From Lampris incognitus (taxonomy: Eukaryota > Chordata > Actinopteri > Lampriformes > Lampridae): DNA of 64,000 bases. The stretch's first letter is position 1, and every line of letters starts with the position of its first letter. The position numbers and the translations under genes were made by a program. Location: assembly GCF_029633865.1 (NCBI RefSeq), contig NC_079230.1:33018650-33082649 (forward strand), in the 5' to 3' direction. Shown piece by piece: positions 1 through 64,000 of the stretch. The notes under the pieces were generated by a model. That model was not told where the DNA came from, made no database searches, and was given only the letters and a program-made list of their open reading frames with translations.

Positions 1-605
1 CCGATAGTTAGCTTGCCTAGCAGCATTCAAACAACTAGCCAGCAACGTCAGCAACTAGCTAGCAACGTTACCGGGAGGAAGATACGTTCGCTAACGTTAG
101 TTGCTTGAATGAAAACCACAGCAGAGCTAGACAAACTCTTGGAAATACTATTGGAAATACACTGAAGATACTCCCTCTTTATGCCCCCCAATCCAGGATA
201 ATAGTGCAGGTAGCAGGTTGACGCTCTCTCCAGTCTTGTCTGCCTGGTGCGGTGAACTGACCCTGACCCGTGAGTGTGAAGCCAGTCTCTTCTGACGTCA
301 AGTCTGGTGAAGCCAGACAGCAGGCAGGTGCGGGTCACGTGAGGACGCGATATCGTTCAAACTTTTAGAAAAAGTAAAGTAGTATAAAAATAGAAGAACG
401 ACTTTATTGGCCATTTATTTTGTAATGCTTGTGAATTGGCTGCATCATGTTTTTTGTTTTAAATTTTACTGTGACAAAAAGGTTGAAATGACTCCTGTCT
501 ACAGAGTGCTGCCGGATCTCAGCTCCGGTTGACTTGGGGGAGGAGGAGGAGGGGAAGTGCCGGTGTCGGGATCCGGGGAGCTCCGGCCCACTTTAATCAC
601 TGGCT
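1..605. other. Unassigned non-coding sequence
   Basis: I recognise no gene, RNA or named repeat here. The stretch has several short CTAGCTAG and AACGTTA palindromic words that are common in fish intergenic DNA. The short open frames on both strands have no recognisable domain. Confidence 0.4.
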
Positions 606-609
606 ACAG

Positions 610-668
610 GTGTTAACCGTCGTGTTAACTGTTGTGTTAACTGTTGTGTTAACTGTTGTGTTAACTGT
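610..668. repeat. 12-bp tandem repeat (GTTAACTGTTGT-like)
   Basis: About five head-to-tail copies of a 12-bp unit containing GTTAAC. Because 12 is divisible by three the frame stays open and would give a Val-Leu-Thr-Val repeat, which is not taken as coding. Confidence 0.85.
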
Positions 669-770
669 ATGTGAAGACCAACAGTTTCCACCAGTTGTCA
701 CATTCTGTCTGTCATTTTCACTGGATATTACTCAACCAGCCTAATGGTTTCGCATAATAACGCACAGAAA

Positions 771-1412
771 GCACACACACACACTCACACACACACACAC
801 ACTTAAATCTGTGTGAAACAGTGGACATAGAACAAAACTGCGCCACGATTTTCTGTCTGAGAGGTATGTAGTTGTAACGACACGAGGCTTGTGTGTGTGT
901 GTGTGAGTGGGTGTGTGTGTGTGAGTGGGTGTGTGTGTGTGTGTGTGAATGTGTGTGTGTGAATGTGTGTGTGTGTGTGTGAATGTGTGTGTGAATGAGT
1001 GTGTGAGTGTGTGTGAATGTGTGTGTGTGTGTGTGAATGTGTGTTTGTGTGAGTGTGTGTGTGAGTGTGTGTGTGTGTGTGTGTGAATGAGTGTGTGTGT
1101 GTGTGTGTGAATGTGTGTGTGTGTGAGTGTGTGTGTGAGTGGGTGTGTGTGTGTGTGTGAATGAGTGTGTGTGTGTGTGAATGTGTGTGAATGAGTGTGT
1201 GTGTGTGAATGTGTGTGTGTGTGAGTGTGTGTGTGAGTGGGTGTGTGTGTGTGTGTGAATGTGTGTGTGTGAATGTGTGTGTGTGTGTGTGAATATGTGT
1301 GTGTGTGAATGAGTGTGTGTGTGTGTGAATGTGTGTGTGTGTGAATATGTGTGTTTGTGTGAGTGTGTGTGTGAGTGGGGGTGTGTGTATGTTTTTTGTG
1401 TGTGTGTGTGGG
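771..1412. repeat. (CA)n microsatellite and GT-rich minisatellite
   Basis: A short (CA)n tract lies at about 771-802. From about 888 to 1412 runs a long GT-rich array in which (TG)n is broken by GAATG, GAGTG and GAGTGGG words. It is open in several frames (His-Thr and Cys-Val runs), which is a composition artefact. Such alternating purine-pyrimidine DNA can form Z-DNA. Confidence 0.9.
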
Positions 1413-1525
1413 GGGGGGGATAAGCGAGTATGTAGAGGGCAGATGGGGCAGAAAAAAGAAGAAGAATGAAATACACTGTAGAGGGCCGGAGGGACTTCCA
1501 CACCTTGGTGTAGTGGGGACACACA

Positions 1526-1863
1526 GGGCAGGGCAGGGCCGGGCCGGAGCAGCAGGGCCGGGCCGGGCCGGAGCAGCAGAGCCGGGCCGGAGCAGTGGAG
1601 CCGGGCCGGAGAAGCAGGGCCGGGCCGGAGCAGCAGGGCCGGGCCGGTGCAGCGGAGCCGGGCCGGAGCAGTGGAGCCGGGCCGGAGCAGTGGAGCCGGG
1701 CCGGAGAAGCAGGGCCGGGCCGGGCCGGAGCAGTGGAGCCGGGCCGGAGAAGCAGGGCAGGGCCGGGCTGGAGCAGCGGAGCCGGGCAGGAGCAGTGGAG
1801 CCGGGCCGGAGCAGCAGGGCCGGGCCGGGCCGGGCCGGAGCAGCGGAGCCGGGCGGGAGCGCT
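1526..1863. repeat. GC-rich minisatellite, about 19-bp unit
   Basis: Variants of GCCGGGCCGGAGCAGTGGA are repeated roughly 18 times with small length changes. The array is CpG- and GG-rich, unlike the AT-rich flanks. Long open frames over it in several frames follow from the repeat and carry no domain. The G-run spacing could permit G-quadruplex formation on the plus strand. Confidence 0.9.
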
Positions 1864-2640
1864 GAGTCCGTGTGCGTGTTTGTTGTGTTTGTGTGCGCAA
1901 GGAGGGGCGGTGCGCTTCTAAAGGGCGTGTGCGTTCTCGTGGGAATACAGAGGAAACGCATAGGAAGACATAGCTGGCAGCGCTGCGGCATTTCTAGATG
2001 GCCAGATAAAGTGAGTGGGAGACGGGGAAAAATAAGTGTCACTCTTCTCCTGGCCGGGGCAGCGCGGAGGGGGGCGGGGCCCCGTATGTGCCGGGACAGG
2101 TATTCTATGGAACAGCCCGCGGAGGTGTGGCGTGGGCGCGCTCCGCCCGGGACCTGGCGCCGGGCCCAGCAGATGGGCAGAGCAGCGGAGCAGCGGAGCG
2201 GGGTTTGTTTCTGGCTGATCGACTCGATAAGGACGAGGCCCACACGCAACGAGCCGCTTTGAAGGTGCACCGAGCTGCTGAAAGGGCTTGTTCCAGTTCA
2301 GTGCTCACCGAAACGAACACCTTGTTTAGTGCGGAGTGCTGGGCGATACGATAGTCTTATCACGGTAAGTATCGCGATTTTACACGATATGTATCACGAT
2401 ACCTGGTATGCAGAAACACCATCTCCAACCCAGTTCACATGGAGCGAGCTGCTTGGTAATATAATAAACATAATAAATATAAATATAAATATATATATAG
2501 TGTAATATCAAACCTAAACTGGTTTGAAATAGTACTCCTTCAAATACTTCAGCGCTCATTTTGTGAGAAATTTCAGGTCAAAGGTTCTCGTTATCGTTGA
2601 TTCAGGCAACAAAATATGACATCTGAATGTCATACAGATA
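1864..2640. other. Unassigned; possible MITE debris near 2338-2410
   Basis: GC-rich up to about 2230, then AT-rich. The words GGGCGATACGAT and ATCACGATACC at about 2342-2405 resemble the CGATA-rich inner repeats of small non-autonomous DNA transposons of fish. I could not define ends. No gene was recognised. Confidence 0.25.
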
Positions 2641-2654
2641 CGGTACTACCGAAA

Positions 2655-2752
2655 GATCCATCCACCATCCATTATCCAAAGCGCTTATCCTGCTCTCAGG
2701 GTCGCGGGGACGCTGGAGCCTATCACAGCAGTCACTGGGCGGCAGGCTATTG
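2655..2752 (-). mobile_element. tRNA-derived SINE, 3' fragment (ATGG-tailed family)
   Basis: Contains the reverse complement of the 3' part of a dispersed fish SINE (CCTGAGAGCAGGATAAGCG followed by ATGG repeats). The same 3' module recurs at 5092-5216, 32709-32765 and 53867-53993, and a 5'/middle part of what looks like the same family lies at 38247-38510. Confidence 0.6.
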
Positions 2753-3340
2753 AAAGATGATGGTTAAACTTTCCTGTAGGGGGTCGGAAATTACCTAGTA
2801 ATTTCCTAGTAATAAGGTGGTAATTATCACGTAGTTTCTTAGAAATAAGGTTGACATTACCTTGTAATTTGGGTTAGGGTTAGGATTAGCTGCGAAATTA
2901 CCTGTGTTGGTAAATAAGGGTTTACCGCTTTAAGAGCAAGATCTGGGGTCGGTCTCTGATTGGTTGGTAGGGAGGGGGGAATGAGGAAGTTGTTGTTGTT
3001 GTGTGGCGCGAACGGTATTGGGAGCTCCGCGCAAGTGAAAGGAAATATTATTACTAAGAACTGTGATGTATTGGACCTATGTCAAGGATTAAATGTGTTT
3101 CCAAAGAGACAAGACGGTGTCCTCGCCATTTTCAGACGAAGTGAACAATTGAACTGTGTTGGGTTGTACTCCGGAGTTTAGCTAGCTAGCACCAGGCAGT
3201 GACGGACAGCGCAAGCGAACTTCGGCCCTGGATCCGAAATAAATTCGGTTCCCCTGTAACTTCCGGCGAAGGTAGTCGGAAGACGGAGACAGGAAAAGTA
3301 ACACCTGTAAAAACTACCACCTTATTACTAGGGAGTTGTT

Positions 3341-5556
3341 CCCAGCAGTTTTAAGACAGCTGTGGTTAAACCTCTACTTAAAAAAACGCAGCTCGATCCA
3401 GGGTCTCTTAATAACTATCGACCAGTCTCTAATCTTCCATTCTTTTCTAAAGTACTAGAGAGAGATGTGTATCAACAACTTTCAACCCATATAAAAGAAA
3501 ACCATCTATATGGCTTTCAGGCCCTGTCACTCCACTGAAACTGCTCTGACCAGAGTGGTGAATGATCTTCTACTGGCGATCAACTCTGATTCCACTTCTG
3601 TGCTTCTACTACTGGACCTCAGTGCAGCCTTTGACACCATTGATCACGGTATACTTTTGGATAGATTAAATTGTAAGTTTGGTGTCTCTGGTTTAGCTCT
3701 CTCTTGGCTTAAGTCCTACTTATCTGGAAGAACACATTGTGTCTGCTATAATAATATTATATCAAAATTCTCTTACCTTAAATATGGTTTGCCTCAGGGC
3801 TCAGTACTTGGCCCTCTACCTTTCTCTGTTTATATTTCACCTCTAGGCCAAATTATACGCAGTTATAGAATCAATTTCCATTGCTATGCTGATGATACTC
3901 AGCTGTATGTGCCTATAAGGGCTGATGATCATACTCAAATCACTAATTTAAGAGGCCTGCTTGGCTACTGTGAAAAACTGGATGTCACTTAACTTTCTGC
4001 TTTTCAATTCAGATAAAACCGAGATGCTGGTCATTGGCCCTGCTAGACACCGACACCAATTTGATCAAGTAACGATAACAATCGACAACTCTGTGGTTTC
4101 ACAAAGTGTGGCAGCCAAAAATCTTGGTGTTACGTTTGATCCCAGCCTTTCCTTTGATAAGCACATTAAAGAAATCACCAAGACTGCCTTTTTTCATTTA
4201 TGTAACATCTAAAATTCAGCCTTTCCTCTCCATGGCTGACGCAGAGACTCTAATACATGCATTTGTTTCATCCAGACTTGATTACTGTAATGTTGTGTTC
4301 TCAGGTCTGCCACATTCTAGTACTAAAAGTCTTCAGATGGTTCAGAATGCTGCTGCTAGAATCCTAACTAAAACTAGGAAATTTGACCATATTACACCAA
4401 TTCTTGCCTCCCTTCATTGGCTTCCTATCCATGTTAGATCAGAACACAAGGTGCTTCTGCTGACTTATAAAACCCTAAATGGGCTTGCTCCATCCTACCT
4501 GTCTGATCTCCTTAAACCGTACAGTCCATCTCGAGCACTTCGTTCTCAAAATACAGGGCTCCTGTGTGTACCCAAAGTTAAAAAGAAGTCAGCTGGTGGC
4601 AGCAGGGCCTGCTGCCATCAGACCATCAGAGTCTGTTGAGTCCTTTAAACCCAAACTTAAAACTCATCTTTTTGCCTTAACCTACAATTAGTTGTCTTTA
4701 AGTTGAGTGCTTCACAACCTGGACTGGATGGCGGGTCGGTTTCTGTCTCAATTAATTTACCAACCACTGTTCTGCCGACCTGATTATAGAGTATAGATTA
4801 TAGATTCGAGTACAGATTATAGCATATAGATTATGACTAGTTGATGACTTAATTGATTATGGCTAATGACTATTGCAAACTGTTCTCTCCTCTCACATGT
4901 CTTTTCTCAGTCTCTAGTCTTCTCCTTTCTATTTTTCTGTGTGTGAATGGTGTCATGTGAGTCTCCCTTGTGCGCACGTGCAGTCGGTTCTCCTCCCAGG
5001 TCTCCGTGGTGATGCTGGTCGGCATTTGGACGCTGACTGCCCTTCCCGTCCTCACATTTTATTTTTATAAATCCATATAATTTTTTTACGGCCCTGTGAT
5101 GGTCTGGCGGCCTGTCCAGGGTGTCTCCCCGCCTGCCGCGCAGTGACTGCTGGGATAGGCTGCAGCATCCCGTGACCCTGAGAGCAGGATAAGCGGTTAA
5201 GACAATGGATGGATGGATATGATGACGCTGGTCGCGTGGCTCGGATCACTGCTTGGCATCCTCCTCATCATGTTCTTCATAAACATTATAATTGTGTTAT
5301 CCTCTTTCAATGTTGTATTGTGTACGTTGTGTAAACACAACATCTATTGCACGTTGTGCCTCATGGGAGAGAGATCCTCCTCTGGTGCTCTCCCTGAGCT
5401 TTCTTCCTGTTGTTTCTCCCTGTTAAGGGTTTTTAGGGAGTTGTTCCTTATCCGATGAGAGGGTCTAAGGACAGGACGTTGTGTTGCTGTGTAAGCCCAC
5501 TGAGGCCAACTTGTAATTTGTGATACTGGGCTATACAAATAAATTTGATTTTTTTA
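3341..5556 (+). mobile_element. L2-clade LINE, 5'-truncated, broken
   Basis: The plus strand encodes a degraded reverse transcriptase of the CR1/L2 group: [32 protein letters not shown] and the catalytic YADD box (CYADDTQLY, about 3884-3910), followed by the usual L2 C-terminal region (SRLDYCNVVFSGLP, HITPILASLHWLP). The reading frame changes near 3985 and 4205 and again near 4580, so the copy cannot make a full protein. The endonuclease domain is missing. The 3' UTR runs to about 5556 and ends in GGCTATACAAATAAATTTGA, the L2-type 3' end also seen at 30230 and 39765. A SINE lies inside the 3' UTR. The copy sits inside a TIR-flanked DNA element. Confidence 0.85.
5092..5216 (+). mobile_element. 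tRNA-derived SINE 3' part inside L2 3' UTR
   Basis: Shows the 3' module of the ATGG-tailed SINE (GGCGGCCTGTCCAGGGTGTC, GACTGCTGGGATAGGCTGC, CCTGAGAGCAGGATAAGCG, then GGATGGATGG). It interrupts the 3' UTR of the L2 copy, as judged by comparison with the sister L2 at 39750-40210. Confidence 0.65.
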
Positions 5557-5635
5557 AACACATGGTAATTTCCGACCCCCTAAAATGAAGTGTCACCAAG
5601 AGGATCTATGATAATATTGAGTTATTGCCTTGCCC

Positions 5636-5945
5636 TCCTTCCACCTAACAATGCCGATGGGTGTACTCTCTGACCAAAACCTGAATTTCGACCTACACAC
5701 GAAGAAGCTTGTGCAAACCTGCTTTTTCCAACTCCAGAACATCGCAAAACTCAACCAAAATTACTAATGAATTACTAATCCATACCCAACCTCCTCACGC
5801 CTTCACCACTGCAGTGCTCCTCTCTCCTGCCTCAGCCAGGCTGCCGACCAATCCCAGATCCCACATCACGCCAGTCCTCACCTCCCTTCACTGGCTCTCC
5901 GTGAAGTACAGAATAGACTTCAAGATACTGCTTATCACATAGATG
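5636..5945 (+). mobile_element. CR1/L2-group LINE fragment
   Basis: The plus strand encodes pieces of a LINE C-terminal region: DQNLNFDLHTKKLVQTCFFQ, then after a deletion SHITPVLTSLHWLSVKYRID. This block normally follows the reverse transcriptase in CR1/L2-group LINEs. It is truncated at both ends, internally deleted and non-functional. Confidence 0.65.
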
Positions 5946-7139
5946 ATGTACCTCATCTTAACAGAAATCTGTGTCTGCAGCGCAGGCGGAGGAGGAGGAG
6001 GAGGAGGAGGAGGAGGAGACCTCCCAACACGACACAAGGCAGCTGATCCGGTCTGAGGAGCGCCCCAATCTCTGCTGCAGCGCTATCTGATGTTGGGGTT
6101 GCTGGCCACCTCCCCTGACTGTCTTGGTAAATGAAGACATTTTCGTTTAGTGTTTGATTTGAAATGTGTCGCTGGTGACATTGAGGGTACACTTCACTCC
6201 CACCTCACCCATCTTCCGCAGCGTCTTGCTACCAACGTGCGGAAGGAAGCACGCCAGGAGCAGCGCTGTGAAATGCCTCGTTTCTTGGGCTGAATCGTTT
6301 CTGCTGATTCTTAACCAGCGGGGAGCCTCAGGTGAGCCGAGCTGGGCCTACAGCGCGGCGCCGCCCGGACGCTGCACACGGCGAAAGGTGCTGGTGCTGA
6401 TGAAGAGTCACCAGCACCAGCACCAGGGGTAACGGGACAAACGGGTGTGTGAAGGACTGCTAGCATCTTACTGTCACAGAAGGAAAGAGGTTCAGAGAAA
6501 CAGAGAGAAGAAGAGGAGGACTGATCGACTCAGAAACCAGGAGGAGAAGAAGAGGGCTGTGAGAGACACGCGGTCAGCACCGTTAACATGGCACGTCCAT
6601 CAGAAGCAACGTGTCGCATTACACTGGAGGACAAATGGCTGAAGAGCGTGTCCATAAACGTTGAGCGAATGGGACACACCTGAAGTCTGGCCGAGCCGAG
6701 CGCGTTCACAGGTGAACGCCACCGTGTCCGGAGAAGACGCTCTTAAAAAGCAACTCTGTGAAGGTTTGTCTCCATCTAGATGGTTCCAGTGTGCATCACA
6801 TGTCAGTGAGCGTGAGGAGACCTCCACCTCCACCTCCACACACTTCATCCAGTCCGTCAGTCTTAATCCACTCTTACGTCCTCCAACACTGAAAGTGTAA
6901 AGCAACACACACCGTCTCTTTTCAGCCCTTTTAACAGAAGCGAGCAGAAACATTTCAGACAGGAACACGTCACACACACGTCACACACACGTCACACACA
7001 CTCCACAGTGAATGAAATAATCAATCCCAAGATTCTCGGATGACATGGTCTCATTATCACATTTTTTCCTTCAGTTCTCATACTGGTCCCGTTATAACAA
7101 TCATACTGGGAGGCACATCACCCAGCAGTATGAGAACAC
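5946..7139. other. Unassigned; short (GGA)n tract
   Basis: A (GGA)n tract lies at about 5986-6020. The rest has short open frames without recognisable domains. I see no host exon or RNA gene. Confidence 0.4.
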
Positions 7140-7142
7140 CTT

Positions 7143-8318
7143 TCTGACAGTTCACGTGACATCATCAGTACAGCATGTGTGATAACATGATCCACGTGAC
7201 ATCATCAGTACAGCATGTGTGATAACATGATCCACGTGACATCATCAGTACAGCATGTGTGATAACATGATCCACGTGACATCATCAGTACAGCATGTGT
7301 GATAACATGATCCACGTGACATCGCCAGTAAGTACAGCATGTGATAACATAATCCACGTGACATCATCAGTACAGCATGCGATAACATAATCCACGTGAC
7401 ATCACCAGTACAGCATGTGATGACATAATCCACGTGCCATCACCAGTACGGCATGTGATAACATAATCCACGTGACATCATCAGTACAGCATGTGATAAC
7501 ATAATCCACGTGACATCATCAGTACAGCATGCGATAACATAATCCACGTGACATCACCAGTACAGCATGCGATGACATAATCCACGTGCCATCACCAGTA
7601 CGGCATGTGATAACATAATCCACGTGACATCATCAGTACAGCATGTGATAACATAATCCACGTGACATCATCAGTACAGCATGTGATAACATAATCCACA
7701 TGTGACATCATCAGTACAGCATGTGTGATAACATAATCCACGTGACATCACCAGTACAGCATGTGATGACATAATCCACGTGCCATCACCAGTACGGCAT
7801 GTGATAACATAATCCACGTGACATCATCAGTACAGCATGTGATAACATAATCCACGTGACATCACCAGTACGGCATGTGATGACATAATCCACGTGCCAT
7901 CACCAGTACAGCATGTGATAACATAATCCACGTGACATCATCAGTACAGCATGTGATAACATAATCCACATGTGACATCATCAGTACAGCATGTGTGATA
8001 ACATAATCCACGTGACATCACCAGTACAGCATGTGATGACATAATCCACGTGCCATCACCAGTACGGCATGTGATAACATAATCCACGTGACATCATCAG
8101 TACAGCATGTGATAACATAATCCACGTGCCATCACCAGTACGGCATGTGATAACATAATCCACGTGACATCATCAGTACAGCATGTGATAACATAATCCA
8201 CGTGACATCATCAGTACAGCATGCGATAACATAATCCACGTGACATCACCAGTACAGCATGTGATGACATAAGCCACGTGACATCATCAGTACGGCATGT
8301 GTGATAACATAATCCACA
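7143..8318. repeat. 38-bp minisatellite with an E-box in each unit
   Basis: About 30 tandem copies of a 38-bp unit built around CCACGTGACATCATCAGTAC and GCATGTGATAACATAAT. The first few units are 40 bp. Almost every unit holds CACGTG, the palindromic E-box bound by MYC/USF/TFE-type bHLH proteins, next to TGACATCATCA. Unit variants (CACGTGCC, ATGACATAAT) recur in order, indicating higher-order duplication. The array is about 2.1 kb from the 3' end of the mpdu1 coding sequence. Confidence 0.92.
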
Positions 8319-8407
8319 ATGAAAGACAGACAGGATAAAGGATGATAGAAAGAACACCACCTACCATGTTTACAGTTCATTCATATGACGTTTAATCACA
8401 AAGATTT

Positions 8408-8828
8408 ATTTATTTTCTCCCCAATTGTATCCGGCCAATTACCCCACTCTTCCGGGCCGTCCCAGTTGCTGCTCCACCCCCTCTGCTGATCCAGGGAGGG
8501 CTGCAGACTACCACATGCCTCCTCCCATACATGTGGAGTCACCAGCCGCTTCTCTTCACCTGACAGTGACGGGTTTCACCAGGGGGACGTAGCGCGGGGG
8601 AGGATCACGCTATCCCCCCAGTCCCCCCCTCCGAGCAGGCGCCCCGACCAACCAGAGGAGGCGCTAGTGCAGCGACCAGGACACATACCCACATCCGGCT
8701 TCCAACCGGCCAACTGTGTCTATAGGGACGCCCGACCAAGCCGGAGGTAACACGGGGATTCGAACCGGCGAGCCCCATGTTGGTAGGTAACGGAATAGAC
8801 CGCTATGCCACCCGGACGCCCTGACTCT
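8408..8828 (-). mobile_element. tRNA-derived SINE, full-length looking
   Basis: On the minus strand the 5' end has a tRNA-like promoter: an A-box-like TGGCATAGCGGT and a B box GGTTCGAATCCC. The body is a conserved 400-bp sequence shared with copies at 21550-21956 and 39301-39749. It is flanked by the direct repeat AAAGATTT (8400-8407 and 8829-8836), the probable target-site duplication. Confidence 0.8.
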
Positions 8829-8920
8829 AAAGATTTCATAAACACATTTCCACCGACACTTCACTACTCTTTTGGTTGTGACAGTCCATTCGCTATACAA
8901 CTTCAAGATGAAGAAACCCT

Positions 8921-9240
8921 TTAAATAGCAAGTCGTGCACTACACAGGTATAACCCAGTAATACGTGTACATGTAGTAAAACACAGGTACTAAAGTATAA
9001 TGAGTGGTAATTACCGAGTAATATATAAGGACAAGTGTGGCTTTTCTAGATCTCTAGTTTGTTTCCTGGTCATTATGTAGGCTATGTTAACATCACATTA
9101 TAATGACAAGCAAACAAACAAGACATCTAGAAAAGCCCAAGTTTTACTTGGATATTACTCAGTAATTACCACTCATCATACTCCAATCACATGCTATACT
9201 CATATATTCCTCGCTTATTTCTGTGTAATGCACGACTTAT
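8921..9240. mobile_element. Palindromic MITE (about 320 bp)
   Basis: The two halves are inverted copies: AAGTCGTGCACTACACAG near 8928 is matched by the complement of CTGTGTAATGCACGACTT near 9221, and the inner words GTGGTAATTACC and GGCTTTTCTAGAT are matched on the other side. The spacer is about 35 bp. There is no coding capacity. The class is not determined. Confidence 0.6.
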
Positions 9241-10429
9241 TAAATGGGGTGTAGCTAACTGAGCAGGTCTGGGAGTAAGTCCGAACTGGAAGGAAGTGCT
9301 TCTTCAGCGTGGTCCTCATTCAGACATTAGCCACTTGCTAGTGAGTTAGCATACAGGCTCACAGTTTTCCACTTGTGCCGGTTCACATGCAGAGTGTTCC
9401 AACACAGACTTGCCTACATGGCTTTATTACAGAAAGTACACCCCCGCCTGCTCCCCAGGCTGTATTTCAGAAGGGTTTTGGTCTCGCCATTTCACAAAGT
9501 TTCTAGTATATTCATACTCTAACAAGATGTGAAATACACAGAGTCGTCATCATCATATAGACAGATCCCTGTGCAACCATCAACAACAGAACCATGACAA
9601 TGTTGACTCCATGGGAAGTAATGAACGCATGACCTGAGAGTTCATGTCCACTAAGAGTCTTACCACCCCACGAAGAACGAGAAACTTTGCATTCCTGACG
9701 GCAGAACCAGTATTGCTTCCTTGTGTTCCTCATAAGAGGTGCAGCGGTCTAAGTCATGTGATCGACACAACTTAGTAATAACGGTTCTCTGTATGCATCT
9801 GCAGCTCGAGCTACTTCCAGAAATACACCCTCCATGCTGCGGGGGTCAAACAAAGTTGAGCACATTTTTAAAACATGAATACATTTGCTAGAACAGAGGA
9901 AGTTGCAGTATTTGATGGAATCTGGGTAAGATGGAAGGACAGAAGAACAAGGCTGCACGGCATCTCTTCAAACCACGACGGGCATGCGACTCTAAAGCGT
10001 TCTCTTCCCTGAGCTAAAGCACCGCTTCAAAACTCAATTCAACGTGACCCACAGGGGCTGTGTATTAAGAGCAGAACTTTTTTCTTTTTTTGTATTTTTT
10101 ATACCTTTATTGGATCGTGATAGTGGGAGCAGACAGGGGATGGGGAGGGTGACACAGGGGTTACACATGCAACAGAGGTCGTCGACTGGATTCGAACCGG
10201 CGATGGCTGTACGAATGTATCAGGTTGTTCTGCATAAATGTGAAAAAGCCCCGTACACAGACCACCTGGTGTCTGAGAAGCTCTGCCTTCTCTCAGACCT
10301 GGATTTAGGAAGACCTCAATGGCTGGTGGCTACTGCCCAACAATGAACTTGGAAGGACAAACAACGCAAAGTGAGATTTTCCCAACGATTCACTTGTAGC
10401 CACTATCCCCCTGCCCTGTGCTGCGTTCC
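9241..10429. other. Region 3' of mpdu1; possible 3' UTR
   Basis: No gene recognised. Downstream of the mpdu1 stop (reading leftwards) a candidate polyadenylation signal AATAAA is present on the minus strand at 10106-10111, about 320 bases past the stop. About 10072-10215 may itself be a SINE piece, because GGATTCGAACCGGCGATGG resembles a tRNA T-arm/B-box, so the true 3' end of the transcript is uncertain. Confidence 0.3.
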
Positions 10430-10564
10430 CTACTCCTTCTTCTTCTTCTTCTTGTCCTTCTTTTCAGAGGGGGAGTTCCAGTAGTAGAGGACTTGGAGAG
10501 TGATGATGCCGTTACAACAGGAAGATATGACATACGTCAGGGCCATCAACGTGTCTCCAGTTTC
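10430..10564 (-). other. mpdu1: mpdu1 coding exon 7 and stop
   Basis: 135 nt including TAG (10430-10432); acceptor TACACAG. Encodes [20 protein letters not shown], a last membrane segment, and the lysine-rich tail. Confidence 0.94.
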
Positions 10565-11222
10565 CTGTGTAAGATGGGATTGATATGCTATTAAGCTACA
10601 GCATTGGGCGGTGCATAAAACAACACACCTGTGAAAAAGCACATGCACACGTTAACACAAAACTATTGTATGTCTCCCACGGTAAAGGTGTCAGGGCGGG
10701 CTTGCACCAGTCATTCATAAATGTGTGACTAGGTTTGTGTGTTAAGTCCTTTCCAAGTTCTTAGTATTAACTAGTAAGTTGTAACCTAGTGATTTGCTAA
10801 CTTGGATTGCACAGTTCCAGTGCAGGTTCTGTGGTAGCTAGTAAAGCCTTAGGGATGCGCAACTCTGTCACGAGGCAAACATCACATCAGCCAGCCAATC
10901 AAAAACCCTTTACACATGTAAGTAGAGAACTACACAACTGCCTCACGAGCCGATGTTTGACAAAGAGGTCCACATTATCGTAAAAATCAAGTGGATGCAG
11001 CTTGTAAAATGTGCTTCCAATGAATATTTTCAAATAACAGCTGCACATGGTCCAAGAGCAGGCCATTGTTGTTTGTTGTGGTTTAAGTTTGGTCCTTTAG
11101 AGTTCTTGCTGTTGTTTCACTAAAACACTACAGTTCTCATTTGCCTACTCTATGGCCTAAACTGGACAGTCACTGTGAAAGTATAGTGCAAAGTGTACAC
11201 ACACACACCCTCCCTGCAGAGT

Positions 11223-11258
<36 letters not shown>

Positions 11259-14200
11259 CCTCCCTCCCTCATACCTGCACTGAGGTGAAGATGCGAGCGA
11301 GGGATCCAGCGAACAACAGGAAAACAGAGATGGCAGACAGCTGGCCTGTGTGTCCGTTCCGGAAGTTAGTAGCTGCCTGGATCAACTGAGACAAGGGAAA
11401 GTGGGTATTTGTGTCTTTCACTCGTCCTGTGAAGTTAAATGCCTCGAGAATATCACTAGTCATGTCAGATTTCAGGATAATGTGACATCCGCTGGGCCAC
11501 TAACACTAAACACAGTTCACAGTCACTCATGGTATGTTTGTCTTTTGTTTTCTCATCTCTCATTTTACTTGCTCTTATGTACATGGCCTCATTTAGCGGA
11601 TGATTTTATCCCAAGCAACGCACAAGTTCTCTGCAACTGCAACATCATCATCATCATCATACCAGCATAGACCATCACATAGCATATGTTAAATGCTATA
11701 TACAACGATGCTGGCTTAATGTTTGGACAGTAAAGGGCAGACATGTAATATGAAAAGTACGGAGTCAAAACATTAGCATGTTTGTGACATTCTTTGATAG
11801 GCATTTTTGTAAGTCACACTGCATGGGTGTAAACGGTAGTCATAGCTGACATCTTGTTGTGTATGTTGGCAGGCAAACACCTGAAGGAAACAGAGACAGA
11901 CACATTTAACCAACCCTGCCAATGATGATGGCCGGCATATTGGAGGCTTGCATGGTGGTGACCACTGACATGGGAGTGATCGGAGACAGGACGCCGCCAA
12001 GCAGTACAAAATACACCATCAGCAACAGAAGACCTGCAACAGGGGCGAAGAAAGTTCAAATGTTATCGAAGATGTTGTTGAAATTGAAGCCAAGGATTGA
12101 AAGCTTTCTAAAATACCTGATATTCTCTACTGAAAAGCTAAGTACCGTTAACTGCAGGTTTTGTTTTGTTTTTCTCCTTTTTTCCACTAAATCTATCATG
12201 ATCCACTCTCTTTATGATCCATGAGCCACTCTCTTTACCAGTCCTTTATTTGCAAGTTGTACCATGGTTTTAAGGGGGGGGGGGGGAAGCAAGCAAGTCT
12301 TCAGATGCAGGATTCAGGACTGCACTAAAATTCTATTGGCAAAAACATGCAATTTCAATAACAGACAGCAGATTTTCGGTTATCTTACAAATAAAAGACC
12401 AGTAATTAAAAAAAATATATATACATATGACCAGTAATTATGAAAAAAACAAAAAAAAACCCCAAAAAAAACAAGCCGCTGAGGATGCACAAGCCAGTGC
12501 ATTCTTAGTGCCGGTCCCAAGCCCAGATAAATGCGGAGGGTTGTGCCAGGAAGGGCATCCTGTGCAAAACCTTTGCCAGATCAAGAGTGTGGAGGTGAGA
12601 GTCAGAACGTTGAATGTTGGCACTATGACTGGTAAAGGGAGGGAGCTGGCTGATATGATGGAGGGAAGGTAGGGAGGTATACCGTGTCTGAAAAACACCT
12701 GGTGGAAGGGGAGTAAGGCTAGCAGCATTGGGGGTGAGTATCAGTGCATATGCCCCACAAGTTGGGTGTGAGATGGAAGAGAAAGAAGAATTCTGGAGTG
12801 AGTTGGATGAAGTGATGGAGAATGTACCCAAGGAGAGAGTGGTGATTGGAGTGGACTGTTGGTGAAGGGAACAGAGGTCATGAGGAGGTGATGGGTAGGT
12901 ATGGCGTCAAGGAAAGAAATGTGTAAGGACAGATGGTAGTGAATTTTGAGAAAAAGATGGAAATGGCTGTGGTGAATACATAGTTCAAGAAGAGGGAGGA
13001 ACACAGGGTGACGTACAAGAGTGGAGGAAAGTGCACACATCGGCAGTAATGTGGACGTTGTACTGGACTGTTGTGGTGAAGAGGGAGCTGAGCCGGAAGG
13101 CAAAGCTCTCAATTTACCAGTCAGTCATCGTTCCAATCCTCACCTATGGTCATGAGCTTTGGGTAGTGACCGATAGGGTGAGATCGCAGATACAAGTGAC
13201 TGAAATGAGTTTCCTCCGTAGGGTGTCTGGGCTCAGCCTTAGAGATAGGGTGAGGAGCTTGGACAGCCAGAGGGAGCTCGGAGTAGAGCCGCTGCTCCTT
13301 CACGTCGAAAGGAGCCAGTTGAGGTGGTTCGGGCATCTGATCAGGAGGCCTCCTGGGGGCCTTCCTTTGGAGGTTTATCGGGCATGGCCAACTGGGAGGA
13401 GACCCCGGGGTAGACCCAGAACTCACTGGAGGGACTACATGTCCAATCTGGCCTGGGAACGCCTGGGGATCCCCCAGGAGGAGCTGGAGGGCATTGCTGG
13501 GGAGAGGGACATCTGGAGTGCCCTACTTAGCTTGCTGCCACCACGACCCAACCCCGGAGAAGCAGCTGATGAATGAATGAAAGTGCACACAGGTGGACTA
13601 TATCTTATGTAGAAGGAGCGATCAGAAAGGGATTGGAGACTGCAAGGTGATGACAGGGGAGAACACACTTAGGCAGCATCGGATTGTGGTCTGCAGGGTC
13701 CGAAATGAACTTTTTGGCTTACCGGCCAAGGGGACTACACTGGTAGATGAAAAAAAATCTACTGGCCAAGCATATTTTTTACTGGCCAAAATAATTAGTA
13801 GCTTTTGTGTGCCATGCATACGTTTCAGTACATATCAATGAGAGAATAAGGTATCGTGTTGAATAAAAGCTTTTAAAAATGTGACAAGAGCAGATCTGAA
13901 GCAAAAATATTTTTATGTAAAATTAGTCAATGGTTAAAAGATAAAATGTTACAAGTATGATTTCATGTTTTATTTGCAGTATTATTATAACTACTCGAGG
14001 GCTCCACATGCCCGTCCCTAGTCCCAAACTACTTCTCACTCTACAGCAGCCACTCTCTTTGCACCGTCCATGAAGTCTGGCCTCCTGCTCCTGACTGAGT
14101 CTTGGTGCCACAGATCAACAGCACTGGTTGGGTCATACTCCCTGATCTCGGGAGATTGACAGCTGCACCATCAGTAGATCCCAGAGTGTGTCTGAGTTGA

Positions 14201-17200
14201 GGTTGGACCGCCAATCAGTTTTAACCTGTTTCATGGTGTTGAAGCTAGCACACACCTAACGTTAATGCAAGCTAGGTGTCACATACTAGTGCTAGCTGGC
14301 TAATGTTAGCTACAGCCAGCACTTTGTTTACGCTGTATAAGGATATTTTTTATACATTTCTTTCTGATTTCTCCCAATTTAGTAGCCAACTGCCCCTATT
14401 CTAATTCAAACACCACCCTCGTACTGCATGCGTTCGAAAACTGCGTCTCTCCGGCCGGCAGTCTCGAAGGAGATGCCTTGCCACTTTCGTGACAAGGCGA
14501 ATCCAGGCCGAACCACTGCTTTTTCCCACACAGCCAGAGACGCATTTATGTGACGAACACAAGCCGACTTTGCTCCCCTCCCGAAGACGGCGTTGCCAAT
14601 TATTACTGCTTCATCGAATCCGGCCATAGTCGGACCTGACGAGACTGGGGCACGAATCCCGGTCCCCAGTGGGCAACTACATCGACACAAAGCCGATGCT
14701 TATACCGCTACACCACCGCGGACCCTGTATAAGGATATTTTGAGATGACAACTAAATTCACTTACTCGTACATCCATTTGAAGTGGGAGAGTGGTCTGGC
14801 CTTCTTGCCAGTGGCATGCACAGTCCTAAACATGTTCTGCATTCTCATACTGGTCTGCTCAGGCATGGCTATCAGCACCTTTATGGAGGATGTTGCAAGA
14901 ACAGGCTCCAACTGAGCCTGAGAGGTATTCATACAGGTAATGTGACATCTGGAGGTCTCATGTTCCCTGATGTTTTCTACCTTCATTATCTTGTTACCGA
15001 TGACAAATTAATTGCTATGGTTTTTGGCCTCCTGGCGACAGACGGAGCAACTCATTATCACGGCCTGTGTGTTATACTCCAGCCAGCCTCTCGCAGCTCC
15101 TTTATCGTCATACCTCCACTTTTCACTAAACTTTATTTTTTTCGGTTTGGTGGTGATGGTGGCTTCTTTCTCCTCTTTGGGGCATGGTTGTCTTTTTGAT
15201 GGTGTTTTTGTGTCTTCTAAATATGGTGTTGCTCGCTAACATTAGTTAAAAGAATAGAGTAGGCTAGTACTGAGTTTGATGGTGCTGCTGTCGTTGTTCC
15301 TCTCGAGTGTGTGCGTCACGTTACCCGTCAGTAGCGTCTAGCAACATTCTAATGCACTTTGGTTGGTTAGTTTTTGTTATTGTTGTTGTTATGTTATTGT
15401 TCTAATGTGCTTTGGTTGGTTAATTTCTGTTATTGTTATTGCTATGTTATTGCTGTTGCTAAGGAGAGAGCGAGGGAGAGAGAGAGAGCGAGAGAGATGG
15501 GGGGATTAAGTGGTGGGATTTCACTTTTTTTGTTACTTGCCATGTGGCGGATAGGCTTCTGAGATTTACTCACCAATCAGAAAATCTACTCGCATTTGGC
15601 GGGTGGCGAGTGTTAATTTTGGACCCTCGTGGTCTGTAGGATGACTTAGGAGATCAAGAAGAAGAAGAGAGTGAAGGCAGAGCTGAAGATCAAATGGTGG
15701 AAGTTGAAGAAGGAAGACTGTTGTGTGGAGTTCAGGCAGGAGTTAAGACAGGCACTGGGTGGCAGTGAAGAGTTGCCAGATGGCTGGACAACCACTGCAG
15801 AAATAGTGAGGGAGACAGCTAGGAAGGTGCTTGGTGTGTTATCAGGACAGAGGAAGGAAGACAAGGAGACTTGGTGGTGGAATGAGGAAGTACAGCAAAG
15901 TATACAGAGGGAGAGGTTGGCAAAGAAGAAGTGGGATAGTGAGAGAGATGAAGAAAGTAGACAGGAGTACAAGGAGACGCAGCATAAAGCGAAGAGAGAG
16001 GTGGCAAAGGAAAAGGTGTATGGTGAGTTGTATGAGAGGTTAGACACTAAGGAATGGCGGCTGCAAGCCAGTACTTTTCCTAACATCAGCGGCTGCCTAA
16101 TGTTCTTGTGGCTGAATGGGAGTGAATCCCATCAGCCATGTTCCAAAATCAAGTAGAAAGCCTTCCCAGAAGAGTGGAGGCTGTGATCGCAGCAAAAGGG
16201 GGGACCTTGATGCGCCTGGTTTTGGAACAAGATGTTCAACAAGCACATACGGGTGTGATATTTGGGTGTCCACATACTTTTAGCCATGTAGTGTATCGCT
16301 GGCTGAATTGGTATGTGAATAAAATATGACAACTTTCACCAAATATTGTAGGAGATGACATTTTTTGATTAGGGAGTGGAAAGGAATTCATCACTGTACT
16401 GTACATGCCCATGGTGATAAGCACAGCGCCACTGCAAACACCATCTTGTAATGCTCAGTGTGAATGTAAGCCTACCTTGGGTGGTTTTTCCTCCGTAGTG
16501 CTGAATGAGGAACCCAATGGCTACTGTCTGCAGCATGAGGAACAGAGCCTCTCCCCAAGCACTGTGGTAAAGATACACACAAAGGTTTGTCAGAAAAATG
16601 ACACCAGAAGTAATTTGGCTATTATCTGTCAGAACATTCACCACAGTGAATGCACATGCGTGAGGCTTTGTTTTAAAACATATAAACTAGATTAAAATAA
16701 CTAACCCAGCCACAGAGGATGCATAAGCCAGTGCATTTTTAGTGCCGAAACCCAAGCCCAGATAAATGGAGAGGGTTGAACCAGGAAGGACATTTGGTGT
16801 AAAATCTTTGCCAAATCAAGTATGCAGATCATAAATCAGATTTCCATACAGGATCGGTCGAGACCCGGGTTACCAACGACTGCCACCGGTACTGTTGGCC
16901 AGCAGGGTGCCGGTGGAAACTATGACTGTTGGGAGAAGGAGAGGGGGAAGGTATGTGCAGAGGCAGCGGGAAAGGAGGAGGGGGAGGAGTGCGGAGGTGA
17001 GAGTTGGAACTTTGAATGTTGGCACTAAATATAATGTAATGTAAACTAATGGTAAAGGGAGAGAGCTTGCTGATATGATGGACAGAACGAGGGTAGATAT
17101 ACTATGTGTGTAAGAGACCAGGTGGAAGGGGAAAAAGGCCAGGAGTATTAGAGGTGGGTTCAAACTCTTCTACCGTGGTGCGAACAGGAGGAGAAATGGG

Positions 17201-20200
17201 GTAGGGGTAATTCTGAAGAAAGAGTATGTCAAGAGTGTGCTGGAGGTGAAGAGAGTGTCAGACAGAGTGATGAGTATGAAGCTGGAAATCGAAGGTGTGA
17301 TGATGAATGTTATCAGCGCATATGCCCCACAAGTTGGGAGTGAGACGGACGAGAAAGAAGAATTTTGGAGTGAGTTGGACGACGTGGTGGAGAGGGTACC
17401 CGAGGAGGAGAGAGTGGTGATTGGAGCAGACTTCAATGGACATGTTGGTGAAGGGAACAGAGGTGATGGGTAGGTATTGTGTCAAGGAGAGAAATGTGGA
17501 AGGTCAGATGGTGGGGGATTTTGTGAAAAGGATGGACATGGCTGTGGGGAACACATATTTCAAGAAGAGGGAGGAACACAGAATGACATAACAGTGGAGC
17601 ACACAGGTGGACTATATCTTATGTAGGAGGCACCATCTGAAAGGGATTTGAGACTGCAAGGTGGTGACAGGGGAGAATGTAGCTAGGCAGCATCGGATGG
17701 TGGTCTGTAGGATGAGTTTGGAGACCAAGAAGAGGAAGAGAGTGAAGGCAGAGCCGAAGATCAAATGGTGGAAGTTGAAGAAGGAAGACTGTTGTGTGGA
17801 GTTCAGGCAGGAGTTAAGACAGGCACTGGGTGGTAGTGAAGAGTTGCCAGATGGCTGGAAAACCACTGCAGAAATAGTGAGGGAGACAGCTAGGAAGGTA
17901 CTTGGTGTGTCATCAAGCCAGAGGAAGGAAGACAAGGAGACTTGGTGGTGGAATGAGGAAGTACAACAAAGTATACAGAGGAAGAGGTTGTTAAAGAAGA
18001 AGTGTGATAGTCAGAGAGATGAAGAAAGTAGACAGGAGTACAAGGAGACGCAGCGTCAAGTGAAGAGAGAGGTGGTAAAGGCAAAGGAAAAGGCATATGG
18101 TGAGTTGTATGACAGGTTAGACACTAAGGAAGGAGAAAAGGACTTGTACCGATTGGCTAGACAGAGGGACCAAGCTGCAAAGGATGTGCAGCAGGTTAGG
18201 GTGATCAAGGATAGAGATGGAAATGTGCTGACAAGCGAGGAGAGTGTGCTGAGAAGGTGGAAGGAATACTTTGAGGGGCTGATGAATGAAGAAAATGAGA
18301 GAGAGAGAAGGTTGGATGATGTAGGGATAGTGAATCAGGAAGTTCAGCGGATTAGCAAGGAGGAAGTGAGGGCAGCTATGAAGAGGATGAAGAGTAAAAG
18401 GCAGCTGTTCCTGATGACATACCTGTGGAGGCATGGAGGTGTTTAGGAGAGATGGCAGTGGGGTTTTTAACTAGATTGTTTAACACAAACTTGGAAAGTG
18501 AGAGGATGCCTGAGGAGTGGAGAAGAAGCATACTGGTACCGATTTTCAAGAACAAGGGTGATGTGCAGAACTGTAACAACTACAGAGGTATAAAGTTGAT
18601 CAGCCACAGCATGAAGATTTGGGAAAGAGTAATAGAAGCTAGGTTAAGAGGAGAGGTGATGATCAGCGAGCAGCAGTATGGTTTCATGCCATGAAAGAGC
18701 ACCACAGATGCGATGTTTGCTTTGAGAATGTTGATGGAGAAGTATAGAGAAGGCCAGAAGGAGGTACATTGTGTCTTTGTGGATTTAGAGAAACATACGA
18801 CAGGGTGCCGAGAGAGGAGGTGTGGTATTGTATGAGGAAGTCGGGAGTAGCAGAGAAGTATGTAGGAGTGGTGCAGGATATGTATGAGGGAAGTGTGACA
18901 GCGGTGAGGTGTGCGGTTGGAATGACAGATGGGTTCAAGGTGGAGGTGGGATTACATCAAGGATCGGCTCTGAGCCCTTTCTTGTTTGCAATGGTGATGG
19001 ACAGGTTGACGGACAAGATCAGGCAGGAGTCTCTGTGGACTACGATGTTCGTGGACGACATTGTGATCTGTAGTAAGAGTAGGGTGCAGGTTGAGGAGAG
19101 CCCGGAGAGGTGGAGGTATGCACTGGAGAGAAGAGGAATGAAAGTCAGTAGGAGCAAGATGGAATACCTATGCGTGAATGAGAGGGAGGACAGTGGAATG
19201 GTGAAGATACAAGGAGTAGAGGTGATGAAGGCATTTGAGTTTAAATACTTGGGGTCAACTGTCCAAAGTAACAGGGAGTGCAGGAGAGAGGTGAAGAAGA
19301 GAGTGCAGGCAGGGTGGAGTGGGTGGAGAAGAGTGTCAGGAGTGATGTGTGACAGAAGGGTGCCAGCAAGAGTTAAAGGGAAGGTTTACAAGATGGTTGT
19401 GAGACCAGCTATGTTGTATGGTTTGGAGACAGTGGCACTGACGAAAAGACAGGAGGTGGAGCTGGAGGTGGCAGAGATGAAGATGATAAGATTTTCACTG
19501 GGAGTGATGAAGAAGGACAGGATTAGGAACGATTATACTAGAGGGACCGCTCAGGTTGGACGGTTTGGAGACAAAGCAAGAGAGACAAGATGGAGATGGT
19601 TTGGACATGTGTGGGGGAGAGATGCTGGGTATACTGGGAGAAGGATGCTGAATATGGAGCTGCCAGGGAAGAGGAGAAGAGGAAGGCCAAAGAGGAGGTT
19701 TATAGATGTGGTGAGGGAGGACATGCAGGTGGCTGGTGTGACAGAGGAAGATGCAGAGGACAGGAAGAGATGGAAACGGATGATCTGCTGCGGTGACCCC
19801 TAACAGGAGCAGCCGAAATTGGTAGTGGTCAACACTAGATTAAAATAACTGTAAGAAAATGTTTAAACCAGCAGTGGGGTTTCCATCAAGCCAGTTTATG
19901 CAGAATTTTGAATTTGAAAAGGCTGAATGGAAATGGTAAAAAAACAAAAACAAAACACAAAACCACAAAAAAGTTTTAATGCTCACTTGAAGTGGCTTTT
20001 GCTTTTGTTAATGAATAGTTTATACGCTAAATGACCGATGGAAACGCTGTTGCCGAATAACAAATAAAATGTGAATAGAATTGAATCACATGTTCAGCTC
20101 GTTCCTAAAGGGTAAATTCACTGATTTTCAACTGTATTTCTGTCTATGCGACAGGGACAGCACATGAAAAACACCTGCAGTGTTCCCAATCCTTTCTGCT

Positions 20201-23200
20201 TCTCTGGGGCAGCAGTGAAACCCAGTTTTTCTGTGGCCTTCAAGTGACGTATCGTGACGTCATTTGGTGGCTGGAAACATTCCAGCCTGGCAGGGTTTCT
20301 AATAGTCTAATCTGGTCTAAACACGCTGTCCAAAAAACACATGCTCATTCTCTCGGCGAACTTACGGTTCCTTTGGTGGAAATGCCGTCCCACAACACTA
20401 GCAGAGGGTTTTATGGATGATGACACAGAGGTATACGTACAATGCATTCTGGTACACATGGGCACTGTGGGAAAGTCTCTGTGAGCAGGGGAAAACCGAT
20501 TTCTCTGTCAATATAGTAGGACTTTATTACTTCAATCGACTACACTACTTGTCAGTACTGACTGCACACACACAAAACGATCAGTGACATGTCCCATTAA
20601 TATCAACTGATCCATCTTTGTTGTGGGTGTTAGAAAGGCTGCAAATGGCTGTGTGTGTAGAGCGCCGTTGGTACCGCCTCCCGTTGCGGGGCAGAACATT
20701 CCTAATTCTCCAGGGGAGCGTCGGACCTGTTTACATGACAGACCGAGAACCAGCATGAGGTTATAGTGTGAGATTACTGCCATATAGGTTTTTTTGTTTT
20801 TTTTTAAATAAATTTATTTCTAGTTTTTCCCCTTATCCCACCCGTTTAACCCGATGGCATATGGCCGGAACTCTTGTGGAATAACTCCCCTGGCTCACGT
20901 TTCCACAGGAAGGAGATAGTCGTAACACCAGCTTCCTTCAAACTTGTGTCGCCTGCTCTCGCTATTTTACACGCTGAAGCCTCCTCGCATGGATTGCATT
21001 ACTTTCAGGCCGCGAAGGAGACGTAGGCAGAATGCTTTCGGTTGCTTGGCTGCAGGTGCCCGGGTGGGCCAGAGGGGTCGCTGGAGAACGACGAGTCCCC
21101 GAACACTACACCGATCTACACCCACTATCCCTTGGGTAAGGGTGGCCTAATGAATGCCTTACCCCGTGGACGCTCTGGCCGTGACCGGTTACGGCGAGTC
21201 TGGGATACGAACCTACCAGCCAAGTGACGAGCGGGTTGCAAGAATGGCGGCGCAGTATAGTTTAAGAGAGATTTTATTTTCCTCCTGTTCCCCGACACAC
21301 CTGTTGTGTTCCTGTGCGTCCAGAGAAATGCAAGTTGTGCTGTTTACTTACTGGATATAACTTCATTGCTTTGTCAGGTTTCTGTAATTACAGTGTGAAC
21401 GAGTACTAGTGAAACGCTTCATTTATCACCGCTAACGGCACCGAGCTAACGGTTAACAGCTAACGGCTTTCATGTTTGTGCTTATGCTTCTGACGGTTCT
21501 TAACAGTTGTAATTTATGTATAATGTTGCCAATGATGCAGAGCTTTTCTTTTTTCTTGCATTTCCCCCCCTTTTTCTCCCCAATTGTACTTGGCCAATTA
21601 CCCCACTCTTCCGAGCCATCCCAGTCGCTGCTCAACCCCCTCTGCCGATCCGGGGAGGGCTACAGACTACCACATGCCTCCTACGATATATGTGGAGTCA
21701 CCAGCCGCTTGGGGCGTAGCACGTGGGAGGATCACGCTATCCCCCCTAGTCCCCGCCCCCCCCGAACAGGCACCCCGACTGACCAGAGGAGGCGCCAGTG
21801 CAGCAACCAGGACACATAGCCACACCTGGCTTCCCACCTGCAGACACAATTGTGTCTGTACAAACCCCGACCAAGCCAGAGGTAACACAGGGATTCGAAC
21901 CTACGATCCCTGTGTTGGTAGGCAACAGAATAGACAGCTATGCTACCCGGACGCCAATGCATAGTTTTTCTGAATGATTACTTATGTTTCTAGCGAGCTC
22001 CTAGGTTATACTAGCTTACTGTGACTAAGATACTGCAGTCTAAGGTTAGCTCGTTAGCTTGAGTGTTGTAGCTAATCTGTAGGCTAGTGTATATTTGCTG
22101 TTATCAAATGTTATTGCATTTTTTATGAGTTGTTATCAATGGTTACTTTGTACTGTTTCATCTTTCAGAACCACACACATACATGGACTGATATCAAAGC
22201 CAGTAGCCTCATGCCTATTGTGCCTTAAACAATAAAGTACAAGGACCTGAAGATCCACTCTCTGTGTCTTGTGCCCTGGCTGACACCCAAGAGCGACTGT
22301 CAGCTACTTAATGCCACACCCAGTCCTAGACAGTCCCTCCACAATAGTGGGTGTTTAAGTATGGACATATGACGTAGGATGTGTAAAACTACGTTCAAGG
22401 TTTTGTTTGCTTAAACAGATCTGATGGAAAGGCAGTTAATTTGCATTTTATTTTTTACGATTTTAGAAAAGCTTGTTTAACCCTTAAACCTACTTGACAA
22501 CTGAATGAGAACATAATTACTTTCTATGTGTTTCTTTGTGTCTATGTGATTACCTCAATTACATGCATGAGTGTGTGCATGAACCTGAAGGGAAAGTTGT
22601 TGGCAATACTGTAGGCCATGGTCCCTGTAATAGCCAGGAGCTCTAGCAGCACAGAGTTGAAGCTCAGCCCTTCAGCACTCTTCGCTCCCATCAGCTTTAT
22701 GATCTGTGGCAGCTTCACTGTGAGGGAAAGACAACGCTTAATGAATGGAGGGACACAGGGAGGGATGAAGAGGTAACAAAGGGGAAAGGGAAGAATTACA
22801 CCATTATTTTGCAGCTGTGTGGTCAATAACGTGTATATTTGTAGCCAAAGCAACAAGCATGGAGTAAGAAAGGGAAACAGAAATGAAAGGAAGCGATATA
22901 TATTACCCATCACAGATCCCAGTATGATGCCAATCCCGAGGCCTTTGCTCAGCACTATCTTCAGACATGGCACTGCGGACAAACGGAACCAGTCACAATG
23001 CAGCTGTATGTCACGATTACAACACATCTATATGAACGTTGGAGATATTACTATGCCACAAGTTCATTTAAATAAAAAAAGACAAGCGCAAGGGAAACCA
23101 TCTCATGGGTATAGTTGGCAAGACAGGGAACACTCACAAAACCACCACATCCTATTCTTCTGCACATCCTCTGCATTTTTTGAGACAATGATTTAAAGAG

Positions 23201-26200
23201 AATGCTGGCATGGCAACTGACCCTACCAATAACAATAAAGACCCCAATGTGGAATTCTTATCGAGTGAGAGAAAACACATGCTGTGTTTTGTTATAAAAT
23301 ACTAGTATATGAGTAGCTGATCACAGGTTTCTCACAACCACCTAGTAACCGCACAAGACTTTGTATTGTAAAAACAATTCTTCTACATTTGTTAAAGTAA
23401 TGCAACCACCAACACCACTACTACCTCCATTACTGATAATATTAACAGCAGTAAGTGACATTTTAGTAAATCGTCTTTTTTTGCTCATTTTTAACCATAC
23501 TGTTATTATGAATTTGTAGCAAGTTTTTTTTTCTTCCAAGTTGTTTATACAATCTATAGCGTGTCTAAGTCTTAAATGCTGGATAAATAGCACCTGATGA
23601 TCAAGACAAGTTCCCCCTCGAGGACAATAAAGTTTATCTTATCTTATTTCTAGCAGCCAGCTATGATAAGACACTAGTGCTGCAAGATGTATCACTCCCC
23701 CATCTACCCCATAGCACAAAAACAGTTCTTCATAGGAGACAGAACTCATAAACTGTGACACCTGCAAGTCTCCTGAGGAGCTGAATGTTTGGAAGGGATT
23801 CTAAAGTTTTGGACAGAATTTCTGATTTCTGATAAAAAAGGAAAAACAGTGGTAACAACTTTAGCATGATAGTCATAGAAAGGCGAATCAGTTCGAAACG
23901 AAAACGAGTCGCTATTCTAGCTCCTTCATTCCTCCTGCTATCAGGCTGTTCCATGCTGAGAGTAGCCATTTTAAATAAATGCGCTATATTGTTTTAAACC
24001 ACAACAGATGGTTTATACCTTGTTTGTTTTCCACATGGCTTGTGGGTCTGTTCGTCCACTGACTGTAGCGGGGGAATGTAATGTGCAACATATCTTAAGA
24101 TGCTTCATTTATTTATTTATTCTATTCTTTTAACTTACGTGACTTTTTACCCTTCGCCTGGTCCTCGTGTGAGTCCGCATGCAGGACCACATGGGGGTGA
24201 CAGTGTGCATGTCTTGCTCATGTACTGATCTGTGTGTTCTCTGACATACTGATGATTGCCACTTTTCTGTGAGTTTATGTATGGTGTGGGTAGTTTGTAA
24301 AACTGAATTGCCCTTCTGGGATAAATAAAGTTGTCTGAATCTGAATCTGAGTTCATCTGGACACAACATTTATTAATCATCATCATCTACGTGACCTCTT
24401 CAGTCTCACCTGACTGCAGGTACCCCACCCTTATAAACAATACAGTGGCATAAGGACCCAAACCAACGACCAGTTTCATATGCAAACTACTGTGACTATT
24501 AACTAGAGTTGAACCAGTGGTGATTCCATATGTGGCGGGAGTTTCGGAATAGCTGAGACGCATATTTTTCCAAACATTGCGTCTCAGCTGCTTTCAAGCC
24601 CCAAAACACGCTGCACCAGAAGTTGGTCCACCCCAAGGATCGGATCCCCCGGCACAACCAGAGCAATTATAGTGTAGCTGTTAAGTGCCAGGAGGGTTGC
24701 TGTGACTTGTAGATTGGGGAAACCAAACAGATGCTGGCCAAGAGGATGGCACAACACAGGAGAGCTAACACGTCAAGCCAGGACTCCACAGTCTACACCA
24801 TCTACAGACCAGGATTCCACAGTCTACACCATCTACAGGCCAGGACTCCACAGTCTACACCTTCTACAGGCCAGGACTCCACAGTCTACACCTTCTACAG
24901 GCCAGGACTCCACAATCTACACCATCTACAGACCAGGACTCCACAGTCTACACCATCTACAGGCCAGGACTCCACAGTCTACACCATCTACAGGCCAGGA
25001 CTCCACAGTCTACACCATCTACAGGACAGTGGCCACTCTTTCAGTGATGAGGATGTGCGCATCCTTGATAGGGAGGAATGCTGGTTTTAACGGGGAGTCA
25101 GAGTCCATCTATGTGAAGAGGGAACGATCGTCTAAGAGTACATCTGTCACCATCTTACAATGCTGTGATTGCAGACATTCCCAAATGCTCTGTGACTAGT
25201 ACACATGGCCACTGTAACGCTAGTTAATGCTCATGGTAATTTGCATATGAAACCTATAGTGGGTTTGGGTGGTTATGCCACTGTATTGTTTATGGTGGGG
25301 TACCTGCAGTCAGGTGAGACTGAGGAGGTCACTTAGATGATGATGACACGTTTCTCTCAATAAACCTTGTGTCCAGATGAACTGATTCAACTTCCTGTGA
25401 TCTTCTTGCCTGGATTATTGAGCATGCATAAAGACTTTAGCGTGATAGCTTTCAGGCAGCCCACAAATAAATCAGCATTGCGCCTCCACTTTTACAAATC
25501 ATTATTTCCAAAGGAGGGTACGAAACTCAGAATACGGTTAAATGTGCGTTAATATAAACTCCACTGACGATGCACACCATCCTCATCCTCATCTTCAACG
25601 CTCTAACCGCAGTTGAGGACTGCAGAACTGCTAGCTACTGACATCCAGCTCTGGTGTGGGTTATTAAACAACTCTGGTGTGGGTTATTAAACAGTTGTGG
25701 TGTGGGTTATTAAACAGCTGTGGTGTGGGTTATTAAACAGCTGTGGCGTGGGTTATTAAACAGCTGTGGTGTGGGTTATTAAACAGCTGTGGTGTCAGTT
25801 ATTAAACAGCTGTGGTGTCGGTTATTAAACAAGTGGGGTTAGGTAGGTGCACTCTGATCAGCTCAACTTGTTCGAACTCTGCATGGAAAGCCAAAGACAG
25901 TTGAATCAGTACATGTGGACACACGGATTACTGACAGAAAGGCTTCGTCGTCACCTGAGGGACCTCTGTCTTCAGTCTCTACGTGGAAAGGCTTCGTTTG
26001 CGAGCTGAGGGGTGATAGAGGTGTTCCATTCCACACGATTACGCAACTCGATTATTAATTTAAAGCGGGGAAAAACGCCTCACTTACCATCCAGGAAGTT
26101 GAAGTTCAAGAAAAACTCATCATAACACGATTCTGGCATGAAATATGTCAGTAAAACCCCTTTCAGAGGATCCATAAAAGAGGATTCCTTTTCGTAGCCC

Positions 26201-26214
26201 GTTTCAGACGCCAT
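10430..26214 (-). CDS. mpdu1: Mannose-P-dolichol utilization defect 1 protein (7 exons)
   Basis: Seven exons join to a 777-nt open frame coding 258 residues; human MPDU1 is 247. The protein is an ER multipass membrane protein of the PQ-loop family, needed for use of dolichol-phosphate mannose and glucose in N-glycan, GPI and O/C-mannose synthesis. Recognition rests on family words: [33 protein letters not shown] (first PQ loop, PQ at 68-69), [36 protein letters not shown] (second PQ-loop-like motif, about 178-195) and [13 protein letters not shown]. The C terminus is lysine-rich and ends KKKE, which fits a KKXX-type ER-retrieval signal. Coding exons: 26088-26214, 22907-22972, 22585-22717, 16476-16561, 11915-12033, 11275-11385, 10430-10564. 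All junctions keep frame and have GT-AG ends. Introns 1, 3 and 4 are swollen with transposons. No damage is seen, so the gene is probably functional. Confidence 0.96.
11226..11253. repeat. (CA)n microsatellite in mpdu1 intron 6
   Basis: About 13 CA dinucleotides, ending about 22 bases from the exon 6 donor site. Close enough to the splice site that length changes could matter, but nothing shows this. Confidence 0.9.
11275..11385 (-). other. mpdu1: mpdu1 coding exon 6
   Basis: 111 nt, phase 0 at both ends; acceptor TCTCAG, donor GTATGA. Encodes the second PQ-loop-like block [20 protein letters not shown] and the membrane segment [17 protein letters not shown]. Confidence 0.95.
11915..12033 (-). 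other. mpdu1: mpdu1 coding exon 5
   Basis: 119 nt; acceptor TTGCAG, donor GTTGGT (weak). Encodes two hydrophobic segments ([17 protein letters not shown] and NMPAIIIGR) aligned with the human membrane segments of equal length. Confidence 0.9.
13040..13578 (+). mobile_element. 5'-truncated LINE 3' end nested in RTE copy A
   Basis: Encodes the C terminus of another non-LTR element: [82 protein letters not shown], then a GAATGAATGA tail. The frame is open for 181 residues. It is flanked by the exact 13-bp direct repeat GAAAGTGCACACA (13027-13039 and 13579-13591), and the uninterrupted target can be read in the RTE copy at about 42970. The clade was not settled (I/Nimb-like or related). Confidence 0.88.
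13694..15628. mobile_element. Non-autonomous hAT element (1.9 kb)
   Basis: The left end CAGGGTCCGAAATGAAC and the complement of the right end TTAATTTTGGACCCTC form imperfect terminal inverted repeats. They are flanked by the exact 8-bp duplication GTGGTCTG (13686-13693 and 15629-15636), the hallmark of hAT insertion. The empty site can be read in the other RTE copies. No transposase frame is present. A SINE is nested inside at 14350-14724. Confidence 0.88.
14350..14724 (-). mobile_element. tRNA-derived SINE nested in the hAT element
   Basis: Minus-strand head reads TGGTGTAGCGGTATAAGCA (A-box region) and GGGATTCGTGCCCC (B-box region). It is flanked by the exact 17-bp repeat CTGTATAAGGATATTTT (14333-14349 and 14725-14741). 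It is a different family from the SINE at 8408. Confidence 0.88.
16054..16293 (+). mobile_element. Tc1/mariner-like 3' end fragment
   Basis: Ends GTGTCCACATACTTTTAGCC then ATGTAGTG and a TA, the usual terminus of a fish Tc1/mariner-like element. The sequence AGAGTGGAGGCTGTGATCGC upstream belongs to the same family's 3' region. The opposite end was not found, so the copy is truncated. Confidence 0.6.
16476..16561 (-). other. mpdu1: mpdu1 coding exon 4
   Basis: 86 nt; acceptor CCACAG, donor GTAGGC. Encodes [20 protein letters not shown] followed by HYGGKTTQ, a membrane segment then a loop. It lies between two transposon-filled introns. Confidence 0.93.
16703..19833 (+). mobile_element. RTE-clade LINE copy B, near full length, broken
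   Basis: Flanked by an exact 17-bp target-site duplication ACTAGATTAAAATAACT (16686-16702 and 19834-19850), which fixes both ends. It encodes endonuclease pieces ([33 protein letters not shown]), the linker and the reverse transcriptase ([20 protein letters not shown]; the catalytic box reads FVDD where copy C has FADD). The C-terminal zinc-finger-like region runs to GDP* at 19803. Several frame changes and stops, for example near 17474, 18430-18450, 18694 and 18790, make it inactive. It sits in mpdu1 intron 3, antisense to the gene. Confidence 0.92.
19851..20799. other. Unassigned intron sequence, mpdu1 intron 3
   Basis: No gene recognised. TGGGGTTTCCATCAAGCCAG near 19875 and the complementary-sense GATGGAAACGC near 20036 suggest a small MITE, but ends were not defined. 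Confidence 0.3.
20800..21260 (-). mobile_element. SINE-like repeat with tRNA-type B box
   Basis: On the minus strand GGTTCGTATCCCAGACTCGC (about 21201-21220) matches a Pol III B box, and the low-coordinate end is T/A-rich like a SINE tail. The family differs from the SINEs at 8408 and 14350. Target-site duplications were not found. Confidence 0.5.
21550..21956 (-). mobile_element. tRNA-derived SINE (same family as 8408-8828)
   Basis: Shares the body words CCCCAATTGTACTTGGCCAA, CCGATCCGGGGAGGGCT, ATGTGGAGTCACCAGCCGCT, and a B box GGTTCGAATCCC on the minus strand (near 21900). Flanked by imperfect 15-bp repeats ATGCAGAGCTTTTCT (21535) and ATGCATAGTTTTTCT (21957). Confidence 0.82.
22585..22717 (-). 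other. mpdu1: mpdu1 coding exon 3
   Basis: 133 nt; acceptor CTCACAG, donor GTTCAT, weaker than consensus but required to join ...NNFPF to SAWGEA in frame. Carries the first PQ-loop motif [16 protein letters not shown]. Confidence 0.9.
22907..22972 (-). other. mpdu1: mpdu1 coding exon 2
   Basis: 66 nt, phase 1 to phase 1; acceptor CCGCAG, donor GTAATA. Encodes [20 protein letters not shown], nearly the same as in mammals. Confidence 0.94.
24350..25382 (+). mobile_element. Penelope-like element remnant, inverted-arm copy 1
   Basis: The outer sequences are inverted: GTTCATCTGGACACAAC at 24351 is matched by the complement of the sequence ending at 25382, and similarity continues for about 150 bp through CATCATCATCTACGTGACC and CACCTGACTGCAGGTACCCC. 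Between the arms the plus strand encodes the end of a GIY-YIG-type nuclease domain as found in fish Penelope-like elements: [19 protein letters not shown], then HSF-DED, then ILDREE. The coding block contains a 31-bp tandem expansion and is not functional; the reverse transcriptase is absent. It lies in mpdu1 intron 1. Confidence 0.6.
24778..25026. repeat. 31-bp tandem repeat inside the PLE coding block
   Basis: Eight copies of a 31-bp unit containing CCAGGACTCCACAGTCTACA and CCATCTACAG. Since 31 is not a multiple of three the frame rotates, giving a 31-residue protein repeat in open frames; this is an artefact. The array separates the HRRANTS segment from the HSFSDED segment of the GIY-YIG domain. 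Confidence 0.9.
25652..25832. repeat. 23-bp tandem repeat
   Basis: About eight copies of a unit built on GTGTGGGTTATTAAACAGCT, with late units carrying TCAG or TCGG variants. It lies in mpdu1 intron 1, about 260 bp from exon 1. Confidence 0.9.
26088..26214 (-). other. mpdu1: mpdu1 coding exon 1
   Basis: Starts [20 protein letters not shown]; 127 nt, ends in phase 1 before GTAAGTG. The start was chosen as the first Met in the open frame that continues into the conserved [10 protein letters not shown] segment (human MLPEKCYDQLF-like region). Confidence 0.93.
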
Positions 26215-26440
26215 AACTGTCACTGTTCTTCTTCCGTCCTCCTTTTCTTCCTCTTTGGCTTTAATGGGGTACTACGAACCGAGGTGCATGCCGCCACCTA
26301 CTGGACTGGAGTGTGTAGCGTCATCTACTCCCGTATTTTCACAATGTGTGTCTGATGTGTGGTGTGTGTCTGTGTGAGAGTCTATAAACGGCCAAACTAA
26401 AGCACTTGGGGCCTTGGTTCTTTTTGGAGGTTATTGGGGA
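26215..26440 (-). promoter_or_regulatory. Presumed mpdu1 5' UTR and promoter region
   Basis: Position only: the sequence immediately upstream of the mpdu1 start codon on the minus strand. No TATA box at a suitable place and no clear CpG island were seen. The transcription start cannot be fixed from sequence alone. Confidence 0.3.
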
Positions 26441-26454
26441 TGATCAGGGGCACC

Positions 26455-26845
26455 TATAAAAAATAGCAGAAAATTAAAATTATGCATAATTAATTATGCA
26501 TAAATATGCAAGATATGCATTTTTCTAAAAATGGCTAAAAACCACTTTTCTCGGCATTTCAGATGATTCTGAGCATCTTTGATTTTTTTCACCTATATAA
26601 AAAAAATTTCTGGGTTTAGAAATGTTTTGGCATTATGCAAAATATGCATTTTTTCAAAAACGCACTTATGATCCTCATTTTTTTTGGAGGTGGTAGGTAT
26701 TGTTCCAGAGAGGACCAGAAAAATAGCAGAAAATTAAAATAATTATAATAATTAGATAATAATTATAATAATTATGCAAAATATGAATTTTCTAAAAATG
26801 GCTAAAAACCACTTTTCTCGGCATTTCAGATGATTCTGAGCATTT
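26455..26845. repeat. Tandem duplication of a ~260-bp unit
   Basis: AATAGCAGAAAATTAAAAT and CTAAAAACCACTTTTCTCGG followed by CATTTCAGATGATTCTGAGC occur at about 26463-26575 and again at about 26723-26842. The spacing is about 260 bp. Inside lie AT-rich words such as ATTATGCATAATTAATTATG. Confidence 0.75.
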
Positions 26846-26869
26846 GGGGCGAGGGAGTTGGAGTGGGGG

Positions 26870-27685
26870 GGGGGGGGGGTTAGGGGCAGGGGGAAGGCGG
26901 TTAGCTGGCAGGATGAAGAGGGGGGAGATTCAGACGGGTGGAGAACCAAACCGCTACATTGTAGCGGGGTTCTTCCAGTGACTTCATAAAGACGTTATAT
27001 GATGGGTAGTAAACCTGTTACGTTTAAGGATTTAAGGGTGATTCTTCAATTAAGGGAGTTGTTCTGTCCCCAGGGTAGATCAAAAAAACAAAAACAGAAC
27101 AAAAACAAGTGTTTATTTGTCAGAGTCAGGTTGTGTTAGCTATGAAAAAAGATTTGTGTCTCAATGATGACATTTTAATACTTTTTCAGTATGTTGAAAA
27201 TTCAAATGTGCCAGAATGTCAGTGTTTTGGGCTTGTCCCCAACCCAGATTTTTTAACTTCCCGTCTATAATAAAGTCATAAACATGGTTAAATTCACTAA
27301 AGCTTTACTTTGCATTTTCTCATCATAATTTAAAGACATATTTCAAATTTGTATGGTTTATATGTGTGCAGTTTGCACATTTTGATAGCTAAATGTCGCC
27401 TCATACATGTGTCATTACCATCACACCCAACATTTTAGAGCAACAACGTTTTTTCAAACAACAATGTGGTTGCCATGGAAATAAGAAGTGCCAGAGGCGC
27501 GTGACCAGTCATGGCAGAGGCGCGACTTTTTCATGCGCACGAATGTGAGTAATGTGAAGATGTGTATGTCCTGATGTGACAGGATGCTTATTACAAGTCA
27601 TCACCAAACACCTCACCAGCTGAGTATTCTGCTTGACAGATAGGACACTGCACTTTACTCACCTGTATTCACTGTACATTGGACA
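26870..27685. other. Unassigned intergenic sequence
   Basis: A (G)n run lies at about 26866-26880. No gene, RNA or named repeat recognised in the rest. Confidence 0.4.
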
Positions 27686-27689
27686 GCAC

Positions 27690-27985
27690 TAGGAAGGGAC
27701 AGCTCAGGGTGGACGGGTTGGAGACAGCAAGAGAGACAAGATTGAGATGGTGTGGACATGTGTGGAGGAGAGATGCTGGGTATACTGGGAGAAGGATGCT
27801 GAATATGGAGCTGCCAGGGAAGAGGAGGAGAGGAAGGCCAAAGAGGAGGTTTATGGATGTGGTGAGGGAGGACATGCAGGTGGCTGGTGGGACAGAGGAA
27901 GATGTAGAGGACAGGAAGAGATGGAAACGGATGATCCGCTGTGGCGCCCCCTAACGGGAGCAGCCGAAAGTAGTAGTAGCTGTAG
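27690..27985 (+). mobile_element. RTE LINE 3' fragment
   Basis: Encodes only the C-terminal RTE block: RETRLRWCGHVWRRDAGYTG, then [40 protein letters not shown], ending at the 3' sequence CCCCTAACGGGAGCAGCCGA and a (TAG)n tail. 5'-truncated. Confidence 0.88.
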
Positions 27986-28339
27986 TAGTAGATTCATTGT
28001 ACATTGTATGCTAGCTAACAAGTTAGCTTAGCAAGTCTAAGACTTCGCCAACTTTTTCCTCCAAAAAGTGAAAGTTGTCATGACCACCACGTGTCACTAC
28101 ATCACATTTTGCTGTCACAACTTTGAGAAAAGCATCAGAATATCAAACCTATTTTGTAGGACGATCGAAGCTCTGCTAAGATATTTGTCCCACACCACTT
28201 AATGGAGCTTTTGAAGAAAAAAAAAAAAGAAAAAGAACAGACTTTAAATAATTTTATTTTTTATTTTTTCAAAATGTTATAAGCCGGAAGTGCCCCAAAT
28301 CACCCTGAAACAAAGCCCTTTGCACCTGTTATTGTTGGT

Positions 28340-29250
28340 TCCTGTCTGTAACAACCTCTGATGCTCCTCTTCCGCCCCATACCTACCACCCTGCCCTTCA
28401 GCCTCTCCCTCTCCACTCGGAACCTCCTACATCCTGTGAGCACGTGCCCAGCCCCCCCCCCCCCACATTTAGCCGCCAGGGTCTTCCTCACTGTGTATAA
28501 AGTAGCACCGAGTCCTGTGTGTCCTGATTTCAACCTAGAGCAAAGGACATGTTTCCTACACTTACCTCCAGTACTTCCCCCTCCGATAGACCTCGGAATG
28601 ACGTCATGACGTCCACCCTCAGTGCAGCTATCCCAGACTTCCTGCCACCACTTCATTACTCCGCGATTCTCTTCTGGCCTCCAGCAGCACGTCTAAAATA
28701 CCGTTATCATTTCTGTGTAATGCAACTTTATTTAATTCAAGCTTATCTACAACTTCATTTTCCTCTGTCCCAACGTGTGCTGGTATCCAACCGAAACGAG
28801 TGTTCCTGGCTGCTTTAGATTAACAAGATCATATAAACCTCAATTAATAGAAGCTCTCAAAGTGTTTGTCCTGATTTTATACTTTGAATCGCAGCAGCAG
28901 AACCTGAACACATCACTATCTTAACCGGTTTGGCCTCCTCGGCCCACCGAAGATTAGTGCTGTCAGTTCTGCGGCGTACACCGAGCCCCTGCGTGAAGCT
29001 CTCCCAACACCTCCTTTATGGATTCTGGAATGGAGAGCCCACCCCTACTGGCTCATTACTTCCGTGTTTGGAGCCCCCTGTAAACATACTGAAATCCTTA
29101 CAGTAGCTCTTCTGCAAGCATTCTTGAACCGAGTACCCATGCTGACATTCCTCTCTGCACACGCTCTCCTCTTTTCTGGTACTTGCTGCTCTACTTTGGG
29201 TTGTACTGTTTCACTTTCTGCTTAATGTCTCATCCAAAACCTTTACCAGA
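28340..29250 (-). mobile_element. LINE fragment with RNase H-like region
   Basis: On the minus strand, decayed RNase H words are visible (YAAELTALIFG near 28975, VMCSGSAAAIQSIKSGQT near 28890, a PAHVGTEENEVVDKL-like segment near 28760). They are followed by a C-terminal Cys/His block, RLKSGHTGLGATLYTVRK then GHVLTGCRRFRVERERL (about 28400-28530). This order fits RNase H-bearing LINEs of the I group. Stops and frame changes are frequent; the clade is uncertain. Confidence 0.5.
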
Positions 29251-29477
29251 AAACCACGTGTACTGCCGCCAACAGTTCTGCAGACCAGCTGATGCTGAAC
29301 TTCCATCTCCTCCCCCCTGAACGCTCACCAGGATGTTGGGGATACCTTGGTTCCCCTCAAACGCAGTGGCAGTTCACCGCTTCAGCGGGCAGTGCATCAA
29401 CGGGCATAGGCTTGACTGCTTCTGAACTAAGTGCTGATGCCGTGTGTTGTATCCTGTCCAGCATGTCTGTGAATGTT

Positions 29478-29893
29478 CTCATTCATCCAGGTCGTGGTTA
29501 TCCAAAGGAGTTGAATCAAGTGCAACTGGACTTGGTATATATCCGTGAAGACGTTTCGCCTCTCATCCAAGAGGCTTCCTCAGTTCATGCCTTTCTGACT
29601 GGACCAAGCTAGTCTGACTGATACCTTGGTTCCCCTCCCAGCCAGTCAGACTAGCTTGGTCTAGTCAGAAAGGCACGAACTGAGGAAGCCTCTCATCCAA
29701 GAGGCTTCCTCAGTTCGTGCCTTTCTGACTAGACCAAGCTAGTGATACCTTGGTTCCCCTCCCAGCCAGGCAGACTAGCTTGGTCTAGTCAGAAAGGCAC
29801 GAACTGAGGAAGCCTCTTGGGTGAGAGGCGAAACGTCTTCACGGATATATACCAAGTCCAGTTGCACTTGATTCAACTCCTTTGGATATCCTG
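29478..29893. repeat. Nested inverted repeat of a PLE-type 3' sequence
   Basis: The outer arms (about 29490-29600 plus strand, 29775-29890 minus strand) share the block CATCCAAGAGGCTTCCTCAG, GGCGAAACGTCTTCACGGAT, and CAAGTCCAGTTGCACTTGAT. In the middle is a perfect palindrome with 42-bp arms (29650-29691 and 29702-29743, 10-bp loop). I associate the block with Penelope-like 3' ends, from memory and not proven here. Confidence 0.6.
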
Positions 29894-30099
29894 TCCAGCT
29901 TTTCGACGTGACCTCTGGCTGCTGGTTCATGCAGCCTGCAACAGAATCCAGTGTGGCTCCTATCGCAGCCCTGTATGTGTGTAATTGTGCTTCTTTCTCA
30001 GCTCCCCATTCAAATCCGACCACACACCTCACTAAACGGAGGAGCCCTTTTTACATTCGGTCTCAATATTTTCAATATGACTCTCACATGTGTGTTTCC

Positions 30100-30228
30100 C
30101 CCCCCACTCTTGATGGTATTTAAATAAAGTTAAACTTGGTCCATTTTGTCACCATTTTGTTGGGGCGGGGGCCATGAACATTTCTCTTCCTCCAAAGGGG
30201 GGCATGGCAGAAAAAGTGTGAGAACCAC
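30100..30228. mobile_element. Possible hAT MITE end
   Basis: GTGTGAGAACCACTG at its right end matches the complement of the hAT terminus CAGTGGTTCTC seen in the element at 46500. The left end was not found. Confidence 0.3.
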
Positions 30229-30690
30229 TGGTGCAGCCCAATACCACACATGACAAATGTGCCTCAGGGGGCTGTGCAGCAACACAACATCCTGTCCTTA
30301 GACCCTCACGTGGGATAAGGAACAGCTCCCTAAAACCCTCTAACAGGGAGCGACAACAGGAGGAAAGCTCAGGGAGAGCACCAGAGGAGGAGCTCGCTCC
30401 CGAGACGTGCAGTGATGTTGTGTTTACACAATTTACACAATACAACATTGAAAGAGGATAACACAATTATGATGGAATTATGAGATGTATGAAGAATATG
30501 ATGAGCAGCATGCCAAGCAGTGTGCAGACGGCACCGGAAGAGTCCAGGACCCGAGCCACGTGACCAGCCTCACCATGTGGGGGGAAAGAAAATAGTCACA
30601 CATCTTAGCGAGAGAAGGACATGACATTAAAACAGCACAACAACATTATATGGCTTTGTAAGATATATAAAAAGAAAATGTGCTGACTTT
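30229..30690 (-). mobile_element. L2 LINE 3' UTR fragment
   Basis: Matches, on the minus strand, the 3' UTR of the L2 copies at 5210-5550 and 39765-40210: shared words AACACAACATCCTGTCCTTA, GGGATAAGGAACA, TTTACACAATACAACATTGA and AAGATATATAAAAAGAAAAT. It carries no coding part. Confidence 0.8.
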
Positions 30691-31480
30691 ATTGGCAACA
30701 ATGCACAAGTATGGTTGATCACATGTACAGTCATCACAAATACACGTTCTTACAGTTCGTCCTCCCACGTCACAACATCTTTATACATGGCATCCAAATG
30801 CTTTGGCCCGTCACACAGTTTTGTTTTGTTTTTTTGTTTTTTGTGGTGACACAATCTATTGCTTGGCATATCAATCTATTGCTTGGCATATCAAGGCCTT
30901 GGCCCACCATATCCACCATATCTACATGTTAACACGTTTTCTATGTGAAACAAGTGGACTCCCACCCATTGTCTGCACTGGAGAAGACCTTCATTAGACT
31001 AATTTGCCGGCTTATGCACAGCAGATTAGATAAGCTGGACTGGAGGATGGGCTGGGACGTCAGCAGAAGAATCCGTCTACTACCATTTCACCTGTAAGCA
31101 GCCAGGTGTTCTAGCTCTTCACTTCCGTGCCTCCTTCTCCACCGGAAGTCCACCAGAGCTCCCTGCAGCACTCGGTGGCTCAGGGACACCGTGTCCTTTC
31201 TTAAGCAGACAAGGTCCCAGACACTGTGAGAGGCAAGTCTGATAACCTCTGCGGCCGATGGCAACCCTTTTACATGTGTCTTAACTCTCTTCCATCTGTC
31301 TCCTGATTAAAGCCCCTCTCCCCTCCCTTTTTCCTGTTCTTCCGTTTCTTCCTATGGTTGTTATGGTTGGGTTGGTTTATTAATTGATTCGCTTGCTTCA
31401 TAAATGTGTTCTGTTTTTTTTTATTTATACAAAAATGTTAAAAAAAATACGGCAATACTGCAACTCAGGCTCACTTCCAG
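30691..31480. other. Unassigned intergenic sequence upstream of mblac1
   Basis: No gene or named repeat recognised. TATTGCTTGGCATATCAA is repeated directly at about 30857-30893. The 31400s have a T/A-rich tract just before the mblac1 5' region. Confidence 0.35.
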
Positions 31481-31637
31481 CAGATGGCGGTAACGTCGCG
31501 GCAGAGCGCTGTGTGTCCCTTGTCCCTCCGGGCTTGCCGTACAGAAGCGGAGCCTGTGTTGTTGGCTTAGCGGCACGTGAGCTGGCTGAGATGTGGCGTA
31601 TTTAGCGGGAAACCGTCGGTAGCCGTCCGCTGTTAAA

Positions 31638-32048
31638 ATGGCGGGCGAGGCTCGAGACTTCACAGCGACTCCGTTTAACGAGGGGGAGTTGGACATCGCC
31701 GGTGAGCCGTACTCCGTCTCGGTTCTTAAAGTGGGCTACTGTCGGCCGCAGCCCGACGGCTCTTTCCAAGCTGACGGGACCATCTCCCTCCTGACGGGCC
31801 CCAAGACCATCCTGGTGGACACCGGGGGACCGTGGGACCGGCGCTTCCTCATCGCCGCGCTTCAAGACAAAGGCCAACAGCCGGAAGACGTGGACTTTGT
31901 GGTCGGGACGCACGGACACTCGGATCACATCGGGAACTTGAACGTTTTCCCCAACGCGACGATAGTTGTAGGGTGTGACGTAAGTGAGGGTGAGCGGTAC
32001 CTGCCTAACCAGCTGGCGGAGGGGCGGCCCTACCCACTCGATCAACAC
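31638..32048 (+). other. mblac1: mblac1 coding exon 1
   Basis: 411 nt, 137 codons, ends ...PYPLDQH in phase 0 before the strong donor GTGAGT. Reading on past the donor leaves the family alignment and reaches a stop at about 32117, which supports splicing here. Confidence 0.93.
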
Positions 32049-32670
32049 GTGAGTTTATCTGCGCGTGCCGGTGTGTCGTTTCTACCTCCCTCCGGAATCG
32101 GACCTCCCATCGAGTGAACGCGCCAACATGCGTAGCTTGCCGTCCATCAAGTTGGACACCGACCACTTACCCCGCGCCTGTTCTCATCTAGCGCTCATGT
32201 TGCTCCGCTGTTATGCTTAGCCTGATATTACTGTACCCCCCGCCCCCACCTCGCTACGTCATTTACAGGTCCACGTGACCCACCGTAGGCTGGTTTACCG
32301 GTCGCTGTAACGCAAAATCTGCAGCTGTCGGCAATCGACTGCGCATAACCGTAGTCCACTGTCTTCCGGTTTCTACTGCAGCGGGCATACCAGTTTCCTG
32401 TTTGTTGGCGCGTGCTATTGACAGTGGCATATTTTTGGCGATGCCTGCAAGATTTACCATGGATACATGTCAACCACATGCACACACCTGTCCACACACC
32501 TGTCCACACACCTGTCCACACACCTGTCCACACACCTGCACCTGCGCCTGCGCCAGCGCACGGTGACAAGCTTCCAGTTGCACACATCAAGTTCCGTCCA
32601 CCATTCTTTCCGTCCGCCCGTCCGCTCATCCTCTTAATTGTGCACGTAACTTGATTCGCCCTACGTATGA

Positions 32671-32708
<38 letters not shown>

Positions 32709-35700
32709 ATCCCCGCGGCCCTGAGAGCAGCATAAGTGGTTCACATAATGGATGGATGGATGGAAAATAAAACCCCTAACGAACTACACTCGGTAATAAC
32801 AAAACAATGCAAACAGAGCAAAAAAGAAAAAGTTTACGCCAGGCTAGCGTTGCATTAAGGATGACATGTAGTAGCTCCAGAAGACCACGCCGCGGCGCTG
32901 CAGCACCACCTGAGTGTTACAGAGCACTGCGTAGAAGAACAGCAGCACTCTTTACGCCGAGCGGGCAGGTACATCACTCACACAGACACAGAACCTGCCA
33001 GGGTGATGCGGAGGAATCCGTCATGAACAAACAACACACCAGAGTCTCCATAGAGACGAGGGATGTCGGGGACAGAGGATGCAGTGCAGACAGATGCTCC
33101 CCCACCTGTTTTCCATCACCACACCACCTTATCTCTCTAACAGGAAGTATGGCTAAAAAAAGAAAGGATAAGAGAGAGCATCTGCCGAAATGCACTACAG
33201 AGTGCCACCGCAGGTCATTCCTGCCTGCGGCCATCACACTGTACAACTCCTCCCTCCGAGTGCCGCACACTCGGAGTCAGTAGTCTTCCACTTACTTCAC
33301 CCTGTCGGCTGCTCGGTTGCGCTGCAGTGGTGCAGTGTAGGCAGGGTGTTGTATGCTGGAGCATGGTGCACATGTGTTTACATATTTTGCTCTTGTTTCT
33401 GTTTCTTATTTTATCTTCTATTTCTGTTTGTTTCTGTTTTTCTTGTTTCTATTTGTTTCTGTTTTCTTGTGGTCTTGTTGAGTTTTCTTGCTAGAGCGTG
33501 AGTGTCTGTAATGGGGTCTTATTTCCCCCCGGGGACGAATAAAGTATTCTGATTCTGATCCTCTGCTACACTCACAGCAGTCATTCAGACAGACAGACAG
33601 ACAGACAGACAGGCAGGCAGACAGACATGTAGACATACAGGTAGGCAGGCAGACATGTAGACAGGCAGGCAGGCAGACAGACATGTAGACATACAGGCAG
33701 GCAGACATGTAGACAGGCAGGCAGACAGAAATGTAGACAGGCAGGCAGGCAGACAGACAGACAGACAGACAGGCAGGCAGGCAGGCAGGCATGTAGACAG
33801 ACAGACAGACAGACAGACATGTAGACATACAGACAGGCAGGCAGGCAGGCAGACATGTAGACAGACAGACAGGCAGGCAGACATGTAGACAGGCAGGCAG
33901 GCAGGCAGGCAGGCGACATGTAGACATACAGATAGGCAGGCAGACAGACATGTAGACATACAGGCAGGCAGGCAGACATGTAGACAGGCAGGCAGGCAGA
34001 CAGACATGTAGACATACAGGCAGGCAGACATGTAGACAGGCAGGCAGACAGACAGGCAGGCAGACATGTAGACAGGCAGGCAGGCAGACAGACAGACAGA
34101 CAGGCAGGAAGGCAGGCAGACAGACAGACATGTAGACAGACAGACAGACAGGCAGGCAGACATGTAGACAGACAGACAGGCAGGCAAGCAAGCAGACACG
34201 TAGACAGACAGGCAGACAGACAGGCAGACATGTAGACATACAGGCAGGCAGGCAGACATGGAGACAGACAGACAGGCAGGCAAGCAAGCAGACACGCAGA
34301 CAGACAGGCAGACAGACAGACAGGCAGGCAGGCAGACACGCAGACAGACAGACAGGCAGACAGACAGGTAGACAGACAGGCAGACAGACAGACAGGTAGA
34401 CATACAGGCAGGCAGGCAGGCAGGCAGACATGTAGACAGACAGACAGGCAGGCAAGCAAGCAGACACGCAGACAGACAGACAGACAGGCAGACAGACAGG
34501 TAGACAGACAGGCAGACAGACAGACAGACAGAAAGTAGGTTAAAATGTGTCAGAGCTTTTAGGGAGAGCTTGAGGGGATTCCCATCAGCAGGACTTGGCG
34601 CTTCGTGGTAACTAGAGAGACTAACCAAACCTCTCAAGCCTGAGACCCTCCTAAAAAGGAGGGTGTCATGAGAAGATGACATTGACTTTTTGACTGCAGA
34701 CAAGCATGCCTGTAAATGTTAAAATGTGAGAAGATCATTTGACTTCAGAGTTCCATGCAACCGAGTGTTGTCAGTGTAGCAGTGGACGTTGTTCTCCAAC
34801 TGCAAATAACTTTGCCAAGAAGTAGCATGCTGCATATAAAGAAGAATGCAAAGCACCAAGAACTGGGCCCGGTGGCCAGTAGCCAGATACACATGACTTC
34901 AGCCAAAATAAGCAAATCCAGAGACCCTTGTTCTGGAGGCAAGTCGAGTATAATGTGGTCAACACCGAGATGAGGTAACAACGATACTGAGGCTGGATCA
35001 CAATCCATCGCAAGCAAAACAGCGTTTACCACGATTCAGTAAAGTGAAAAGGTGTAAATGTTAACTGAAGTGCTTCCCATGGCCTCATGGTCTCATCATC
35101 CCACTTCTGACACCAATGAGGCGAATTCGGGGGGCAGCCGGGAACCGCCACAGCCGGGAGATGAACCCGGGTCTCCCGCCCCACGGGCGACTACGTTAAC
35201 CAGTCGACTAAAGGGTTTGACCCGTTAGCCAAGGGCTAGCGAGTCTAGTTATCCGTGGTCGTTACAGTATGTAGCCTCATGGCGTCATATGTAGACGCCA
35301 GTAGATGAAACTGTGAATTTCTTTTTTTCTTCTTTTTTTTTTAAGTCAGAACTGAATGCCTGAGCTCAGTCTCACTTAAACTCACAATTAACTGATAACG
35401 TGACGATTCACCAGAACTAGCTTCGTGACCCATGTTGGGGCACGTGGTCCCGGGTTCTTAATAGTAGAATGGGGTTGGGTTCTGGTCTTGTGCTGTCTAC
35501 TCTAACAAATAAACTCTTATTTCTCCAACAGGTGTCTGTGGTTCCAACACCAGGCCACACAGGAAATGATGTCAGTGTCCAGGTGAGGGGAACGTCTGCT
35601 GGGACAGTGGTAATTGCTGGGGACCTATTTGAGTGCTGCGCGGATGAGGGCAGCTGGCAGAAACTGAGTGAAAACCCTGCAGTGCAAGAGGTCAGCCGTC

Positions 35701-35768
35701 AGAGGATATGGAGCACCGCCGATGTCATCATACCTGGACACGGACTTCCGTTTAGAGTCCAGAGATGA
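31638..35768 (+). CDS. mblac1: Metallo-beta-lactamase domain-containing protein 1 (2 exons)
   Basis: Two exons (31638-32048 and 35532-35768) give 215 residues; human MBLAC1 is 266. It is a metallo-beta-lactamase-fold hydrolase; the human protein is reported to act in 3'-end processing of replication-dependent histone pre-mRNA, and the C. elegans relative is SWIP-10. Visible motifs: [12 protein letters not shown] (58-69), the metal-binding [10 protein letters not shown] (His92, His94, Asp96, His97), [11 protein letters not shown] (His146), VIAGDLFE (Asp168) and [11 protein letters not shown] (His207). All expected metal ligands are present. The start [10 protein letters not shown] is the first Met after a GC-rich leader. 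The phase-0 intron (3483 bp, GTGAGT...CCAACAG) splits the metal site and is full of repeats. Compared with human it lacks the Arg/Ser/Glu-rich insert before ILVDTGGPW and the C-terminal tail. It looks intact. Confidence 0.95.
32468..32560. repeat. 12-bp tandem repeat (CACACACCTGTC)
   Basis: Several head-to-tail copies of CACCTGTCCACA in the mblac1 intron, degenerating into CACCTGCGCC. Confidence 0.85.
32672..32765 (+). repeat. (TG)n microsatellite and SINE 3' end
   Basis: (TG)n at about 32672-32705, followed directly by CGCGGCCCTGAGAGCAGCAT and GGATGGATGG, the 3' end of the ATGG-tailed SINE family. The SINE body is missing. Confidence 0.7.
32960..33567 (+). mobile_element. LINE 3' end with (GATTCT)n tail
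   Basis: Encodes a short LINE C-terminal block ([20 protein letters not shown], about 33208-33270) and ends CGGGGACGAATAAAGTATTC then TGATTCTGAT. The last 140 bp match, in the opposite sense, 54057-54180. It is a 5'-truncated retrotransposon insertion in the mblac1 intron. Confidence 0.6.
33579..34531. repeat. (CAGA/CAGG)n-rich array in mblac1 intron
   Basis: Nearly 1 kb of CAGA and CAGG tetranucleotides with scattered CATGTAGACA and CATACAGG inserts. Open in several frames as a Cys/Leu/Ser/Val-rich repeat (for example CLPVCLS), which I regard as a composition artefact. Confidence 0.92.
34735..35040 (-). mobile_element. CR1/L2-group reverse transcriptase fragment
   Basis: On the minus strand the decayed words PGPVLGAL-like (from PQGSVLGPL) and [13 protein letters not shown]-like (from SLYMLPLGKVI) are seen near 34790-34870, preceded by remnants of the DLSAAFDTIDH region. 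Short, truncated and heavily mutated. Confidence 0.45.
35095..35270 (-). mobile_element. tRNA-derived SINE fragment
   Basis: The minus strand contains GGGTTCATCTCCCGGC (B-box-like, near 35160) and CGTAGTCGCCCGTGG just upstream, a tRNA-like head. The tail was not defined. It lies in the mblac1 intron. Confidence 0.5.
35532..35768 (+). other. mblac1: mblac1 coding exon 2 and stop
   Basis: 237 nt including TGA; acceptor TCTCCAACAG. Encodes [20 protein letters not shown] through [10 protein letters not shown], the second half of the metallo-beta-lactamase fold. Confidence 0.94.
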
Positions 35769-35981
35769 GAACACCTGCTCTGACCCGAACTCTGTCTAAA
35801 TCACCCTCAGAAGCACATCTCCTGCCAAGTAGCTCAGAAAACACACACAAGGAACTTGATTTGGTATGCAAGAGGGGAAAATTAACAGCAAACAGTAAGG
35901 TAACAGTTAAAAGAATTAGAAAACACAATATATGTACACACACACGAGATAAAGTAAAAATAGGTGCAATAATGGGAACAC

Positions 35982-36232
35982 AATAAATTCTTTCACTAAA
36001 ACTGAGTCAGTCACCCTGGAAGTGCCAGGTGGGCAGTTCACACACCTAACAGTACGAGATTACTGCTGAAAACGCTCCAGTCACTGATGCATCTAGCCAG
36101 CCCTTAAACTAGAAGATAGCTAAATGCTAACCACTGTTTTAATTAGAAGATTTAAGTGCACATTTCATGTCTTCCAAACAGACCAGTCCATGTCCTGCTG
36201 TTTAAATCCCATCTGAAGCGCTGTGAAATAAA
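35982..36232 (+). terminator. mblac1 candidate polyadenylation signals
   Basis: Two AATAAA hexamers follow the stop, at 35982-35987 and 36227-36232. Either could end the transcript, giving a 3' UTR of about 0.23 or 0.48 kb. Confidence 0.5.
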
Positions 36233-36336
36233 GACACGCTTTGAAAAAGATCTACAGTTAGTATGTGCTTATTGTTGTTGATGGAGTTCAACGTTAACGT
36301 TGGTGCACTGACCTTGTCTATAGCTTAACTATATCT

Positions 36337-37559
36337 GTGTGTATATATATATATATATATATATACACTACCGTTCAAAAGTTTGGGATCACCCAAACAA
36401 CTTCGTGTTTTCCATGAAAAGTCACACTTATTCACCACCATATGTTGTGAAATGAATAGAAAATAGAGTCAAGACATTGACAAGGTTAGAAATAATGATT
36501 TGTATTTGAAATAAGATTTTTTTTACATCAAACTTTGCTTTCGTCAAAGAATCCTCCATTTGCAGCAATTACAGCATTGCAGACCTTTGGCATTCTAGCT
36601 GTTAATTTGTTGAGGTAATCTGGAGAAATTGCACCCCACGCTTCCAGAAGCAGCTCCCACAAGTTGGATTGGTTGGATGGGCACTTCTTTGAGCAGATTG
36701 AGTTTCTGGAGCATCACATTTGTGGGGTCAATTAAACGCTCAAAATGGCCAGAAAAAGAGAACTTTCATCTGAAACTCGACAGTCTATTCTTGTTCTTAG
36801 AAATGAAGGCTATTCCATGCGAGAAATTGCTAAGAAATTGAAGATTTCCTACACCGGTGTGTACTACTCCCTTCAGAGGACAGCACAAACAGGCTCTAAC
36901 AGGTACTATTTAATGAAGATGCCAGTTGGGGACCTGTGAGGCGTCTGTTTCTCAAACTAGAGACTCTAATGTACTTATCTTCTTGCTCAGTTGTGCAACG
37001 CGGCCTCCCACTTCTTTTTCTACTCTGGTTAGAGCCTGTTTGTGCTGTCCTCTGAAGGGAGTAGTACACACCGGTGTAGGAAATCTTCAATTTCTTAGCA
37101 ATTTCTCGCATGGAATAGCCTTCATTTCTAAGAACAAGAATAGACTGTCGAGTTTCAGATGAAAGTTCTCTTTTTCTGGCCATTTTGAGCGTTTAATTGA
37201 CCCCACAAATGTGATGCTCCAGAAACTCAATCTGCTCAAAGAAGTGCCCATCCAACCAATCCAACTTGTGGGAGCTGCTTCTGGAAGCGTGGGGTGCAAT
37301 TTCTCCAGATTACCTCAACAAATTAACAGCTAGAATGCCAAAGGTCTGCAATGCGGTAATTGCTGCAAATGGAGGATTCTTTGACGAAAGCAAAGTTTGA
37401 TGTAAAAAAAATCTTATTTCAAATACAAATCATTATTTCTAACCTTGTCAATGTCTTGACTCTATTTTCTATTCATTTCACAACATATGGTGGTGAATAA
37501 GTGTGACTTTTCATGGAAAACACAAAATTGTTTGGGTGATCCCAAACTTTTGAACGGTA

Positions 37560-37606
<47 letters not shown>
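36337..37606. repeat. (TA)n tracts flanking the fold-back Tc1
   Basis: AT dinucleotide runs lie at about 36343-36365 and 37563-37606, on both sides of the inserted element. A TA-targeting transposon landed in an existing (TA)n microsatellite. Confidence 0.85.
36366..37562. mobile_element. Fold-back Tc1/mariner element, 535-bp inverted arms
   Basis: Both ends read CACTACCGTTCAAAAGTTTG inwards, flanked by TA. The inversion is not limited to short termini: 36366-36900 and 37028-37562 are near-identical inverted copies with only a few mismatches, for example TTCGTG versus TTTGTG. Each arm holds the same Tc1 transposase N terminus, MARKRELSSETRQSILVLRN and REIAKKLKISYTGVYYSLQR (paired-type HTH), in opposite directions. 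The 127-bp spacer continues the minus-strand frame (RKRSGRPRCTTEQEDKY). The catalytic DDE region is absent. Confidence 0.9.
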
Positions 37607-37609
<3 letters not shown>

Positions 37610-38092
37610 GCGTCAGGAAGGGCACATCCGGCGTAAAATCTTTGCCAAATCAAATATGCGGATCATAAATCAGATTTCCATACCGGATCGGTCGAGGCCC
37701 GGGTTACCAACGACCGCCACCGGTACTGTTAACCAGCAGGGTGCCGATGGAAATTATGCTACTGTTGGGCAAAGGAGAAGGAGAGGCGGAAGGCATGTAT
37801 CAGAGGGACAGCTCAGGTGGGACGGTTTGGAGACAAAGCAAGAGAGACAAGATGGAGATGGTTTGGACATGTGTGGAGGAGAGATGCTGGGTATACTGGG
37901 AGAAGGATGCTGAATATGGAGCTGCCAGGGAAGAGGAGAAGAGGAAGGCCAAAGAGGAGATTTATGGATGTGGTGAGGGAGGACATGCAGGTGGCTGGTG
38001 TGACAGAGGAAGACGCAGAAGACAGGAAGAGATGGAAACGGATCATCTGATGTGGCGCCCCCTAACGGCAGCAGCCGAAATTAGTAGTAGAT
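37607..38092 (+). mobile_element. Internally deleted RTE derivative
   Basis: The first 190 bp match the RTE 5' region (GTCAGGAAGGGCACATCCGG, GATCGGTCGAGGCCCGGGTT). They then join directly to the last 300 bp (GGACAGCTCAGGTGGGACGG through CCCCTAACGGCAGCAGCCGA). Endonuclease and reverse transcriptase are gone. The layout is that of a non-autonomous element using RTE ends. Confidence 0.85.
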
Positions 38093-38246
38093 AAATATAT
38101 ATGTTTTTCTTTTTTCAACAAAGTTGACGTTCTAGTTGTAGTCAAAGGGGCATTTGTCCCACAATTCATATTTCCCTCAAGTCAACATAGTCTTTAATAT
38201 AAGGAAGATTTTCACCATAATGATGCTGATAATTACACGTTTCCTT

Positions 38247-38510
38247 AGAGACCAGCAGGCAGCACAGTGCTCTGTCGCCTCGCAGCAAGACGGTTCCGGG
38301 TCTGAGTCCAGCCCGTTTGTTTAGAGTTTGTGTGTTTTTCTTGGGTTTCCTCCCACAATCCAAAGAAATGCATGCTGGGTGAATTGGAGACTAAATTATC
38401 CTGAGCTGAGGATGCTGTGTGACAGACTGCTCGTTTGGGCGTGTTAGAACAGCAGCCTTCCACCCAGTGCCTGCTGGGATAGTCGTATTCCGTCTTGGTT
38501 TGCTGGTTGT
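38247..38510 (+). mobile_element. tRNA-headed SINE, 5'/middle part
   Basis: GGCAGCACAGTGCTCTGTCG, GGTTCCGGGTCTGAGTCC (B-box-like) and TTTCCTCCCACAATCCAAAG are characteristic of the ATGG-tailed fish SINE whose 3' parts lie at 2655, 5092 and 53867. The copy ends near CTGCTGGGATAG without the ATGG tail. Confidence 0.6.
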
Positions 38511-39275
38511 CAAAATAATTAAAGATCCAATGCAATTATTTTGCTTTAGTCAAACGAGTATTATTGCATAATATTAATGCTAGGAGTGTTATTGTTTAAG
38601 TTTCAGAAGTAGCATTTCAATGTTTAGAACTGTTTCTCCCTTAGCACAGCCACTTCTCTCAGGTGGTTGAAGAGGCGGGGCCTTGAGGTCGCATGGCTGT
38701 TTATTGATAGCTAGCTAGCTACCTTGCACAACTGACAGACTGATGACGACAGTCAGTTGATAGTCTAATCACATCAGAGCATTAGATTATGCAATACATT
38801 GACCAGAAGCAGGTTGGTTTTCTGAAACAGTTTAATTATGATGACAACCAGGAGTCTTTCAGGAGGCTTTTTATTTCTCTTTATATTTATATTTATATTT
38901 TATTTATATTTTCACAACAGTAGTTCTAAATTTTGAGGAATTTTACAAACCTGTAAAAAATACAGATATTAAAACTTGATTTTAATTGGAATGGATTTTT
39001 AATCAATTCAGACAGTGGCAGATTGAAGTAGTCATGGGCCCCTCAGCTACTCTTTATGTGGGCCCCCCTTACTCATTTGCTTTACCAGAAAACAAGCACA
39101 AAACCATCCAGACCCACGGTGCACCTGTGCAGTACAACACGCAACAGTTAGGGCACGCATGCGTCCTACTAAACACCCCGCTCAGGTCGTCCATGAGTGA
39201 GTGAGTGACCATAATTTGCCACGCAAAGCCCATGGCAGCAGTTGCACGCACCATGGGGAAAAGTAATTTAGTGCC
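38511..39275. other. Unassigned sequence
   Basis: AT-rich, with an ATTTATATTT run near 38877-38911. No gene or named repeat recognised. Confidence 0.35.
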
Positions 39276-39300
39276 ATGTGTAAGTCAAGTCAAGCCAAGC

Positions 39301-39749
39301 CAACCCCCCCCCTTTTCTCCCTAATTGTACTTGGCAATTTACCCTACTCTTCTGAGCCGTCCCAGTCTCTGCTCCACCCCCTCTGCCGATCCGAGGAGGG
39401 CTGCAGACTAGCACGTCTCCTCCGATACATGTGGAGTTTGCCAGCCGCTTCTTTTCACCTGACAGTGAGGAGTTTCACCAGGGTGACGTAGCGCGTGAGA
39501 GGATCACGCTATTCCCCCCAGTTACCCATCCCCCTGAACAGGCGCCCCGACTGACCAGAGGAGGCGCTAGCGCAGCAACCAGGACAGATACTCACATCCA
39601 GCTTTCCACCCACCCACGCGTCCCTACAGACACGACCAATTGTGTCTGTAGGGACGCCCGACCAAGCCGGAGATAACACGTGAATTCGAACCGGCGATTC
39701 CCGTGTTGGAAGGCAATGGAACAAACCGCTAGATTACCCGGACGGCCCA
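39301..39749 (-). mobile_element. tRNA-derived SINE inserted in the tail of L2
   Basis: Same family as 8408 and 21550: CCGATCCGAGGAGGGCTGCA, ATGTGGAGTTTGCCAGCCGC, B box GGTTCGAATTCACG on the minus strand. Flanked by TCAAGCCA at about 39290 and 39752. The left flank is a CAAGT/CAAGC repeat, the 3' tail of the adjoining minus-strand L2. Confidence 0.8.
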
Positions 39750-40346
39750 AATCAAGCCAGTTTTATTTGTATAGCCCAATATCATAAATTTGTCTCAGGG
39801 GGCTTTACAGCAACACAACATCCTGTCCTTAGACCCTCGCATGGGATAAGGAACAACTCCCTCAAAAACCTTTAAGAGGGAGAACCAACAGGAAGAAAGC
39901 TCAGGGGGAGCAACAGAGGAGGATCTCTCTCCCAAGAAGCACAACGTGCAATGGTGTTGTGTTTACACAATTTACACAATACAACATTGAAAGAGGATAA
40001 CACAATTATAACGGAATTGTGAAATATGTGAAGAATATGATGAGGAGGATGCCAAGCAGTGTCCAGACTCAACCAGAACAGCCCAGGACCCAAGCCACGC
40101 AACCACCATCACCATGTTAAAAAAAAGTTTCACATGTCTTAGTGAGAAAACTTTAAGACAGGATAACAAAATGATATGGATTTATAAGATATATAAAAAG
40201 AAAATGTGATGCAGAGGATGCCAAGCAGTGTCCAGGTGGCAACCGCCATCACCCTGGAGACCTGGGAGGAGGACAGACTGCACGTGCACACAAGGGAGAC
40301 TCACATCACACCATTCACACAAAGAAGAAGAGAACGAAGAAGGCAT

Positions 40347-40350
<4 letters not shown>

Positions 40351-40421
<71 letters not shown>
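40351..40421. repeat. (AG)n microsatellite in L2 3' UTR
   Basis: About 35 GA dinucleotides inside the minus-strand L2 3' UTR. Not present in the sister L2 at 4870-5080, so it expanded after insertion. Confidence 0.92.
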
Positions 40422-40423
<2 letters not shown>

Positions 40424-41628
40424 CATGTGAGAGAAGAGAACAGTTTGCAATCGTCAATAATCTATACTCTATAATCTCGTCAGTAGAACAGTGGTTGGTA
40501 AATTCATTGAGACAGAAACCGACCTACCATGCAGTAAAGGTTGTGAAGCACTCAACTTAAAGACAACTAATTGTAGGCTAAGACAAAAAGATGAGTTTTA
40601 AGTTTGGATTTAAAGGACTGAACAGACTCTGATGGTCTGATGGCAGCAGGCAGGTTGTTCCACAGGAATGGGGCCGATAGGAAAAGGCCCTGCTGCCACC
40701 AGCTGACTTCTTTTAACTTTGGGTACACACAGGAGCCCTGTATTTTGAGAGTGAAGAGCTCGAGATGGAATGTACGGTTTAAAGCAATCAGACAGGTAAT
40801 ATGGGGCAAGCCTATTTAGCTCATCTAGAAGTCCGACAGGAAGCCAATGAAAGGAGGCAAAAATTGGTGTAATATGGTCAAATTTCTTAGATTCAGTTAG
40901 GATTCGAGCAGCAGCATTCTGAGCCATCTGAAGACTTTCAGTACTAGAATGTGGCAGACCTGAAAATACAACATTACAGGAATCAAGTCTGGATGAAACA
41001 AATGCATGTATTAGAGTCTCTGCATCAGCCATGGACAGGAAAGACCGGGTTTTAGCTATACTCAAATGAAATAAGGCATTGTTGGTGATTCCTTTAATGT
41101 GCTTATCAAAGGAAAGGCTGGGAGTAAACGTAACACCAAGATTTTGGCTGCTACACTTTGTGAAATCACAGAGTTGTTGATTGTTATCTTTAATTGATCA
41201 AATTGGTATCTGTGATAAAAACCCCTGCATCTCGGTTTTTCCGAATTTAAAAGTAGAAAGTTAAGTGACATCCGATTTTTCACAGCAGCCAAGCAGGCCT
41301 CTGAATTGATCAGTTATATGACCATCAGCCCTGATAAGCACATACAGCTGAGTAGCATCAGCATAGCAATGGCATTGTATTCCATAACTGCGTATAATTT
41401 GGCCAAGAGTTGAAATATAAAGAGAGAAAAGTAGAGGGCCAAGAACTGAGCCCTGAGGTACGCCATATTTAACATCAGAGAGTTTCGATGTAATATTACT
41501 ACATCAGACACGATGTGTTTTTCCAGATAAGTAGGACTTAAGCCAAGAGAGAGCTAAGCCAGAAACACCAAAATTACAATTTATTCTGTCCAATAGTATA
41601 CAGTGATCAGTGATCAGTGATCGATGGG

Positions 41629-42072
41629 CTGACTTAACCCGCTTTCGGAGGGCCTCGACCGGCCGGCTTTGCCGGCGTTCGGGTGGCCGCTTCCTTCGGT
41701 CTTGCGGAGTTCACCCAAGGGCGGCAACAACGACATGACTCTGGGCGTCGTCGGCTGCGCGGTGGGGTCCCCCATCTCCGGTGCTACTCTGGGAACCATG
41801 AAACAAAGCGCGGTGCGGGGCGGCTCGCCCTGACGTCCCCTCCGTGCACCTCCGGGTACCCGATGGTTACTTTTTTCTTCTTTTACGCGTGCGGGTCGGG
41901 GTTTCCGTGAGCGCTGAGAGAGCTGCTGTCGGTGTCTCCGAGGCGCGCAAAGAGCAAAGGCAGCTGCCATGAGATGTGCGTCAGCCCGTCAGCCTCGCAC
42001 GGACGCCATCCATGATTGGACTATGACCTCAGATCAGACGAGACAACCCGCTGAATTTAAGCCCATTACTAA
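41629..42072 (+). rRNA. ITS2 / 28S rRNA 5'-end fragment (not a working gene)
   Basis: GACCTCAGATCAGACGAGAC followed by AACCCGCTGAATTTAAGC (42025-42062) is the universally conserved start of 28S rRNA, with small changes (AAGCCCATTACT in place of AAGCATATTACT). The GC-rich 400 bp before it has the composition and position of ITS2. The conserved continuation ACTAAGCGGAGG is found at 45208-45219, on the far side of the RTE copy. It is a fragment moved away from the rDNA array. Confidence 0.85.
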
Positions 42073-45000
42073 CCCAGCCGCTGAGGATGCACAAGCCAGT
42101 GCATCCTTAGTGCCGGTCCCAAGCCCGGACAAATGGGGAGGGTTGCGTCAGGAAGGGCATCCGGCGTAAAATCTTTGCCAAATCAAATATGCGGATCATA
42201 AATAAGACTTACATACCGGATCGGTCGAGGCCCGGGTTAACAACGACCGCCACCGGTACTGATAACCAGCAGGGTGTCGGTGGAAACTATGCTACTGTTG
42301 GGCGAAGGAGAAGGAGAGGGGGAAAGCATGTCCAGAGGCAGCTAGAGAGGAGGAAGGGTAGGCATGTGGAGGTGAGAGTTGGAACTTTGAATGTTGGCAC
42401 TATGACTGGTAAAGGGAGAGAGCTGGCTGACATGATGGAAAGAAGAAAGGTAGGCATACTGTGTGTGCAAGAGACCAGGTGGAAGGGGAGTAAGGCCAGG
42501 AGTATCGGAGGTGGCTTCAAACTCTTCTACCATGGTGTGAATGGGAGGAGTAAAGGGGTAGGGGTAATTCTGAAGGAAGAGTATGTCAAGAGCGTGCTGG
42601 AGGTGAAGAGAGTGTCAGACAGAGTGATGAGTATGAAGCTGGAAATTGAAGGTTTATTGCTGAATGTTATCAGCGCATATGCCCCGCAAGTTGGGTGTGA
42701 GATGGATGAAAAAGAAGAATTCTGGAATGAGTTGGACGACATGGTGGAGAGGGTACCCAAGGAGGAGAGAGTGGTGATTGGAGCCGACTTCAATGGACAT
42801 GTTGGTGAAGGGAACAGAGGTGATGAGGAGGTGATGGGAAGGTATGGAGTCAAGAAGAGAAATGTGGAAGGACAGATGGTGGTGGATTTTGCGAAAAGGA
42901 TGGAAATGGCTGTGGTGAATACATATTTCAAGAAGAGGGAGGAACACAGGGTGACGTACAAGAGTGGAGGAAAGTGCACACAGGTGGACTATATCTTATG
43001 TAGAAGGCGCCATCTAAAAGGGATTGGAGACTGCAAGGTGGTGACAGGGGAGAACGTAGCTAGGCAGCATCGGATGGTGGTCTGTAGGATGACTTTAGAG
43101 ACCAAGAAGAGAAAGCGAGTGAAGACACAGCCGAAGATCAAATGGTGGAAGTTGAAGAAGGAAGACTGTTGTGTGGAGTTCAGGCAGGAGTTAAGACAGG
43201 CACTGGGTGGTAGTGAAGAGTTGCCAGATGGCTGGAAAACCACTGCAGAAATAGTGAGGGAGACAGCTAGGAAGGTACTTGGTGTGTCATCAGGACAGAG
43301 GAAGGAAGACAAGGAGACTTGGTGGTGGAATGAGGAAGTACAGCAAATTATATAGAGGAAAAGGTTGGCAAAGAAGAAGTGGGATAGTAAGAGAGATGAA
43401 GAAAGTAGACAGGAGTACAAGGAGATGCAGCGTAAAGCAAAGAGAGAGGTGGCAAAGGCAAAGGAAAAGGCGTATGGTGAGTTGTATGACAGATTAGACA
43501 CTAAGGAAGGAGAAAAGGACTTGTACCGATTGGCTAGACAGAGGGACCAAGCTGCAAAGGATGTGCAGCAAGTTAGGGCGATCAAGGATAGAGATGGAAA
43601 TGTGCTGACAAGCGAGGAGAGTGTGCTAAGAAGGTGGAAGGAATACTTTGAGGGGCTGATGAATGAAGAAAATGAGAGAGAGAGAAGGTTGGATGATGTA
43701 GGGATAGTGAATCAGGAAGTTCAGCGGATTAGCAAGGAGGAAGTGAGGGCTGCTATGAAGAGGATGAAGAGTGGAAAGGCAGTTGGTCCTGATGACATAC
43801 CTGTGGAGGCATGGAGATGTTTAGGAGAGATGGCAGTGGAGTTTTTAACTAGATTGTTTAACACAATCCTGGAAAGTGAGAGGATGCCAGAGGAGTGGAG
43901 AAGAAGCATACTGGTACCGATTTTCAAGAACAAGGGAGATGTGCAGAACTGTAACAACTACAGAGGTATAAAGTTGATCAGCCACAGCATGAAGATTTGG
44001 GAAAGAGTAATAGAAGCTAGGTTAAGAGGAGAGGTGACGATCAGCGAGCAGCAGTATGGTTTCATGCCACGAAAGAGCACCACAGATGCGATGTTTGCTT
44101 TGAGAATGTTGATTGAGAAGTATAGAGAAGGCCAGAAAGAGTTGCATTGTGTCTTTGTAGATTTAGAGAAAGCTTATGACAGAGTGCCGAGAGAGGAGGT
44201 GTGGTATTGTATGAGGAAGTCAGGAGTTGCAGAGAAGTATGTAGGAGTGGTGCAGGATACGTATGAGGGAAGTGTGACAATGGTGAGGTGTGCGGTTGGA
44301 ATGACAGATGGGTTCAAGGTGGAGGTGGGATTACATCAAGGATCGGCTCTTAGCCCTTTCTTGTTTGCAATGGTGATGGACAGGTTGACGGACAAGATCA
44401 GGCAGGAGTCTCCATGGACGATGATGTTCGCGGATGACATTGTGATCTGTAGCGAGAGTAGGGTACAGGTTGAGGAGAGCCTGGAGAGGTGGAGGTATGC
44501 ACTGGAGAGAAGAGGAATGAAAGTCAGTAGGAGCAAGACGGAATACCTATGCGTGAATGAGAGAGAGGACAGTGGAATGGTCATGATGCAAGGAGTGGAG
44601 GTGACAAAGACATCTGAGTTTAAATACTTGGGGTCAACTGTCCAAAGTAACGGGGAGTGCAGTAGAGAGGTGAAAAAGAGAGTGCAGGCAGGTTGGAGTG
44701 GGTGGAGAAGAGTGTCAGGAGTGATTTGCGACAGAAGGGTATCAGCAAGAGTTAAAGGGAAAGTTTACAAGATGGTTGTGAGACCAGCTATGTTATATGG
44801 TTTGGAGACAGTGGCACTGACGAAAAGACAGGAGGCGGAGCTGGAGGTGGCAGAGTTGAAGATGCTAAGATTTTCACTGGGAGTAACGAAGAAGGACAGG
44901 ATTAGGAACGATTATATTAGAGGGACCGCTCAGGTTGGACGGTTTGGAGACAAAGCAAGAGAGGCAAGATTGAGATGGCTTGGACATGTGTGGAGGAGAG

Positions 45001-45207
45001 ATGCTGAGTATATTGGGAGAAGGATGCTGAATATGGAGCTGCCAGGGAAGAGGAGAAGAGGAAGGCCAAAGAGGAGGTTTATGGATGTAGTGAGGGAAGA
45101 CATGCAGGTGGCTGGTGTGACAGAGGAAGACGCAGAAGACAGGAAGAAATGGAAAGGGATGATCCGCTGTGGCGACCCCTAACGGGAGCAGCCGAAAGTA
45201 GTAGTAG
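42073..45207 (+). mobile_element. RTE-clade LINE copy C, intact but for one stop
   Basis: One frame runs from Met 42189 to the stop at 45182 (about 996 sense codons), broken only by TAG at 43353-43355; copy A has CAG at the matching codon. Endonuclease motifs: [46 protein letters not shown]. Reverse transcriptase motifs: [44 protein letters not shown] (catalytic FADD). A C-terminal LRWLGHVWRRDAEYIG and basic RRRGRPKRR block follow. RTE elements have a single APE-RT protein of about this length. The start lies 116 bp into the element. The flanks ACTAA (42068-42072 and 45208-45212) suggest a short target duplication within 28S sequence. It is the youngest-looking RTE in the window. Confidence 0.93.
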
Positions 45208-45219
45208 ACTAAGCGGAGG

Positions 45220-45437
45220 TCCATGAATACTGGGATGGCATCCAGCGCTTTACCTGTGCCCCCGTCCATAGGGTTAGTGGTTGTGTCAGGAAGGGCATCC
45301 GACGTAAAATTTTGCCAGATCATTATGCGGATTGACAAGACCGCCATCGGTGTTGCGCCCTCACAGGGTACCGATGGAAACTGTCGATTCCGCTGTGGCG
45401 ACCCCTGGGAAACAGGGAACAAGCCGAAAGAAGAAGA
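45220..45437 (+). mobile_element. Non-autonomous RTE-type tail (SINE-like)
   Basis: GTCAGGAAGGGCATCCGACG, GTACCGATGGAAACTGTCG and CCGCTGTGGCGACCCCTGGG match pieces of the RTE 5' region joined to the RTE 3' end, finishing AAGCCGAAAGAAGAAGAAG. The first 60 bp (GGGATGGCATCCAGCGCTTT) have no match elsewhere in the window. Confidence 0.7.
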
Positions 45438-45497
45438 AGTATACAGTGATCAGTGGTGTCAAAGGCTGTACTTAGGTCCAGTACTAGAAATTGTGTA

Positions 45498-45848
45498 AAA
45501 GCATGAGTAAAAGCATGCTAGGAATATTACACGGCACACACTCGGGGCGCACTGGCATACACACACACACACATTGAGACAGCCTTTACTATAAACAGCA
45601 CTGCTACAGAAAAAAAGGCCTTCACAGTGCATCTGCATGCTTAGCTGGTAACAGCTTTTAGCTCTCTAAATCAACAGGTACAACATCAACAGCAGTACAG
45701 AACACCCTGTTTTAAACAGGCAAAATCACAACATACTTACAGAGACACAAGCCGAACAGCTCTGCAATACTCGAATAAAATAAAGCCATAAAAATACAAG
45801 AAACACAGCAGTGCATAATAACAATTAGGCAACAGCAGCACAACCATA
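45498..45848. other. Unassigned sequence
   Basis: A short (CA)n lies at about 45559-45572. No gene recognised. Confidence 0.35.
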
Positions 45849-45849
45849 C

Positions 45850-46304
45850 ATATACATTCACACCTTTCCTTCCATATTTTTTCTGACAGAGAAGTCCTCA
45901 AAGAGGTTGGTAAAATTCAACTTGCAAAGAATAGCACTTTCAAGGTATATCAGAGACAGGTGATTCATTCTGTTTCGGCCCATTGTGGCTCTCAGTCTAT
46001 TTTTAACTTGTCCCAGTTTTGAAAAAGAACCCTCCCTGAAGGCACTGGTTACAGGCAAAGTCATAAATAGTCGCAGTGCTATATAAATATTTGGAAAAAA
46101 CTTACTGTTGTTTACTTCCTCTTATAAGCTGCAGCAGTGACCTTGCTGAGGTGTCCTCGTATTCTTTAATACTCTGAATTGTTCAATTTCACCGACAAAA
46201 TCTTCCTCCAGATCACCTGCACATTTCTTCTGGAGATTAGCCACCCCTGTACGAAGATCTCGTATGGAGATGGACAGAATATTGTTCAAAAAGTCATCTT
46301 TTGC
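45850..46304 (-). mobile_element. hAT transposase C-terminal fragment
   Basis: Minus-strand frame with LPVTSAFREGSFSKLGQVKN then RLRATMGRNRMNHLSLIYLE, the dimerisation region typical of hAT transposases (ZMYM1-like group). A second piece (DLEEDFVGEIEQFRVLKN) lies just upstream in a different register. The N-terminal two thirds are absent. Inactive. Confidence 0.75.
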
Positions 46305-46499
46305 AAAGTGGACCTCGTCCATGCATACCATCAGGTGCCCGTCCACCCACTGCATGTCCCCAAAACGGCGGTGATCACCTCATTTGTACTGTTCTAGAAC
46401 CCGCGCATGCCGTTCGGCCCTAAGAACGCCACGCAGACATTCCAGCGCCTCATAGATTCGATGCTACGGGACCTGCCTTTTGTTTTCGTCTATCTAGAC

Positions 46500-48263
46500 C
46501 AGTGGTTCTCAACCTTTTTGGGGTCCTGGACCCCCTGCGTATTTTTGATCTACCCTGAGGACCCCTCCACCTGATCTTGGGGGAGGGGGGTTGCAATTTG
46601 ATAGAAACAGTAGAAACTGCATTTTAAATTGCATTATAGCATTTATTCACTCTTTGGGGCAAAAATAAGAGCTTTCAGTTGTAACTTACACTCACTGGCC
46701 ACTTTATTAGGTACCCCCTTTTGCCTTCAGAACTGCCTTAATCCTTCGTGGCATAGATTCAACAAGTTACTGGAAACATTCCTCAGAGAGTTTGGTCCAT
46801 ATTGACATGATAGCATCACGCAGTTGCTGCAGATTTGTCGGCTGCACATCCATGATGCGAATCTCCCGGTCCACCACATCCCAAAGGTGCTCTATTGGAT
46901 TGAGATCTGGTGACTGTGGAGGCCATTTGAGTACAGTGAACTCATTGTCATGTTCAAGAAACCAGTCTGAGATGATTCGAGCTTTATGACATGGCGCGTT
47001 ATCCTGCTGGAAGTAGCCATCAGAAGATGGGAACACTGTGGTCATAAAGGGATGGACATGGTCAGCAACAATACTCAGGTAGGGTGTGGCGTTGACACGA
47101 TGCTCAGTTGGTACTAAGGGGCCCAAAGTGTGCCAAGAAAATATCCCCCACACCATTACACCACCACCACCAGCCTGAACCGTTGATACAAGGCAGGATG
47201 GATCCATGCTTTCATGTTGTTGACGCCAAATTCTGACCCTACCATCCGAATGTCGCAGCAGAAATCGAGACTCATCAGACCAGGCAACGTTTTTCCAATC
47301 TTCTATTGTCCAATTTTGGTGAGCCTGTGCGAATTGTAGCCTCAGTTTCCTGTTCTTAGCTAACAGGAGTGGCACCCGGTGTGGTCTGCTGCTGCTGTAG
47401 CCCATCTGCCTCAAGGTTCGACGTGTTGTGCGTTCAGAGATGCTCTTCTGCATACCTCAGTTGTAATGAGTGGTTATTTGAGTTACTGTTGCCTTTCTAT
47501 CAGCTCGAACCAGTCTGGCCATTCTCCTCTGACCTCTGGCATCAACAAGGCATTTTCGCCCACAGAACTGCCGCCCACTGGATATTTTCTCTTTTTCGGA
47601 CCATTCTCTGTAAACCCTAGAGATGGTTGTGCGTGAAAATCCCAGTAGATCAGCAGTTTCTGAGATACTCAGACCAGCCCGTCTGGCACCAACAACCATG
47701 CCACGTTCAAAGTCACTTAAATCACCTTTCTTCCCCATTCTGATGCTCGGTTTGAACTGCAGCAGATCGTCTTGACCATGTCTACATGCCTAAATGCATT
47801 GAGTTGCTGCCATGTGATTGGCTGATTAGAAATTTGCGTTAACGAGCAGTTGGACAGGTGTGCCTAATAAAGTGGCCGGTGAGTGTAGATATAGTTAACA
47901 AAACAGAATTCTTATGCAGTAACTTTCAGATATATGTAACAAAATAGAATATGTATTCTGTAACTTTCAGATATATGCAACAACAGAATTTTTATGCAGT
48001 AACTTTTAACAATGCAAACGGAAGCGAGATCTCTTATTAAAATACAATAAATTACACTTGTGAAACAGATGTAATTAGAGAAAAAAGTCCTGGTACCCTT
48101 TATAGTTTAGGTAGATAAACGTCTCAGTCACATTTGAGTAAAATAATCCCATTTCTATAAATGTCATAGGATCTTTTTTTTAAAGATATTTTATTTTCAC
48201 TGACCCCTTGCAATTACACCACGGACCACTAGGGGTCCGCGGACCCCCGGTTGAGAAACACTG
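46500..48263. mobile_element. Non-autonomous hAT element split by a Tc1
   Basis: Begins CAGTGGTTCTCAACC and ends GGTTGAGAAACACTG, imperfect terminal inverted repeats, flanked by the exact 8-bp duplication ATCTAGAC (46492-46499 and 48264-48271). Without the nested Tc1 it is about 565 bp and has no transposase frame. Confidence 0.92.
46689..47885 (-). mobile_element. Tc1/mariner transposon, complete ends, one stop in transposase
   Basis: Terminal inverted repeats CACTCACTGGCCACTTTATT and its counterpart ending at 47885 are flanked by TA. On the minus strand one frame runs from Met 47738 to the stop at 46767, broken only by a TGA at about 47454-47459. It encodes MGKKGDLSDFERGMVVGARR (paired-type HTH), RTLRQMGYSSSRPHR, and a DDE domain with [10 protein letters not shown] (first Asp), YFQQDNAPCHKA (second Asp) and SPDLNPIEHLWD (Glu), the DD34E layout of Tc1. 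It is about 324 residues if the stop is disregarded, a normal Tc1 length. Nested in a hAT element. Confidence 0.92.
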
Positions 48264-49240
48264 ATCTAGACGACATCCTCGTCGCCGGCACCTCCAAAGC
48301 GGAACATCTGTCCCACCTCCGGACTCTTTTCGAACGGCTCAGCCAGTACGGGTTGATCGTCAATCCAGCCAAATGCCAGTTTGGGATGAAAACCGTCGAC
48401 TTCTTCGGACACCGAGTCACCAAAGACGGGGCGGTACCCCTCCCGTCAAAGGTGGACGCCATCATGAAGTTTTACCACCGCTTTATCCCCAAAGCTGCTC
48501 AACTCGTAAGACCATTGTATGAGGCCCTGAAAGGCAAGGCCATCAAACACTCTGTGGACTGGTCTGCGGAGAGGGACAAGGCATTTGTGGACACTAAGGC
48601 TGCTCTGGCTGTCGCAACAATGCTGGCGCACCCGTCACCCTAGGCTCCGATCGCCATTATTACAGACGCTTCGGACTATGCAGTCGGGGTGGTGCACGAG
48701 CAGTAGGTTAACGGCGCTTGGCAGCCGCTCACTTTGTTCAGCCGACAGTTACGCCCCAGCGAACGGAATTATAGCACCTTCGATCGGGAGATCGTCGCTC
48801 TCTACCTCGCCTTTCGACACTTCCGTTCCCTGCTGGAGGCCCGACAGTTCACGGCGTTTGTGGACCACAAACCACTGACGTTTGCCATAGCCAAGGTGGC
48901 TGAGCCGTGGTCCTCCCGCCAGCAACGACAGCTCTACTACATTTCGGAATTCACCACGGACGTACAGCATGTTGCTGGCAAAACCAACCTCGTCGCTGAC
49001 TGCCTCTCTCGGACCATTGCGGGGGCCGTCCACTTGGGTCTTGACTACGCCCGCATGGCAGCTGACCGGGCCGCCAACACGGACGTGCAGGATTTCAGGA
49101 CGGCTGTCACAGGGCTGCAGAGAGGATGTGGCTTTTGACGATGCTGGCACCACGCTCCGGTGCAACGTCTCCACGGGTCATTCCAACTGGCTGGAGGCGG
49201 CGTGTTTTCGACGCTGTCCATGGCCTCTCCCACCCTGACA

Positions 49241-49870
49241 AAAAGCTGTCCCAATGACTAGTGGCAGCCAAGTTCATCTTATTACGCCCCTGCCCATTCT
49301 GTCATCCAAGGTGGTTCCTGAGAAGGCAGAGCCAGTGAAGTGGTGCTGATTGCTGCTCTGATTGCAGATGGACAGCAACTGAGGTCTTCCCCTACTGACT
49401 CCTATAAAAGCTCACAAGTTCATGGACATGGAGCGGTCCCCTCATATTTTTGAATGCTGTTTGTTTGATTTTTGGTAAACTTCTTAGTTAACTTTTACCT
49501 GGCAGTCATGCTTATGCTCTAGATCCTTTTTTTGATTTTGGGGTTAATACCCCCCTTTCAGCACGTGCTCTGGCCTAGCTAATCTCTCTGCAACACAGCG
49601 TTGTCAAGGCGCAGGCCTACATTCAGCAGGCCAAGAAGACGCCTTGGATAAATACAACCAGCGCTGCACAGCAGGCAGCTCAGCTCGCGCTTGTGTCTGT
49701 GACAATGCAACGCTGAAACACAAGAGGGCGCTGCCACACTTCGCTTTTTCCCATAGTAACAGAAATGCTGAGTAGCATGTTCCTGCAGTAGCATCGCCTA
49801 CGTCACCCGAGTAACGTTACCTGAACGTACGCTTTGCAAAGGAGATCGAAAGCTAGCTAGCATAAACAAA
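49241..49870. other. Unassigned sequence
   Basis: No gene recognised. It separates the Gypsy remnant from a hAT transposase; parts may belong to the ends of either element. Confidence 0.3.
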
Positions 49871-49872
49871 CG

Positions 49873-51309
49873 ATGGTGAAAAAAACGAAAAGTAGACAAA
49901 GAGTATCGACAGTTTCCAGAGAGGTGGGAAGCTGAATACCTGTTTTGTGAGTTAAAACAAAAGCCAGTGTGTCTCGTATGTCAAGAGTCGCTGGCAGTGT
50001 TCAAAGAGCACAACATCCGCAGAGCCTTCAAAATGAAGCATGGCGAGCAATATGCTAACATGGACATGGAGCAACGGCTGCAGAAAGCCAAAGCCTTGAA
50101 ACGCAACCTTCAACATCAGCAAAGCATGTTCACTCGCACCAGTAGTGAAAGTGAGGGTGCTACCAAGGCAAGTTTTATTATTGCAGAGGAAATCACAAAG
50201 GCTAGCAAGCCGTTTAGCCAGGGACAGTTTATTAAAGACTGCCTTGAAAAAGTGTGCAACGTCGTGTGCCCTGACAAGAAGCAGGCATTTGCAAACATCA
50301 GCCTGTCCCGAATACTGTGGCTGGTCGTGTTGATGAAATGGCCTCTGATGTAGAGAGCCAGCTAAAAACAAAAGCAGCCAAGCACTTTGTTTCATACTCG
50401 CTAGCGGTAGATGAGAGTACAGACAGGACGGACACAGCCCCATTCTCCACATTAATCCGAGGGGTGGACACTCAGTCGTCCGTCACTGAGGAACTTTTAG
50501 ACGTGAAACCGATTCATGGGACAACAACAGGACAGGACATTTTCACCCAAGTGGAGCAGAGCGGGAACAAAGTGGAACTGCCCTGGAATAAACTTGTTGG
50601 ACTGGCAACGGATGGGGCACCGGCGATGTGCGGGGAAGGTCGTGGTTTGGTCGGTTTGACTCGAAAGGCGACGGGGCACACAGGAGAAAACTTGGTAGCC
50701 TACCACTGCATCCTCCACCAGGAGGCCCTCTGCGGTAAGGTGTTGGGCATGGAACAGGTCATGACTGTTGTGACTAACACTGTGAACTTTATCCGTGCAC
50801 GGGGCTTGAATCATCGGCCGTTTAGGGCTCTTTTAGAGGAGGAAAACTCTGTGCATGAGGATGTGCCCTATCACATGGAGGTGCACTGGTTGAGCCAGGG
50901 GAAAGTGCCGAGGAGGTTTTACGACACCCGCGCTGAGATCGCTCGTTTCATGGAAAGCAAACAGAAGGCCGTCCCCGAGCTTGAGGATGTTTGCCATTCG
51001 GAGCATCTCAGTTCACTGAATCTAAAACTCCAGAGAAGAAAGCAGTTGATCACCGAGATGCGGGACTCCGGGAAGTCATTTGAACTGAAACTGCGTCTGT
51101 GGGGGGGCCAGATGCGCAAAGGTAACTTGACCCACTTTCCTACCTGTCAATCAATGATCGCCACAGTCACCATTCCACTCCCGATCCAAGTGTATGCTGA
51201 CAAACTGAACACACTCAAAGCGGAATTCAGCAGGAGGTTTGCTGATTTTGAATCACAGAAATTCAACCTTGGGCATTTCGCAGATGCCTTCTTCAAGAGT
51301 GACAAATAA
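49873..51309 (+). mobile_element. hAT transposase, GTF2IRD2-like, broken
   Basis: Sequence of the hAT group from which the vertebrate GTF2IRD2 tail was derived. From Met 49873 the N-terminal part shifts frame near 49890 into a BED-like zinc finger (LFCELKQKPVCLVCQESLAV, HNIRRAFKMKHGEQY). A second one-base shift near 50310 leads to the RNase H-like core: VDESTDRTDTAPF, LATDGAPAMCGEGRGLVG, YHCILHQEALCGKVLGM. The frame ends at 51309 after RRFADFESQKFN, before the C-terminal dimerisation region, so the copy is truncated as well as frame-shifted. Terminal repeats were not found. Confidence 0.82.
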
Positions 51310-51529
51310 GTGCAGTGAAGCAAGTAAGTGTTTGAGATCTCCAGCTTTGCAAGCAACTAATTGAACGAGTGCAAAAGACACATAACAGTACCATTACAGC
51401 AGAGTATGATAAAGTACAAAATGATAGAAGAGAAAGAGAAGAACCCCCTTCCCCCCAATGCCAACAACCTAAAAAAGGAGAATACTCTTTTGTGTATCCC
51501 CTAACACTGCAGTCCTTCCATTTCAGGTT
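51310..51529. other. Unassigned sequence between two hAT fossils
   Basis: Short spacer; nothing recognised. Confidence 0.3.
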
Positions 51530-53254
51530 TGGTTGTTTTTCAGCACAACTAATTTCTCCATCAGTTCAGCTGTCAATCAGCTGTGAGGGAGGTAAACCAT
51601 GTCTGCTAAGGAGAAGAGATGCCCAACTGGTGCTGATGATGGCAAACTGGCGATGAATCTCACAAAGAGCAACTTGATCAGTGGATATTAATCCAGCGAG
51701 GAAAGGTCCTCTCTGGGGTCCTCCAGAAAGTGAAGGGTCTCCAACTCTGCTTTGCAGTGTCTGGGCAACATCTCTCTGCCCAGTTGGCTCTCCGTTCCTG
51801 TTGTTGGGATTGGAAACAGTAGAAGCTTACCGGGAAATAAGGTTGTTATGAATATATACATTAAATTCAATAATTTTTAATATCGCAAAATATTTAAAAA
51901 TGTGACATGAAACTAGCTACTCATTTATTTTTTAACTGATTAATGTTCATTTTTGATGATTAATTCATGACATTGCAGTTTAACCTTAAGACACTGAAGT
52001 GAGAGTAGTTTACCGGTACCCTGGTCAGAGAAGGTGAAGAAATCGTCTTCATTCTCGTCAGTGGTGTTTGATGAGGCAGTCTCACCTTCTGACACAAGGC
52101 CGAGCTCCTCAGCTGACCCAGAAACAGGTGATGTATCCTCTTCTTCTCTGCGGCTAGTTTGGGAGGCAACCACCTCATCTTGAAAAACAGGTGGGTTGCT
52201 GTAGCCAGGATGGCTTCGTTGACACCAGTCTTCAGCTGTAAGAAGCTACCGAACTTTTTCTCAAAGTCGGCTATGGTGGCTGTGAGATATGTGAGCAGTA
52301 CCGCAGGCTTGAAGCTTGCAGGCCATGTTGTTTAGCCTGAACAGCAAAGAGGGCAGGGATGAGCTCACCATGAGGTCTGACCTTGGAGGCAGTCAATTGT
52401 AATGTCAATGGGCTTGAGGACTCGGCAGTATTTCTCAAGGAAATCGAGCTCTACCTCTGAACGGTGGGAGTTGCAAGGCAGGCATGATGTCAGGAAGCTT
52501 CTCCCGAAGAAATGCCAGCTGGCTCAAACAGTCATAAAGAGAGTTTCACCAACAAACGCAGGGTGTCTTCAGTTGCTGGTTGGTCGTCATTGAGTATTTT
52601 TGCATATTCTGGTCTGCCAGAAGCACTCCATAGGGCTGAACATTTTGCCACAGATGAATTAATCAGCCTGGAGAGAGTTGAACTGTCTTCAGTTGCCCAG
52701 TTGAGTTGAATTGCTTTAATTGCATCAGTGGTTGAAACCAAACTCAGTGTGTGAGTGGAAAACCTGACGTGAGGTGGTAGAACGATAGCACACTCTGACA
52801 CTTCTTCTCCCTCTGGATCTATTATTACAAATGAAAGATCCGGTTCCTGCTCATCTGTCTCATCCTGTGCCTCTGAAATGACTGTGATATCGAACTCTCG
52901 AAATGCTTTTGAGAAGTTTGATGCGTTGTCAGTTACAGTCAGCACAATAGTGTCAGTTGTGAGTCCATATTCTGAGTCTATTTCCTCCAGTAGTTCTGCA
53001 GTGTGAATGTAGGTATGTGGACTGGGAAAATGTCTGCAAGTAAGAGCAGCTGATTCCTGTTCTAGTGGGTCTGTTTGTGTCCAATGTACAGTGGCTCCCA
53101 TACAACTGGTTTTTTTTAGTTGACCAGATTTCTGCAGTGGTGCAAACATGTATGCACTTAAGTCTCTCCTTCGCCTTTGCTGTTTTATTATGAAAGTCGT
53201 CATCGATTCTTCTCTCAAGTGTCCTCCTGGAATCTGGCTCTTAGAAGGTACCAA
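51530..53254 (-). mobile_element. hAT transposase, second family, broken
   Basis: Minus strand. From 53254 to 52532 a 240-residue frame shows GATVHWTQTDPLEQESAALT, VLTVTDNASNFSKAFREFDI, LPPHVRFSTHTLSLVSTTDA and SSVAKCSALWSASGRPEYA, the core of a ZBED-like hAT transposase. Lower coordinates hold pieces in other frames: FLEKYCRVLKPIDITIDCLQ near 52420, an acidic block near 52000-52160 and the dimerisation motif FVRFIASLPSSAPVGHLFSL near 51600. At least three frame breaks and a gap make it inactive. It is a different lineage from the hAT at 49873. Confidence 0.78.
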
Positions 53255-53866
53255 TGCTCAAATGCATCATCTTTAAGCAACCAGCCAGTTTAGTTTGTTT
53301 TACACTTTCCAAGAAAACCTTTAAAGGCCAGGACATAAAAGTCAGAAAATCTGACTGTAGGGCGAAGAAGCAACGAAGATTTGCAGTTTAATCTGCACAG
53401 TACCCAGAATAATCTGACTGGTCTGACTGCACATTTCAGGGGATCCTGAGTGAGGGACGGTGCTCCAGCTTTACTGTGACCACTCTCGATGTATCGGCTG
53501 CGGTGTCGAACATCTGCAATGTCACGCTCCTTTTCTGCGAGTCTGAAACAAAGTACGTTGCCTAAAACAGACTGGGGGAGGGCCGTATCACGGGAGGTGT
53601 CATCGGAGCAGGAATTGTGGTAAGTTTCTTCGACACAATTGGCTGTACTTTGATTTAGTGAGATACAGTTCTAAGTTTACGTGCTTGTCGTGAAATTGGC
53701 TGAAAAAAGAACAAAAACCGTCAGGGTGTTGGGTTTTATGGGCAGTGTGTGGCACGTGCCCTGTCAGTGTGTTGTTCTTTTCATGCCAACTGCTTTCAGC
53801 TGTGTAAAAGATGTATGACAAGTGTGACGGAGATCCCTGTTATCTGTCATTCTACACTATGGTGGT
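53255..53866. other. Unassigned sequence
   Basis: No gene or named repeat recognised; AAAAGTCAGAAAATCTGACTG near 53338 contains a short inverted repeat. Confidence 0.3.
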
Positions 53867-53993
53867 ATTCCATCCATCCATCCATCCGTCATCCAAACCG
53901 CTTCTCCTGCTCCCAGGGTCGCGGGGATGCTGGAGCCTATCCCAGCAGTCACTGGGCGAGGCCAGGAGACACCCTGGACAGGCTGCCAGACCA
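53867..53993 (-). mobile_element. tRNA-derived SINE 3' fragment (ATGG-tailed family)
   Basis: CCATCCATCCATCCGTCATC then GGTCGCGGGGATGCTGGAGC and CCTATCCCAGCAGTCACTGG: the complement of the SINE 3' module seen at 5092. Confidence 0.65.
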
Positions 53994-54054
53994 TGGAATT
54001 AGTTTTAGGAAATCCAATTCACTGAAGGCCATGTGAGTCCTATGCATCGGAGCT

Positions 54055-54180
54055 ATCAGAATCAGAATCAGAATCAGAATACTTTATTAATCCCCGAGGG
54101 GAAGTTGGGTTCTATTACAGACACTCACGCTCCAGCAAGAAATAACTAAAAACTAACAAGATACAAGATAACAAGAAAAT
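54055..54180 (-). mobile_element. LINE 3' tail with (AGAATC)n
   Basis: CAGAATCAGAATCAGAAT then TACTTTATTAATCCCCGAGG and AGACACTCACGCTCCAGCAA match in the opposite sense the 3' end at 33420-33567. 5'-truncated. Confidence 0.6.
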
Positions 54181-54185
54181 AGAAA

Positions 54186-54189
54186 CAAA

Positions 54190-54253
<64 letters not shown>

Positions 54254-54259
54254 TTTACT
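54186..54259. repeat. (ACT)n microsatellite, tail of an RTE copy
   Basis: About 20 ACT units. On the minus strand this is (AGT)n, the expected tail of the adjoining RTE 3' end. Confidence 0.9.
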
Positions 54260-54850
54260 AATTTTGGCTGCTCCCGTTAGGGGTCACCACAGCGGATCAT
54301 CTGTTTCCATCTCTTCCTGTCCTCTGCATCTTCCTCTGTCACACCAGCCACCTGCATGTCCTCCCTCACCACATCCGTAAACCTCCTCTTTGGCCTTCCT
54401 CTTCTCCTCTTCCCTGGCAGCTCCATATTCAGCATCCTTCTCCCAGTATACCCAGCATCTCTCCTCCACACATGTCCAAACCATCTCAATCTTGCCTCTC
54501 TTGCTTTGTCTCCAAACCGTCCAACCTGAGCTGTCCCTCTAATATACTCCTTCCTAATCCTGTCCTTCTTCATCACTCCCAATGAAAATCTCATCATCTT
54601 CATCTCTGCCACCTCCAGCTCCACCTCCTGTCTTTTCATCAGTGCCACTGTCTCCAAACCATATAACATAGCTGGTCTCACTACCATCTTGTAAACCTTC
54701 CCTTTAACTCTTGCTGGTACCCTTCTGTCACACATCACTCCTGACACTCTGCTCCACCCACTCCACCCTGCCTCCACCCTCTTCTTCACCTCTCTCCTGC
54801 ACTCCCCGTTACTTTGGACCGTTGACCCCAAGTATTTCCCTGTACAGTGG
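54260..54850 (-). mobile_element. RTE LINE 3' fragment
   Basis: On the minus strand encodes [20 protein letters not shown] through [20 protein letters not shown] and ends GDP* (stop at about 54277), the C-terminal fifth of the RTE protein, with an open frame throughout. 5'-truncated. Very similar to copies B and C, so probably recent. Confidence 0.9.
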
Positions 54851-55171
54851 ACTATATGTTCGTCAGTAGCAGCTGAAGTAGCCTGCAACTACAGTAGACA
54901 GAGGATTTATCGACGGACATGGTGATTCAACATCTGCAGTGATCATTCATATGATAAGTACATGAGTTCACCTTTGTGTAATAAGAAGTGAAATAGGATG
55001 TGTAAATAGATAAAGGCGATGGAGTATTTCATATTCTGATGTATTGAATTGAATAAGATTCCAAAAATGAAGAATGGACTTTGTTGAGATGTTTGCACGG
55101 AGAGAAATCTTAAAAGCACCCCTCCACCACACACAGCAGCTGGGTGCACCGGAAGTTCCGGTGCTGCGCAA

Positions 55172-55243
55172 TGACCCCGACGTGATTTGAACACGCACCC
55201 TTCTGATCTGGAGTCAGACGCGCTACCGTTGCGCCACGAGGTC
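55172..55243 (-). tRNA. tRNA-Trp (CCA)
   Basis: The 72-nt minus-strand sequence folds as a standard cloverleaf: acceptor GACCTCG/CGGGGTC with one G-U, discriminator A, D stem GCGC/GCGC around AACGGTA, anticodon stem TCTGA/TCAGA around CTCCAGA (anticodon CCA), T stem GCGTG/CACGT around TTCAAAT. Internal promoters are visible: TGGCGCAACGGTAGC (A box) and GTTCAAATCA (B box). It matches vertebrate tRNA-Trp except for minor changes, for example AGGGT in the variable region. A T-run terminator is about 60 bases downstream (AAAA on the plus strand near 55112). No intron. Confidence 0.95.
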
Positions 55244-55539
55244 CTGCGCTCCCAGGAAGTACATTTCACTAAGACTCGAATAGGACAACATGGAAACCGA
55301 AATGTCCACACCTCGTTAAACTAATTAGTTCGCTAAGTTAAGTGGGAGAAATTGGGGTCTGTTGAGAAAGTTGCTTGTTCCTGCTGGGATGCTGAGATCA
55401 GCAGTTCAAGTTCACACCCATGAACCCCCAGGGCCTACACGTGTACCTGAATATAGTATTTTAATTTTGTTAATTCAGCATAAACCCCCCCCCAAAATAT
55501 CTCCTACCTCACAAGAGACATAACGCAAACATCAGAAGC

Positions 55540-55757
55540 AGCGGGACATACAGCGGGACACACAGCGGGACATACAGCGGGACACACAGCGGGACACACA
55601 GCGGGACACACAGCGGGACATACAGCGGGACATACAGTGGGACATACAGCGGGACATACAGCGGGACACACAGCGGGACATACAGCGGGACACACAGCGG
55701 GACATACAGCGGGACATACAGCGAGACATACAGCGGGACATACAGTGGGACATCCGT
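55540..55757. repeat. 12-bp tandem repeat (CAGCGGGACATA)
   Basis: About 18 copies of a 12-bp unit alternating between GGGACATACAGC and GGGACACACAGC. Open in several frames (Cys-Pro-Ala-Val, Cys-Met-Ser-Arg), which is an artefact. Confidence 0.9.
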
Positions 55758-55843
55758 CTGAGTTCAAACTGGTTGTAGGAAAACGCATCCACTCCAGGTC
55801 TTGACGCATGCTCAGTACTGCAGGCGAGGAGCCCACAGGAAGG

Positions 55844-58800
55844 TTGAATCAGTTCATCTGACAGACACGTCACATCATCATCATGTAAGTACCTCCGCAG
55901 TACCCCCACCTTATAAACAATACAGCGGTATGACGTGGTGGAGAGGCTCAGGGTACCACTGATCCAAAGAGCTACACCGTCCAGAGCTCTTCCAGGATGA
56001 GGAGGTGCACGTCCTTGACAGGGAGGAACACTGGTTTGAACGGGGAGTCAAAGAGGCCACCTACGTTAAGAGGGAACGACCATCCCTGAACAGGGGGGGG
56101 GGGTACAGAGTACATCTGTCCCCATCTTACAACGCTGTGATGGCAACTATTCCCCAGTCCTCTGTGAACAGTACACATGACCACTGTATTGTTTATAAGG
56201 GTGGGGACACCTGCAGTCACTGTATTGTCTATGAGGGTGGGGACACCTGCAGTCACTGTATTGTTTATAAGGGTGGGGACACCTGGAGTCAGTGTATTGT
56301 TTATAAGGGTGGGGACACCTGCAGTCACTGTATTGTTTATAAGGGTGGGGACACCTGCAGTCACTGTATTGTTTATAAGGGTGGGGGTACCTGCAGTCAC
56401 TGTATTGTTTATAAGGGTGGGGACACCTGCAGTCACTGTATTGTTTATAAGGGTGGGGACACCTGCAGTCACTGTATTGTTTATAAGGGTGGGGACACCT
56501 GCAGTCACTGTATTGTTTATAAGGGTGGGGACGCCTGCAGACACTGTATTGTTTATAAGGGTGGGGACACCTGCAGTCACTGTATTGTCTATGAGGGTGG
56601 GGATACCTGCAGTCACTGTATTGTTTATAAGGGTGGGGACACCTGCAGTCACTGTCTTGTCTATAAGGGTGGGGACACCTGCAGTCACTGTATTGTTTAT
56701 AAGGGTGGGGACACCTGCAGTCACTGTCTTGTTTATAAGGGTGGGGAAACCTGCAGTCACTGTATTGTTTATAAGGGTGGGGATACCTGCAGTCACTGTC
56801 TTGTCTATAAGGGTGGGGACACCTGCAGTCACTGTATTGTCTATGAGGGTGGGGACACCTGCAGTCACTGTATTGTTTATAAGGGTGGGGACACCTGCAG
56901 TCACTGTATTGTCTATAAGGGTGGGGACACCTGCAGTCGCTGTATTGTCTATAAGGGTGGGGACACCTGCAGTCACTGTCTTGTTTATAAGGGTGGGGAA
57001 ACCTGCAGTCACTGTATTGTTTATAAGGGTGGGGACACCTGCAGTCACTGTATTGTTTATAAGGGTGGGGACACCTGCAGACACTGTATTGTTTATAAGG
57101 GTGGGGACACCTGCAGTCACTGTATTGTTTATAAGGGTGGGGACACCTGCAGACACTGTATTGTTTATAAGGGTGGGGACACCTGCAGACACTGTATTGT
57201 TTATAAGGGTGGGGTACCTGCAGTCACTGTGTTGTTTATAAGGGTGGGGACACCTGCAGACACTGTATTGTTTATAAGGGTGGGGGTACATGCAGTCACT
57301 GTATTGTTTATAAGGGTGGGGACACCTGCAGTCACTGTATTGTCTATGAGGGTGGGGACACCTGCAGTCACTGTATTGTCTATAAGGGTGGGGACACCTG
57401 CAGTCACTGTATTGTTTATAAGGGTGGGGACACCTGCAGTCACTGTATTGTTTATAAGGGTGGGGACACCTGCAGTCACTGTATTGTTTATAAGGGTGGT
57501 GACACCTGCAGTCACTGTATTGTCTATGAGGGTGGGGACACCTGCAGTCACTGTATTGTCTATAAGGGTGGGGACACCTGCAGTCACTGTATTGTTTATA
57601 AGGGTGGGGATACCTGCAGTCACTGTATTGTCTATAAGGGTGGGGACACCTGCAGTCACTGTATTGTCTATAAGGGTGGGGATACCTGCAGTCACTGTAT
57701 TGTCTATAAGGGTGGGGACACCTGCAGTCACTGTCTTGTTTATAAGGGTGGGGACACCTGCAGACACTGTATTGTTTATAAGGGTGGGGAAACCTGCAGT
57801 CACTGTATTGTCTATAAGGGTGGGGACACCTGCAGCCACTGTATTGTCTATAAGGGTGGGGACACCTGCAGACACTGTATTGTTTATAAGGGTGGGGACA
57901 CCTGCAGCCACTGTATTGTTTATAAGGGTGGGGACACCTGCAGCCACTGTATTGTTTATAAGGGTGGGGTACCTGCAGTCACTGTATTGTTTATAAGGGT
58001 GGGGTACCTGCAGTCACTGTGTTGTTTATAAGGGTGGGGACACCTGCAGACACTGTATTGTTTATAAGGGTGGGGACACCTGCAGCCACTGTATTGTCTA
58101 TAAGGGTGGGGACACCTGCAGCCACTGTCTTGTTTATAAGGGTGGGGTACCTGCAGTCACTGTATTGTTTATAAGGGTGGGGTACCTGCAGTCACTGTGT
58201 TGTTTATAAGGGTGGGGACACCTGCAGCCACTGTATTGTTTATAAGGGTGGGGACACCTGCAGTCACTGTATTGTTTATAAGGGTGGGGACACCTGCAGT
58301 CACTGTATTGTTTATAAGGGTGGGGACACCTGCAGCCACTGTATTGTTTATAAGGGTGGGGACACCTGCAGCCACTGTATTGTCTATAAGGGTGGGGACA
58401 CCTGCAGCCACTGTATTGTCTATAAGGGTGGGGACACCTGCAGTCACTGTATTGTTTATAAGGGTGGGGACACCTGCAGTCACTGTATTGTCTATAAGGG
58501 TGGGGACACCTGCAGTCACTGTATTGTCTATAAGAGTGGGGAAACCTGCAGACACTGTCTTGTTTATAAGGGTGGGGACACCTGCAGACACTGTCTTGTT
58601 TATAAGGGTGGGGACACCTGCAGACACTGTATTGTTTATAAGGGTGGGGACACCTGCAGCCACTGTATTGTTTATAAGGGTGGGGACACCTGCAGCCACT
58701 GTATTGTTTATAAGGGTGGGGTACCTGCAGTCACTGTATTGTTTATAAGGGTGGGGTACCTGCAGTCACTGTGTTGTTTATAAGGGTGGGGACACCTGCA

Positions 58801-61800
58801 GACACTGTATTGTTTATAAGGGTGGGGACACCTGCAGCCACTGTATTGTCTATAAGGGTGGGGACACCTGCAGCCACTGTATTGTTTATAAGGGTGGGGA
58901 CACCTGCAGCCACTGTCTTGTTTATAAGGGTGGGGTACCTGCAGTCACTGTATTGTTTATAAGGGTGGGGTACCTGCAGTCACTGTGTTGTTTATAAGGG
59001 TGGGGACACCTGCAGTCACTGTATTGTTTATAAGGGTGGGGACACCTGCAGTCACTGTATTGTTTATAAGGGTGGGGACACCTGCAGTCACTGTATTGTC
59101 TATGAGGGTGGGGACACCTGCAGTCACTGTATTGTCTATAAGGGTGGGGACACCTGCAGTCACTGTCTTGTTTATAAGGGTGGGGACACCTGCAGTCACT
59201 GTATTGTCTATACCGGTGGGGACACCTGCAGTCACTGTATTGTTTATAAGGGTGGGGACACCTGCAGTCACTGTATTGTTTATAAGGGTGGGGGCACCTG
59301 CAGTCACTGTATTGTTTATAAGGGTGGGGGCACCTGCAGTCACTGTATTGTCTATACGGGTGGGGACACCTGCAGCCACTGTATTGTCTATGAGGGTGGG
59401 GACACCTGCAGTCACTGTATTGTCTATAAGGGTGGGGACACCTGCAGTCACTGTCTTGTTTATAAGGGTGGGGACACCTGCAGTCACTGTATTGTCTATA
59501 AGGGTGGGGACACCTGCAGACACTGTCTTGTTTATAAGGGTGGGGACACCTGCAGACACTGTATTGTTTATAAGGGTGGGGACACCTGCAGCCAATGTAT
59601 TGTTTATAAGGGTGGGGACACCTGCAGCCACTGTATTGTTTATAAGGGTGGGGTACCTGCAGTCACTGTATTGTTTATAAGGGTGGGGTACCTGCAGTCA
59701 CTGTGTTGTTTATAAGGGTGGGGACACCTGCAGACACTGTATTGTTTATAAGGGTGGGGACACCTGCAGTCACTGTATTGTTTATAAGGGTGGGACACCT
59801 GCAGCCACTGTATTGTTTATAAGGGTGGGGACACCTGCAGTCACTGTATTGTTTATAAGGGTGGGGACACCTGCAGTCACTGTATTGTTTATAAGGGTGG
59901 GGACACCTGCAGCCACTGTATTGTTTATAAGGGTGGGGACACCTGCAGCCACTGTATTGTCTATAAGGGTGGGGACACCTGCAGCCACTGTATTGTCTAT
60001 AAGGGTGGGGACACCTGCAGTCACTGTATTGTTTATAAGGGTGGGGACACCTGCAGTCACTGTATTGTCTATAAGGGTGGGGACACCTGCAGTCACTGTC
60101 TTGTTTATAAGGGTGGGGATACCTGCAGTCACTGTATTGTTTATAAGGGTGGGGACACCTGCAGCCACTGTATTGTTTATGAGGGTGGGGACACCTGCAG
60201 CCACTGTATTGTCTATGAGGGTGGGGACACCTGCAGTCACTGTATTGTCTATGAGGGTGGGGACACCTGCAGTCACTGTATTGTCTATAAGGGTGGGGAC
60301 ACCTGCAGTCACTGTCTTGTTTATAAGGGTGGGGACACCTGCAGTCACTGTATTGTCTATACCGGTGGGGACACCTGCAGTCACTGTATTGTTTATAAGG
60401 GTGGGGACACCTGCAGTCACTGTATTGTTTATAAGGGTGGGGACACCTGCAGTCACTGTATTGTTTATAAGGGTGGGGACACCTGCAGTCACTGTATTGT
60501 TTATAAGGGTGGGGGCACCTGCAGTCACTGTATTGTTTATAAGGGTGGGGGCACCTGCAGTCACTGTATTGTCTATACGGGTGGGGACACCTGCAGCCAC
60601 TGTATTGTCTATGAGGGTGGGGACACCTGCAGTCACTGTATTGTCTATAAGGGTGGGGACACCTGCAGTCACTGTCTTGTTTATAAGGGTGGGGACACCT
60701 GCAGTCACTGTATTGTCTATAAGGGTGGGGACACCTGCAGTCACTGTATTGTCTATAAGGGTGGGGACACCTGCAGTCACTGTGTTGTTTATAAGGGTGG
60801 GGACACCTGCAGTCACTGTATTGTCTATAAGGGTGGGGGTACATGCAGTCACTGTATTGTTTATAAGGGTGGGGACACCTGCAGTCACTGTATTGTTTAT
60901 AAGGGTGGGGACACCTGCAGCCACTGTATTGTTTATAAGGGTGGGGATACCTGCAGTCACTGTATTGTTTATAAGGGTGGGGACACCTGCAGCCACTGTA
61001 TTGTTTATAAGGGTGGGGACACCTGCAGCCACTGTATTGTTTATAAGGGTGGGGACACCTGCAGCCACTGTATTGTCTATAAGGGTGGGGACACCTGCAG
61101 CCACTGTATTGTCTATAAGGGTGGGGACACCTGCAGTCACTGTATTGTTTATAAGGGTGGGGACACCTGCAGTCACTGTATTGTCTATAAGGGTGGGGAC
61201 ACCTGCAGTCACTGTCTTGTTTATAAGGGTGGGGATACCTGCAGTCACTGTATGGTTTATAAGGGTGGGGACACCTGCAGCCACTGTATTGTTTATGAGG
61301 GTGGGGACACCTGCAGCCACTGTATTGTCTATGAGGGTGGGGACACCTGCAGCCACTGTATTGTCTATAAGGGTGGGGACACCTGCAGTCACTGTCTTGT
61401 TTATAAGGGTGGGGACACCTGCAGTCACTGTATTGTCTATACCGGTGGGGACACCTGCAGTCACTGTATTGTTTATAAGGGTGGGGACACCTGCAGTCAC
61501 TGTATTGTTTATAAGGGTGGGGGCACCTGCAGTCACTGTATTGTTTATAAGGGTGGGGGCACCTGCAGTCACTGTATTGTCTATACGGGTGGGGACACCT
61601 GCAGCCACTGTATTGTCTATGAGGGTGGGGACACCTGCAGTCACTGTATTGTCTATAAGGGTGGGGACACCTGCAGTCACTGTATTGTCTATAAGGGTGG
61701 GGACACCTGCAGTCACTGTCTTGTTTATAAGGGTGGGGACACCTGCAGTCACTGTATTGTCTATAAGGGTGGGGACACCTGCAGTCACTGTATTGTCTAT

Positions 61801-62633
61801 AAGGGTGGGGACACCTGCAGTCACTGTGTTGTTTATAAGGGTGGGGACACCTGCAGTCACTGTATTGTCTATAAGGGTGGGGGTACATGCAGTCACTGTA
61901 TTGTTTATAAGGGTGGGGACACCTGCAGTCACTGTATTGTTTATAAGGGTGGGGACACCTGCAGCCACTGTATTGTTTATAAGGGTGGGGATACCTGCAG
62001 TCACTGTATTGTTTATAAGGGTGGGGACACCTGCAGTCACTGTATTGTTTATAAGGGTGGGACACCTGCAGCCACTGTATTGTTTATAAGGGTGGGGACA
62101 CCTGCAGGCACTGTATTGTTTATAAGGGTGGGGGCACCTGCAGTCACTGTATTGTTTATAAGGGTGGGGACACCTGCAGCCACTGTATTGTTTATAAGGG
62201 TGGGGTACCTGCAGCCACTGTATTGTTTATAAGGGTGGGGACACCTGCAGCCACTGTATTGTTTATAAGGGTGGGGATACCTGCAGTCACTGTATTGTTT
62301 ATAAGGGTGGGGACACCTGCAGTCACTGTATTGTTTATAAGGGTGGGACACCTGCAGCCACTGTATTGTTTATAAGGGTGGGGACACCTGCAGTCACTGT
62401 ATTGTTTATAAGGGTGGGGGCACCTGCAGTCACTGTATTGTTTATAAGGGTGGGGACACCTGCAGCCACTGTATTGTTTATAAGGGTGGGGACACCTGCA
62501 GCCACTGTATTGTTTATAAGGGTGGGGACACCTGCAGTCACTGTATTGTCTATAAGGGTGGGGACACCTGCAGTCACTGTCTTGTTTATAAGGGTGGGGA
62601 CACCTGCAGTCAGGTGACATTGAAGAGGTCTCT
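55844..62633 (+). mobile_element. Penelope-like element remnant, copy 2, with expanded 3' part
   Basis: The left arm (GTTGAATCAGTTCATCTGAC at 55844, then CCCACCTTATAAACAATACA at 55907) is in inverted orientation to the 3' end, as in copy 1 at 24350. It is followed by the end of the GIY-YIG block: FQDEEVHVLDREEHWFERGV, then YVKRERPSLNRGGG and [14 protein letters not shown]. The reverse transcriptase is absent. The region after the stop has become a 6.4-kb minisatellite; the original 3' end CAGTCAGGTGACATTGAAGA follows it and is cut off by a LINE tail at 62634. Confidence 0.6.
56183..62611. repeat. 36-bp minisatellite, about 179 units
   Basis: Tandem units of 36 bp (occasionally 35) built from ACTGTATTGTTTATAAGGGT and GGGGACACCTGCAGTC. 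Each has a PstI site. Variants include GTCTATGAGG, CTTGTTTATA, GGGGGCACC, CTATACCGG and the 35-bp GGGGTACC. Blocks of variants recur in order: CTATACCGG at about 59209, 60358 and 61438, the last two exactly 1080 bp (30 units) apart. The length keeps several frames open, giving false 'proteins' of up to about 800 residues. Confidence 0.97.
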
Positions 62634-62830
62634 TAGAATCAGAATCAGAGACATTTTGTCATTTCATTTCATTTCATTTCATGCACTTGCACACATGACA
62701 TGAAAGGACACACCGTTTCCCCCATCCCACAGCAGTGCAACACAAAGACAAAAACTACCAGAACTACAAGAACACACATATCCAAACAAACATATATCTA
62801 AAGTCTAAACAGAAAAATCACTGTCCAGGA
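62634..62830 (-). mobile_element. LINE 3' tail fragment
   Basis: AGAATCAGAATCAGAG then a TCATT run and CCCCATCCCACAGCAGTGCA resemble the 3' ends of 5'-truncated fish LINEs such as that at 54055. It truncates the right end of the Penelope-like element. Confidence 0.5.
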
Positions 62831-62932
62831 GAAGGAACGCCAGCCAGGATGACTGTTGGAACTGCCGGTCTGCATGGGCTAGCGGTTAGCTTAGCCTGCC
62901 CCGCTTCCGCGTCCTGTCAGACCTCTTTTGTA

Positions 62933-64000
62933 ATTAGCAATGAGTGGAAATGTTGATAAGGATGTCATTAGTTAGTGATAAGTTGAAATGTTGATAATGA
63001 TGTCATTAGTTAGCAATGAGTGGACATTTTGATAATGATGTCATTGGTTAGTGATGACTTGAAATTTTGATAATGATGTCATTAATTAGTGATGAGTTGA
63101 AATATTGATAATGATGTCATTGGTTAGTGATAAGTTGAAATGTTGATAATGATGTCATTAATTATTGATGAGTTGAAATGTTGATATGATGTCATTGGTT
63201 AGTGATAAGTTGAAATTTTGATAATGATGTCATTAATTAGCGATGAGTTGAAATGTTGATAATGATGTCATTAGTTAGAGATAAGTTGAAATGTTGATAA
63301 TGATGTCATTAGTTAGCAATGAGTGGAAATTTTGATAATGATGTCATTAGTTAGTGATAAGTTGAAATGTGGATAATGATGTCATTAGGTAGTGATAAGT
63401 TGAAATGTTGATAATGATGTCATTAGTTAGAGATAAGTTGAAATGTTGATAATGATGTCATTAGTTAGCGATAAGTTCAAATTTTGATAATGATGTCATT
63501 AATTAGCGATGAGTTGAAATGTTGATAATGATGTCATTAGTTAGAGATAAGTTGAAATGTTGATAATGATGTCATTAGTTAGCAATGAGTGGAAATTTTG
63601 ATAATGATGTCATTAGTTAGTGATAAGTTGAAATGTGGATAATGATGTCATTAGGTAGTGATAAGTTGAAATGTTGATAATGATGTCATTAGTTAGAGAT
63701 AAGTTGAAATGTTGATAATGATGTCATTAGTTAACGATAAGTTGAAATGTTGATAATGATGTCATTAGTTAGCGATGAGTTCAAATTTTGATAATGATGT
63801 CATTAGTTAACGATAAGTTGAAATGTTGATAATGATGTCATTAGTTAGCGATGAGTTCAAATTTTGATAATGATGTCATTAGTTAGTGATAAGTTGAAAT
63901 GTTGATAATGATGTCATTAGTTAGAGATAAGTTGAAATGTTGATAATGATGTCATTAGTTAGAGATAAGTTGAAATGTTGATAATGATGTCATTAGTTAG
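62933..64000. repeat. 38-bp minisatellite with ATGATGTCAT, runs off window
   Basis: About 28 units of 38 bp: GTTGATAATGATGTCATTAG followed by TTAGAGATAAGTTGAAAT with variants (AGCAATGAG, GCGATAAG, ATTTTG). Ordered variant blocks recur about every 300 bp (63270-63480 and 63530-63700). The array continues beyond base 64000. Confidence 0.95.

What the first reader, a model, noticed from the sequence alone, without database searches (positions are those of the whole stretch)
41595..45455. Ribosomal-DNA-headed retro-insertion containing a nearly intact RTE
Seen: an 18-bp direct repeat AGTATACAGTGATCAGTG brackets a 3.8-kb unit inserted in an L2 LINE. The unit starts with ITS2 plus the first bases of 28S rRNA and ends with a short RTE-type tail and AAGAAGAAG. 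The 28S sequence ...TTACT/AAGCGGAGG is itself interrupted by an RTE LINE. Inference: an rRNA-derived transcript fused to an RTE-type 3' end was retrotransposed as one unit, and the RTE either entered it later or had inserted into an rDNA repeat before transcription. Pol I transcript parts heading an RTE-mobilised unit would be an unusual SINE-like element.
Basis: partly seen in the sequence, partly recalled or inferred. Interest (0 to 1): 0.85.

Follow-up and report, generated by a model that had tools for sequence, protein, structure and literature searches.

The report
Jumping element headed by pre-rRNA
The window holds one copy of a young, dispersed family of small jumping elements, in what looks like a fish genome, whose front part is a shortened ribosomal RNA precursor fused to the tail of an ordinary retroelement; in this copy a larger retroelement later landed inside it.

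Summary
The 18-bp repeat is the target duplication of one retro-insertion into another LINE. The 3.1-kb RTE is a later passenger: 18 of 18 other short copies compared lack it. Without it the unit is a 680-bp element, and the window copy differs from the family consensus by 0.44%.

The head is not just ITS2 plus 28S. Against this genome's rDNA it is the first ~91 nt of the 5' external spacer, a piece of ITS1, the end of ITS2 and about the first 56 nt of 28S. Longer relatives keep 5.8S.

The genome has 24 matches to the head's first bases and 64 to the 28S/body join. The body belongs to a headless RTE-related parent with 604 matching 5' ends.

Best reading: one founding template jump (or RNA ligation) from the parent RNA to a deleted pre-rRNA, then amplification as a lineage. 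The fixed start suggests the Pol I start point, but that is inferred and no source gene was found. SINE28, the nearest known family, uses the other end of 28S.

The parts
41595..41612 (.). 5' copy of the 18-bp target site duplication
   Evidence: identical to 45438-45455; excision restores the host frame
41613..41617 (+). five extra bases ATCAG between the duplication and the element; with the next two bases they repeat the end of the duplication
   Evidence: sequence; other copies start at 41618 equivalent
41618..41708 (+). head, start of the 5' external transcribed spacer
   Evidence: 87% to L028 1972-2062; first bases have 24 genome matches
41716..41863 (+). head, piece of ITS1
   Evidence: 84% to L028 5306-5456, upstream of 5.8S
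41901..42072 (+). head, end of ITS2 and, from about 42024, the first 49 nt of 28S
   Evidence: 83% to L028 5943-6108 together with 45213-45219
42073..45207 (+). nested RTE LINE, one in-frame stop, with 5-bp duplication ACTAA (42068-42072 and 45208-45212)
   Evidence: absent from 18 of 18 other short copies
45208..45219 (+). second ACTAA and the rest of the 28S piece, ...AAGCGGAGG; the 28S/body join follows 45219
   Evidence: 64 genome matches to the join, 50 exact, control 0
45220..45437 (+). RTE-related body and (AAG)n tail, shared with the parent element
   Evidence: two stretches match the window RTE at 89% and 77-78%; parent copies L059-L063
45438..45455 (.). 3' copy of the 18-bp target site duplication

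Best explanation
SHOWN: 41595-45455 is one member of a dispersed, recently active family of non-autonomous retroelements, with a later RTE insertion inside it. The element begins at the first base of a 5'ETS match, runs through an internally deleted pre-rRNA to about nt 56 of 28S, and continues as the body and (AAG)n tail of an RTE-related parent whose own first 22 nt are missing. INFERRED, fairly likely: the founder arose during target-primed reverse transcription of a parent RNA; the reverse transcriptase stopped at the parent's 5' hairpin (the join lies one base past its GCAA loop) and jumped to a deleted pre-rRNA, copying it to its 5' end. Ligation of the two RNAs beforehand is an equal alternative. 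The fusion then amplified as a lineage, using an RTE-type enzyme in trans. INFERRED, weaker: the common first base is the Pol I start point, and source copies lie behind a Pol I promoter, in rDNA or in a deleted rDNA unit.
For: Dispersal: 24 head starts, 64 joins, 25 ETS/ITS1 joins, control 0 in each; 19 independent insertions with duplications of 16-20 bp. Youth: 18 other short copies are 0.29-1.62% from a consensus of 19, the window copy 0.44%. rDNA origin. Start set by the head: heads of about 450 and 950 nt and a two-headed copy of 1.6 kb begin at the same base (within 2 nt in L051), so a promoter at a fixed distance in the body is unlikely. One lineage: at body site 169, 28 of 28 headed or truncated bodies differ from 5 of 5 parents; at site 172, 27 of 28 do. 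The join lies at the parent's predicted 5' hairpin. Head and body share direction, which PMC13174262 (passages) reads as ligation or template switching in 28S/LINE-1 chimeras. Jumping is also visible in L009 and L019, where a second head precedes the first.
Against: No source copy was found: none of the 64 joins lies on rDNA contigs C43, C289 or C528, though parts of the rDNA read N. The readable rDNA differs from the heads by 13-20% outside 5.8S, so the donor rDNA was not seen. The Pol I start point of this species was not found in papers (listing); I infer it from the alignment. Head variants L041 and L026, and the upstream heads of L009 and L019, show that switching continued after founding, so one founder is a simplification. 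One of 28 headed or truncated bodies has the parental base at site 172. Only 5 of at least 604 parents were compared, and they were the closest hits. The partner LINE with an (AAG)n tail was not searched for; the window RTE ends in (TAG)n.
Confidence: 0.68

Rival explanations
1. Self-standing SINE-like family: each dispersed copy carries its own internal promoter (Pol III or Pol II) in the head, so copies breed copies.
For: Lineage pattern and low divergence. The headless parent also has a fixed start without an rDNA head.
Against: A simple scan of the 680-bp consensus found no GGTTCGANNCC within 2 mismatches; the looser GWTCRANNC gave 3 one-mismatch hits and the A box 3, in no usual pairing by my reading. 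T4 runs at 254, 264 and 553 lie inside the element. A motif scan cannot exclude a promoter.
Confidence: 0.25
2. Repeated formation: each copy is a separate jump from a parent RNA to pre-rRNA at a favoured spot, as with U6/LINE-1 chimeras, with no breeding lineage.
For: Joins to rRNA recur near 28S nt 50-62 (L009, L019, C481), and head variants share one body join (L026, L041).
Against: 50 of 64 joins are exact and none of the 64 has more than 2 mismatches (a limit set by the search); headed bodies share bases that 5 of 5 parents lack; short heads are 98-99% alike but 13-17% from the readable rDNA.
Confidence: 0.1
3. The RTE first inserted into an rDNA unit and was then carried as part of the rRNA transcript.
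For: The RTE lies within the 28S piece.
Against: 18 of 18 other short copies lack the RTE at that point; the window copy without it is a normal member.
Confidence: 0.02
4. Mis-joined rDNA contig or plain rDNA pseudogene spread by DNA duplication.
For: Some copies are in duplicated DNA (three on C2; L033-L036).
Against: 19 independent insertions with different target duplications; the host frame is restored at the window site. No reads were available to test assembly.
Confidence: 0.02

Closest known systems
SINE28 (Longo et al. 2015; not held, seen as a citation in PMC13174262 and in passages of PMC8010984 and PMC3576234)
   Same: Short retroposed family with a head from the large-subunit rRNA gene.
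   Different: PMC8010984 says SINE28 derives from the 3' end of 28S and places it in mammals. Here the head is 5'ETS, ITS1, ITS2 (5.8S in long forms) and the 5' end of 28S, with an RTE-related body.
[quoted passage not shown]
   Same: 28S fragment upstream of a LINE-type 3' part, mostly in sense, one insertion event with target duplication.
   Different: Those are 18 human loci without a breeding family reported in the passages I saw, mostly from inside 28S; here one join recurs 64 times and the head starts in the 5'ETS.
R2 SIDEs and R2 template jumps to U12 or tRNA (PMC3414825, passages)
   Same: Non-autonomous elements, template jump at the 5' end, one jump proposed to have founded a subfamily; Pol I cotranscription.
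   Different: R2 SIDEs sit in 28S genes and use a ribozyme; this family is dispersed, RTE-related, and no ribozyme was found.
RTE-derived SINEs with RTE middle body and tail (Kojima 2018; not held, cited in PMC13174262)
   Same: Body and tail resemble parts of an RTE.
   Different: Per PMC13174262 the heads there are tRNA or 5S rRNA; here pre-rRNA.

Membership tests
SINE (strict sense) | internal Pol III promoter in the head | tested here: inconclusive
   No convincing A/B box pair, internal T4 runs; motif scan only. I call it SINE-like, not a SINE.
SINE (strict sense) | short, non-coding, dispersed, many copies with target duplications | tested here: met
   680 bp; 64 joins; 19 independent insertions with duplications. 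Coding potential of the consensus was not tested beyond the window ORF list.
SINE (strict sense) | 3' tail matching a partner LINE | tested here: inconclusive
   Tail matches the window RTE end at 77-78% over about 65 bp; the actual partner with an (AAG)n tail was not searched for.
SINE28 | head from the 3' end of 28S | tested here: not met
   Head matches 5'ETS, ITS1, ITS2 and the 5' end of 28S; definition from PMC8010984 (passage).
28S/LINE chimera by template switch or ligation | rRNA fragment 5' of the LINE-type part, same direction, one pair of target duplications around both | tested here: met
R2-type SIDE | insertion at a fixed site in 28S genes | tested here: not met
   All 64 joins are on contigs C1-C27 with varied flanks where fetched
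R2-type SIDE | HDV-like ribozyme at the 5' end | tested here: not met
   No ribozyme in the window head (one twister-P1 match at E 8.4, far below its cut-off) or in the parent copy L060
Pol I-transcribed element | RNA starting at the Pol I start point | not testable with these tools
   Fixed first base matches the rDNA 5'ETS region; no RNA data
RTE clade (nested LINE) | single ORF with endonuclease and reverse transcriptase, no long poly-A | tested here: met
PF03372 and PF00078 in one frame broken by one stop; tail (TAG)n.

The most novel reading that the evidence does not exclude
A retroelement family that lives off RNA polymerase I: its source copies sit in deleted rDNA units, its RNAs start at the Pol I start point, and the dispersed copies are dead offspring. 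New heads are picked up when the RTE-type enzyme jumps to pre-rRNA fragments ending near 28S nt 50-62. This would be a Pol I counterpart of the Pol III-driven SINEs.
Probability: 0.4. Interest if true: 0.78.

Novelty: new variant of a known kind. Interest (0 to 1): 0.64.

Why it matters
SINEs are usually explained by the Pol III promoter they carry. A young family headed by a deleted rRNA precursor, starting at one base in the 5'ETS, makes it testable whether Pol I transcripts can feed retrotransposition. Its short, long, two-headed and 18S-bearing copies record how such heads are built. It also warns that dispersed 5.8S and ITS matches in such genomes can be mobile elements, which matters for rDNA-based typing and for annotation.

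Tried and rejected
Rfam on the window found no rRNA; the pieces are short, so this is not evidence against rRNA. My notes put the join at 28S nt 48; counted from the Rfam match it is about nt 56. I noted four combinations of an ITS2 deletion and a 28S variant as recombination and dropped the claim, because L024 shows a like deletion arising on its own. A search with the long head found no rDNA closer than 83% over more than 100 bases outside family copies, with 40 of 394 candidates scored. Loose Rfam searches gave no ribozyme for the parent copy L060. The Pol I start point in fish was searched in papers without a usable result (listing). Paper searches for an rRNA-spacer-headed SINE (listings) showed none, but most subscription papers are not held and three key papers could not be read.
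Full report
Observation. The window carries AGTATACAGTGATCAGTG at 41595-41612 and 45438-45455. Removing the insert and one repeat copy restores a continuous minus-strand frame resembling an L2-type reverse transcriptase (RVT_1 in the adjoining piece, nothing in the 46 residues across the join; the L2 name is recalled). Between the repeats lie a head that ends in 28S sequence, a 3.1-kb RTE that interrupts it, and a 218-bp body with an (AAG)n tail. The RTE has one in-frame stop and a short duplication, ACTAA. A second nearly full-length copy of the same RTE lies at 16705-19826, 92% identical.

The family. The window lies on contig C26 of an unnamed 1.48-Gb genome; that it is a fish is my inference. 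The head as query gave 50 matches, with 40 of 351 candidates scored. I fetched 20 stretches. In 18 of 18 short copies in them the head runs straight into the body with no RTE between. These 18 differ from a consensus of 19 (the window copy included) by 0.29-1.62%; the window copy without its RTE differs by 0.44%. Counting three tandem copies on C2 once, the 17 independent copies differ pairwise by 1.43% on average (range 0.59-3.12%).

Target duplications. Of the 20 elements examined, 17 show exact duplications of 16-20 bp at once. L009 and L019 carry a second head upstream and have theirs outside it (16 bp; 17 bp with one mismatch). L026 shows 10 bp. With the C2 trio counted once, L009, L019, L051 (16 bp) and the window (18 bp), I count 19 independent insertions with duplications of 16 bp or more. 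In the 17 the duplication ends within two bases of the first base TGATCG; L051 has two extra bases and the window five.

Genome counts. First 23 bases of the element: 24 matches at up to 2 mismatches, control 0. By comparison are short forms and 5 long forms; two of the 24 (C5:49396069 and C25:22850471) are inner starts in two-headed copies, and three on C2 are one duplicated insertion. The 28S/body join: 64 matches, 50 exact, control 0. The ETS/ITS1 join: 25 matches, control 0, by position the same 24 plus L026. All listed places of these three searches are on contigs C1-C27.

What the head is. Contig C43 (L028) holds an rDNA unit with 5.8S at 5597-5750 and a 28S start. Consensus 1-91 matches the 5' spacer start (87%), 99-246 part of ITS1 (84%), and 284-462 the end of ITS2 and the start of 28S (83%). 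So 18S, 5.8S and most of the spacers are missing. Long forms (L027, L051, L065 and the first unit of L009) keep ITS1, 5.8S and ITS2. Their 5.8S differs from that of C43 at 3 (L009), 3 (L027) and 1 (L051) of 154 bases; the more decayed L032, L041 and L044 differ at 6 of 145, at 9 plus 7 gap positions of 154, and at 4 of 104. The donor rDNA was thus close to functional in 5.8S but 13-20% different from C43 elsewhere. No closer rDNA was found (both with only the 40 best candidates scored); parts of the rDNA read N, so absence is not shown.

The parent. Five other body copies, on C5, C13, C14, C16 and C17, begin TGG(C/T)GACAGGCATGGACGCAAG followed by the same body, about 240 bp, with duplications of 15-21 bp in 4 of 5 (L062 lies in a simple repeat). 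This 5' end has 604 matches at up to 2 mismatches, control 0. The headed family lacks exactly those first 22 bases, that is the 5' arm, the loop and one more base of a predicted hairpin, and has rRNA in their place. Headed or truncated bodies carry T at body site 169 in 28 of 28 against C in 5 of 5 parents, and C at site 172 in 27 of 28 against T in 5 of 5 parents. These 33 bodies are a part of at least 64 joins and 604 parents; the parents are those closest to the query.

Mechanism. The simplest account is a reverse transcriptase that stalls at the parent's hairpin and jumps onto a deleted pre-rRNA; RNA ligation gives the same product. PMC13174262 (passages) reports 18 28S/LINE-1 chimeras, 83% in sense, and names the same two routes. 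PMC3414825 (passages) reports R2 jumps to U12 and tRNA and proposes that one jump founded a subfamily. Further jumping is visible here: in L009 and L019 an upstream rRNA head ending in 28S ...GGAGGAAAAG is joined to the element's first base (the only two exact genome matches). An older, diverged stretch on C481 seems to join 28S ...ACTAAG to the same first base (the first bases are aligned by eye). These joining points fall at about 28S nt 50-62. L026 contains a piece of 18S, and L041 has a different ETS/ITS1 junction by eye.

Amplification. Heads of different length share one first base, so the start belongs to the head. In L028 that base is preceded by spacer sequence that the copies lack, as expected if it is the Pol I start point. 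This is inference: no mapped start was found in papers, and no source copy was seen in rDNA. A self-carried promoter remains possible, although a scan found no convincing Pol III boxes.

Known or new. SINE28, per PMC8010984 (passages), derives from the 3' end of 28S; this head does not meet that definition. The paper searches (listings) showed no SINE headed by 5'ETS or ITS. Longo 2015 and two Kojima papers could not be read. I rate it a new variant of a known kind: an rRNA-headed, RTE-related SINE-like family with a possible Pol I link.

Noticed in passing
L066 (C481); similar matches on C37, C41, C524 and C289: Older, diverged concatemers of rRNA pieces on unplaced contigs, in which a 28S start seems joined directly to a 5'ETS start.
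   Followed up: partly
L026 3474-5457 (C27): A 2-kb relative whose head includes about 550 nt of 18S, the end of 5.8S and some 400 nt of unidentified sequence.
   Followed up: partly
28S nt ~37-42 in L026, L032, L041, L051, L056, L058: The same few 28S bases vary between copies (GCACATT, GCATATT, GCCCATT, GATTATT, GCCAATT), perhaps a spot of reverse-transcription error or switching.
   Followed up: no
L024 and the long forms, ITS2 part of the head: Deletions of about 33-34 nt between AGAG repeats look recurrent.
   Followed up: partly
window 16705-19826: Second nearly full-length RTE copy with a 17-bp duplication ACTAGATTAAAATAACT.
   Followed up: partly
window 37607-38090: Internally deleted RTE copy, 5' part joined to 3' part.
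   Followed up: no
L033-L036 (C7 and three places on C6): One 5'-truncated family insertion in near-identical flanks at four places, so the flanks were probably duplicated after insertion.
   Followed up: no
L028 from about 6510: The 28S of this rDNA unit is broken off by an inverted-repeat-like insert and GAAGAG repeats, so it is not an intact gene.
   Followed up: no
G000 C26:18526870, C24:43194901: Other dispersed 5.8S matches (91% and 87%) not explained by this family.
   Followed up: no
window 55172-55243, minus strand: tRNA match above the Rfam cut-off.
   Followed up: no
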